The translations under genes were made by a program, and so were the position numbers. Positions 1 to 64,000 of a stretch of DNA of 64,000 bases are shown piece by piece; the first letter of the stretch is position 1, and each line of letters opens with the position of its first letter. Source of the DNA: Rhizophagus irregularis (lineage: Eukaryota > Glomeromycota > Glomeromycetes > Glomerales > Glomeraceae). The notes beneath the pieces are model-generated. The model was not told the DNA's origin, did no database searches, and saw only the letters and a list, made by a program, of their open reading frames with translations. Location: NCBI RefSeq assembly GCF_026210795.1, contig NC_089435.1, positions 372,001-436,000 on the forward strand, given 5' to 3'.

Positions 1-1209
1 AACATGGTTGATTAATATACGTTAATTTGAAGTTCATCTTTACTATCTATCAAGTTAAAATTTTTTGTACCTCCATCCACGTAATTCCGCAAATGTATTA
101 GCACGAGAGAGTGCCCAAGATGGAATATCGCTTACGGCAACATATAATGCCTATTTTTTTTCAAAAAATAATATAGAGAAAAATATTATTCAGGTAAATA
201 CTATAAGAATGACCAAAAGTCACGTAGTAGCGAAAAATGAGTTGCTTACTTTTCCACTTCGAACAACGTCATCTAATGATCTCATCATTTCTTCGATTGG
301 AGTTCGATATTCAAACAAATGAGCATATAAAATATCAACATAATTCATATTCAATCGTTTCAAACTCGCATCTAAATTTTCCACAAGACTTTTTCGATGA
401 TTTCCTCCTATATATTTAACAGTTAAATTATCAATTAACATTAAAAATATTCAATACCATATTATAATAGTTTACTAACTCACCGAAATTCGGATTGAAT
501 CTCTGATCCGCTTGCATAGCAGTTGGATTATCTGTAAAATAAATCTCGAAGATTATTGAAAATTCCGAATTTGAATGATATTATATTGATTCATACTCGT
601 ATATTTTGTTGCTATCACGACATCGGATCGTTTATCAGAAACGTAATCTCCAAGGAAACGTTCACTCTAATCATTTATTAATGAATATTAATTAATATTA
701 AATTAAATAAAAAAAATTAGTATATTAATACTTACTTCACCAAAATTGTAAATGTTGGCGGTATCTGAAAGATTCAAGTTATTTATTAAAATATTCATCA
801 TAATCATGACATGACCAATTAGTGACTACGTAAATTAAAAAAATTACCAAAAAAATTTCCGCCCTTTTCGTAATAAAGATCAAAAATTTTTTTCGATTCT
901 TTTTTATTAACGCCCACTCCCTATTTATAAAGTGTTAATGAAATTCAGACATCATTTTCATTTCTTAATGTAGAGTATATAACTTACCCAACTTTCGCCA
1001 AAAGTCTTAAATATACAGCATAATTGTGAAAATAATAAATGTTTAGTCAAAGATGTTCATAATAATTTTGATTAGCTTCAGTTACAAAAAAAAAATCTTA
1101 CCACAGTACCAAGACATAATGGAGAAACTCTCAATCCACTACGTCCCAATAAGACATAATCATCGAGAGCTTTAGTAGTTTTGACGGGAGAAGTAGAATC
1201 TTGAGCCAT
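1..1209 (-). CDS. Aldo-keto reductase, copy 1 (3' part beyond window)
   Basis: This is the 5' portion of a multi-exon NAD(P)H-dependent aldo-keto reductase, a cytosolic (beta/alpha)8-barrel oxidoreductase family; the true substrate cannot be read from sequence. The start ATG is at 1209; exon 1 (1102-1209) is 108 nt, phase 0, and encodes the usual LGRSGLRVSPLCLGTV opening. It is followed by an 18-nt micro-exon (988-1005, TFGESW), then short exons that include NFG-SERFLGDYVSDKRSD, then the LYAHLFEYRTPIEE segment with the family His. I see no frame break in the visible exons. The last visible exon ends at about 70 and the gene runs off the left edge, so the C-terminal third is missing. It is a close paralogue of the AKR genes at 42386-44441 and 55670-57778. 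Confidence 0.85.
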
Positions 1210-3180
1210 ATTTCAAAATAAAATAAAATATTTTTTAAAAAAATTTTTTTCGTAATGTATGTATATATATATTTTTTATTAACCAACAAGATTTATTACA
1301 AGCCCTCTTTGATTAATAATATAAAAAAAATTTTTCGTTTGTCTATAGATTGTCTATGAAGTACCCAATATGAAAGATCGTGATAATTTTAAATTTTAAT
1401 ATGGATAAACTAACCAAACATGATAAAATTATAGAAATGCAGACGATAAACGATTATTTCAATGACGATCGATTATGGCATCGTATTGATCTATCAATTA
1501 ATCGATCAAACAATTTTTTGATGCCCTACTCTTGAAAGAATTTGAATTTGCATTATTATTTTCTATAATTTAATTTGGTCAATTAGTTATAAAATATTGA
1601 CGAACTAACCAAAAATGATAAAACTATAGAAATAATAATGTGACGTAATATTGCAGTGATTAACCTTAATAGTTTAGTTTTAATAACGTAAAACTTCTTT
1701 ACGGCCCTTAAATGTTCTTTTGCCGATTTGTTTAATAGTTCATATTATTCCTCTTGAATGGGATTTTGACATTGCATACCACACTTACTCACTTAGGGCA
1801 TTCTAATATAAGTTTCCTTGTAAGATATAGTGTAACCAATTAAATTAAAATATTAGATCACATGATTGTTTATTAAGTGTAACGTAAGATTTTTGCTACC
1901 ACCGGTAAATTTTTTAAATATTTTACCCCGTATTACATTTCATTTATTTTGTAAAACGTCTCACGGTTTTTGTGAAGACACAATATTTAAGTCATAAGAA
2001 GCAATAATTTTATTTTTAGGTCAAATCAATTGACGATCGAATCTTTTATATATCATAAAATTCTGCAGTTGAATCATTTAACAGCAATATCCAAATCACG
2101 TTCTCGGGATTCTGCGGAGCCCGGATCAACCAATCTACCAATATAACAGTTATTCTGCACTTTGTACTGAATAACTATTAATTATTTTTAATATGCTTAA
2201 CTTATAACCATTTAATTATAAATATCACGTGATACCAAATAAAAAAAAAAAAATCATCGACCTTCTCAGAAATGACGAAATTTTTAAACGACACATCATG
2301 AATTTTTTTTAAACCGTTTATTATATTCTGATTCGGATAAGAGTTTTACAAAATCCTTATACATTTAAGTTGAAGTGAATTTCGAAACAAATTAAGTTCC
2401 CTTTTTAACTGTGAAGGTTTTTTTCAACATTATTTATTATTTTAGCTGCGCCTTATTAATTCAAATTTAAATTCCTTTGTACTTTGCGAAAAACTGAATT
2501 ATTTTCACATTACACAACAGATAATAAAAAAATGCATACATTAATTATAATATTAATACAGTAACAAAAAATATTCAAATATTTATACGAAATGTTTTCT
2601 TATTTTTTCATATTATTATATGGGGAATTTTAATGACCGATATTTTTACGTATTTATTGGAATACTACTATAAATGTAAGAGGTTAATAATTTACTATTA
2701 TACTTGTATAAATGTTTTTGGATGAGGCTTTTCACTAAACCTAAGACTACAATTAGATTAAATTGCAAAACATCAATTCGGTTTAAATTGCATATTTGAT
2801 TATTTAAATATCACTTGCTAATTAAAGTTGAATCAAAAAAATCGGTTTGTCTCAACCTCTTCTTTTTTTTTCGATTTGTCATAAAATGTGTTTTTTCAAA
2901 TTTTTCGATATGTGATTCTATAAAAAAATATATTATATATTTTCCATCTTATAATCTTATTCATATAAATTTACGATATAAATCACAAAATCCTTTAGCA
3001 ACTATTTCAAAATAATATAGAATCTATCGTATAAATATAGTGCAATAAGTGCAGTATTTATATAGTGAGAAAATTGAATTTAAAATTAAATATTACCCCT
3101 TTTATATTATGAATATTAGTGATGAGTTCTATTATTCTACTTTCGCTCCATATTAAATTTAACAATTATAATAAAGTAAA
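1210..3180. other. Intergenic, with AKR upstream repeat block
   Basis: AT-rich non-coding DNA upstream of AKR copy 1. It holds two copies of a block with the core CTAACCAAAxATGATAAAA, at about 1408-1450 and 1602-1690, which recurs upstream of the other two AKR genes. I see no other gene; the short open frame near 2815-3015 has no recognisable features. Confidence 0.5.
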
Positions 3181-3182
3181 TA

Positions 3183-3379
3183 CAGTCAGCCCCCTTTATA
3201 GTCACACCCCTCGGGACCGAAAAAAAAGGGTGTGATTATAAAAAAAGTCATATGTTGTGACTATAGAGGAGGTTTTTCTAATATATTTATTAGTACATTG
3301 GGCCAAAATATGGAGTGCTTATAAAGGGAATTTTATATGTTGTGATTATACGGGGGGTGACTATATAGGGGGTCGACTG
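3183..3379. mobile_element. MITE, Tc1/mariner-pogo type (197 bp)
   Basis: The element has imperfect terminal inverted repeats of about 25 bp (starting CAGTCAGCCCCC on the left; CAGTCGACCCCC on the complement of the right end) and is flanked by TA at 3181-3182 and 3380-3381. A TA duplication with CAGT termini is characteristic of Tc1/mariner-pogo elements. It is too short to encode a transposase, so it is non-autonomous. Its end matches the end of the element at 24100-24528. Confidence 0.75.
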
Positions 3380-3528
3380 TAATTTCAAATAATACAAATA
3401 TTTCATGATTTAAAATTTTTATTTATAAAAAAATAAATTCTATCGAAATGATGGGAAATAATATTGATTAAGTTCTTTATTAAAAATACTCGGTATCTTA
3501 TGATGAATTCTTTTAATCTGTTGATGTA

Positions 3529-5025
3529 AACATAGCAGGCTTTCCGATTTTTGAATAATCACATGATGATCGGCATATGTATTATTTTTAGTTTTTTATT
3601 TAATAAATTATCTGTTATGGCGCCATAATAAATACTAAAATTCACATTTTCTAGTAATTTTTAAATGACGTAATACTGACATAATTGTTTATATATAGAT
3701 ATGTATTTTATTGGCTGGATATCATATGTATCGCACATGTGATAGCTGTACTAATTTATTTTAATTGTGCCACAAAAAATTTAATAGCAAAGGACGATAA
3801 AAAAAATTGATTCTTCAGGTCTTGTTTAAATATATTACAAAGGAATCTGGCTATTGGAGGTGGAATCCAGAAGTTATAAACACTTGAAACCTTCTTATAA
3901 AATGAAAATATGTATAGTACGTTTATATTATTTGGCTTTACAAAGAATTTTTGACAAAAAATAGTTGGAATCAAATAAAGATATATTTTGACACTCCAGG
4001 TTCTTCTTAAGTGTAAGTTATAAAGTTTTAAATAAGTTTAGTGTCAAAAAAATTCTTTATTGATAGAACTCCTTACCATTTAAAGGATCAGATAGGATTT
4101 TTAGAAATTTTTTTTCCTTTATTAATAAACTAATTATTTCTTCATCTTTTTTAGGAGTTGACTTATGAATTTCATCAGTATATTCTATTAAAAGCTTAAA
4201 CAACATCCTTTAAATAAAGTGAAAGGAGTTTTATGGCTACAACTATTGGTAAGAAATATAATTTAAATTTTGTGTCAGGTTTTGATTGTAATGACATTAT
4301 CGTTAATTTATCAACATACACATATGCTAAATGAATAATTTTATATTCCTTTGAAAGGGGTAAATGGGCTCTAATTTTGGAATCAAAAATCATGCAAATT
4401 GAATCATTAGATAAGGAGATATTTACGTTCAAATGCAAGAGTTTATGTCAAATTGATAGTAAATGTGTTGAGCGTATTTATTAAGGAACCAATGATTCAA
4501 TCAATGCGATTTTTAACTTTTTAGATAGATCTCATTCTCTCCTTTCAAATAAATATAAATTCATTTTTCTGGCATGCATATATGTTGAGTTATTTATGAT
4601 TTTGCAACAGGAATTATAATGGATTTTTAATTTATATGGAAGGTACATATTAAAATTCTTGAATTTATTTCAGATTCTAATAAAATTTTTTTTGCAAATA
4701 TATTTTATTAATATTTATTAGTTTGCAAGATTTAAAGTACGATTATTATGTGAGTTTTTAAATCTGCCAGTCATTTATATTAAAAAATTACGTAAAATGC
4801 ATTAAATTAAAAGTTACTACTTGCAAAAATCGGTCAATAATAATTCAATTTGAATAAAACTTTGTATGATTAAAATTTAAAGTGCAATAAATTTATTTGC
4901 AATATTTGAGGTCATATTAATATGTAGAAATTTATGCAATGTCTTGTAACGGCATTTTATATCATGTGATAAAATCGGAAAATGATCGGCAAATTAATGT
5001 GATAAATGAGAAAGCCCGCTATGCT
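3529..5025. mobile_element. Non-autonomous Mutator-like element (about 1.5 kb)
   Basis: The ends are inverted repeats (left AACATAGCAGGCTTTC, complement of right AGCATAGCGGGCTTTC, 14 of 16 identical), with the motif GATCGGCA repeated just inside each end. It is flanked by a perfect 9-bp duplication GTTGATGTA at 3520-3528 and 5026-5034, which suits the Mutator superfamily. The interior has a degenerate plus-strand coding-like stretch (about 3760-4640) interrupted by several stops; I could not identify its product. The open frames of 72 and 80 codons on the minus strand inside it look like chance shadows. Confidence 0.7.
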
Positions 5026-5265
5026 GTTGATGTATACCAAGTAAAGTTAAAAGATTACGCTAATAAATCCTTTGATAAGGATAAAAACAATACAAACTTC
5101 GCATAGATAACTGAAACGTGTTCTTTAAAAATGTTATAATATAAGTTTATATCATGTACGAAAAAAAATGCATTTCTAGACATTTCTAGACCCTAGACTC
5201 TAAGAATGAACTTCTACCTCGATCCTGTGATTCTAGACACGCAAATACTCCTGTTAATTCTTGCT

Positions 5266-5469
5266 TCAAAATGATGTATGATTTTCGAGAGATCGACCCA
5301 AATCTCCTTCCCGGAATCCATTTAATTCACCTGCTGTGAATTTTGTCAGGTTATCACTCTCAACAAGAACGAGATTTGTAATAACGTCCTCTGCTTCGTT
5401 GGGCATCTCAGTTTTCCATAAGGCTAAGTCTCTTGCCTCGTTATTATATAAGGAAGTTGGAAGTTGACG
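5266..5469 (-). pseudogene. Coding remnant, product unknown
   Basis: A 68-codon minus-strand open frame, without an ATG at its head, lies in a stretch noticeably GC-richer than its surroundings. Its predicted peptide has normal-looking composition (segments NNEARDLALWKTEMPNEAED and NLVLVESDNLTKFTAGEL). It opens after a TGA and ends at TGA 5266-5268, and flanking frames carry similar GC-rich sequence with stops. I infer a decayed gene or transposon exon; I do not recognise the family. The rest of 5035-6446 is non-coding and serves as the upstream region of the F-box gene. Confidence 0.35.
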
Positions 5470-6446
5470 TCATTCCCAGTATTCACTCAAATAAGATCCA
5501 TGATTCTGCCACGATTAATAAAAGCTACTTATTTATATTCTGATTTTCAAAACTTCCCCCTTTCCAAGTTAATCATTGCGATTAGTAATATAGTGAAAAT
5601 CATATCCCTTTTGGTATTTTCATAAGATATAAAGTTTGTAGACCTTGGCAATTGCAAAGTTTTCACGCACTTACAACACTTTACTCTGCTGAACGATCAT
5701 AGAGCACCTATTTGTTTTTATCCCAGAAAACATCTAGTATTCCTTCAGAAAATCTTCTTTATTCGCATATGTGAGAGAAAACTAATATTACCAAAAAAAG
5801 GATTGTCTACTTAATGAAAAACTTGCTGTTGCAAGAAACTAACGCAGATATTTGTAAATAATATTATGTACAGACCGGATAAGAGGTGATAATTTATATG
5901 AAAAGAGTGTGTCCAAAGATTGTCGACATTTCTGTTGAATGTTTGAGAATAATTTCTTTGTCCTTATAACTAAAGCGAAATTCTTTTGTATTCCATAAGA
6001 ATCATTTCAGTAATCACGATTTTCTAGGAAATCAAGTGTTTAAGTCTTGCGAAAACCGAAGCAAACGCAAACTACAAACACGATATCGTCACTATCACCG
6101 TACTTCCAAAATTTTCAATAGAATCATATACGATATATCGATTTCCGGAAACATGTGTAACATGTGTTGTGTGCAGATTCTATATGACCTATATTTATGT
6201 ACCTGAAATACATTATTTCTTACGAAGTGGCGTTGATTATGTTGAAGCTGTACCTCTTAATTACACAGCGTTTCCATATTCGGGATCAAATAGACTCAAT
6301 TTCTATCTCAAGTGAACGAAGTGATCGACATGCATAAATTAATTGTGCAACAATATCGGAGTCGTAACTCCGAAAATGAATTTAATTTACCACAAACCAA
6401 ACTTCAAACAAAAACCTCTCCTTCCCTTTCTTTTTTTCACTTAAAT

Positions 6447-8123
6447 ATGGCGTGTTCAAAAATATTTTCAGGAGAATTACCCGAATTATTAAGCGATATT
6501 ATGCAATATTTTCGGAATGATTTTTCAACATTACATTCTTGTATCTTAGTCAATAGATTATGGTGTCATTTGGCAATTCCATTATTATGGGAAAATCCAT
6601 TTTCAATTATATCTCATAAAAATTATTATAACATTGAATATCATGAAATTCGTTTTATTGAAAATTATTTGATTAATTTAAATGATAATGATAAAATAAA
6701 ATTAAATGAATTTGGTATAAATCATTTAACTCCTTCAAATACATTATTTAATTATCCTAGTTTTATTCAACATTTAGATGCTCATTTGATTGGTGATTGT
6801 ATTGAAAACTGGGTTGCAGCTGTTAAAAAAAATGAACAATGTTTATTATTATTTCTTAAGAATACACAAAATTTAGATTTCATAAAATTTTTTCATAAAT
6901 TATTAATTAAAATATTCATTGAAAATAAAGCAAATTTATATGCTTTTGATATTACATATCATCATAAATATTTTGATATTAATTCTGAATCAGTTTTACA
7001 AAGTTCAAATTTCATTTATAATATCAAAATTCTTTATCTTGATATTAATGCTCCTTTATTAAAATTTTTAAGTTCTAATTGCAATTCAATTTCATCACTT
7101 CATATTTCAAATTTTGTTAAGTATAAAGATAGTACAGCTATTGAATATTTATCACAATTAATTAAATCACAAAAAAATCTTAAAAAAATTTGCTTTATTG
7201 ATGAAATTCCTCCAATATTATTGAATTCTAATTGTTCAAATACTTTAAACACAATTATATTTTGCGATATTGATTTTAAAGATATAAATAATTTAAATGA
7301 AGTATTTGAAGAATTAAATGTTTTAGAATCTATTCATATTATAAATTGTTATTCTTTAGGTTCTAATTTTATTCAACAAATAATTAATTCAATTAAACCA
7401 TTTAAATTAAAATCTTTAATTATAGATGAAATATTCGAGTCAATAGATTTATTATTACAAAAATCTGGAGATTATTTGGAAAATTTTGGATTATCATTTG
7501 AACCTAATACATTTTATTATGGTGTATCAGATTCACAATTCCTTGAGTCAAAATCAAAAATACTTAAATTAATTACAAGATATTGTACGAAAATTAAATT
7601 CTTTAAACTAACTGAATTTAGTAATCAGAACATCTATTTAACATTCAACTTAATTGAAAACATTAAACAAAACCTTAATTATCTTACTATTGATACAAAT
7701 TACGATTTTGGATCAGGTTTAGATACTGAACTTGGATCAATTATACTGCAAAATTTAGGTCAAATACTTCCTTTTAAATTAGAATATTTAGATTTGACTC
7801 TTGTTATGAATACTACAGATTTTGAAATATTTTTGATAAATTCTCACAATACTTTTATCGAGAAGTTATTACTTAGTAATAAAATGGATAGAAAACGAGA
7901 AAAAGTTGGGCAAGACAATATGTTATACAATATAAAAGAATATATTATGAAAATGAAAAGAGTTAAATACTTTGCTTTTAAAAATCATTTTTTCACTGAT
8001 GCTTATGGTCATAAAGAATTATTTTATCTGAAAGATGAAGTAAAGGAGTTTAAGTTATATAATATAGTAATCCAAAATTATAATGATTTGAAAATTAAAT
8101 TTTTCGAATTTATAAGTGATTAA
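6447..8123 (+). CDS. F-box protein with leucine-rich C-terminal region
   Basis: This single-exon gene encodes a protein of 558 aa. An F-box-like domain occupies about residues 1-52 (SGELPELLSDIMQYF, then STLHSCILVNRLWCHLAIPLLWENP), followed by a long region of irregular leucine/isoleucine-rich, LRR-like units. F-box proteins normally bind Skp1 and act as substrate receptors of SCF ubiquitin ligases; that role is family knowledge. I chose the ATG at 6447 because MACSKIFSGELPEL is a natural start just before the F-box; an in-frame ATG at 6312 would add 45 residues of low-interest sequence. Codon use is strongly AT-rich. The substrate is unknown. The convergent Sel1 gene ends 588 bp downstream. 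Confidence 0.85.
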   Translation: MACSKIFSGELPELLSDIMQYFRNDFSTLHSCILVNRLWCHLAIPLLWENPFSIISHKNYYNIEYHEIRFIENYLINLNDNDKIKLNEFGINHLTPSNTLFNYPSFIQHLDAHLIGDCIENWVAAVKKNEQCLLLFLKNTQNLDFIKFFHKLLIKIFIENKANLYAFDITYHHKYFDINSESVLQSSNFIYNIKILYLDINAPLLKFLSSNCNSISSLHISNFVKYKDSTAIEYLSQLIKSQKNLKKICFIDEIPPILLNSNCSNTLNTIIFCDIDFKDINNLNEVFEELNVLESIHIINCYSLGSNFIQQIINSIKPFKLKSLIIDEIFESIDLLLQKSGDYLENFGLSFEPNTFYYGVSDSQFLESKSKILKLITRYCTKIKFFKLTEFSNQNIYLTFNLIENIKQNLNYLTIDTNYDFGSGLDTELGSIILQNLGQILPFKLEYLDLTLVMNTTDFEIFLINSHNTFIEKLLLSNKMDRKREKVGQDNMLYNIKEYIMKMKRVKYFAFKNHFFTDAYGHKELFYLKDEVKEFKLYNIVIQNYNDLKIKFFEFISD

Positions 8124-8711
8124 TTATTAACAGTTAATATTTAGCAGTTTTACATAATAAAGATATTTTATTTTTATACTTATAGCTGCGACCCATCAAA
8201 AATTTAAATTTATTTATTTATATTTTAATCAGATGTGTATTTTTTGCTAAAAAAAAAGTTATTTCCAGATAATTTAATGAAATAATTTAATGAAATAATT
8301 AATGTTAACTAAAAGTTCATTTCTTTCTTAAATACAAACTAAATTCTTTCTACGTAAATTCTTCAGCAAAATACTAGATAAATACTAATATATAAACATA
8401 ACATTTTTCTTTACTCAAATTCCTAAACTACAGTTTGTTTCTTTCCAAAAGGTTATTTAAGTTATGATGGGTAATATTGCTTATTAGGCCAAATAAATCA
8501 TTGCTTGGCTATTATACAAAGAGGTTGTAAAGAAATTATGCAAAATATATTGAATAACAAATAATTATTTAAAACACCAGTTTGGTTTGGCTAAGTCTTT
8601 AAATTTCGGCCAAATGAATCACCATCATAAATTATGAAGATATGTGGCTTTATATATAATCAACTATAAATTTTTGAATAACATTATTTACTTTGATTCC
8701 ATTAATTAAAG
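8124..8711. other. Intergenic between convergent genes
   Basis: Non-coding, AT-rich. It has a small tandem repeat (AATTTAATGAAAT, near 8273-8300). No gene or RNA is visible; it must hold the 3' ends of the F-box and Sel1 transcripts. Confidence 0.5.
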
Positions 8712-10244
8712 CTACAATAAATCCTTTATAGCGATTTCAACACCATATTTGCATGTTCGCAAATTATTTTGTGCTACAACACTTTTGGCTGCTTTTTTGA
8801 ACCATTGAGTTGCATTACTCTGGTTTTTTCCCGTTCCACAACCATGTTCATAACAATATCCCACATTATTTTGTCCCATTTTATACCCATTTTTAGCCGA
8901 TTTTAAATACCACTCAAATGCTTTTTTCTCATCCTTATCTGTTCCTTTACCATATTTGTAACAATCTCCTAAATTATTTTGTGCTACAGCATTACTAGTA
9001 TTTTCAGCTGCTTTTGTGTACCATTCAAATGCTTTTATTTCATTCTTGTCAGTTCCTTTGCCATTTTCATAGCAATATCCTAAATTATATTGTCCATCAT
9101 TACATCCTATAATAGCTGATTTTGTATACCATTCAAATGCTTTTGTTTCATCCTTATCTGTTCCTATCCCATGGTCATAGCAATATCCCACATTATTTTG
9201 ACTCATTGCATTTCCATTTTTAGCTGATTTTAAATACCATTTAAACGCTTCTATTTCATTCTTGTCCGTTCCTTTACCACATTCATAACAAGATCCCACA
9301 TTAATTTGACTCTTTACATATCCATTTTTAGCTGATTTTAAATACCATTTAAATGACCTTATTTTATTTCTTTTCACTACTTTTCCAGATTGAAAATGAC
9401 ATCCTACCTTACTTTGTGCTATTGAATCATTTGATATCGCAGATTCTAAGTCCATTTCAAATTTACTCCTCAACCTATTTTTAAAAGCAGAAGATATATT
9501 TGGTTTAATACTAGATTCTAAAAACAAGTCAAATGCTTTTTTTTCGTCTTTTTGTGTTCCTATTCCATCCATATAACAAATTGCCAAATTATATTGTGCA
9601 TCTAAATTTTTTTTTTCAGTCAAACTTAAAAGTAATTCAAAAACTTTTTTATAATCAACATTTACATCTTTTCTACAAATTATTAAATTAAAATGTACTT
9701 CTAATTTACTTTTTCCGTCTAATTTTAGAAGAAACAGTAATTTATTTTGTTCAAGATCAGTAACAGATAAAATACTATTAATAAAATCTTTATAATAAAA
9801 TAATGATAATAAATATTTTCCAATAATCGTGTTACTATTTCTTAACAAATTGAATACACCATTATTTTTTATAATCAAATGTAATTGATTGTTATCTATT
9901 ATATCTAAAGAATCATAATTAATATTATTATTGATGGCAATTAAATAACAATCCAACGCCTTTTCCCTATTAAGATTACAACCAATACCAAATTGATAAA
10001 AATATCCTATTAAACTTGTAAACCAAGATTTATTTCCTTTATGGTTTTCCATTATTTTGAGAATTCTTTCAGGATCTTTATCATTACTTTCAAAGGAAGT
10101 TTTCATCCAATTAGTCGAAATCTTTTCAAAATTCTCAAAGTCATATGATTTAATAATGTTATTACGAAATTTTATTATAAGATTCTTTAAATAATTTTCA
10201 TCATCTATAGAAATATTGATATCTATCATTTTATTGGACGACAT
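8712..10244 (-). CDS. Sel1-repeat protein, 510 aa
   Basis: This intronless gene encodes a 510-aa solenoid protein of Sel1 (TPR-related) repeats. An N-terminal helical region (about 1-70) leads into one isolated repeat (GYFYQFGIGCNLNREKALDCY), a less regular middle, and then about seven repeats from residue 213 on, each of the form NLGYCYENGKGTDKNEIKAF plus WYxKAA. Such proteins usually act as scaffolds or adaptors. No kinase domain, signal peptide or membrane segment is seen, unlike the three Sel1-kinases in this window. The repeats are more diverged from each other than those of the Sel1-kinases, so this is an older expansion. The ATG at 10244 is the only sensible start. Confidence 0.9.
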   Translation of the reverse strand: MSSNKMIDINISIDDENYLKNLIIKFRNNIIKSYDFENFEKISTNWMKTSFESNDKDPERILKIMENHKGNKSWFTSLIGYFYQFGIGCNLNREKALDCYLIAINNNINYDSLDIIDNNQLHLIIKNNGVFNLLRNSNTIIGKYLLSLFYYKDFINSILSVTDLEQNKLLFLLKLDGKSKLEVHFNLIICRKDVNVDYKKVFELLLSLTEKKNLDAQYNLAICYMDGIGTQKDEKKAFDLFLESSIKPNISSAFKNRLRSKFEMDLESAISNDSIAQSKVGCHFQSGKVVKRNKIRSFKWYLKSAKNGYVKSQINVGSCYECGKGTDKNEIEAFKWYLKSAKNGNAMSQNNVGYCYDHGIGTDKDETKAFEWYTKSAIIGCNDGQYNLGYCYENGKGTDKNEIKAFEWYTKAAENTSNAVAQNNLGDCYKYGKGTDKDEKKAFEWYLKSAKNGYKMGQNNVGYCYEHGCGTGKNQSNATQWFKKAAKSVVAQNNLRTCKYGVEIAIKDLL

Positions 10245-12250
10245 TGTTGGTTTTCTTGTTTAAATTTTTTTTTTTAAAAAAAAAATTATGTTGGAGTCTA
10301 ACGTTAACAATTCTTTAAATAATGCTACTGTAGATCAAAGTGGTACGACATTTTTGTAATGTCATCTGATACTTGTTGATTGATCAAATGACCATATTTT
10401 AAATAAAGATTGACATTTCTTACTTATAAAGTTAAATTAATTATGCAGATCCAATTCTTGGAGTTAAACACTTAAGCAATATAAGAAATTATCGTTCAGC
10501 CCAATAGGTTCATGCAGATTTTCATTGTTGATCATCATGTATACAATACAAAGTATAAATGCATAATAACAAAGAATTAATATGTGATAATTAAACCTTT
10601 TTTTTAAAAAAGTTTACTAAACACCACCAAAATATCTACCCGCGGATCTTCAAATCATTTATTGCCGCAGGTAATTTACATCGGCTAAATTTATGCCGAT
10701 ATGACTGTTTTAAAATTTTCCAATATAAATCTAAATACTAACAAACAACTAATTAAATCCTATCTAAACTATCTAAACTAGTATTCCTTTAGTCCTTTAC
10801 TTTTTTTCTTAAATCATCTATATTTTTCTGAATTAAATTATTAAAAAATTGTAAATTAATTTTTATAAATCGAAAACCTTAAGTGAGAGAACTTCGTTAG
10901 CTTGTCAAGATAAAGAATATGATATATCCACAATTAAGCACAAAAACTATGTCAAGAGAAATAATTTTTCGGATTTATATTAATTATTTTATTGAGTACA
11001 ACAAAATACTTCGTTCTATTCAATGATCTTGCGATGCATACACAATTATTTCACATAATGAAGATATTAACGTTAAAGGTGAAGATGATTTATATTTTAT
11101 ATTCATTTGAAACAGTAATTTAGAGGTACATTATATAAATAATTCCATAACTGATAACAACATCTTTATTAAATAACTGGTACATAGTTATTACTAAATA
11201 AGTCTGCAAACACTAAATATGTTAAAAAGCATGTTTATTAATCACATAAATTTTCTTCGCGGTAGTTTGGTAAAATTATTGTTCACATAACGAGATTTCT
11301 TGATACCGTCATATTTTCTATCTTGTGAAATATAAAGTATCTCCTTGATATGCCATAAACTTTCGTCAACGTTTCTGTTTCTAAATTATAGTAATTGTTC
11401 AAATACTTCAATTGAAGCAACTATATTTTTAAAATCAATATAATAAAATACAATTGTTCTTAAAGTATTTATTCAGTATTCAACCGATATCTCTCTTCTC
11501 TCACTCAATAATAACTATCTAATATTATATAGTACAGCTTTATATTTACTTTTCACTTGGTAATAAAGAGTTATGCAATCAGATGGTGTTATTGTCATAC
11601 TTCAGAGAAACTAAATGTGAAATGCGAGGTATGTCAAGACACAAAAAGATAAATATTGAAGTTTTCATTTTCTTAATATAATGTTGCGATCCGTCATTCG
11701 GATGGTTATCCAGATCATCCGTTATTTACGGATCAGCTTAAAGCGTCAAAGTTGGTTTTTAATGTCAATTTTGACTTATTTAGCAGATTTTTGTTTTCTG
11801 TTTTTCCCGCTAAATTTAATTCTGCCAAACATTAAATGATCAGCATAGAAAATTTTCTTTTTTTGGAAACCCATGTTTAAACACAAATAGAAATAGTCAT
11901 TATAAGTCTATTTTTAATGATTATTAATTCAAATTTTATTATATATCTGATATTATAGAATAAAAACTTAATTTAACCTTGGTCACCAGTTGTTGAGAAA
12001 ATAACGAAAAATAGTATAAGATTGGAATTTAGTATATATTCGTTATAAACGAATGATATTTTTAAGACTGTAACAAAAAAGAATTATAAACTAACAATAA
12101 TTTTTTTTTATAAATATGTTAAATAGTAATTTAATGTATTTTATCCATTCTTTTTTGTAAGAACATGTAATTACTTCCTTTTAATTAAATCACGTGAACG
12201 GCAAATTTTATCATTACACAATACACAATGTATTTTTAAAGGAATTTCTT
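10245..12250. other. Intergenic between divergent Sel1 genes
   Basis: Non-coding, AT-rich. It holds one copy of a dispersed repeat (about 10636-10697). The stretch 11690-11745 has the GGATGATCCG-like short motifs also present near 44690-44820. No gene seen. Confidence 0.5.
10636..10697 (+). repeat. Dispersed repeat, CTACCCGCGGATCTT family
   Basis: This copy shares CTACCCGCGGATCTT, ATTGCCGCAG and CTAAATTTATGCC with the reverse strand at 27861-27914. The copy here has two extra short insertions between the shared blocks. The GC content is well above the surroundings. Confidence 0.55.
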
Positions 12251-12325
12251 AACGCAGATCAGTGCATCGGAAAAATTATGGCCCGAAAATATATTTTTTA
12301 TTGTAACTTCTACTTTTAGTTAAAG
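12251..12325 (+). promoter_or_regulatory. Conserved upstream block of Sel1-kinase A
   Basis: The block runs CGCAGATCAGTGCATCGG, a CCCGAAAA motif, then TAACTTCTACTTTTAGTT. It begins about 167 bp before the ATG of gene A. The same order of motifs occurs upstream of genes B and C at similar spacing. It could be core promoter or 5' leader; conservation among three paralogues is the only evidence. Confidence 0.55.
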
Positions 12326-12417
12326 TATTCCTTTTAAGTAACCTAATTCATGAAATATTGAAAAAATTTTCGTCTTAATAATTTTTTTAGTAAAATAAAT
12401 TTCTAAAATAAAAACAA

Positions 12418-15400
12418 ATGGAAACCAAATTTAGTAAATCTAATATCTCAGTTGCTGATATAGTAAACACCAAAAATTGTTTATATTGCAATAAACCCTT
12501 TACTGAAGAATTATGGTGTAAAGAATGTATTAATTCTTTAGAAAAATCAGCAGAAAATGGTAATAAAGTAGCAATATTTAATTTAGCTAAAAGGTATTAC
12601 AATGGGGAAGGAACAGAAAAGAATTTAGAAAAAGCCTTTTATTGGTATCAAAAAGCAGCAGAAAATGGTGATGAAGAGGTAATGCATAATTTAGCTTTTT
12701 GTTATTACAATGGAGAAGGAACAGAAAAGAATTTGGAAAAAGCCTTTTATTGGTATCAAAAAGCAGCAGAAAATGGTTTCATTTATTCAATGCATAATTT
12801 AGCCTTACGTTATTACAATGGAGAAGGAACAGAAAAGAATTTAGAAAAAGCCTTTTATTGGTATCAAAAAGCAGCAGAAAATGGTTTCACTAATTCAATG
12901 CATAATTTAGCCTTTTGTTATGAAAATAAAGAAGGAACAGAAAAGAATTTAGAAAAAGCCTTTTATTGGTATCAAAAAGCAGCAGAAAATGGTTTCACTA
13001 ATTCAATGCATAATTTAGCCTTACATTATTACAATGGAGAAGGAACAGAAAAGAATTTAAAAAAGGCCTTTTATTGGTATCAAAAAGCAGCAGAAAATGG
13101 TTTCACTATTTCAATGCATAATTTAGCCTTTTGTTATGAAAATGGAGAAGAAACAGAAAAGAATTTAGAAAAAGCCTTTTATTGGTATCAAAAAGCAGCA
13201 GAAAATGGTGATGAAGAGGTAATGCATAATTTAGCCAATTGTTATTACAATGGAGAAGGAACAGAAAAGAATTTAGAAAAAGCCTTTTATTGGTATCAAA
13301 AAGCAGCAGAAAATGGTTTCACTATTTCAATGCATAATTTAGCATTACGTTATGAAAATGAAGAAGGAACAGAAAAGAATTTAGAAAAAGCCTTTTATTG
13401 GTATCAAAAAGCAGCAGAAAATGGTTTTACTATTTCAATGCATAATTTAGCCCTACATTATTACAATGGAGAAAGAACAGAAGAGAATTTAGAAAAAGCC
13501 TTTATTTGGTATCAAAAAGCAGCAGAAAATGGTTTCACTAATTCAATGCATAATTTAGCCTTACGTTATTACAATGGAGAAGGAACAGAAAAGAATTTAG
13601 AAAAAGCCTTTTATTGGTATCAAAAAGCAGCAGAAAATGGTTTCACTAATTCAATGCATAATTTAGCCTTATGTTATTACAATGGAGAAGGAACAGAAAA
13701 GAATTTAGAAAAAGCCTTTTATTGGTATCAAAAATCAGCAGAAAATGGTTTCACTAATTCAATGCATAATTTAGCCAATTGTTATTACAATGGAGAAGGA
13801 ACAGAAAAGAATTTAGAAAAAGCCTTTTATTGGTATCAAAAAGCAGCAGAAAATGGTTTCACTATTTCAATGCATAATTTAGCATTACGTTATTACAATG
13901 GAGAAAGAACAGAAGAGAATTTAGAAAAAGCCTTTATTTGGTATCAAAAAGCAGCAGAAAATGGTTTCACTAATTCAATGCATAATTTAGCCTTACGTTA
14001 TTACAATGGAGAAGGAACAGAAAAGAATTTAGAAAAAGCCTTTTATTGGTATCAAAAAGCAGCAGAAAATGGTTTCACTAATTCAATGCATAATTTAGCC
14101 GTATGTTATTACAATGGAGAAGGAACAGAAAAGAATTTAGAAAAAGCCTTTTATTGGTATCAAAAATCAGCAGAAAATGGTTTCACTAATTCGATGCATA
14201 ATTTAGCCTTTTGTTATGAAAATGGAGAAGGAACAGAAAAGAATTTAGAAAAAGCCTTTTATTGGTATCAAAAAGCAGCAGAAAATGGTTTGACTAATTC
14301 AATGTATAATTTAGCCTTTTGTTATGAAAATGAAGAAGGAACAGAAAAGAATTTAGAAAAAGCCTTTTATTGGTATCAAAAATCAGCAGAAAATGGTTTG
14401 ACTAATTCAATGCATAATTTAGCCTTTTGTTATGAAAATAAAAAAGGAACAGAAAAGAATTTAGAAAAAGCCTTTTATTGGTATCAAAAAGCAGCAGAAA
14501 ATGGTTTTACTGATTCAATGCATAATTTAGCCTTTTGTTATGAAAATGAAGAAGGAACAGAAAAGAATTTAGAAAAAGCCTTTTATTGGTATCAAAAAGC
14601 AGCAGAAAATGGTTTCACTAATTCAATGCATAATTTAGCCTTACATTATTACAATGGAGAAGTAATAGAAAAGAATTTAGAAAAAGCCTTTATTTGGTAT
14701 CAAAAAGCAGCAAAAAATGGTTTTACTGATTCAATGCATAATTTAGCCTTACGTTATTACAATGGAGAAGGAACAGAAAAGAATTTAGAAAAAGCCTTTT
14801 ATTGGTATCAAAAAGCAGCAGAAAATGGTTTCACTAATTCAATGCATAATTTAGCCTTATGTTATAACAATGGAGAAGGAATAGAAAAGAATTTAGAAAA
14901 AGCCTTTTATTGGTATCAAAAAGCAGCAGAAAATGGTTTTACTAATTCAATGTATAATTTAGCCTTACATTATTACAATGGAGAAGGAACAGAAAAGAAT
15001 TTAGAAAAAGCCTTTTATTGGTATCAAAAAGCAGCAGAAAGTTGTTTCACTAATTCAATGTATAATTTAGCCATTTGTTATGAAAATGGAGAAGGAACAG
15101 AAAAGAATTTAGAAAAAGCCTTTTATTGGTATCAAAAAGCAGCAGAAAATGGTTTCACTAATTCAATGTATATTTTAGCCTTTTGTTATGAAAATGGAGA
15201 AGGAACAGAAAAGAATTTAGAAAAAGCCTTTTATTGGTATCAAAAAGCAGTAGAAAATGGTGTTAAAGAGGCAATGCATAATTTAGCCTTACGTTATTAC
15301 AATGGAGAAGGAACAGAAAAGAATTTAGAAAAAGCCTTTTATTGGTATCAAAAAGCAGCAGAAAATGGTGAAAAAAAAGCAATGAATAATTTAGCCATAT

Positions 15401-17374
15401 GTTATTACAATGGAGAAGGAATAGAAAAAAATTTAGAAAAAGCTTTTTATTGGTATCTTAAATCAGCAGAAAATGGTTTCACTGATTCTATGTATAATTT
15501 AGCCTTACGTTATTACAATGGAGGAGGAACAGAAAAGAATTTAGAAAAAGCCTTTTATTGGTATCAAAAAGCAGCAGAAAATGGTTTCACTAATTCAATG
15601 TATAATTTAGCCTTTTGTTATGAAAATGGAGAAGGAACAGAAAAGAATTTAGAAAAAGCCTTTTATTGGTATCAAAAAGCAGCAGAAAATGATGTTGAAG
15701 CAATACATAATTTAGCCAATTCTTATTATAATGGAGAAGGAACAGAAAAGAATTTAGAAAAAGCCTTTTATTGGTATCAAAAAGCAGCAGAAAATGGTTT
15801 CACTAATTCAATGCATAATTTAGCCTTTTGTTATGAAAATGGAGAAGGAACAGAAAAGAATTTAGAAAAAGCCTTTTATTGGTATCAAAAAGCAGCAGAA
15901 AATGGTTTCACTAATTCAATGTATAATTTAGCCTTTTGTTATGAAAATGGAGTAGGAACAGAAAAGAATTTAGAAAAAGCCTTTTATTGGCGTCAAAAAG
16001 CAACAGAAAGTAACAAAATAGATTTTAAAAATGAAGTTGAATTATGCAATATATGCAAACAGCTATATACTAATTACCAGTGGTGTCAACAATGTAATGT
16101 CAAACAATTTCAACAAGATTTTTCAAAGTGGACCAGTAAAAATGAATTTATTGATAAATTTATTCAAGAAGCACAACTAAATGCCAAAAATAGTTATGAA
16201 ATTTTAGAATGGATACCTTATAATAAATTGTCAAATATCAATTATTATGATAAAGGAGGATTTAGTGAAATTCATAAAGCTATCTGGTTAGATGGTCCTA
16301 TTTTTAGTTGGAATTTTGACAAACAACAATGGAATAGACAATTAGGTTATGAGGTTATTCTTAAAACACTTAATAATTCATCAAGTTTAAATAGTAAATT
16401 TCTGGATGAGGTATATATATTATTTATATTTATTAGCAATTTTTTTTTCTTTTACAAAAATTAATTTTGTTTTATTATTTATACAGTGGAAATATCATTA
16501 TAATTGTCAGAAAAAATCATTTTCAAAATTTATTCAATTTTTTGGATGTACCCAAGATCCAAATAATTTAAATTATATAATAGTAATGAGTTATGCAAAA
16601 AAAGGAAGTTTAAGAAAATGTTTGTCTGATATAATTAAATTTAAATGGCAAGAAAAGTTACAATTATTGAAAAAAATTGTATTAGGGCTCAAAGTAATTC
16701 ATGAATCAAATTTAACTCATGGTGATTTTCATGATGGTAATATTTTAATATCAGATAATTACAATGAGTTATTTATTATTGATTTAGGATTATGTAAACC
16801 TATAAATGATTTACAAGATTCTGACAATAAAATTAAAGAAATTTATGGAGTTTTACCTTATATGGCACCTGAAACATTAAGACAAAAACCCTATACACCA
16901 GCAAGTGATATTTATAGTTTTTCAATGATAATGTGGGAATTTACATCAGGTATTCCTCCATTTAATCGTGTAGCACATGATCATCACCTTATTTTGAGTG
17001 TCTGTGAAGGGAAACGCCCTGAAATTGTTGAAAATACTCCAAAATGTTATATAGATTTAATGAAAAAATGTTGGGATTCAGATCCTTCCAATAGACCGAC
17101 CATAACAATGCTCGAAGATATTATATCTGAGTGGATTAGATGTATTAATGAATATTATAGAATAAACAGGGATGGAAATTATAAATTTGTAGTATCTAAT
17201 ATAGATAATAAATTAAAAGATGATATGTTTGAATTTATAAAAGCAAACAAAACTTTAGTACAAGAACAAGCAAATGCTTCTATTATACAATCACATACAC
17301 AAGCATATTATACAAGTCGTAAATTTACTGAAATCTTAAATACTGGTTGTCTTGAATGTGAAGTTAATATTTAA
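12418..17374 (+). CDS. Sel1-kinase A: 32 Sel1 repeats fused to a kinase
   Basis: Two exons, 12418-16410 and 16487-17374, joined over a 76-bp GT-AG phase-0 intron, encode 1626 aa. Order: a four-Cys ribbon (Cys21, 24, 34, 37); 32 Sel1 repeats of 36 aa (one of 35) from about residue 44 to 1198; a second four-Cys ribbon (about Cys1210, 1213, 1223, 1226); a linker with KWTSKNEFID and EWIPY; then a TKL-type kinase. The kinase has a reduced glycine loop (DKGGFSE), VILK lysine at about 1316, HGDFHDGN (D1411, N1416) in place of HRD, DLG in place of DFG, and an intact APE. Catalytic Asp, Asn and both metal-site residues remain, so activity is plausible. The Sel1 solenoid probably binds partners; I infer a signalling role. 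The intron sits between the start of helix C and the rest of the N-lobe. Confidence 0.9.
12550..16010 (+). repeat. 108-bp tandem coding repeat, 32 units
   Basis: The Sel1 repeats of gene A are nearly identical 108-bp units. Most unit differences fall at the same few positions (the two residues before Y, YN versus EN, and the last six). Units 9-11 and 13-15 show the same succession (GERTEE unit with FIWY, standard unit, KSAENG unit), which indicates duplication of a four-unit block of about 432 bp. Confidence 0.9.
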
Positions 17375-20050
17375 TAATTCTGTTGTTTATTCTTTATTTG
17401 TTAGGCTATTTGTCAGTTGTTATATTGCAATTTTTACTAAAATAAATATTTTAAATGCAGATATAATAATTATCAAAAAAATCTTTATTATAATTTTTAT
17501 TTTTTAATTGAAATTTGTTATGCTTAATATTCATATCCACACTTTAAGATTAAGAACTTACCAGTATTATTTATTGCTTTAAAAAAATATTATAATTATA
17601 TTTCATAGAATATGGATTCTTAAAATATAATTATAAAATTCATTTATTGAAGTTGTATCATCGATGCCATCTTTTAAAACAGCTTGGATTATTACTTATT
17701 TCTATTTCCTTTTTAATTAAGATTGATAAACTATATTTATTGTGAATGAATAGGTTAATATATAGTTACTTGGTGAAACTATGCAGTATTTAGTTAATCC
17801 CTATAAAAACGAAATGTCTGATATTTGTATTTTTTTTATCTAACTTTGTCTAAATTTTGTGTAAAAATTCATTATATTGTGCTTAAATAACTATCTAGCT
17901 GTAATCGTATTGTATAATTTCCTTTTGTTTCTTGTCAATTTAAATCATCCTTGTTGTTCATTTGTTTTATCATGAGAAATTTGAAGTCAAAGAATGATGA
18001 GATCTATTAAACAATTCGTATATAATTACATATATTTTTCAATAATAATGATTTTATGTGACGAAAGCCTGAAAGGCCTTAATAAAAATATATCATTTGT
18101 GTAATATTTGCATTGCCATCACTATTTTGTGTTCTGGCTATAGATTAATGTTGCACTTTGATGTCGAGATGACACTGTTGGTTCTAGAAATATTAATTAT
18201 TGAAACTGAATTTTAATGTCATGAAACTGTGAGCAATAATTTAATGCCCTGTAAAAAATCTGATCCTTGTTTTATCTTTCCATGTTTTTTCCGTGAATGT
18301 ATCATTTTCATGGAATTTATAGCCTTAAATCATGGAAATTTTCATCTCGCTAACACGGATATCCGTGAATGTATCATTTTCACGGAATTTTTACGGAAGA
18401 CACGGAGAAATAATGGAAATATTCGGATAAAAATTTTTTATAGGGATGGTGCTACTTAATATTGTTATTTTGATCTGTCATACATTGTTTCCAATGTAAT
18501 TTTGTATTTTTTATTTTTCAATACGTATAAACATACAGCATACTGTACACAGGATAAAAAAAGTTAAACCAGATGTACCGAAAATTTTTGCGAAAAAATT
18601 GCTACAGTTGCCTGCAGTATGAAGAGGTTTGGCTATATTCCTATATTCATGGCGTGTTGGCGTCACAAAAAAATTAGAATGGATTTTATTAAGATTTTTT
18701 ATTTTCTACACTTAGAAAAAATTCACAAGGGTTAAAACCCTAAATGTCGTAAAAGAAGGAGGTTGAATCCACCGCCATCTATCTATTATCTTACAAGAAA
18801 AAATTCATAAGAAACGTTCCATATGCATAAATTATAAGAATCATCGTTGTTGCTATAACAAGGCCGATAAAAAAATTCTTAAGAATCATGATTTAACAAT
18901 TTTCTTCCCTTTAATAAAGACGATTTATTTAGTTAGAAATTATATTTTAGGGATTATGGGGTTTAAATCACATGAATATTATGAAAAGTATACTTAACGT
19001 TAAATACAGTAAGAGTAAATTATTCGTAATCTTCGTACGTTAATATTTAAATGATGATTGATGAACATGTTACAAATAAAAATGTTAAAACTGAATTATT
19101 CAAACGAATGATATAATAAAGCTTGAAACTTTGAAGATAAATCTTTAAAGTGCCCAAGAAAAGTTTCTTGATTTGAAATAGACGTTCAAATAAGAGAAAA
19201 AGAAAAGGTAAAGAGATTTAAAATGAATTAAAAGAAGTTTTTACAAAGCGCACAAATCAAAATATTTTTTAAAAATAAAAAAGTATATTGGAATTTGAAT
19301 ACATGATAATAGTAATATGGTTTCATAGTCATAATAATTATTAACTGATAATACCACGAAGTTCTGCGTAGTGCTAATAATATTACGTCATTATGATAGG
19401 TACTAGTCGGTGGTGCAGCACGTGACGTTTTTTAATGTTTACAGTATAGTAACCGATCTGGTGTAACCGCTTCAATATTTTGTATTTTATAATAGTTAAC
19501 GAAGGGTGGGTCTGCCGGTTGGATTTTGTACATTTAGTTTTAGATCAATAGTACATATGACTTTTTTGTAAAATTTCAATGTATCTTCATATCTCACAAA
19601 TGTATCTACCTTTCTAAAGTAAAAATAAAAAATAAATAAAAATGAATCTAATACTAGTAAGTCAAATTGTTTAAAATTAAAGAGAAATTTGGTTTATCAC
19701 TGCATAATAAGTTGCTCGACATGCAACTAAACAGGTATATTCTTAAACCTGAATGTTACAACAACTGTCAGCTTTGATTATCTTCCAACGCGTATTGATC
19801 TCTAACTACAGAAAATTAGAAAATCAGTACAGGTAATTCAAATTAAACTCAAGGCTTTTTCAGGTAAAACATAGTCAAGGTTATTATTTCATTTATAAAA
19901 TTTGCTAATTATTTAAACTTGAAAGATTATTAAAGCAAAACTTTTTAAGAATTCCTTTTTATTTAAATTAAAAGATGATATTGAAAAATGTAAAAATTTA
20001 ATATTTATGGCATGAATAATTGATATGCAAAATTTCTAATAAAAATTATT
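17375..20050. other. Intergenic downstream of Sel1-kinase A
   Basis: AT-rich non-coding DNA holding one dispersed repeat copy (18248-18450). A 76-codon open frame inside that repeat has no protein-like features. I see no other gene. Confidence 0.5.
18248..18450 (+). repeat. Dispersed repeat with CCGTGAATGTATCA motif
   Basis: About 200 bp closely matches 59530-59727 in the same orientation. Each copy holds the direct repeat CCGTGAATGTATCA twice, each followed by a CA(C/T)GGAATTT segment, and a short palindrome CACGGATATCCGTG. It may be an untyped non-autonomous element; I found no clear inverted ends. Confidence 0.65.
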
Positions 20051-20971
20051 TTATAATTTTGTTTGAGTTTCCTGAACTTCTTGTTTATTCTGAACGTCCT
20101 GTGGTATTTCTTCTTGACTATTTTGAGTATCTTGAGTATCTTGAGGTATATCGGATATCAATTTCATCTTTGCAGCATAAATGCAGAACTGAAAAGTAAA
20201 AACATTCGAAATTAGGATTTTATATTAAAAAAATTTTTTATGAAAAACTCTTATTATACAAAAATAATGATTTTATGTTACCTCATCAAAGAGAATGTAA
20301 CCTCCAAGGTTCGTATCAATTTCATTAAACTTGGATTTAAGTTCTTTATTTGATACCACATTTATTCCAATTAATTTATGACCTTTTTTGAATTCTCCAA
20401 AATCGATACGCCTGTCATTATCTATATCAAGTTTCTTAAATATTTTGAATAGCTCATTGTAGTAATGAAGAAGATCGATGAGACGACCAAATTCTTTGAA
20501 ATCAATGAAACCATCCTAAAGAAATTTTTATAAGTATTAGGATTCAATAAGTAAAATAAGAATAATAAAAGCTAATTTGAAGACAAACTTTGGAAGTATC
20601 GGCAGCTTTATAAGCTCGCATGATGGCAGGCTTATCTTTTGCGAGGTGAGGATAGAGTTCAATAACGGCTTTATCAATTTCAGCGAGAGACAAGATACCG
20701 TTACCATTATAGTCAAAAACGTCAAAAATCTATCATAATGGTTAATTATGAAGTTAATAATTTGAAATAACAAAATATTTATTCAAAAAGTTAAAAAATA
20801 TACCTTCTTAATTTGAGCTTTGTCTAGATTATTGGTAGTAATAACTGCCTTCTTTTGAGTAGTTTTGCTAGCTGCCTTCTTGTCCAATTTACTAGCAGTT
20901 TTGCTGACTACCTTCCTATCCAATTTTCCGGTAGTTCTGATAGATGCCTTCTTGTTTAATTTTTCGGCCAT
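20051..20971 (-). CDS. Four-EF-hand calcium-binding protein, 226 aa
   Basis: Four exons (20804-20971, 20589-20729, 20282-20515, 20051-20188), all phase 0 with GT-AG introns, encode 226 aa. A lysine-rich N-terminus (about 15-41, repeats of K-L-D-x-K and S-K-T) precedes two EF-hand pairs: loops at 62-73 (DYNGNGILSLAE), 100-111 (DTSKDGFIDFKE), 133-144 (DIDNDRRIDFGE) and 170-181 (DTNLGGYILFDE). Loops 1 and 2 look canonical; loop 3 has Arg at the usual Gly position and loop 4 has Gly at position 5, so these may bind weakly. The tail is rich in Gln, Asp and Glu, with DTQDTQ. It probably acts as a calcium sensor or buffer; the partner is unknown. The start is the first ATG in the first exon frame. 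Confidence 0.8.
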
Positions 20972-22200
20972 TGGTGTTATGTACTTTAGAATTTGTCTTG
21001 AAGTAAATTTTATGATGATACTTGGAAGGTATTTCCAGCCATTTTTATATAAAAAATGGGCAATATTCTTACATGCCAAAAATAGTACAAATTATTAATT
21101 AAGATATAAAATATCAGGGTTTCACTAAAAATAACTTAAAACTTCTTTCAAAAAACTTAAAAATATTAAATAAATTAATTTTGTCGGTAGTGTTACATTA
21201 TTAAATTAACTCTCTTTGTTAGATTATAAATATCAATGGATTAGAATTTAAAAATTCAAAAGACAACGTTCAGTAGTAACTAAATCACTAGCCAAAATAA
21301 GCAAACACGATATAATGAAATACAAATTATAGAATGTTCTATTTTTTTACTTATAAAGAAGCCAAACAAAGAATGTTTTTATGAATAATTAATTTATTTT
21401 ATTTATTTTTTTTGTTTTACGTTCTTAACTTTATTTAAATAAGTAGATAAATTATTCATGTATCACTAACATGATGAGAATGAGAAATTGTAACTATATA
21501 ATTTTAATAACAAAGAAATTCTTTGTCGATTAAATATAATAATGGACAAATAAATTTGATGTAAGACGAAATCAATTATGATGTAAACTGACGATGACAA
21601 TAATGGGACACAAAATCGGAAATAACCTTCCGAGTTACGTTACAGAAAATAATCATGTACAGTATTTGTTTTAAACAAATATTTAGATCATTAATATATC
21701 TTATATTTGTAAAATGTATCTTAATGAAGGAGTAACTTAATAATTTCATATAATAATTTAACTATATTAAATAACCTACATTTATTTTCACTTTTGTACA
21801 ATTTAGTTTGAACGACAACGCTAAATTTAATATAATATAAATCGACTGTAACACAATATTGTATTCAAAATCATTGCTGCAAGTAAAAAAATTTCTATCA
21901 AGAACGATACAAAGTTTTAAAACTAGCCAAAATAGTAAACCGGATACTAAGAAACATTTTCTTGTTTTGAAAATGGTAGTACGTAACTCGAACATAAAAC
22001 TATTCGTAACGCCAAGATAAATTGGTACTAACCTAATAAGGATATTAATACAACCCATTTATGGTTAATCTGTACTAATATGTTGATCACTTATTATTTA
22101 AATCGTATATAATAGTCCACATTATATAAACTAAGTTCCATGTGATATCGTTTACTTATGTTTAAAATAAATAACGAAAATCGACAATTGTAAATGAGAT
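20972..22200. other. Intergenic, nothing recognised
   Basis: AT-rich DNA. A 98-codon minus-strand frame near 21762-22058 has low-complexity hydrophobic sequence and no family features, and I do not call it a gene. Confidence 0.45.
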
Positions 22201-23443
22201 TTATCTTGTAATTTGAAATACTTCATATTCTTCCACAGAAAATAAATCAGAAAATAAATCAGTAGTTTCACTGATTTGTTTTTCGTAAGCAAAATTACCA
22301 CATACATTTACCAAAATCTCCATCTAAAACCAAGTCACTGATACCAAATAATGGTCCACGATCAAAGGAGTTAAGTATAGCGACTTTTTCATTTTTTATA
22401 CGACTTAAAATATAACTTTTAATATCATTATATCTCTTAAACGAGAATATAAAACTGTCCTTAGTAGTGCCATAAGAATCATCAGACTTCCATTCAATTG
22501 GATTATATCCACCAAAAATTTCCTTACTGACTTTCACCTTAATAATTGTTACAGTACGAGATTGATTATCACAAATTTCATGAAATTTTTTATATGTAAA
22601 TCCATCACGAGATCCACAAAGTAACAATTTGAATTTGTATGTATTTTTTATCTCATCTGTAATTTCAGTTCTATCGATCCATTTTGAGATTAATTCAGCA
22701 TGTCGAATTGTAATAATTTTGGAATCAATGGAATCAATATTAATTTCTTCAGTAGTAATATGAGGTTTTGATGTTTTACTTGATTGGATACTGGGTTTCA
22801 AGAAATATTTTAATAAATCTTCATATAATTCCTTTAATATAATTTTTTTATAAGGCAATACTTTATCTGCAAATTCTTCAGAAGTTAAATTATAGAATCT
22901 AATATGTGGAACGCAATGTTATAAACTATTTTTCAAAGCATTAAAATCTTCTTTTGAAAAATTAGTAGGATCGGAAGGTTTTGGATTTTGAGCAAGTTTC
23001 CATCTAAGCACATTTTTCCATACTTGAATTTCATTCATTTGAAGATTATCACTTTGAATAAGTGAAACCAAAAGTTTTTCTGAAATTGAGGAAAAATTTA
23101 GAGATTTATATATCTTGTTTGGCTCTTTGGTTATTAAATTATTACAAAATTCTTAAAGTTCCAAGAAAGAATCATTCTCAAAACTTGTCTTATATATCAA
23201 ATCAAAATTAAATTCCATCCAATTTGCCTTAGTTTCAATCAAAAAGGATTGTAAATAAGTGGTTAATTCTTGGAGACCAAGTTCACTACCAGAAACTAAG
23301 ATATCCAAAGTATCATGCAGATATGCTTGATAGTTTTGTGTTACATGAAAAATAATGACATCATTGCAGATCTTGATAATTTACTCTTTTCCGTTAATAT
23401 AAAAAATTTTAAATATTTTTTTTGCTAAAGTTTTATTATCCAT
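22201..23443 (-). pseudogene. BACK-TLDc pseudogene (BTB part lost)
   Basis: Read on the minus strand this is a relative of the BTB-BACK-TLDc gene at 28996-30453. From 23443 a few residues remain where the BTB domain should be, with a stop among them, then the BACK region (ELGLQELTTYLQSFLIE, NLQMNEIQVWKNVLRWKLA) and a TLDc domain (ISKWID, IFGGYNP, TTKDSFIFSF). Two in-frame TAA codons sit where the family has a Gln: after SFLEL, near 23154, and after KNSL, near 22921. A frameshift near 22302 puts the family ending VEEYEVFQI into another frame. The longest intact piece, 22295-22858, spans most of the TLDc domain. I infer a dead gene copy. Confidence 0.8.
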
Positions 23444-24099
23444 GACAAATAATGATTTAATTTACCCTATTTTGCAAGTTGCATCTATTTATAATATAAA
23501 GAAAAGGTTGTAATAATTTTTTGTTTGTATCTTTTGTACTTAACGGCGGTATAAAAATGTTATTACGCGTATTATCACTTTCTAACGTCTAATCATACAA
23601 ACTTAAAATGAAATGTGAAGAAAAATAAGAAATATAAACTCAATTAAGATATTTCTTAATCAAAAAAATCGTACGAATACCCTACGTACTATTTACTCTT
23701 TTCGTTCTACGAGCAAGTAACAACAACCTTAATTTAGTTGTATTATAACTGCTTGTGATAAAGGAACGAAATTTATCATTAGCAAGAAATATAAGAGGAT
23801 TTTTGTTGAAACATTAAAAGTAATAAAACACTAATAAAACGCAGTTTACTAAGAAAATAATGTGGAAAATACACTACTTAAACGTACTGTACATAATAAT
23901 AAGAGACAAAATTTTATGAGCTATAAGCCAAGAATTAATGGTATTATGAAGTTCAATATGATTGTTGTGATTTTTTGGACATAATTAATTCAGAACTTTC
24001 TTCAGATGGCAATATATCAAAATCTGGAGATAATGTACCCAATCTTTTGATTGTAAATAGGCTTATTCATGATTATTGTTGGTTTATTTGTCTGATATA

Positions 24100-24528
24100 C
24101 AGTCAACTCTGGATATAACGAACCCTCCGTTCCAGGAGGTTTAGTTCGGTATATAGTGAATTCGTTATATAATATACCGAACTAGTTTTCTTTATAGGCA
24201 ATTTAGGCCAAATTTGTAATGCTGGCCAAAATTATAATTTCTTTTTAACATAAATTTTCGAAAAAATTACTAGTAATTCTGGCCAGCACTATAAAATTGG
24301 CCTGGACTACTATATAGTCACATGACCGTTCGTTATAGAAAGTATAAAGTTATTATATAGCTGATATATAGGGGCTGGTTAAGTTTGGTTCGGATGCGTT
24401 ATATAGTGTTTTATTATAAAAGTTCGTTATATCCAGTGAAATTATTTATAAAAAATCGGTTCTGGAAATTATGATTCGGTATAACGAGGTTTCGGTACAA
24501 ACAGGTTCGTTATAACCAGAGTCGACTG
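24100..24528. mobile_element. MITE, Tc1/mariner-pogo type (429 bp)
   Basis: The terminal inverted repeats of about 27 bp begin CAGTCAACTCTGG on the left and CAGTCGACTCTGG on the complement of the right, with one or two mismatches further in (ATAACGAACC shared). TA flanks both ends (24098-24099, 24529-24530). Its outer bases agree with the element at 3183-3379. It has no coding capacity. Confidence 0.8.
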
Positions 24529-25958
24529 TAAATCATTGATTCTCAAATTTAAATTATCTCAGCACCTTTTAAAAGAAGAAAAGTTCATCTAGTTTATCAG
24601 TTTATTTATGGAATTATAAAGACTCGTTTCATCGCGGTCATCAAAAATTTAGATGAGCGGAATTAGGATATTGATGAATCCATTCATAATATTAAAAAAG
24701 ATCATTTTCTTTCATTTTCCGAAGTTAAAAATTATTAAAACTATCATCAATTTGCTCAACTCTACTTGATATTTTTTTACAAAAGATGTATTATGTACAG
24801 TAAAGTAAATGGTAATTTAATTCCTTTAATATCAATGTTCTCTACTTTTAAAGGAATCTGAAATCATTACTTTTATTTAAAATGAATAAACAAGAAATTG
24901 AAAATATTAAAGGTAATGAAATAAATTAAATGAATAATTTTAATTTTTTTTTTGTAAAATCTGTAACAAAATAGTTTCGTTCAATTACTATGTACAGTAT
25001 CTTGCCAATGTACAAATTACAATTGACAAATCCCCAAACATTCCATCATTATTTTACACAATATAATGATTAAGTACTTTATTTTATAATAATAATAATA
25101 ATAGAATGGTTAAATATTGGTATATGTTAAATTTTTTAATGTTTTTATACAGTCCAATTTTTATTATGATATTTATCGTCTGAAAGTCCTCTCCAGAGAA
25201 ACTAAACTCTGCAAAATTTAAAAAAAAGAAATGTTAGCTTTTAGCACGTTTCTTAATCAATTTTAAAACTCTACTCTCAAACAACTAACTTACCATCCAA
25301 AAGTCTCTCAGGAGAAGCCAGAACCTACAAAAAAAAAATAAATAAAAAAAGAAATACGGTAGAATGATTAAATTTTTTGGTCAATGATAATTAATTTAGA
25401 AGTGATTGTCATATAACATAATTCTATGGCAAAATGTATTTATAAAAAATCTTTGATATGGAGAGTGGCGTTAAATTTAGCACTACTAAATATATGAGAC
25501 GAACAAAATGTTAACGTTAACTTAATGTTAACATAACGTTATCGGTTTCTGTTGAATGTCATGTGCAATTACATACTGTATGATTATTGGTGGTCGAATA
25601 TAGGAATTGATCAGAGTATTGCTTCTACACTTTTCCGAGTTGTTGTTGCTGACTCAGGAAACTTTGATGACCTTCCCTTTAGAGCTTTAAAATCACGAGA
25701 AGATTTGGCAGATAAATAAAATTTTGAAATTTTCGTTTAATATTATGTTTTTATCACAAAATAAAATTTTAATGAATTTAGGAAAATATATAATTTTATT
25801 CTTTTTTTGCGATATTAACATGATTCACCGTCCACCCAAGGTCAAATTTGTAACTAATTATTTAAAATAATTATCAAAAATTTTCTATACATTTCTGGAC
25901 ATTTGGAACACTTTGGAGGAGGCAAAGAAATATACAGCTCAAAAACTAGTAACTAAAC

Positions 25959-26591
25959 AACAGGGCGGACATCCTCATATTATCACGATATTGCCGATCA
26001 TTTTGCCGATCATTTGTTCAATATTGTCACAAAAAAATACCGTTGAGTTTATTTTTTTTACAAACTCTACTAACAATGTATAAAATTTTGATTTTATTTA
26101 CTTTATTTATATACTATTAATAAATTAATTCATAAAATAGTTCATGAAGATTTTACCAAATATTAGCCTTATATTAATCTTACAATAATTGCAAGCATGT
26201 ATTTAATGATAACTTTTTGTTTATTAAAAATTATCCATGTTTATTTTAGCCATAGATTCTTGAATACTTAAATAATATACTATAAAAGTTTCAAGTTTCG
26301 CCCAAACATCTGTGGCTTCGCCCGAAGCTTCAAAGTCAAATTAGCAGATGATCGGCATATGATTGGCTAATACTATAATTATTAAAATTTCGGCTCAAAG
26401 CTAACTTTATTTTTTTTTGCTACAATAATTTTATAGTATATTTTGGGTATCCTAAACTACCAAATAAAATAATTAGTACAATTTTTCTAGCAAATATGAT
26501 TTTGCTTAGAGTTTCAAAATAAACGTGATAATCAATATATATATGATCGGCAAATGATCGGCACAGTGATAATAAGCATGTCCGCCCTGTT
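25959..26591. mobile_element. Mutator-like MITE (633 bp) with 9-bp TSD
   Basis: The inverted ends AACAGGGCGGACAT match perfectly for 14 bp and continue imperfectly for about 60 bp, including two GCCGATCAT motifs on each side. The 9-bp direct repeat TAACTAAAC flanks it at 25950-25958 and 26592-26600. The subterminal GATCGGCA motif is shared with the 1.5-kb element at 3529-5025, so they are probably of one family. No transposase is present. Confidence 0.75.
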
Positions 26592-27860
26592 TAACTAAAC
26601 TAGTAATCTTGTAAATTGGTTGTAAATATGAGATTTTATTTGTAAGACATTAACATTAAATTATTATTTCCAATTTGTATTCATCTTCTATAATTTTTTC
26701 TTTTATCCGTTATTTCATTAATTATTAATTTTCAGAAATGAACGGTAAAACTATGTTCCATCTTTTTGTTTACTTTTTAAGGATATCTCCTTTTTTGTTT
26801 TGTAACGATTGATTTGGAAGATGAAAACTTAATAAAACAATTGAACATGTACATTAAATTATCAAATGAGAGCCCACAAACGAACAAGTTTTGTTTTTTT
26901 TCATCGTAAAAAATTGCATATTAACTTACCATAATAATTAGGATTTTTTAGTGAATTATATAAAGGAAGGCTATCAAAATTAAAAGAAATGATTTTGAGA
27001 TTTTGTTGTGATTTAATTATAATACTTAAATTCTCTTCAAGATTTTGATAACGATTTATAAATTGGAAATTAATTTATGAAATTGAATTGGAATTGGAGC
27101 TTAAAAATTTTAAAAATGAGTGCCTAAAATTACAAGAGTAACTACTCTCGTAAGAAACAAAAGGATAGTTTGTTTTAAAGAATGTATTGCCGAGGGAAGA
27201 TAAAGTGTCGGAAATACGACTTGCTAAAGTAGTTGAAAAATATGACAGTGAAATCATTTTTACGTGTAAACATTTTGTACGTGTAAACTAGGAAGTAAAA
27301 TAAAATTACACGTAATATAGCTTATAAAAAAAAAATTGTGGATTTCTCAACGTAATGCAATAAATTATATATTATTAAATTACTTCCGGTAATTTATAGT
27401 AATTTTAAATTATATATTATATGTATCATAAATGTCATATTTAAGATAAAGATGCCTAATATCACAAATAAATAAATTCAGAAATACAGTAGTAATATCA
27501 TAATAATGACGTTTATATGTAAAATCAAGAGTATATAATTTTGCCTAGGATATTTAAAAGAAAATGGATATTCCCATAATAATGGAATTGTTAAACGAGA
27601 CATAATCTATTAACTTGATACATGAATATAAAGTTAAAAAGCCATCCCGAAAATCATTTTTCGGGTATATCTAATATTTTAGTACATTTTATAGCGAACG
27701 AAAAACAAAAGGGGGATTTACAATTTTTTTTAAAAAATTACGCTAAAAGTAGTTATTTATACTAGGCGTGTTTGTGTAATCACATGTCATTTGATTAATA
27801 ATAAATTTATTATAGAAATGACTGCTATTCCGTTTCAAATTAGGGTTGGCAATTGGGTTG

Positions 27861-27914
27861 GCATAAATTTAGTCGATCTGCGGCAATAAAGATCCGCGGG
27901 TAGAATTTAAGCGG
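27861..27914 (-). repeat. Dispersed repeat, CTACCCGCGGATCTT family
   Basis: The reverse complement of this segment matches 10636-10697 (CTACCCGCGGATCTT, ATTGCCGCAG, CTAAATTTATGCC). Here the blocks are contiguous, without the two insertions. Confidence 0.55.
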
Positions 27915-28995
27915 CAATTGTTCTTTTCACATGCTAAAAATATTAAAATTACCAAATTGTGAGTTTCCACGTCTTTTCTTATATTTATAATATTTTAAAA
28001 TATCTTTTTAATTTTTTATGTATTTTATATAATTATTATTTTTTTTTTCAACATATTTTTTTCTATTGTCCTCCTATTCCTCCTATTATATTATCTCCTC
28101 CTTAATTGATTATTAATAACATGGTTATGCATGGCTTGACTTTCTATTGTTCACTTCTATTATTGTCTCCCCAAAAGGAATAATACCCACGAAAAATTAT
28201 AAATTTTCTAAATATTCATATTTTGATACGTCAGCCGTATGAATTTACGCCAATGACCTAACACAATATGGCGAAATGCCTACTTTTAGCATGGCAGTGA
28301 TATAAATAATTTCTCGTGACATATTATTCTTAATATGTGATGACATACTGTTATCTTGTAAAAAAATCTCCAACCTTCTTTCCTCCTTTCCTTTTATTTC
28401 TTACTAAATGTATATAGTATTATATTTATGTCCATCAGAATAAGGACTAAAGCTATAGACATTTTTATTTATAAGTTATCGTGATGATGATGTAAAAATG
28501 TATTTAAAGTATTTGAAATGAAATACATGTATTTGTTAATGCTTAAGAATTAAAAGTTATTGCAAACAATCATCTGATGAATTATCTTAATGCGATGTCA
28601 TTCATATAAATTTCAATCAAAATCAATAGCAATAAATTTAGCTAGTAGAAAATTTGCAATAAAATAATAAAAAGGGACAAGTAATGAAAAAGTCACTGAA
28701 ATAAATTATAAACCGTTTTATTTTATGGATTAGTTATTCTGTAGCTTATATAAACTTTAATTTGAGTATTTTATTTGACATTGCACAGCTAAGCAATTAT
28801 TAGCATGAGAAATATCATTATAGGTTAAAAATAATAATATGTTGTTATGAAAATAAGTTTATGATTTATTAGCAATATGAACAAGATGAATTTATCTTAA
28901 ATGCATAGATATTGGTTATTATGAGCAGCAAAAAAAATTATTTTATTTTTCTAAATGATGAAGCAAATCCTTCATTCATAAATACAAATTTATTA

Positions 28996-30453
28996 CTATT
29001 TTTTAATTACTTTAAATACTTCATAATCTTCTACTTCGAAATTTGTTGGGATTCCTATTTTAGAATAGCGATTTCCACTATCGTAATTATTATAACACCA
29101 ATTATTATTATAACAGGTTAAATTACCCATAGTTGGACCATGACTATCGCCACAAAAAACTGCAAGTTGTGAAGAATTAACATAACTTACTCTTGCAGCA
29201 TAAGTATTTTTTCCATTTGGAAAATTAAATAAAAAACTATCTGCTGTAGTTTTCCATGCCCAACTTACATCCCAATCAAGGGGATTGTATCCTCCAATTA
29301 ATTGTAATGAATTTTTAATTTTTGCTACCCAAATAGTAGCTCCTTTATTATCACAATTTTTATGAAAATCTTTAACATCATTTCCATCCTGACTTAAGCG
29401 ATATAATAATTCAAATTTATAAGGAATATTTTTTCTATTATAACATGAAGAACTTTTTTTGTCAATCCATGAAGCTAAAATAGAAACATTGTTTGGTTCA
29501 ATTAAAGTTGATTTAAAATTAGTTTTTCTTGAAGGTGTAAAATTGGATTTAGGTTTTATATTAGGAACAATATGAAATTCTAAAAGATCATGAATTAATT
29601 CCTGTGGTAAGATATCTTTATAACAATATACTTTATAAAAGAAATCTATGGGATCAATATCGTAAAATCGAATTAAAGGGATAAATCTTTGTAATGCCTT
29701 CTCGATCTTTGTAATATCTTCTTTATTCCATTTTGATGGTTCATTCTTTATATTTTGTTGAGTAAAACACCATTTTAACAAATTCTCCCAAATTTCAATT
29801 TCTTCCATATTTAAATCATCCCTTTTTAATAACGATTCTAATAAAGGAGCTTTTAAATAAATAAATCTATCAGAATTAAATAAAACTTGAGGTTCTTTAC
29901 AGATATTTTCAAGACAGAAATTCCATAAATCTGTAAATGTTTCATATTGATAAACAGTTTCAAGAATTTCAGTTGGATTTTGATATAAAAATTCAGTTTG
30001 ATGTTTAATCAAAAATTCTTGAATATGAGATACTAAAGGATGAAGATTAAGTTCATCAACTGCTATTAACAATTTCAATATGTCAGAACCTTGTAAATTC
30101 TTTAATTCAATATTTCCACAATAAAAAAACCTATTAATATAATGATTAATTAATTAAACTTTTTCTTTAAAAAAAAATATGATTATTAAAAATAAATACC
30201 TAAGAATAATATTAAATAATTGTGGAGAAATATTTGGTTTTTTGAAAATAAATTTTCCATCTTTCTTTTCAGCCCATTCATTAGAAAATGCAGAGCGAAA
30301 ATATTGAGACCTAATAGATAAAATATTAGAATGAGCATGAATTTCTTTAACATATTGCTCTTCACCAGCATAAATAATAACGTCATATCCAATTTCTGTT
30401 TCAAAAAGTTTTTCATAATCGCTAGATAATTCTGCCCAAAATTTTGAAGACAT
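28996..30453 (-). CDS. BTB-BACK-TLDc domain protein, 462 aa
   Basis: Two exons (30200-30453 and 28996-30130) over a 69-bp GT-AG intron (30131-30199) that splits an Arg codon encode 462 aa. A BTB/POZ domain (about 20-125, YDVIIYAGEE, IHAHSNILSIRSQYFRSAF), a BACK region (about 129-250, EIWENLLKWCF) and a TLDc domain (about 295-457, ASWID, IGGYNPLDW, TTADSFLFNF, NFEVEDYEVF) follow in order. BTB-BACK proteins often serve as Cullin-3 substrate adaptors; TLDc domains are linked to oxidative stress protection and V-ATPase regulation in eukaryotes. That is family knowledge; the client here is unknown. ATG 30453 is chosen because MSSKFWAELSSDYEKL is the typical opening of this fungal family. All domains look complete. 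Confidence 0.88.
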
Positions 30454-31053
30454 TGTTTTTAAATTTTTTAAATAATAAAGCAAGAAATGCAAAAAAAAAT
30501 GCAGGTAAAATTAAAGTTTGGGATACGAACGTCCTTTATTTATATTATGTTATGGTGATCATGTCTATAACCGAACACCCGTACTACCTAATATAGAATT
30601 CCAATGCCAATCATCTTCAATTTTGCTGTTACTGAGAAGTCTAACTACTACGGACGGATTTGCGTAATTTATAAATATTTTGAGTCAACGAAAATAGATT
30701 TATTTACAGAAGCTTTGCAGAAATAAATTTGGTTATAATTATCACCCGTATTATTTATAAGATGTAACCGTTATTTTGATGATAGATAAAATAATTTTAA
30801 CTACAAAAGCTGTTGTTTCAGTTATAAAAGATCAAATAAGAAATAATTTTATTATATATCCTTATAGGATCACACTGTATTTTTTTTACATTTATTGAAT
30901 AGCTTTATTGATGATATATATAATAAATGAATACTGTTTAAATCATTACAAATACATAATAAAATTAATAAAATTAGATTTTTATACAAATAGACTATAA
31001 ATTAACTCGTGACTGATTTAATAGTGTGATCGTGAGAGTCTATATAATAAAAC
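30454..31053. other. Intergenic upstream of BTB-TLDc gene
   Basis: Non-coding, AT-rich upstream region of the BTB-BACK-TLDc gene. It contains ACGGACGGATTTGCGTAATT (about 30650-30669), which resembles an arm of the foldback at 45231-45294. Nothing else recognised. Confidence 0.45.
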
Positions 31054-31204
31054 ACTTATTGTATAGGTCTTTAGGCAATACTTTGCTGTTTTCGATCTCA
31101 ACCATTTGATCGGTCATATTGTACCACTTCGTGGCACAATCTGAGCCAATCAAATGGCCTCAATCGAAAACAGCACGTTATTGCCTAAATACTATACAAT
31201 AAGT
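31054..31204. mobile_element. Palindromic MITE (151 bp)
   Basis: This is a near-perfect inverted repeat with arms of about 55 bp (starting ACTTATTGTATAG, with TTTAGGCAATA and TGCTGTTTTCGAT inside) around a loop of about 40 bp. TATATAATA occurs at 31041-31049 and 31204-31212, but the sequence is too AT-rich for this to prove a target duplication. Confidence 0.7.
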
Positions 31205-31299
31205 ATATAATATTATTTATTATGTATTATTACACAATGTTATATTTAACACGGAATTTTCATAATGAAGTAATCAATGATATTTTATAGTCAGAATGT

Positions 31300-33460
31300 G
31301 AACGCCTATCAATAGCTGTGCAAGAATAAAGGAAACTTAGCATCAACATTACCAAATTTTTTCTTATATGACAAAGATTTAATTGGCTCAAAAAATATCT
31401 ATGATTTGCAACTTGAAATGTTGAGTAAGAATTTATTATATTACGTCAATAATAATAATGAATTATGCGAAATTTTTTATATCCAATTAAAGAAATTACA
31501 GTTAGTACTAATATGGAGTAATGGATATAGGTGACTATATTGAACGTCTGAAATTTGTTAGAAATTCTTATATAGCGGATGCACTGATATTACTGTATTA
31601 ACGCAACAATGATATCACGACCATGAAATTGTAAGTAAGAAATGAAGATCATTTGATAAAAGGAAAAAGATTAGTGTAGATGATATCATACCGCGAAAAT
31701 TTTAAGATAGATGGATCAATAGTATTAAGAAGAAGTATGTTTACAATGTATAGAAATGTATAGAAAAAATGTGAGAACGGATGTTAAAATGGAAACACTT
31801 CTGTAAAGAAAATAATTTAATACTAAAGAAAAAAAACCGAAATGGTTCGAATATATAACCAAAGTAGTGACGAATGAAGGTGGTGACAGAACTCCAATTT
31901 GCGATTTTATTGGATGACGTCACTACGTCATGTGAGAGACAGGAAACTTACGTGATCGATCATTGTTTCAAATGCGTAGACATATATAGTCCTTCGATTC
32001 GCTCCGGATAATAATATAAATGAAATTGATACTTTATATAAATAAGAACAGAAAAGTATACGACACAGATAAACTGGGTATAAATTGGAAGAGGGATCAT
32101 TAGAGTTTAAAAAGGTAGAATGGGAAATAAGAATGAAAGAAATTGATAGAGTAAAGACGATTTTGCATGGGATTATAATAGTTTTTTACTATTAAAACAA
32201 GGGGAATATAACGAAAATAAGGGATAAAAATATAATTATTAAAATGGAGAGTTTAGCCATTACCTTATTAGAAATTTTATTAAAGAAAAAGTGACTGAAA
32301 AAAATTGAATTATAATCATTATATAGAATTAAATTTTATACAAGAGTTCATAGTTAATAATGGAATAGAGTTCGTACGGAAGTATTTATAACGTAATAAA
32401 CCATGTGAAGGGGAAGATAATCAGATAAGTAATGCTAAAGAGAGGACGACATCGACGATAACGACAGATAGATTAATATTAAGTGTCTTTAATATTGAAT
32501 TGGAAAATTTTACGCTGAGATGGAAAAAGAATATTATCTTTGGAAACTATAGAAATCGAATGAAAAGTTTCTACACAGTAAATATGAGAGCGAAATTTTA
32601 ATGAGTTCTTTATTAGAAGAGATTTTCCATCGTAATGAGCTACAAGAAACTGATTGGTTAAGAACATATAAGTTTTTAAAGAAAGGCATGTTTGGAAAGC
32701 CAAGGTTATAAATTTATAAATTTTGTTACAGTTTCTAACGTATGAGTTATTATTTGAAAGAGGTAATGTGGCGATTATTTTTGAGGATCATGTGAGAAAT
32801 GAGTATCACGTTGAAGTCGTTGAATATTGGAATCATATTTGGACATGTGACGATTGTGACGATAATGACTGTAATGAAGAAGTAGTCTTATTGAAAACTC
32901 TAATGGAGATAGAAGAAGAATACTAGGTCAAGGACGCAGAAATGTATAAAATAGTGAGAACATTGTAAAAGATATATATGTATCTTTGACGGAGCAGTCA
33001 AAATATTTAATTTATCATCTAATATTACAAAGATTAGAGAACTAACACGTGTTTTATTCAATAACAACCTAAATAAAATAGTTAACATTAAAGAAGAAAA
33101 GAAATTACTATTAGATATGGGAACGAACTTATCTCAACATAAAAGAACTAATATTGATTAACAGATGCAATAAGGTGATCGCGTTAGGAAAAAGTCAAGG
33201 AATTACGAACAAAGATAAAAAAAGAAAAAAAATAAAGGACAGAAGGAGGATATCGGTCTTGAAGAAAATGGGTTACCGATACAAAAAAATTAAAAACAAT
33301 GAAAAAAATATTAAAATCAAAGTCAAAAAGAAAAAGAATTGATACAAAAAATTGTTACAATTACGAATCGTCCATATAATGGAACGTGGGGTTGTACTAG
33401 TGTTGAAATATGATACAGCAACATTCCAGGAAATAACAATTTTTGCATTTACGAAATTTA
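31300..33460 (+). pseudogene. Decayed coding-like region, probable old transposon
   Basis: Plus-strand sequence here has coding-like composition (charged, K/E/R/I-rich) but every frame is cut by stops. The longest pieces are 32723-32926 (67 codons, acidic, with the Cys motif CDDCDDNDC), a frame without ATG at about 32959-33161 (part FDGAVKIFNLSSNITKIREL) and 33154-33342 (lysine-rich). They lie in one orientation, as expected for a single degraded reading unit of about 2 kb. I do not recognise the family; a transposon open frame is the most likely source. Confidence 0.35.
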
Positions 33461-33873
33461 CGAAAGAAAAAAAGTATATTATGCTTTCCCTTCCACGTAA
33501 TTTTGTAATAATGGCAAACTGTTAGCAACAATTTTTTTAATAATGAGGGTTATGCTAAACGAGTGAGCATTCATATCATATCATGTTGTTTATTTTGATA
33601 ATTTCTTTAGCCTTTTATTATAGAAATTTAATTGTAATTATGCTTTGTAATTTATATATATTTAAAGCAAGCCACTCAAAGTAATTTGTTCAATTACAAA
33701 CTGACTTTATTCAAGTAAAAAAAATTTACATGCTACTCTATAATCAGTGTTGAACAAAAATATAATATCAAAATTTTAAAAATTATTCATTAAAAATGAT
33801 GAATAAATATAATAAACTTCGTTTTTAACATACTATATCAATAAAATTATAAATAAAAATGTTGATGAAAATC

Positions 33874-36800
33874 TTATTCTGATTGATTATAAAGGTTTAT
33901 TCCGATTGCACACTCTAAACATTCACTATATTTTGGAAGTTCTTTTGTAAAAGAATTAAGTATTCGAGATGTATAAATAGCCTGGAGATGAGTATCTGGT
34001 TGATTATTTTTATATATTCCATCATTGTTTAATCTATATTCTTCTGCTTCTTTAAATTGATCTTCGTAATTTGAATAAAATAGACTAATCATTTTTTCCA
34101 CCTCAGCAACATTGGGTCTATTAATTGGATTTAAATCCCAACACTTTTTCATTAAGTCAACATAACACTTAGGTGCTTCTGGCTTATTTATTTCAGGTCT
34201 AGTGCCATTACATATGTCTAATGCTAAAAACTCATCATGTGCACAATTTGCAAAAGGTTGTCTTTCAGTTGCTACAAAATACATAATCATTCCAAAACTA
34301 AATATATCTGCTGCTTTAGTATAAGGACCTCCTCTTAATACTTCAGGAGCTACATAAGGCATAACTCCATAAATTTTTGTTTCATCTACATTATCAACTT
34401 CTCCACATAATCCCATGTCAGAAATGTAATTTGAAGTAATCCAATAATAAGTATCCTTAAATAATATATTTCCTGTATGAAAATCACGATGAACCATATG
34501 CTTTTGATGTATCTCTTTAAGACCATTAATAATATTCTTTAATACTTTTAATTTATTTATCCATTCAAAATGCTTATAATTTTTCTTCATCCAATTGTTA
34601 AAATTTCCTCCTCTTGCATATTGTAGAACCATAACATAGGTTTTTGTATTAGGGTTCTGAGATATTCCATAAATTTTTAGAATTTCGCCAGAATTATTAA
34701 TATTATTGAGGTCATTAATTGAATATGCTTTAACCTAAAGATAAAGAATCAATTATATTCAAAAGAATTATATTTAAGTACAAAAGTTAAAAATTCTTTT
34801 ACCTCGTTAAAAAATTTATTAGAGAAGTTTTGTGAATTATTTAAACATTTTAAAGCCACTGTTTTATTAAAATCTCTTATATATTCCTTTTCATTCCAAC
34901 ATAATGGACCGTCCTTCCATCTTGCTGAATATACCTTAGCAAACCCACCTTTACCTATTTCTTTAATCTCATTGAACTGATCATAAGGTATCCATTCAAA
35001 TATTATGTCTTTATAATCATTAATTTTTAATTGCATTTCTTGAATTAATTTATCAATTTGTTCATTATCACTGGTCCAGTTTGTAAAATTTTCTTTTAAA
35101 TGATTTATTTGACATGATTTACACCATTTATACTTTGCATCTATGTATTTAATAGAACATTTATCACAAAAATATCTAAAATATTGATCATAACTAAAAA
35201 CTATGATGTAGTCTTTTGTATTGCGATTATGAGTTATTCCATATATTTCAAATTCGTCATAGCATGATGTAATCTATTAAGAAGAATATTAATACTTTAG
35301 AAAATGTTTGAAATAAATTTCTAGAAAACTTACGTACCTCATTCAAAAATTCGTTTGTAATATTTTCTGAATTAAATAAGTATTTTAAAGCAACAGTTTT
35401 ATCTGCTGTATTTCTTACATATTTCTTCTCATTCCAACGTAATGGACCATCCTTCCATCTTGCTGAATATGCTGTATTATTGCCTATTTTTTCAATATCA
35501 CTAAACTGATAATATGGTATCCATTCAAATATTATGTCTTTATAATCATTAATTTTTAATTGCATTTCTCGTATTAAATTATCAATCTGCTCATTTTCAC
35601 TGGTCCAGTTTGCGAAATTTTCTTTTAAATAATTTATTTGGCATAGTTTACACCATCTATACTTTGCACTTATGTATTTTCTAGCGCATTTATCACAAAA
35701 AATTCTAGAATATTGATCTTGATTAAGAATTAGGATGTAATCTTTTGTATTAGGATTTTGAGTTATTCCATATATTGTAAGAAGTTTGTCATAATATTCC
35801 ATAATCTATACATTAACAAAAAGTATTAATAATATAGAAATACTTGAAATAAAATATATAAAAACTTATATACCTCCTTTAAAAGTTTACTAGTAATATG
35901 TTGCGAATTAACTAAACATTTTAAAGTAACTATTTTATTCAATGAATTTCTTGTATATGTATTATTGTAATAATAATATGACAATGGTCCATCCTTCCAA
36001 CTTGCTAAATATACTGTATTGTTACTTGCTTCTTCAATTTCAATAAACTGATAATACGGTATCCACTCAAATATTGTATTCTTATAATTATTAATTTTTA
36101 ATTGCATTTCTTGAATTAAATTATCAATTTGTTCATTTTCGCTGGTCCAATTTATGAAATTCTTTTTTAGCCACTTTATTTGACATAGTTTACACCATTT
36201 ATACTCCATATTTACATATCTATTAGCACATTTATCACAAAAAATCTTAAGGTATTGATTTTCATCAAGGACTATAATGTAATCTTGTGTAATAGGATTT
36301 TGAGTTATTCCATATATTTTGAACTTGTCATAATATTCTACAATCTGTTAAAAAATTATTTATAATGTATATAAGAAGTATTTTTAAATCGAATTTATAG
36401 AAGAATTACATACCTCATTCAAAAGCTTATCAGTAATGTTTTGTGAATTGTTTAAATATTCTAAAATAACTACTTTATTTACTGAATTTCTTACATATTT
36501 CTTTTTATTCCAGTACAATGAACCTTCATTCCATTTTGCTGAATATACTAAATTATTTAATTCTTTAATATTATCAAACTGGCTATATGATATCCATTCA
36601 AATATTATATCTCTATGACTTTTAATTTTTAATTGCAGTTCTTGAATTAAGTCATCAATTTGTTTATTCTCACTGGTCCAGCTTGTAAAATTTTCTTCTA
36701 GCCAGCCTACTTGACATGGTTTGCACCATTTATATTCTGATTTTGTATAATACTCTTCACATTTTACACAGCAATTTTCCAAATATTGATCTTTATTAAA

Positions 36801-39800
36801 TATTATAATGTAATTCATTGTATTAGGATTTTGAGATATACCATATATTTTAACTTTATCATAATATGTTATAATCTATTGAAAAAAAAATCAATACTTT
36901 AGAAAACATTTGAAATAGATTTCTAGAAAACTTGCATACCTCATTTAAAAATTCATTTGTAATATTTTCTGAATTAATTAAGTATTTTAAAATAACTGCC
37001 TGATTTGCTGAATTCCTTGTGTATTTTTCTTTATAGTAATTATATAATAATGGACCATCCTTCCATTTTGCTGAATACACCATATTGTCTAATTCTTCAA
37101 TATTACTAAACTGATAGTAAGATATCCATTCAAATATTATATCTTTATAATCATTAACTTTTAATTGCATTTTTTGAATTAGTTTATCAATCTGTTTATT
37201 TTCACTGGTCCAGCTTGTGAAATATTTTTCAAAACAATTTATTTGACATGCTTTACACCATTTATACCATGACTTTGTGTAATATTTTCCACATTTTATA
37301 CAGCAATTTCCTAAATACTGATTTTTATTAATTATTATAATATAATCTTTTGTATTAGGACTTTGAGATATACCATATATTTTAACTTTATCATAATATG
37401 CTATAATCTATTAAAATAATAAGTATCAATATACTATAATTAGTTGAAATTAACTTCATAAAAAAATTTACATACCACATTTAAAAATTCATTTGTAACA
37501 TTTTGTGAATCAACTAAATATTTTAAAATAACTTCTTGATTTGCTAAATTTCTTGTATATTTATTTGCATAATAGACATATGATAATGGACCATCTTTCC
37601 ATTTTGCTGAATACACTTTATTATTACCTACTTCTTTAATATCACTAAATTGGTTATATGGTATCCATTCAAATATTACATCTTTATAATCATTAACATT
37701 TGATTGCATTTTTTGGATTAATTTGTCAATTTGTTTATTTTTACTAGTCCAGTTTGTAAAATTTTCTCTTAACCAATTTATTTGACATGGTTTGCACAAT
37801 TTATACTCTGATTTTGTGTAATACTTGTCGCACTTTATACAGCAATATTTTAAATATTGATCTTCATTAAATATTATAATGTAATCTTTTGTATTAGGAT
37901 GCTGAGATATACCATATGTTTCAATTTCATTATAATATGTTATTATCTATTAAATAATAATATTATATTAATATTACAAAAAATATTTGAAAATAAATTT
38001 ACAAAAAACTAATATATACTACCTTCAAAAATTCACTAGCAATATCTAGTGGATTGATTAAATATTTTAAAATAACTGCTTTATTTAAATCTTTATGCTT
38101 TTTTTCATTCCAATATAATAAACTATCTTTCCATTTTGCTGAATATATTTTATTGGTTAATTCAATAATATTATTAAACTGATTATATGGTATCCATTTA
38201 AATGTAATATCTTTATAATCATTTATTTCTAATTGTTTCTTTTGAATTAGGTTGTCAATTTTTTCATCTCCACTAGTCCAGTTCGTGAAATTTTCTTTTA
38301 GCCAGTTTATTTGACATGGTTTGCACCATTTATACTCTGATTTTGTGAAATATTTTTCGCATTTTATACAGTAATTTTTCAAATATTGATCTTTATTAAA
38401 TATCATAATGTAATCTTTTGTTTTAGGATTTTGTGACATACCATATATTTTAGCTTTATCATAATAAGCCATAATCTATTAAAAATGTATCAATATATTA
38501 TGTTGTACCGTAATGTACTTGAAATTAAATTCATAGAAAATTTACATACCTCATTTAGAAACTCATTAGTGATATTTTGTGAATTTACTAAATATTTTAA
38601 TACAACTGCAATATTTGTTAAATTTCTTGTATATTCATTCTTATAATAGTTGTTATATGATAATAAACCATCTTTCCATATTGCTAAATATGTTGTATTG
38701 CTTAATACTTTAATATCATTAAATTGATTGTATGATATCCATTCAAATATTATATCTTTATGATTATTAATATTTAGTAACTGCATTTTTTGAATTAAAC
38801 TATCAATTTGTTCATTCTTGCTGGTCCAGTTTGTGAAATTTTCTTTTAACCAATTAATTTTACATGGTTTACACCATTTATACTCTGATGTTGTGTAATA
38901 CTTTCCACATTTTATACAGCAATTTTCCAAATATTGATCTTTATTAAATATCATAATGTAATCTTTAGTATTAGGACTTTGTGATATACCATATATTTTA
39001 ACTTTATCATAATATGCTATAATCTATTGAAAAATTATTAACAATACAGAAAGTAGTAGAATTAAATTTATTAGAAAAACTTACATACCTCATTCAACAA
39101 TTCATTAGTAATATTTTTCGAATTAACTAAATATTTTAAAATAATTGGCTTATTTGCTGAATTTCTTGCATATTCATTTTTATAAAAATAGTTACTATAT
39201 GATAATGGGCCATCCCTCCATCTCGCTAAATATGCTATACTGCTTAATTCTTCAATATCATTAAACTGACAGTACGGTATCCATTCAAATATAATATCTC
39301 TATAATTACTAATTTTTAATTGCATTTTTCGAATTAGATTATCAATTTTTTCATTTTCACTGGTCCAATTTGTGAAATTTTCTTTTAACCAACTTATTTG
39401 ACAATGTTTACAACATTTATATCGTTTGTTCCATGCATTTGTGTAATACTTTCCACAATTTACACAGCAATCTTCTAAATATTGATCTTTATTGAATACT
39501 ATAATATAATCTTTTGTTTTAGGATTTTGAGATATGCCATATATTTTAAATTCACCATAAGTTGCCATAATCTATTGAAAAAAAATATTAATAATAGTAG
39601 AAATACTTGAATCAAAATATATAGAAATTTGTAATTTTGTATACCTTTTTCAGAAATTCATTCGTAATATTTTGTGAATTAACCAAATATTTTAAAATAA
39701 CGGATTTATTTGCTGAATTTCTTGCATATTCTTCATTATAATAGTTATATGATAATGGACCATTCTCCCATTTCGCTGAATATACTATATTATCTAATCT

Positions 39801-40526
39801 TTCGATATCATTGAACTGGTAATATGGTATCCATTCAGATATTGCATCTTCATAATCATTAATACTTAATTGTATCTCTTGAATTAAATTGTCAATTTGT
39901 TCATTTTCACTGGTCCAGTTCATGAAATTTTCTTTTAACCAATTTATTTGACATGGTTTACACCAGTTATACTCTGAATTTGTATAATACTTTCCACATT
40001 TTATGCATTTTCCATAAAAGATTTCAAAATTTTTTAATATAAAAAACTCAAAATCATTGTAATAATCCTCTATTTGGTATTGTCTGAACTGTATAAAAGC
40101 ACAAAATTATTATTATAATTACTGTATAGTAAAAAAAAAAAATTATTTAATTATAAAATTTCGTACCTTATTTAGACCTTTTAAAACTTCATTATATAAA
40201 TACACTTTTAAAGCAACTATCCTATTTGATTTTTTTATAAGTTCCTTTATATTCCAATTTAATGGACTAAATTTCCATATTGTTGAATATACCGCATTGC
40301 TTATTTCTTTAATTCTATCAAATTGATTGCATGAGATCCATTCAAACATTATATCTATGTAACAATTAATTTTTAATTGTATTTCTTGAATTAGATTATC
40401 AATATCTTTATTTCCACTAGTCCAGCTTGTAATTTGACATGTTTCACACCATTTATATTTAATATTTATGTACATATTGCCGCATTTTACACACTTGTTT
40501 GTGTTATTTGTTAATAAGTTCTGCAT
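33874..40526 (-). CDS. Multi-N-lobe kinase: 11 ribbon/N-lobe modules plus one full kinase domain
   Basis: Twelve exons, all phase 0, with eleven GT-AG introns of 64-78 bp, give an unbroken 1961-aa protein. Exons: 40167-40526, 39645-40088, 39089-39571, 38550-39023, 38023-38475, 37476-37946, 36940-37407, 36414-36875, 35874-36344, 35338-35805, 34803-35273, 33874-34734. Each of exons 1-11 encodes a four-Cys ribbon (CxxC...WCxxC; W is Leu in exon 6), a FTNWTSENEQIDNLIQ linker, an EWIPYxQF segment and a kinase N-lobe up to helix C. Exons 3-11 begin with the helix C to hinge segment YYDKxKIYGISQNP of the preceding lobe. Only exon 11 keeps a glycine loop (GKGGF, 1625-1629); exons 1-10 have lost it. 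The lysine (VxLK) remains except in exon 8 (VILE). Exon 12 adds the C-lobe: HRDFHTGN (D1759, N1764), DMG (1781-1783), APE (1804-1806). I infer one active TKL-type kinase behind ten degenerate lobes. Separate genes are unlikely, because no module but the first has a start upstream and none but the last has a stop. Confidence 0.82.
34803..40088 (-). repeat. Tandem exon-intron repeat, about 540-bp unit, 10 copies
   Basis: Ten consecutive units each comprise one 444-483-nt exon and one 64-74-nt intron. Exons 4-8 resemble one another most (CCIKCGKYY, CKPCQINWLKENF), and exons 9-11 form a second group (FCDKCA, CxLCQIN, YGIT), so there were at least two rounds of amplification. Introns are also alike: donors GTATGT or similar and acceptors CTATTGAAAA-like on the plus strand. 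Confidence 0.88.
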
Positions 40527-42385
40527 TTTGATGTATAAATATTTTTTTATTTTCTCAAAAATTTTTATTCAACCTGCATTATCAGTTATCCAATATATAT
40601 GTAATACACAAACATTAGAATAATTGCGCCATATGGGTAATACAAACGTGACTCTGCTACAAATAGTGCTGATCATATAAAACTGATAATACTGATATAC
40701 CTATAGCCCGTTTAGTAACTTGTACTACTTGCACATATAACTCGGAGTAAAATACTCATTCTGACTTGAACCATTGGAAAATAAAAATTATTATTAGAAA
40801 AAATTTACCTATAACTGATAAAATATGTTTATATTTATAATTTATGAGAATTTTTCTATTAAAATTTGAAATTAGTTGGTTATGAGATGAATAATATCTA
40901 ATTGATAAAAAAGTCCTATATAAAAAATAATTCTAGCATTAAAAATTGTTATTAATCATCATAATAAATTCATGTAGGTTTAAAAGGCCCATCACAACCT
41001 GATTATCTTTTATGTTGACTGATGAAATAAATAATATTGTTCCACAAAAATGATATGACTTTACCCGTTAGGTATTTTCCAAAATTCATTTATTATTTTA
41101 ATTGCACTTATTTTTTGCAAAGTGAAATTTAAATAGCTTAAATTTAATTATAATAATAATAATGAGTCTTTTCACTAAAGTTAATTAACTAATAGTGCAT
41201 AATAGCACACAATTTTCACAAATCGAATCCCAAAAATTCCAAAATTCCAATACTCATATCCGACAATTAAATATTCTCATGAATACAACAAGTTTTAAAA
41301 AATAATTTTTTAATTTTTTAATCATTATATTAGAATAAATAATTATCTTAAGTATGTAAAAATTACATTTTCATCTTAATATAAAGCGAAAAACTAAATT
41401 TTTTTTTAAATTAATAACATTAGTAATAATTCGTTTTATTTTACGAAGTGTTATCAAATATTAATAAAAATATTAATTTTTAAAATGAAAACATTAATTG
41501 TTTACGAAATATTTTAAAAATCTTTACATATTAATAAAAATATTTATTTCAACTTTTTGGAATTTTGCTACTCTTCATAAATCACGTTGCTAAAAAAATT
41601 ATAATTATTATAATCATGCGGAATTGCGGAATATATATCAACAAAATATTACCAATCATATATTCCGTTAATTATGAGATTCTGATTTTATTCTAGCGGC
41701 TGATTCTCATAGTAGTGAAAATCAATTAATACGATTATAGACAAATAAGAAACAAAAAAAAGGAAGTTGTACTACGAATATGATCGTAGTGCTGAAATTT
41801 CTTAATAAACGGGTTTAATCCCGATTTCTACAAAATTAAAGTCGGTTGTTATTGTCATAAGCCATTTTTAACGAAATTTACATATCCGGATCGAACCACT
41901 AAATTCAAGTGGTCCGGTATGACAATTTAACGACTTTCTATTTTCCTCTATAATTTCGTATTAAATAAGAACCTCATAAATATTATATATCTAGAAGAAC
42001 CGCTTATCACTTATTTGTTTTTATTAATACATGAATTAGTAATTAAGCAATTTAAGCATGTATTAATAAAATTTATCTTAACTTATTAAAATATTATGTA
42101 TTTGTTAAGCGAAATCAAGTATAAATATTTATTCTTTAAAATATAACTATATAGATCATCGAGTACTTACAATCTTTTATTATATAAATTCATATATAAA
42201 ATAAAAAAAAATCATTTTCTATTGACAAAAAAAAAATAAAAATATATTGAATAAAACGGTCAAAAATACTATTTTGTTTCATATTAAATTTGACAAATCG
42301 AGAAAAAAATAAAGAGGTCGTAGCAATATATTAAACTGTTTAATATACAAATATATAAATTATATTAATAATCTTGTTTCATTGA
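40527..42385. other. Intergenic, with segment shared downstream of AKR copies
   Basis: AT-rich. The stretch 41915-41990 (core TTAACGACTTTCT, ATAATTTCGTATTAAA) matches 54893-54965, in both cases downstream of an AKR gene and in the same orientation to it. A small hairpin (CCGGATCGAACCACT versus AAGTGGTCCGG) lies at 41887-41919. No gene seen. Confidence 0.5.
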
Positions 42386-44441
42386 TTAATATAAACTTCC
42401 ATAGTTATATGCTTTCACAATAGGCGCAAATTTATTTGGTACTTGAATATTTTTTCCAATATATCTATCATATTGGTTAGCAAATTTATGAGGAAATGGA
42501 ACTTCGTTTGGTTTAGAAACATCATCAAGTCTTTTCATTTGTTCAGGTGTCAATCTGAAAAAAATTAAATTTATATTAGAAACATTTTTTTTTTTTTAAA
42601 AAGAAAATTTTTTTTTTCAAATAATTATACTAACTTGAATTCAAGCGATCTAAGATTTTCTTCAAGCTGACTGACTGTTCTAGCACCAATTAGAGAACTT
42701 GTAATACCAGGTTTTTGTTGAACCCAATTCAAAGCAACCTACTTATTTAAGAAAAATATTTTTATTAATAAATTATATTTAAATATTTAGAGGATTGAAT
42801 ATAAATAATTACCTGAACTGGAGATCTATCAATTTCTTCTGAAATTGCAATAACTTCATCTAAAATTTTCCAATTTTTTTCAGATTTTGAATAAGCTCCG
42901 ATTGCTTTATTACGAATGTTTAGTTTTGGATCAACTGTCGATTCTCTTGTATATTTTCCGGTAAGAAAACTATTAAAAGAAATAATTAATATAACGTTAA
43001 TATTTTAACAATGAATACATCATATAATTAATAATTAATAATTACCCTTCAGCAATAGTACCCCATGGAATAACTCCAACCTAAATAATTTGATTTAATA
43101 TCATTATTTAATTCAAGTACTAGTAGTATAAATGTAAAATATAAGTTTATAATACATTACATCAAGTTCAGCACAAGCAGGTTGTAAGTCAAATTCAAAC
43201 GATCGATTCAATAAACTATAACGTGTTTGAAGTCCAATGAAAGGGCTAAAGTAGTTTATAAATATGAGTTAACTTAATAACTTTAGTTTTTATTAGGTTA
43301 AAGTAATTATTATAATTTCATACCTCCATCCACGTAATTCAGCAATAGTATTAGCTCGAGCGAGTGCCCAAGATGGAATATCGCTCACGGCAACATATAA
43401 TGCCTATTTTTTTTTAATAATATTTAGAAAAAAAATTGTTCGAGTAAATATTATAAGAAAAATAAGTTTGCTTACTTTTCCACTTCGAATAACGTCATCT
43501 AATGATCTCATCATTTCTTCGATTGGAGTTCGATATTCAAACATATGAGCATATAAAATATCAACATAGTTCATATTTAATCGTTTCAAACTTTCATCTA
43601 AATTTTCCACAAGACTTTTTCGATGATTTCCCCCTATATGTTTAATTATCAATTAACATAAAATGTTTTAACTGTACTATTATAATTTACTAGCTCACCG
43701 AAATTCGGATTGAATTTCTGATCCTTTAACATAGCAGTTCTATTAGCTGTAAAAATAAATCTTGAAGGTTATTGAAAATTCCAAATTTGAATGATATTAT
43801 AAAGATAATTCATGATCCATACTTGTATATTTTGTTGCAATTACGACATTGGATCGTTTATCAGAGACGTAATCTCCAAGGAAACGTTCACTCTAATCAT
43901 TTATTAATAAATATTAATATTAAATTAAATAAAAAAAAAATAATAATTATAATATCAATACTTACTTCACCAAAATTGTAAATGTTGGAGGTATCTGAAA
44001 AATATACGTTATTATTAAATTATTCGAAAAATTATGAAATGACTTATTATTGACTACGTAAATTAATGAAAAATTACCAAAGAAATTTCCACCCCTTTCG
44101 TAATAAAGATCAAAAACTTTTTTCGATTTTTCTTTATCAGCGCCCACTCCCTATTTGTAAAGTGTTAATGAAATTCAGATATCATTTTTTTCATTTCTTA
44201 ATATAGAGTATATAACTTACCCATTGTTCACCAAAAGTCTTCAATATACAGCATAATTATGTTAATATTAATAAAATGTTTTGTTATCAAAGATATTCAT
44301 AATAATTTTGGTTAGATTGCAAAATTATCTTACCACAGTGCCAAGACATAATGGAGAAATTCTCAATCCAGAACGCCCCAACAAGACATATTCATCAAGA
44401 GCTTTAGTAGTTTTGACGGGAGAAGTATAATCTTGAGACAT
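42386..44441 (-). CDS. Aldo-keto reductase, copy 2
   Basis: This complete multi-exon gene (about 12 exons) runs from ATG 44441 to TAA 42386-42388. Exon 1 is 44334-44441 (108 nt); an 18-nt micro-exon at 44221-44238 encodes TFGEQW. The product, about 350 aa, is a (beta/alpha)8 aldo-keto reductase with the expected tetrad: Asp and Tyr in DTSNIYNFG, Lys in ATKYT, His in LYAHMFEY. The C-terminal cofactor region is present (GVIPWG, then PGITSSLIGARTVSQLEENL). It most resembles the YajO/aryl-alcohol-dehydrogenase-like branch; the substrate cannot be inferred. No broken frames were found. The protein ends KAYNYGSLY. Confidence 0.88.
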
Positions 44442-45230
44442 ATTTTCAAAATAAAATATTTTTCAGAAAAATCTCTCGTATCGTAACGTATATTTATATA
44501 CAAATGTTTTCTATCTATTGATTTAGCTAACCTGATTATGATTTATTACAAATCCACTTACTTTAATTAAGATAAATAAGTTTTTGCCCGCATTAGTTTT
44601 AAAAAATGAGCGAATCCAACAAAAATGAATAATACTTGCAGTGATTATCCCTTAGTAATTTAAATTAATGATCCGATCCTATTTTTAAAACGTCATCTGA
44701 ATCTGAAAATTTACGGATTGATCCTTGATAGGAAAAATCTTAATTTTGCATAAATTAGGATTTATCCGGATTAATCCTAATACGAATTTTAACGGATCAT
44801 CCGTTAATCCTTAAATTTTATTGGTAAATTAAATAACGTTGTATGCTTTTTAAAAATGTTCTTTATGCGATATATTAGTATTTCATCTCATCTTATCCCT
44901 TGAATAGGAAAGGGTTTTTATGAAAAGTATGATGTCAAACTTTATTTAAAATTGACATTTGATCAATTAATGGGTCGATCAATTAATCCGATTTTTGATT
45001 GATTAAGGTAACATATAATCATATAATCTATTAATTAATCGGTTAAACAACGCTACTATTGAAATTGTATAACCTTTTGCTTGCGTTTGTTACAAAAATG
45101 GACGAATTAACCAAAAATGATAAAACTATAAAAATAATAATGAGACGTGATTCTCAGTGAGCAACCCTTAATAGTTAACGTATACTTTGATCTACTTTCT
45201 TTAAATTGCCTTAATGTTCTATTTAATACT

Positions 45231-45294
45231 TATATGGTGGATTTGCGTAATCACGTGTCTCGGCTGACATGTGATTACGCAAATCCGCCGATAT
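45231..45294. repeat. Foldback repeat (64 bp)
   Basis: The arms TATATGGTGGATTTGCGTAA and the complement TATATCGGCGGATTTGCGTA continue through ATCACRTGTC to a loop of only about 6 bp. Partial matches to one arm occur near 27771 (GTAATCACATGTCA) and 30655 (GGATTTGCGTAA). It is probably a small MITE or its remnant. Confidence 0.6.
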
Positions 45295-45836
45295 AGAATT
45301 GTATCCAGTTCCACAAAAAGTGATTAACCTTAACAAGTAAAGATTAACGTTAATAAATTTTTAAGTGATTTACAACTCGGACTTTGTATTGCATCATTTT
45401 TTTTTTTGTCAAAATAAAACCATTAAGTAAATCTATAATTAAAGTAAAAATTAAATTATTGAAATAAGAATCCAACAATAATAATGTTAGTTGATTTATA
45501 CATTTATCATAATATCAGTATTTATCATCTCTGATGTGACCAATTTTGTGAAACTTCTCAAGGTTTTTCGTGAAGATGAATAATATTTAAGCGTTATCTT
45601 CTATCATAAGAAGAAGCTAAAATCAATTGATACGATCGAAATTTTTATATACCGCAACATTTGTAATTTTTTATTGCAGTTTATTGTTATCTAAACATTT
45701 AAGGTATATTAAAATATGTTTGTTTAAATATTTCTTAAATTAATTTACATCTTCTAAATAACTAAAAAAAGTTTAGATTACCCTCCAATCAATTTATTCC
45801 GTATTTATTAATCGTTAAATAATTTGCATGGTTATG

Positions 45837-47090
45837 CATGTGGCGATGGCCAAATCCATGAGATTTTTGCGGCTAATCCAATTTTTTGCTAATGAGATAA
45901 TGCTAAATAAAAAAAAAAGTAATTTTTCTTATTAATCATATTTTGTTTTAGTCTCTCAAATTGGCCGCAGCAGATCACACCAAGGCTCAAATATTCATTT
46001 TTATTAAAAAAAAAAATAAAAAATAAATCTCCCAGTTTATACCTTTTTTTTTTGTTCTTATAGACCGGAAATTTTATTATTTTTTTTATATATCAGATAC
46101 CTTTTTTTCGGTTTTCGGTTCTTATAGACTTAAAGGTTCTTTTTTTAAAATGCCTTTTTCCCCGATTCTTATAGGCCGAAATTATTTTCTGAAATTAAAA
46201 TTTTTTTTTTCATTTTTTTTTCAAACCGAAAAAAAATAAGAATTTATTATTATTATTATTATTATTCGTTTTACTTATCGATTATTAGTAATTATGATAA
46301 TATTATTTAAGGACCCAGAAATATATATAAAAGGGTCAGGTTTGAGTTTGCGTATTTTGAACTAAAAAAATCATGAAAATCTTTCCTTTTTTAGATAATT
46401 TTTGATAATGCCAGTCAGAATTTTATTTCCTATTATAGTAACCGACTGGCATTATCATAATTCCGGCCCTGAAAAAATGCGTACAGCTCATAGTAAAAAA
46501 TTTTTTTCATCACCTGACCCCTATATATATATTTCTGGGTCCTATTATTTACCTAAATATAGCTAACCCGGATAATAAAGTTTTGATCTTCATAAGTCTA
46601 ACCAATACTATAATACTATATGATCGTAAAATAAAAAGGTGCTATTTAATGATGTCATAAAAGAAATATTATCATAAAAAAAATTTCTTCTTTACGTTCC
46701 TACATCCATATTTCCTAAACCAATCAAAATAATACTAATATTTATAATTTTTGGCTTTTATGGTGGGGCCACAAATACTGCATCTGTAGAGTTATCTATT
46801 ACAAATTACTGTGACTGAATGACGAGATCATATTAACGTGCAGCGTTAGTTTGAAAAAAAAAACGAAAAAAAACTGACTAATTAATAATAATATTAAAAA
46901 AAATCGGTTTTGAAAAAACCGAAAAAAATAAGAAACCATAAAAATTTTATCTTTCCAAAAGGAAGGGAATGGCCTAGATTAATAAGAAAAAACTAAATTT
47001 TTTTTTCGTAAAAAAAAAAATCGATAAAAATTTCATTAACCGGATCTGGATTAGCCACAAAAATTTTCATGGATTAGCCATCGGCACATG
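45837..47090. mobile_element. Inverted-repeat element, about 1.25 kb
   Basis: The left end (CATGTGGCGATGGC, AAATCCATGA, GCGGCTAATCCA) is matched by the complement of the right end (CATGTGCCGATGGC, TAATCCATGA, GTGGCTAATCCA), and similarity continues for about 100 bp (TTTTTCTTATTAATC). No clear target duplication is visible and there is no transposase. The interior repeats a short TTCTTATAGACC-like motif several times and is interrupted by a younger MITE. Confidence 0.55.
46310..46543. mobile_element. hAT-like MITE (234 bp) nested in older element
   Basis: The terminal repeats AGGACCCAGAAATATATATA are near-perfect and continue to GGGTCAGG. ATTATTTA (8 bp) flanks both sides (46302-46309 and 46544-46551), an 8-bp duplication as in hAT elements. 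A second inner pair, GATAATGCCAGTC and its complement, makes a stem. It sits inside the 45837-47090 element and so inserted later. Confidence 0.7.
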
Positions 47091-48399
47091 ACTCCGAAGG
47101 ATATTTTATTTTTAAAAGTTGAAATTATCAAAAGGTTTAAATAGTGTTAAAACCTTATATGATTTTAATATAAGAATTATGTATTTTTACTATAGTTTTA
47201 ATATTTCTTTATATTTCTTTGTAATAAAATTATAACTTTTAATATTATTTTTATATTTCAGCTTAAAATTTAAAAACTAAAAACTAAAAACTAAATATTT
47301 TATTATTTTTTTTTTCTAAGTTTAACAGTAGATGATTAGAACGTATATGTCAAATCTTGTCAAAATGTTTAGATTTTAAATGGTTTATGTTTAGACTTTT
47401 GATATTAGCCAAATATATCATTCAACTTCTTTTAAAGCATGTCTGGAATGTATGACAGGTTATGCCGAATATATTATTTTAGATTACAACTGTAAATGTC
47501 AATTTGCTTATTTTTTCATGTAATGTTTATCTTAAAAAAAATTTTTGCGCTTTTTAAAAATGTTAAAGAATAAAAAATATATATATTGCATACTTTCAAA
47601 TATTGTCATATAAAAGAATTAATATTATTGCATACATTTTATTAAATACTATATTTACATGAAATTTATGAAATTTTTATTAAAAAACGCGTCTTAGTAT
47701 TACAAAAAAATCCATACAACTTCATGAAAATTAATACAAATCAATATACAAGCATCTGCATACCTCATAAACAACTATCTTTAAGTATCTTTCATTTTTC
47801 AACTGTTTAATATGACCAAATGCTGAAATTATGTTGTGAAATTTATAATCCCGTTTGTTATGGATTTATTTATGAAATATTTATAAAAATATTTTAGCAC
47901 CTAAAGCTCTGCTGCTGGTGGAAAACGTTTAACTTTATTAAATAACAAAAAACTTTTAAATATTAAAACATATTTTTAAAACATGAAAAGGGGAAGAAAA
48001 GGGGGGAAGGGAAAAACGATAAAAAAGAATTGATGTGGCTGATGATGATGAACTAACCAGTTGTCTAATAAATAGTACGATCAGGCAGATAATTTGGCAT
48101 TTCGGCGTAACCTGTCACACATTAAAATAACTTGGATTATTACTTCTATTCCCTTTCGATGAATTATTTTATATTGTAGACAAAGACTATCATTGATGTT
48201 AAGTATTCATTTGCAATAGTAATTTTAATAAATTTTGAAGTATGGATTTGTTTAAATTTACTAAATAAATTATAATATATTAATAAACTTTATTTTTATA
48301 TTTGTATTAATAATAATTACTTTATTGTAGAAATTGTGTAAGTATGTAATATATATATTTCCTACATAATAAAATATTCTAACATAAATAATAGAATTA

Positions 48400-51300
48400 T
48401 TAAATTTTAATTACACATTCAAAACACTCAGAATTTTCTTGAACTAAGATTTCAGTAAGTCTGCGACTTGTATAATATGCTTGTGAATGAGATTGTATAA
48501 TAGCAGTATTTGCTTGTGGATGATATTGTATAATAGAAGTATTTGCTTGTTCTTGTACTAAAGTTTTGTTTGCTTCTACAAATTCAATCATATCATCTTT
48601 TAATTGATCATCAACATTAGATACCTTAAATTTATAATCTCCATCCCTGTTTATTTCATAATATTCATTAATACATCTAATCCATTCAGATATAATATTT
48701 TCAAGCATTCCTATAGTTGGTCTATTGGAGGGATTTGAATCCCAACATTTTTTCATTAAATCTATATAACATTTTGGAGTATTTTTTATGATTTCAGGAC
48801 GTTTCCCTTTACAAATATTCAAGGTAAGGTGATGATCATGTGCCTCATGATTAAATGGAGGAATACCTGATGTAAATTCCCACATTATCATTGAAAAACT
48901 ATAAATATCACTTGCTGGAGTATAAGGTTTCATTCTTAATATTTCTGGTGCCATATAAGGCAAAACTCCATAAATTTCATTAATTTTATTATCAGTATCT
49001 TGCAAATCATTCATAGGCTTACATAATCCCATATCAATAATAAATAACTCATTGTAATTATCTGACATTAAAATATTACCATCATGAAAATCACCATGAG
49101 TTAAATTTGATTCATGAATTACTTTAAGTCCTAATATAATTGTTTTCAACAATTGTAACTTGTCTTGCCATTTAAATTTAATTATATCAGATAAGCATTT
49201 TCTCAAACTTCCTTTTTTTGCATAACTCATTACTATTATATAATTTAAATTATTTGGATCTTGGGTAAATCCAAAGAACTGAATAAATTTTGAAAATGAT
49301 TTTTTCTGACAATTATAATGATATTTCCACTATATAAATAAAAAAAAATCATTAAAGTTTTGCAAAAGATTATAAAATTTGCTATTAAATAAAAATACTA
49401 TACCTCATTCAGAAATTTACTATTTAAATTTGATGAATTATTAAGTGTTTTAAGAATGACTTCATAACCTGTTTGAAAATTACATCTATTCCATTGTTGT
49501 TTGTCAAAATTCCAACTAATAATAGGTCCATCTAACCAGATAGCCTTATAAATTTCGCCAAATCCTCCTTTATCATAATAATTAATATTTGACAATTTAT
49601 TATATGGTATCCATTCTAAAATTTCATAACTATTTTTAGCATTTAATTGTGCTTCTTGAATAAATTTATCAATAAATTCATTTTCGCTAGTCCACTTTAA
49701 AAAGTCTTGTTGGAATCGTTTAATATTACATTTTTGGCACCACTGGTAATCATTATATGGTTGCTTGCATTCATTACATAATTCAGCTTCATTTTTAAGA
49801 CCCACTTTGTTACTTTCAACTATTTTTTGATGCCAATAAAATGCTTTTTCTAAATTCTTTTCTGTTCCTTCTCCATTTTCATAACATAAGGTTAATAAAA
49901 ACATTGCGGTAGTATGTCCATTTTCTGCTGCTTTTTGATACCAATGAAAGGCTTTTTCTAAATTATTTTCTATTCCTTCTCCTTTAATATACATACAGGC
50001 TGAGTAAAACATTGCATCAGTATGTCCATTTTGTGCTGCTCTTTGATACCAATAAAATGCTTTTTCTAAATTCTTTTCTGTTCCTTTTCCTTCTTTATAA
50101 CATATGGCTAAACTATTCATTGCTTTAATATGATCTTTTTCTGCTGCTTTTTGATACCAGTGAAAAGCTTTTTCTAAATTTTTTTCTGTTTCTTCTCCAT
50201 TATTATACATGATGGCTAGATTAAACATTGCATTTTCATCATTTTTTGCCGCTTTTTGATACCAATAAAAGGCTTTTTCTAAATTCTTTTCTGTTCCTTC
50301 TCCTTTTTTATAATAAATGGCTAAATTGAACATTGCATTAGTATGTCCATTTTCTGCTGCTTTTTGATACCAATGAAAGGCTTTTTCTAAATTATTTTCT
50401 ATTCCTTCTCCTTTAATATACATACAGGCTGAGTAAAACATTGCATCAGTATGTCCATTTTGTGCTGCTCTTTGATACCAATAAAATGCTTTTTCTAAAT
50501 TCTTTTCTGTTCCTTTTCCTTCTTTATAACATATGGCTAAACTATTCATTGCTTTAATATGATCTTTTTCTGCTGCTTTTTGATACCAGTGAAAAGCTTT
50601 TTCTAAATTTTTTTCTGTTTCTTCTCCATTATTATACATGATGGCTAGATTAAACATTGCATTTTCATCATTTTTTGCCGCTTTTTGATACCAATAAAAG
50701 GCTTTTTCTAAATTCTTTTCTGTTACTTCTCCTTTTTTATAATATATGGCTAAATTACTCATTGCTTCTTCAATACCATTTTCTGCTGCTTTTTGATAAC
50801 AATGAAAGGCTTTTTCTAAATTCTTTTCTATTCCTTCTCCATTTTCATAACATACGGCTAAATTAAACACTGCATAAGTATGTCCATTTTCTGCTGCTTT
50901 TTGAAACAAATGAAAGGCTTTTTCTGAATTCTTTTCTGTTCCTTTTCCATTATAATAACATGTAGCTAAGTTAAATATTGCTTCTTTAACACCATATTCT
51001 GCTACTTTTTTATACCAATAAAATGCTTTTTCTAAATTCTTTACTGTTCCTTTTCCTTCTCCATAACATATGGCTAAATTATTCATTGCTCCTTCAACAC
51101 CATTTTCAGCTGCTTTTTGATACCAATAAAAGGCTTTTTCTAAATTCTTTTCTGTTCCTTCTCCTTTTTTATAATAAATGGCTAAATTGAACATTGCATT
51201 AGTATGTCCATTTTCTGCTGCTTTTTTATACCAATGAAAAGCTTTTTCTAATTTTTTTTCTGTTCCTTCTCCATCATAATAACACATGGCTAAATAAACC

Positions 51301-52328
51301 ATTGCAATAGTATATCCATTTTCTGCTGCTTTTTGATACCAATAAAAGGCTTTTTCTAAATTCTTTTCTGTTCCTTCTCCATTATTATACATGATGGCTA
51401 AATTAGACATTGCATTAGTATGTCCATTTTCTGCTGCTTTTTTATACCAATAAAAGGTTTTTTCTAAATTCTTTTCTGTTCTTTCTCCATAATTATACAT
51501 ACTGGCTAAATTAAACATTGCATTAGCATATCCTTTCTCTGCTGCTTTTTGGTACCAATAAAAGGCTTTTTCTAAATTTTTTTTTGTTCCTTCTCCATTA
51601 TAATATTTATCGGCTAAATTAAAACTTGCTTCAATATGGTCTTTTTCAGCTGCTTTTTGTATCCAATAAAAGGCTTTTTCTAAGTTCTTTCCTGTTCCTT
51701 CTCCTATATAATAACACACTTCTAAATTAAACATTGCATTAGTATATCCATTTTCTGCTGCTTTTTGATACCAATAAAAGGCTTTTTTTGAATTCTTTTC
51801 TGTTCCTTCTCCATTTTTATACATACAGGCTAAATTAAAAATTGCTTCAATATAGTCTTTTTTGGCCGCTTTTTGCATCCAATAAAAGGCTTTTTTTAAA
51901 TTCTTTTCTGTTCCTTCTCCAGTATAATGATATATGGCTAAATTAAAAATTGCTTCAATATGGTCTTTTTCAGCTGCTTTTTGTATCCAATAAAAGGCTT
52001 TTTCTAAATTCTTTTCTGTTTCTTCTCCATTATAATATATACTGGCTAGTTTAAACATTGCATCTTCATCATCATTTTCTGCTGCTTTTTGAAACCAATT
52101 AAGGGCTTTATTTAAATTCTTTTCTGTTCCTTTTCCATAATAATAACTATTGGCTAAATTAAACATTGCTACTATATTACCACTTTCTGCTAATTTTTCC
52201 AACGAATTAATACATTCTTTACACCACAATTTTTCAGTAAAAGGCTTATTGCAATATAAACAATTTTTGATGTTTATTAAATTAGTATCTTTATCTGAGA
52301 TATTTGATTTACTAAATTTAGTAACCAT
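48400..52328 (-). CDS. Sel1-kinase B: 22 Sel1 repeats fused to a kinase
   Basis: Two exons, 49404-52328 (975 codons) and 48400-49329, over a 74-bp phase-0 intron give 1284 aa. Architecture matches gene A: N-terminal ribbon (CLYC, WCKEC), 22 Sel1 repeats, second ribbon (CNEC, WCQKC), KWTSENEFID linker, EWIPY and a TKL-type kinase. The glycine loop is DKGGFGEIYKA, with a better Gly pattern than in A; the VILK lysine is present; the catalytic loop reads HGDFHDGN, the metal motif DMG, and APE is intact. Repeats are more varied than in A (units ending EKDHIEA, ENGHTNA, KNDENA), except for a recent block duplication at 49911-50724. A probable signalling kinase with a scaffold arm; its partner is unknown. 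Confidence 0.9.
49911..50724 (-). repeat. Perfect 385-bp tandem duplication, period 429 bp
   Basis: 49911-50295 and 50340-50724 are identical by eye over 385 bp; the period of 429 bp equals four Sel1 units (143 aa). Units 14-17 and 18-21 of protein B are therefore the same apart from their edges. This points to very recent unequal exchange, or less likely to an assembly error. Confidence 0.85.
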
Positions 52329-52423
52329 TTGGTTTTATTTTTGAGATAAATTTTGCTAAAATTTTATTTTTTTAAAAATTTTTTTTCTCGTTCAATGAAT
52401 GAGTTACTAGAAGGGAAAATTTT

Positions 52424-52492
52424 AATTAAAAGTAGAAGTTACGACAAAAAATTTTTTCGGACATATTTTTCCGATGCACTGATCTGCGTTGA
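52424..52492 (-). promoter_or_regulatory. Conserved upstream block of Sel1-kinase B
   Basis: On the minus strand it reads CGCAGATCAGTGCATCGG, then TAACTTCTACTTTTAATT, matching the block of gene A in order and spacing. It lies about 95-165 bp before the ATG. Confidence 0.55.
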
Positions 52493-53269
52493 GAAATGTT
52501 GCACTTCTACACAATAATGTATTTAATGTGACACAGAATGTTACGATTGGAATTATGTTTTACCATTCATGTGATTTTAATAAAAGGAAGGAAAAAAAGT
52601 TTTCTCACAAAATGAATATATAGAAATAATATAATAGATTAATTAAAGAATTTTAAAAACTTTTTTGTTATAGTTTTAAAAATATTATTAATATCGAATG
52701 TGTAACTCTTTCCGTCGATCATCAGTCCAAAAAATTCTCAGAACGAAAAAATAGACGGAGTGCTAAAAGTTATTTTTTAAAGATTTTTTACGTATTTCTG
52801 ACATTTTATTCACTTTTTTAAGAAGCTGTAGATATGTTTTTTTTCTCAAAAGTTATAAGTAGTTTATAGATTAATTGCCATTGACCAGGTTCGCAGGAAA
52901 TTACTTAAAAAGCTGGCATGGGCAAAGGTTTTTTAAGGAGCAGTCTTGAAAAGAAGCAACCAGGACCAATAAATAAATTAACCACTTTCACCTTACTTGT
53001 TTATGGGCTTTGGTTACTTGGACTCGGAACTTTTCCGTCTTTTTTCGCTTTTTTTTCGGTGGCGCAGCACAACGTAGTCCGAATTTCGGCAAGAAATTTT
53101 ACCGATGACGTAGTCCCAAGTGTAGATAGGTGTTGCTTAAACCTGTTTTCAATCTAAAGTATGCAGACTTGTAAGAAACCATACATGTATGAATTTTTAG
53201 CATAAGAATAAATAACATAATACATGACGATCAATCAATACATGATCATAAAACACGGTTTAATAATTT

Positions 53270-53401
53270 CTATTTATTAAACCAAAAACGAAAAAAAATT
53301 AAACTTTCTAATTCTTTGCGTAGCTTTATATTTTCTAATTCTAGTTTTTCAACTTCTGCTAGAGCTCTATGATTTGCTGTTTGTCTTTCAGCCAATGTTC
53401 T
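53270..53401 (-). pseudogene. Coiled-coil coding remnant
   Basis: The minus-strand frame reads TLAERQTANHRALAEVEKLE and then LENIKLRKELES, a leucine-spaced, heptad-like segment typical of coiled coils. It ends at a TAG (53270-53272), is cut upstream by TAA (53402-53404) and has no ATG. It is a gene fragment or a lone terminal exon; the family is not identified. Confidence 0.35.
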
Positions 53402-53520
53402 TTAATTTCTATTTGTAAAATAGTACACGTTTTCACTTCTACTTCTTTTATATATTATAAATATGATAAATAACTTGCAAATAAAGAAACTAAGTCCAAT
53501 TTAATAAATACACAATTATT

Positions 53521-53626
53521 ATAAATCAACCTATAAATCAATATAACAATTAATAATATATATGCATAATTTTATTATAAATCAACCTATAAATCAATAT
53601 AACAATTAATAATATATATGCATAAT
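53521..53626. repeat. 56-bp tandem repeat, two copies
   Basis: ATAAATCAACCTATAAATCA and the following 30 bp recur exactly with a period of 56 bp. The second copy is cut slightly short. AT-rich and non-coding. Confidence 0.85.
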
Positions 53627-53815
53627 TAGGCTGATAAGTTATTAAATGAGATGTCAGTGGTAGCCAATAAATTAGGTATTCAATTATGTACAGTACGTAT
53701 TTGTGTTCAAAACCATACTGCGTAAAACCATACAAACCAACCATACCATACATGATTGCTTATATACCCAGTGTAGATTTCATAATGGATCGGCAAAAAT
53801 TAGAGCGTAGTGAAC

Positions 53816-54645
53816 CAGTGTTCGGAAATGACCTGGTCATTTGACCATTTTTCGGATTAGGAGTCATTTGGTCAAATGACACCCCATCATTTGGCATTTG
53901 GCATTTGAATTATTCGTGAAATGACAAATGCCAAATGATTGGGTATCATTTGAATGTCATTTGCGTCCTTTGTCATTTGGTCATTTGTCATTAAAATATT
54001 TAAAGATTATTGGACAATTTATAATCACGTGATGTATAAAAAAGGAAGGACGTAATCGAAATAATCACAAACAGAATCAATTTCACAAAATTATTTATTT
54101 TTTACTGTAATCTGAAAATAATAAATAATACAACCATAATTATTAAAGTGATAATAATATCTGATATGTTATTTATTATATATAATTTTATTATATAATT
54201 ATATGCATAAATAAATGTTATGGCCATCTTATGATTAAATAAAGACAACAATTATATATATGGGATCCACTACAGTTGTTACAATTAAATATTTTATTGC
54301 ATAATTAATTAACTTTTATCTGTATGGATAAAATGATCATTAGTGAAATAATTATAAGTGAAATAATCCTGTCTATAATAATATTATTAACAAATAATGA
54401 CAAATCACGTGATTAAAAAATCTTTACTACTATTGAAACTTTTTTGATTATATATATTAAACCAATTTTGTTTTAATATTTTTGTTTTCTTAATTAAAAT
54501 AAATAAAATAATTAATAAGAATTCTCAGAATATTTAATATTTTTCAAATGACTTAAATGACAGGTCATTTGAGTTGCAAATGACAAATGACAAATGACTT
54601 GTCATTTGAGTCATTTGTTCATTTCAAGTCATTTGACAAACACTG
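53816..54645. mobile_element. hAT-type non-autonomous element (830 bp)
   Basis: The ends CAGTGTTCGG and AAACACTG (complement CAGTGTTT) are inverted, and the 8-bp TAGTGAAC is perfectly duplicated at 53808-53815 and 54646-54653, as expected for hAT elements. Both subterminal regions are packed with AAATGAC/GTCATTTG copies in both orientations (about 53833-53995 and 54545-54636), resembling the clustered binding sites used by hAT transposases. No transposase frame is present. Confidence 0.82.
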
Positions 54646-54653
54646 TAGTGAAC

Positions 54654-55669
54654 GTCATGACAAATAAATACAGTATAGACAAGTTTACAAGTCTTCTTGT
54701 TCTAAGAAATATCAAAAAGAAAGCTTTGATAAGGTGGATTAATTTCCATTATAACGAATGTTTGTACGTTTTATAAATCTCTACTTCAATAATTTTTTTG
54801 AAGCCTTATTCAATATTATTTTTTTGATATTGGAGAATTGGCGTGACGACCGTGGCGTTACCGTACTTACGTATCAAGTCTATCAAGTGAGTTCTGTATT
54901 ACAACTTAACGACTTTCTGTTTCTCCTATAATTTCGTATTAAAAAAAAACCTTATAGAAATTATATGTCAAAACTCTCAATTAATTTAACAATTTAATTG
55001 GATTTTTATTTTATATTTTCAAGCTTTTGTTAATTTTTTTTTTTACTTTAGTAAGCAACAGATTCATTATTATTTTCGAAATTTAAATGGGTTTTAATCC
55101 TATTATCCTACTCTGTAGTTTAAGGTCAAATTCACATGATTTATGGTTTAATAATTGTCATGGATAAGTAGTATTCATCATATGATCATAGTATCAAAAG
55201 GTGGGCTGTATTATGCAGTGACTGAACACGAGGTATTAAATATGAAAGATTTTTATTGTCACTACTGGTTAAAATCCGTGAATAGCCTATAGTTATTATT
55301 TAATTATTAAAATTTATTTTACACTTCAATATATCAAAATGGGAGGGTTATAAAGATTGTTTGTATATTTAAAGATTTTATTTAAATTGATTTTCCTATA
55401 TAAACATATTGACTGTTAAAATAATATCCAACAATAAAATATTTACGATTTAATTTTTCTTTTCAACAAATCGAACTAAATATAAGCTGAAAATAGATAT
55501 TTTTTTTATAACTTTCAAAAGAATAAATACAATAAATTTTAAAAATATATTTACGACAAATAGAAAAAAAAAACAAAAAAGTCACAATAATCCAATTATG
55601 TATTTGGATTAAATTGCGGTAACATTGAATATACAAAATAATTTTTTAAGTAATAACCATATTAATTAA
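54654..55669. other. Intergenic downstream of AKR copy 3
   Basis: AT-rich DNA containing the segment at 54893-54965 shared with 41915-41990. No gene seen. Confidence 0.5.
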
Positions 55670-57778
55670 TTAATATAATCTTCCATAATTACGTGAGGTC
55701 GCAATGGATCCAAATTTATTAGGTACTTCGATGTTTTTTCCAACATATTTATCAAATTGGTCAGTAAATGAATAAGGAAATGGAAGTTCAGTTGGTTGAG
55801 AAACATCATCAAGTCTTTTCATTTGTTCAGGTGTCAATCTGAAAAAAAGATTGGTTTATATTAAGTAAATTTCAGAAATTTTTTTTTTCCATAAAATAAA
55901 AATTATGATCAAATAATTATACTTACTTGAATTCAAGTGATTTAAGATTTTCTTCAAGCTGAGTAACTGTTTTAGCACCAATTAAAGGAGAAGTAATACC
56001 GGGTTTTTGTTGAATCCAATTCAAAGCAATCTATTTATTTTTTTAAAAAAAAAATCTTAATAAAATTTATATTTAATATTTAAAGTTAGAATATATATAA
56101 ATAATTACCTGAACGGGAGATCTATCAATTTCTTTTGAAATAGCAGTAACTTCATCTAGAATTTTCCAATTTTTTTCAGATTGTGCATGTTTTGCAATTG
56201 ATTGACCGCGACTATCCGAATTTACTGATTCTCTCGTATATTTTCCGGTAAGAAAACTATTATAAAAACAATTAGTACAACGTTAAATATTTTAACATAA
56301 AAGAATGCATCAATGATTAATAATTACCCTTCAGCAATAATACCCCATGGAATAATTCCGATCTAAAATTTTTGATTTAATATCATTATAATGTATTTCA
56401 AGTGTATGAAATAGTGTAAACGTTAAATTTAAATTTATGATACATACGTCATGCTCAGCACAAGCAGGTTGTAAGTCAAATTCCATCGAACGATCCAGCA
56501 AATTATAACGCGTTTGTAGTCCAATGAAAGGGCTAAACACGGTTAATAAATATATGTTAACCTAAAATTCTACTTTACTATTTACAAATTATAATTATAA
56601 TTTCGTACCTCCATCCACGTAATTCAGCAATGGTATTTGAACGAGAAAGTGCCCAAGATGGAGTGTCGCTTACGGCAACATACAAGGCCTATTTTATTTT
56701 TATAGTAATATATTTTAGAAAATAATTTGTGTGGGACTGTAAGTGGACTGTAAGACAAATTGTTTATTTACCTTTCCGCTTCGAACGATGTCATCTAATG
56801 ATCTCATATACTCTTCAATTGGAGTTCGATATTCAAAGAAATGGACATATAGAATATCAACATAACTCATGTTCAACCGTTTCAAACTCTCATCTAAATT
56901 TTCTACAAGACTCTTTCGATGATTTCCTCCTATACATTTAACAAAAAAGTTTTCGTTTATTATCAACTATTTAATAATTGCGCTTGAATAGTTTACTGTA
57001 GGCTTACCAAAATTCGGGTTGAACCTCTTGTCCTTTTGCAAAGCAGTTGGATTACCTAAGAATTAAATGTCGAAAATCATTAAAAATTCAAAAATTAAAT
57101 GAATTAAATGAAGTCACTAAGAAAACTCATAATTCATACACGAATATTTCGTTGCAATCACAACATCGGATCGTTTATCGGAAACGTAATCTCCAAGAAA
57201 ACGTTCACTCTAGTTATTTTAATAATGAATATTAATATTGAATTAACTAAAAAAAATTGTAATATTATAAATACTTACATCACCAAAATTGTACATGTTG
57301 GCGGTATCTGAAAGATACATATATCATTATTAAAAATTTTTTTATAATCATGATAAAAATAATTGGTTACTGCGTAAATAAAAAAAATTACCAAAGAAAT
57401 TTCCACCCTTTTCGTAATAAAGATCAAAAACTTTTTTCGATTCTTCTTTATTAGTACCTATTCCCTATATTTGTATAATGCTAATATTTTAAAAAACTAT
57501 TTTCTTTTTTTTTTCTAGATAATCAATTCAAATAATTTAATATAAATCTTACCCATTGTTCTCCAAAAGTCTTTTATGTGTGAGAAAATAGAAATTATAC
57601 ATATATTACTTTAATAATTTACGTTAATTTTACACCATAATTTATGATCAGGCTTACGAAATAACCTTACCATAGCGCCAAGACATAATGGAGAAACTCT
57701 TAATCCACTACGCCCCAATAAGACATAATCATCTAGAGCTTTAGTAGTTTTAACGGGAGAAGTAGAATCTTGAGCCAT
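55670..57778 (-). CDS. Aldo-keto reductase, copy 3
   Basis: This complete multi-exon gene runs from ATG 57778 to TAA 55670-55672. Exon 1 (57671-57778) is 108 nt and is followed by the 18-nt micro-exon 57553-57570 (TFGEQW), as in the other copies. The Lys (ATKY) and His (LYVHFFEY) of the tetrad are visible, as are IIAEGFLTGKYTRES and PGITSPLIGAKTVTQLEENL; the protein ends TSRNYGRLY. It differs from copy 2 in the VHFFEYRTPIEEYMR segment and at the C-terminus, which could alter the substrate pocket. No disruption was found. The substrate is unknown. Confidence 0.87.
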
Positions 57779-58239
57779 TTTTTTTAAAAAATAATAATTT
57801 TTAAATTTTCGATTTCATAGATTCATAGTGTTTATTTATATATAATTTTATCGGTTTTTTTTTTCTATCGATTGTTATAATTAGTTTGGCAAAGCCGGCT
57901 TTTCGATTTTCGGGATAACGTTTATCCGAAAATAACGAGTGAACTAACCAAAAATGATAAAATTATAGAAATGAATATGTGACATAGTACGCAGTACTAA
58001 TTTCAACTTTGTATTCAAATGATCGGCATGTTGCAGATAGTTCAGAATTTCGGTTAAACCTCGATTAAATTGAGTTAGATTAAAATCTTGGATCTTACGA
58101 ATAGTATTCTACTTTTATATTGATTATTAATTATTAATCAAATAATACGTAACAAGAAAAAATGTTTCTAACCAAAAATTATTGATTCGGTTTAATATTT
58201 AATACTAATTACTAAATATTTCTATTTTACGGGCGAAAA

Positions 58240-58620
58240 GTTCCGAATTTAAGCGAAACTTTATTACAAATATTTAACTTTTATTAATATTCAATAATTG
58301 TATTGTAACTTCATTGCATAATAATAATTGCAAACCTAAATTACCATAATTTGAAATTTATTACACATATTTGTTTTCTTAATACGCAGTAACTGTATTG
58401 TAACTTCATTGTATAATAGAAACTATAAACCTGCATTACTTTAATTTGAAATTCATAACAGATATTTGTTTCATAATATGAAGTAACTGCACTGTAACTT
58501 TATTGTATAATAGTAACTAACTGTATTGTAACTTCATTGTATAATAGAAGCTGCAAACCTGCATTTCCACAATTTAAAATTCATAACAATTATTTGTTTT
58601 CTTTAATATGCATCCCTATA
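58240..58620. repeat. Degenerate 95-bp tandem repeat, 3-4 copies
   Basis: The unit contains TGTATTGTAACTTCATTG, TATAATA, AAACCTGCATT, AATTTGAAATTCATAAC and ATATTTGTTT. Unit starts near 58299, 58394 and 58489 give the 95-bp period; a partial extra copy near 58513 and another near 58710 follow. Confidence 0.75.
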
Positions 58621-59226
58621 AAAAATTTTTCAGAAAAAATGATCACGTGTATGAGTTTCTTCGGAATAAGAACTAGAAAAATGATCATTTATCGGAGTTA
58701 TTTCTAGAACTTTATTGTATAATAGTAACTGTAAACTTGCATAGTAGTTACTGCATGTTAAAGCGTCACAATCATAGAATAAGGAAACTACCGTAATTTA
58801 TGATGAGAGTGCCACTTTTTATTTTTCCATTATTATCCTGATTAGATATCATTGTATAATGGAATGCACATTTTAAAAAGCAATAAAAAAAAAAGTAATT
58901 ATTATTTTTTTTAATTATTTCATATAATAAAATTTTTAGGAAACTCATAATTAAATGGGAATTTTTTTCTTTTGTTTTACAATAATGAAAAACTTTTAAA
59001 TATTTACAAGATCGTTATTTATTCTGAATGTTACTGAAGCTATATTTTCTTAAAAATCAAAATGACGTTTCATATAATGACTTTTCGATAAAATAACATG
59101 TTTCATAATGTTTGAAGTTGCTTGGAAACTTGTCTTTCGTGATAAGTTTTTTTCGTTTATTTTAAAAGCTCAACCTTAATCCTATTGATGAAATTTGGAA
59201 TAAAAATTGTAACACAAAAAAAAAAA

Positions 59227-59379
59227 TAGTTACTCGGCACTTTCAACTATTGTACTTGCAATAAGCAATACGAGTTGTGAAATTTGCTGAGCGATGGCTC
59301 AGCAAATTTCACTGATCATATCCTTATTGCAATTACATGTAAGGTAAGCAGTTACGAGGTCACGTGTGCCAAGTAACTT
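59227..59379. mobile_element. Foldback MITE-like element (about 150 bp)
   Basis: The outer arms AGTTACTCGGCAC and AGTTACTTGGCAC (complement) enclose a second inverted pair (TTGCAATAAG, GTGAAATTTGCTGAGC) that closes on the small loop GATG. No certain target duplication. Confidence 0.55.
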
Positions 59380-59529
59380 TTTTATCAGGTTGGTATTTGA
59401 TTGTACTAACAATTAGTAAATGTCTGATAAATAGTAATTACAAAAGCCATTATTTTTGATTTACGTAGAAGATATTGAAATAATTTTAAATATGATATAA
59501 TAGTAATAGTTCCAACAGTTCCGAAGGAA

Positions 59530-59727
59530 GCCTGTAAAAAATGTTGATCCCGTGTTTTATATTTCCATGTTTATTCCGTGAATGTATCAAGTTTCTTGGA
59601 ATTTATAGTCTTAATCATGAAAATTTTCATCCCCCTAATACGGATATCCGTGAATGTATCATTCTCACGGAATTTTTACAAGAAATAATGGAAATATTCG
59701 GACAAATTTTTTTATTGGGAAGTGGAG
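59530..59727 (+). repeat. Dispersed repeat, second copy of 18248-18450
   Basis: Shares CCTGTAAAAAAT, TTTCCATGTTT, ACGGATATCCGTGAATG and TAATGGAAATATTCGGA with the copy at 18248-18450, in the same orientation. A 69-codon frame inside is likely a chance frame. Confidence 0.65.
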
Positions 59728-59989
59728 CGGGCAAATTAAAACATGCATGATTTAGGAGTAGATTATACAAATATAGTACGAATTTGCATCAAATTGATGG
59801 GCTCAATAATATATATAAGTATATATAAAACAAGTACGGTACGAAATTTTTGGAATTTTTGGAAATTTGATGCACCGTACCGTACTGAAGATACTGAAGA
59901 TACATAATTTATAAATATTAATTAATATATGTATTTTTATTCATTTGAGAAAATAAAAAAAAATTGATTTTTATTAAATATTATAAATT

Positions 59990-60125
59990 TATAATGCAAT
60001 CATTTGTATTTGGATTTTGAGATATCCCATACATTTTAACTTTATCATAATAAGCAATAAACTATTAAAAATAGGTGTCAATTATATTATAATTATAAAT
60101 GTACTAATGTACTTGAAATAAATTA
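59990..60125 (-). pseudogene. Stray fragment of the N-lobe array unit
   Basis: On the minus strand an intron tail like those of the 33.9-40.5 kb array (TTTTTAATAG) is followed by exon sequence AYYDKVKMYGISQNPNT, after which similarity stops. Upstream bases (AATGTACTTGAAAT on the plus strand) also match array introns. It is a broken copy of one array unit about 20 kb from the array. Confidence 0.7.
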
Positions 60126-60326
60126 TTATTCATGGTATCACGTGTCAGTCATGTCACCTAGAAATAATTTGTGACGTCATGTCACGTTAGAGTCTAACGT
60201 AGAGCAGATTATTTTTTTACTGCATGGGCATGATTTACAAATTACACAGCAACTTACTATCTTTTTTCGACCCTAAAATTTTTTTCACATAGAAATTAAC
60301 TCCCGCTAACTACTACAATAATCACT

Positions 60327-60640
60327 ATGTCTGATAGCACTGAACTTAAAATTACTAATAATTCAAATGAGTGGATTAATTGGATTGAAGAATCTATTGC
60401 GAAAGAATGAATTAAATATTATGACTATAATCATTTTAATAATATTAAAGAAATTGGTTTTGGTAGTTTAGGAAAGTCTAATCTTGCAAATTGGAAAAGT
60501 TCTCATAGTTATCTAGCATTGAAATCTTTTTTAATTTCAATGTTATGGCTAAAGAAATTATTAATGAAGTATTTATTTATCACTAAATTACTATCAACAT
60601 CTTATCCACAATATAGGCCATTCTCAAACAACTACTTCAA
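60327..60640 (+). pseudogene. TKL-type kinase N-terminal pseudogene
   Basis: Starting at MSDSTELKITNNSNEW (ATG 60327) this reads into INWIEESIAKE, a TGA stop, then IKYYDYNHFNNIKEIGFGSL, NLANWKSSHSYLALKSF and, after a one-base shift, MAKEIINEV ahead of a GTATTT donor. The pattern is that of another glomeromycete kinase family, with glycine loop and ALK lysine. The following 500 bp (to about 61130) has degraded coding-like sequence with stops. I infer a dead kinase gene; no C-lobe is recognisable. Confidence 0.65.
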
Positions 60641-61353
60641 TTTAATCAGATAGTGATGTCATTATGCTAAAGTATCACTAAGAATATCTTTTTTATTGCT
60701 TGACATTAAGCAACAGACTTTTTTATTTTTTTTTATGATAATGATGAATTGAGTAAAAGTTAAAAGGCAATTAAAAATTTCTTGCATTAAAAGTAAAATA
60801 ATATAAATTTAAATGATAATGCATTTTCTATCAATAGAAGATCATTGAGATCACCATTTGAAGAAAAAAAATGGTTTTTAGCTTGCTTGTTATTCATCAA
60901 ATAGGAAGCTTTTCAAACTCTTTGAATCTTACTGATATTTTTTTGGTTAATCATTCACTCATCAATTTATTATTTGAGGTGCTTAAGAACACAAATAAAA
61001 TAATTTATCAATCTAAATTAAAAAAGGGATGGAAGTAATAGTAAGTTGTTAAATACTAGTATTGATTATGCAACTTCAATAAATGAATTTCATGATGATA
61101 TTTTAGGTGTTTAGCTGCTTTTATAAAATAAATAATGATTATAATATTACTCCAAGGCAATAATAATACAAGTAAATTTTTTGAGTATTGATTGGATATA
61201 ACTTAAATATGCTAAACAAACTGCAAATAAAAATGTTATTTCAATAAATATAATATAATAATGTTTACTTTATTGTAAAAATGGTAAAATAATATAATTT
61301 TTTACTATATAATAATTAATAACTGATAAATAATCCGATAAACAACAGACATG

Positions 61354-63294
61354 TTAATCTTCAATTACACAATCAAAACCCTGAGTCTCTTGAACTAAAA
61401 TTTCACTAAGTTTGCGACTTGTATAATGTGCTTGTGGATGAGATTGTATAATAGAAGCATTTACTTGTTCTTGCACTAAAGATTTGTTTGCCTCAACAAA
61501 TTCCAACATAACATCTTCTAATTGATTATCAACATTAGGTACAACATATTCATAATCTCCATTACTATTTATTCTATAATAATCACTAATACATCCAATC
61601 CATTCAGATATAATATTCTCAAGCATTATTATAGTTGGTCTATTAGCAGGATCTGAATCCCAACATTTTTTCATTAAATCCACATAGCATTTTGGAGTAT
61701 TTTCTATAATTTCAGGACGTTTCCCTCCACAAATACTCAAGATAAGCTTAAAATCATGTGCTTCATAATTAAATGGAGGAATACCTGATGTAAATTCCCA
61801 CATTATCATTGAAAAACTATAAATATCGCTTGTTGGAGCGTAGGGTTTTTTTCTTAATATTTCAGGAGCCATATAAGGTAAAACTCCATAAATTTCATTA
61901 ATTTTATTAGCAGTATCACTTATGGGTTTACATAATCCTAAATCAATAATAAATAACTCATTTTGATTATCTGACATTAAAATATTACCATCATGAAAAT
62001 CACCATGAGTTAAATTTGATTCATGAATTACTTTGAGTCCTAATCAATAAATGTAATCTGTCTTGCCACTTAAATTTAATTATATCAGATAAACATTTTC
62101 TCAAACTTCCTTTTTTTGCATAACTCATTACTATTATATAATTTAAACTATTTGGATCTTTAGTAATTCCACAGAATTGAATAAATTTTGAAAATGATTT
62201 TTTTTGACAGGTATAATGATATTTCCACTATATAAATAATAAAAAAATTATTAAATTTTTGCAAGAGAAAATAAATTAGCTATAAAATAATATAAATAAC
62301 ATACCTCCTCCAGAAATTTATCATTTAAATTTGATGAATTATTAAGTGTTTTAAGAATAACCTCATAACCTGTTTGAAAATTACATCTATTCCATTGTTT
62401 TTTGTCAAAATTCCAACTAAAAATAGGTCCATCTAACCAGATAGCTTTATGAATTTCACTAAATCTTCCTTTATCATAATAATTAATACTTGACAATTTA
62501 TCATAAGGTATCCATTCTAAAATTTCATAACTATTCTTAGCTTTTAATTGTGCTTCTTGAATAAATTTATCAATAAATTCATTTTTACTAGTCCACTTTG
62601 AAAAATCTTGTTGAAATTGTTTAGTATTACATTGTTGGCACCACTGGTAATAAGTATATGGTTGCTTGCATTCATTACATAATTCACCAGCTTCATTATT
62701 ATAACTTACTTCATTACTTCTTGTTGCTCTTTGTTGCCAATAAAAGGCTTTTTCTAAATTCTTTTCTGTTCCTTCACCATTATAATACATACCAGCTAAA
62801 TTATTCATTGTACTAGTATTACCATGTTCTGCTGCATTTTGATACCAAGAAAAGGCTTTTTCTAAATTCTTTTCCGTTCCTTCTCCACTATAACAACACA
62901 TGGCTAAATTAAACATTGCTTCTTTAACACCGTTTTCTGCTGCTTTTTGATACCAATAAAAGGCTTTTTCTAAATTCTTTTCTATTCCTTCTCCATATTC
63001 ATAACATACGGCTAAATTATTCATTGCATCTGCATCACCATTTTCTGCTGCTTTTTTATACCAGTAAAAAGCTTTTTCTAAATTCTTTTCCGTTCCATTT
63101 CCACCTTCATAACGTATGGCTAAATTAAATATTGCTTCTCTATTACCATTTTCTGCTAATTTTTCTAAAGAATTAATGCATTCTTTACACCATAATTCAT
63201 TAGTAAAAGGTTTACTGCAATATAAACAATTTTCGTTATTTATTGTATTGATATCATTATTTGAAATATTTAAATTGCTAAATTTCGTTCCCAT
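61354..63294 (-). pseudogene. Sel1-kinase C: 4 Sel1 repeats, kinase frame broken
   Basis: Gene C has the same plan as A and B: exon 1 62305-63294 (330 codons) with ribbon (CLYC, WCKEC), only 4 Sel1 repeats, second ribbon (CNEC, WCQQC), KWTSKNEFID and EWIPY, then a 77-bp intron and exon 2 61354-62227. Relative to A and B, 11 bp are missing near 62046 (between LHLL and GLKVIH), which shifts the frame and gives a stop ten codons on, ahead of the catalytic loop. The downstream frame restarts at 61977 and still encodes DLG, APE and the C-lobe. The glycine loop is also altered (DKGRFSE). I infer a recently inactivated kinase; a truncated ribbon-Sel1-N-lobe protein could still be made. Confidence 0.85.
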
Positions 63295-63387
63295 TTTTTA
63301 TTTAGAAACTTATTTTATTGAAAGAATTTATTTTTTTTTGACAAATTTTTTTTTATATTTTATTGAGTTTACTAAAAAGGAATACTT

Positions 63388-63465
63388 GAACCAAAAGTAG
63401 AAGTCACAACAAAAAAAAAAAATTTTTTCGGGTCATATTTTTTCCGATAAACTAATCTGCGACGA
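63388..63465 (-). promoter_or_regulatory. Conserved upstream block of Sel1-kinase C
   Basis: The minus strand reads CGCAGATTAGTTTATCGG, CCCGAAAA and TGACTTCTACTTTTGGTT, in the same order as upstream of A and B, about 95-170 bp before the ATG. It has more changes than the other two, in line with the broken gene. Confidence 0.5.
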
Positions 63466-63599
63466 GTTAAAATCATAGATAAATATCTATAATAAAATAT
63501 TGAATTTTTCAAAAATTAATCTTGTTATTTTTTTACATTAAGATTATTTGATCATATAATTTTAAAAAAAAATTAAGCGAATGTAAGCGAATTCATTAT

Positions 63600-63768
63600 T
63601 TATTTTATGTGAAGCCGGCAGAGAAACTAAGCAAAGGGATGGACTATAACTAGCACGACCTAAACGAATCCTACCATCGAATTCCAGACAAGCTGGAGCC
63701 CAACCCGAACTTCTTGAAAAATAAAAGACCTGCACTACTACCACTACCGATAATAATCCAGGAGTAAA
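63600..63768 (-). mobile_element. SINE-like insertion (about 170 bp)
   Basis: A GC-richer island (roughly half G+C in a very AT-rich setting) is flanked by the 12-bp direct repeat CGAATTCATTAT at 63588-63599 and 63769-63780. Read on the minus strand it has a possible A-box (TAGTGGTAGTAGTGCAGG) and about 30 bp further a B-box-like AGTTCGGGTT, and it ends in an A-rich tail (CATAAAATAA) next to the repeat. This fits a tRNA-derived SINE. The 71-codon frame across it would then be accidental. Confidence 0.55.
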
Positions 63769-63780
63769 CGAATTCATTAT

Positions 63781-64000
63781 AATTCGATTAAATTTTTACG
63801 AATAGACATCATATGTGAATCACGTGATTAATTCAATATCCTCCGTATATTGAATTTGTTAATTCTCAATACAATATGAAAATTTGATTTTAAGCTCATT
63901 AATTATAACAACTAATTCCTTCAAAAAAAAGTAAGGAAACTTTCCAATAAGCACGTAAGTCGCAACCAGAAATTATCGCTTCTTATCTATAAAATATTAA
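63781..64000. other. Intergenic, right edge
   Basis: AT-rich, non-coding; nothing recognised. Confidence 0.4.

Follow-up and report, generated by a model that had tools for sequence, protein, structure and literature searches.

Why would a genome carry the first half of a protein kinase many times over in one gene, and the second half only once? The question is raised by a minus-strand gene at positions 40526-33874 of the 64,000-nucleotide stretch of Rhizophagus irregularis DNA analyzed here, which we call the window. An earlier note on this DNA had described twelve phase-0 exons with no internal stop, separated by GT-AG introns of 64-78 bp. Rebuilding the gene from stop-to-stop frames and splice sites confirmed this structure: 12 exons, the first at 40526-40167 and the last at 34734-33874, each with a length divisible by three, and 11 introns, all GT-AG, all phase 0 and all 64-78 bp long. 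The coding length is 5886 nt, or 1961 amino acids plus the stop codon, with no internal stops.

Exons 1-11 each encode a CxxC...CxxC motif, a linker that begins WTS, and a stretch running from β1 to αC. The order within an interior exon is β4-β5 of the preceding N-lobe, a four-Cys ribbon, the linker, and β1-β3-αC of the next N-lobe, and the introns sit directly 3' of the αC Glu position. We take these strand and helix labels from known kinases by analogy, with no structure behind them. Because an interior exon begins with the β4-β5/hinge of the preceding N-lobe, each N-lobe spans two exons. The claim that eleven exons each hold a ribbon, a linker and an N-lobe therefore stands for the Cys motifs, the WTS linker and the β1-αC stretch, but the N-lobe itself is split over two exons. 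Read through, the chain is ribbon-linker-N-lobe eleven times, with the eleventh N-lobe running into the sole C-lobe. At the DNA level this supports the proposed 1961-residue chain, in which N-lobe modules precede a single intact kinase.

The modules differ in detail. Exon 1 (40167-40526) contains the start codon, ribbon, linker and a divergent β1-αC stretch; exon 2 (39645-40088) has ribbon, linker and β1-αC, and no hinge can be recognized where exons 1 and 2 join. In both, the αC Glu is replaced by Lys. Exons 3 (39089-39571) and 4 (38550-39023) show the full series of β4-β5 hinge, ribbon, linker and β1-αC. The same unit recurs in exon 5 (38023-38475), where the αC Glu is missing, exon 6 (37476-37946), where it is Val, exon 7 (36940-37407), whose open frame served as our genome query, exon 8 (36414-36875), where the β3 Lys is Glu, exon 9 (35874-36344), and exon 10 (35338-35805), which has lost the Gly loop and retained VALK. 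None of exons 1-10 has a Gly loop. GKGGF is found in exon 11 (34803-35273) alone, the terminal module, together with VALK and the αC Glu, and exon 12 (33874-34734) then supplies a longer αC-β4 segment, β4-β5, a C-lobe with HRD, DMG and APE, and the stop codon. All of these exons lie on the minus strand. The β3 Lys is retained in 10 of the 11 modules, and at the protein level interior exons share 56-74% identity with exon 7, so their resemblance is not due to chance.

Is the last part of this chain a kinase, and are the other modules N-lobes? Exon 12, the only exon with a C-lobe, matched PF07714 (E=7e-32), in agreement with the claim that only the last N-lobe is followed by one. Its catalytic motifs are VHRDFHTGN, ISDMG and VAPE, with the HRD Asp, the DxG Asp and APE present, and its best sequence matches in the PDB were TAK1 and RIPK1; this and the PF07714 match suggest that the window kinase is TKL-like. 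Exon 11 (GKGGFAKVY, VALK) spliced to the exon 12 hinge also matched PF07714 (1.4e-6). Exon 1, exon 7 and two spliced interior N-lobes, scanned against Pfam, gave no PF07714 match, and a profile of interior exons, run against the PDB up to E=1, matched no kinase. Pfam-type searches thus seem to miss the interior modules, and annotated kinase genes may consequently be shorter or simpler than the real ones. An AF2 model of exon 7, computed with nine other window exons, was poor (mean pLDDT 49.7, pTM 0.42), with an order of strands and helices that fits β4-β5, two helices, β-strands, β3 and αC. Since the model is poor, the interior fold is assigned by its similarity to the terminal N-lobe. The four Cys, a putative zinc ribbon, occur in all 11 window modules and, in the genes examined, in 139 of 156 inner modules and 8 of 9 single-module kinases whose open frame was long enough to show them (for 40 modules, counting every kind, it was too short). 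With its single C-lobe, the window gene lacks the two or more complete kinase or pseudokinase domains that characterize plant tandem kinase proteins.

The architecture had been presented as unknown from any described family. It is not peculiar to one gene: the layout recurs at dozens of loci. We searched the genome (32 contigs, 146,748,485 bases) with the exon 7 open frame and grouped matches on one strand within 3.5 kb into loci. This gave at least 150 matches at no fewer than 83 loci on at least 23 contigs, with 54 of those loci represented by one listed match. Since 149 of the best 150 matches begin at query residue 11 or earlier, those listed include the hinge that marks an array. We fetched a non-random set of 32 loci, 26 seen as arrays or candidates and six (L027-L032) picked in hope of simpler kinases. 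All 32, including those six, have a C-lobe exon preceded by more than one N-lobe module; the C-lobe is split by an insertion in L003, and in L017 its frame joins uncleanly. Searches of viral and prokaryotic contigs yielded no confirmed relative, which is unsurprising for a gene from a fungus. We recognized no description of N-lobe arrays in the portions of the literature searched, R. irregularis genome papers included, and such partial coverage does not prove absence.

Recurrence at many loci also bears on whether the assembly has multiplied or merged units. Repeats are a classic cause of misassembly, and the earlier note had named such an artefact as a way in which its reading could fail. The complete units of the window gene, however, differ from one another by a median of 22% of nucleotides and a minimum of 17%, and the many loci contain different sets of units. 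The published assembly of strain DAOM197198, as described in passages of Manley et al. 2023 (PMC10234402), used Nanopore reads with an N50 of 24,957 bp at 77-85x and uniform coverage; with an N50 of about 25 kb at that depth, an error across 6.7 kb is unlikely. We consider this the least credible of all the explanations weighed here.

Because the choice of fetched loci was biased, we took two systematic samples. The first, every tenth row of the best C-lobe matches, comprised 13 genes (11 newly taken and two already in the locus set), and all 13 were arrays among the best matches listed. The second, every ninth row of the best PF07714 matches, comprised 15 genes judged from ~1.7 kb of upstream sequence; among the best matches listed, 13 of these were single-module kinases and two were arrays. 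The array form is thus apparently dominant among kinases whose C-lobe is near that of the window kinase, and it appears also in a second branch, represented by L045 and L046. The modules of these two loci (subfamily H) are closest to each other and to the single-module gene L039, whose one N-lobe lies ~820 bp from its C-lobe exon. This closeness hints at, without proving, an independent origin of the subfamily H arrays.

The resulting dataset contained 46 arrays (45 loci and the window gene), with 13 single kinases for comparison. Arrays have 2 to 12 modules, up to 11 of them before the terminal one, though short fetches may undercount. A tree of 240 of the 272 modules, with incomplete and split modules dropped, resolved subfamilies but no clean division between terminal and interior modules. 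No ribbon was detected in one array subfamily (L028-L031, L049, L050, L052 and L058); in L028 and L030, the two of these loci that were read out, the hinge passes almost straight into the linker. In L006:1326-2222 and L013:1223-2209 (reverse-complement coordinates), two modules share one open frame, with no phase-0 intron found between them, which makes these frames useful for expressing a contiguous N-lobe.

Across this dataset, the Gly loop follows the position of the module. A GGF/GGY loop marks 44 of 46 terminal modules, all 13 single kinases and 4 of 213 non-terminal modules; for the 15 systematically sampled arrays the counts are 15/15 terminal and 2/39 non-terminal. In 41 of the 46 arrays it occurs in the last module and nowhere else. 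The non-terminal exceptions are in L004, L054, L055 and L005, and the terminal modules without it are those of L027 (GKNGF) and L005. In L005 the terminal loop reads NKSDF while module 2 retains GGF, and this locus is possibly an inactive or re-wired member.

Different lesions have removed the loop in different subfamilies. The stretch that contains it has become shorter in 118 of the 202 non-terminal modules in which it could be measured and in none of the 46 terminal or 13 single modules, where it measures 21-23 and 22 residues, respectively. The shortening is mostly by four residues in groups C7, C16a and C23, by five or three in C9, and by three in part of E. The stretch keeps its length in groups F, G and H, where substitutions have removed the GG, examples being DE or DD; NG with a following L; and SE, NE or DE. 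Other kinase residues have been lost less often. The β3 Lys is retained in 193 of 213 non-terminal modules and the conserved Trp in 206. At the last matched residue, the αC Glu site, 182 nearly complete non-terminal modules have Glu in 105 cases and Lys in 66, and the terminal modules have Glu in 45 of 46. To call the N-lobes degenerate, as had been done, is therefore too loose for modules that lose the Gly loop but mostly keep the β3 Lys, the Trp, the ribbon and their open frames. Only the last copy in an array seems to retain the parts needed for enzyme work. The family seems larger than first noted, with many signaling kinase genes that appear to carry an arm of their own front halves without the ATP loop.

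Four joins with gaps >700 bp and pairs with incomplete ends were set aside. Of the 190 remaining joins between consecutive modules, 180 can be spliced by a phase-0 GT-AG intron into a frame that stays open, and in 172 the donor coincides with the end of αC; the same search in other phases gave 38 solutions for phase 1 and four for phase 2. Likewise, 44 of 46 terminal modules lead by a phase-0 GT-AG intron into the C-lobe exon. This regularity would also suit a cassette for alternative splicing, in which a transcript would pair the C-lobe exon with just one of several interchangeable N-lobe exons, after the manner of mutually exclusive exons. With all 12 of its exons in phase 0, any exon of the window gene could join exon 12 in frame. 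However, 209 of 213 non-terminal modules lack GGF/GGY, so most choices would yield a kinase unable to hold ATP normally. In addition, the stretch from αC to β4 tends to differ, with a median of 11 residues in non-terminal modules (n=174) against 15 in terminal ones (n=44), the ranges overlapping. In kinases generally, this segment contributes to seating the N-lobe on the C-lobe, and the non-terminal modules have no C-lobe of their own. We regard a splicing cassette as improbable.

Could the arrays instead be decaying tandem kinase genes that happen to stay open? Loss of the Gly loop, the change of the β3 Lys to Glu in exon 8 and broken units in a few other arrays would all be expected of a pseudogene array. 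Three arrays, L002, L003 and L014, look broken or interrupted; L002 and L003 have long gaps between modules and, with the interrupted C-lobe of L003, are likely damaged copies. Yet all ten non-terminal exons of the window gene are open at a divergence of at least 17% between complete units, and under simulated random change at 0.10 substitutions per site an exon stays free of stops in 0.65% of cases. The joins are intact in 180 of 190 cases, and dN/dS is below neutral. On these frames, splice sites and dN/dS values of 0.6-0.8, we reject pseudogene status for the arrays, modest as the constraint is; decay of this kind is hardly credible as an explanation.

How strong is the constraint? Between non-terminal modules of the same array, median dN/dS was 0.61 (341 of 369 pairs, dS 0.05-1), and at dS 0.1-0.6 the median was 0.63 and the pooled value 0.67 (314 pairs). 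Pairs of terminal modules gave a median of 0.62 and a pooled value of 0.70 (559 pairs), and non-terminal pairs across different arrays 0.74 and 0.80 (2,262 used of 4,000 sampled); pairs in these comparisons are not independent. Neutral simulations with the same third-position composition pooled at 1.24, 1.11 and 0.88 for transition biases of 1, 2 and 4, and the cross-array value of 0.80 sits close to the lowest of these. Constraint on non-terminal modules is therefore real but modest, being only moderately below the neutral simulations. For the closest same-array pair in each of 40 arrays, pN/pS pooled at 0.77 and exceeded 1 in nine, from which it appears that young copies evolve fast.

The units also turn over. 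Window exons 2-11 share 72-83% of their nucleotides and introns 2-10 share 64-84%; as the introns are alike as well as the exons, the copied unit includes an intron. In each of the sister arrays L001-L003, the last module has window exon 11 as its best match, and the other units match mostly window exons 4, 7 and 8, without any consistent order. The four C7 arrays correspond in their last modules and not in the remaining ones. This pattern agrees with an arm in flux attached to a constant catalytic end. Introns 7 (36876-36939) and 10 (35274-35337) are 84% identical, the highest value of all intron pairs, and neither exons 7/10 nor exons 8/11 are the closest exon pairs; the likeness of these introns is possibly a trace of exchange or conversion.

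Such turnover is what one would expect if the arm were a by-product that the kinase tolerates. On this view, in-frame exons would accumulate through unequal exchange between phase-0 introns that resemble one another, the kinase would work despite its arm, and all that the modules must do is acquire no stops and not misfold. The symmetry of the phase-0 units and the similarity of their introns, a module number that ranges from 2 to 12, sister arrays without one-to-one non-terminal counterparts, the pooled pN/pS of 0.77 with 9 of 40 closest pairs above 1, and the pooled 0.80 between arrays are all consistent with this. Against it, the β3 Lys, the Trp and the ribbon Cys are largely retained in non-terminal modules, their constraint within an array equals that of terminal modules, and what has been lost, repeatedly, is one specific element, the Gly loop, with no general decay. 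We therefore rank the by-product as the main rival, with alternative splicing less likely, and judge it a possible but on the whole unlikely account.

For the observations made at the DNA level, namely the exon structure, the recurrence at many loci, a Gly loop almost restricted to the last module, and moderate constraint elsewhere, we lean slightly toward a different explanation: that the window gene encodes a TKL-type kinase of an expanded R. irregularis family, with an arm of tandem pseudo-N-lobes lacking C-lobes that serves in binding or self-association and gates the terminal kinase. In such an arm the kinase would repeat its own first half in tandem, each time a ribbon, a helical linker and an N-lobe, and each time with the C-lobe absent. 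It may have begun when two neighboring two-exon kinase genes fused at the hinge, the fused exon then being amplified by unequal exchange between equivalent phase-0 introns. Translated as one long chain, the non-terminal modules would fold as C-lobe-free pseudo-N-lobes unable to grip ATP, and their row would present protein-binding or self-association surfaces. The last N-lobe and the C-lobe would form the catalytic output, which binding partners of the arm would switch or cluster. The roles suggested earlier for the arm, a multivalent scaffold, a decoy or a sensor arm, are possible candidates.

A further step, which we put forward tentatively and doubt more than we believe, is that the arrays form a repertoire of kinases with recognition arms derived from themselves, in which the units change fast from locus to locus in number and sequence while the catalytic end stays fixed. 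Such arms might serve diversifying self/non-self, partner or symbiosis sensing, with kinase-like surfaces as bait.

How do the arrays compare with known systems? Single-module two-exon kinases of R. irregularis share with them the linker, the N-lobe, the intron after the αC Glu and the C-lobe, but have one N-lobe per C-lobe and no repeated N-lobe arm. Pseudokinase families, reportedly described by Kwon and colleagues in 2019 as catalytically altered kinase-derived domains, are said to be expanded in fungi. The Janus kinases of animals contain one whole pseudokinase domain and are not known to have repeats or a ribbon. They share with the arrays a pseudokinase part and a kinase in one chain, and the plant tandem kinase-pseudokinases of the WTK1/Yr15 family likewise join an inactive kinase-derived part to a kinase, as far as passages of one source describe them (PMC6170490). 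According to the same passages, the WTK1/Yr15 proteins combine a kinase with a pseudokinase domain, whereas the R. irregularis arrays repeat N-lobes only.

In R. irregularis itself, 2,533 kinases have been counted (Manley et al. 2023, PMC10234402), PF07714 is the commonest motif among expanded genes (Maeda et al. 2018), and expanded kinase and Sel1 families have been described (PMC8647823), in the passages of these papers that concern them. The kinases of this fungus number in the thousands, and a branch that multiplies only the N-lobe, having shed the ATP loop by various lesions from almost all copies other than the last, offers a natural experiment on the capacities of an N-lobe to which no C-lobe is attached.

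The window also contains three Sel1-repeat kinases, at 12412-17374 (+), 48400-52334 (-) and 61354-63297 (-), which have the same kind of ribbon-linker-N-lobe and C-lobe exons behind a repeat arm. They differ from the array gene in that their arms are Sel1 repeats (about 31, 22 and 4 copies) with one N-lobe each, while its arm is made of N-lobes; it has no tandem Sel1 array in 33874-40526, and the four of its exons that were scanned gave no Sel1 match. As the same ribbon-linker-N-lobe sits behind the Sel1 arms, we read the N-lobe array as another repeat arm, and by analogy the Sel1-arm kinases appear to be a parallel design. The ~31 Sel1 copies of the kinase at 12412-17374 are encoded by 108-bp DNA units that match at 91%, which suggests recent amplification or homogenization. 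The kinase at 61354-63297 has KGRF instead of KGGF. Elsewhere in the window, open reading frames at 28996-30153 (-) and 22295-22918 (-) encode TLDc domains, the former with a BACK domain as well.
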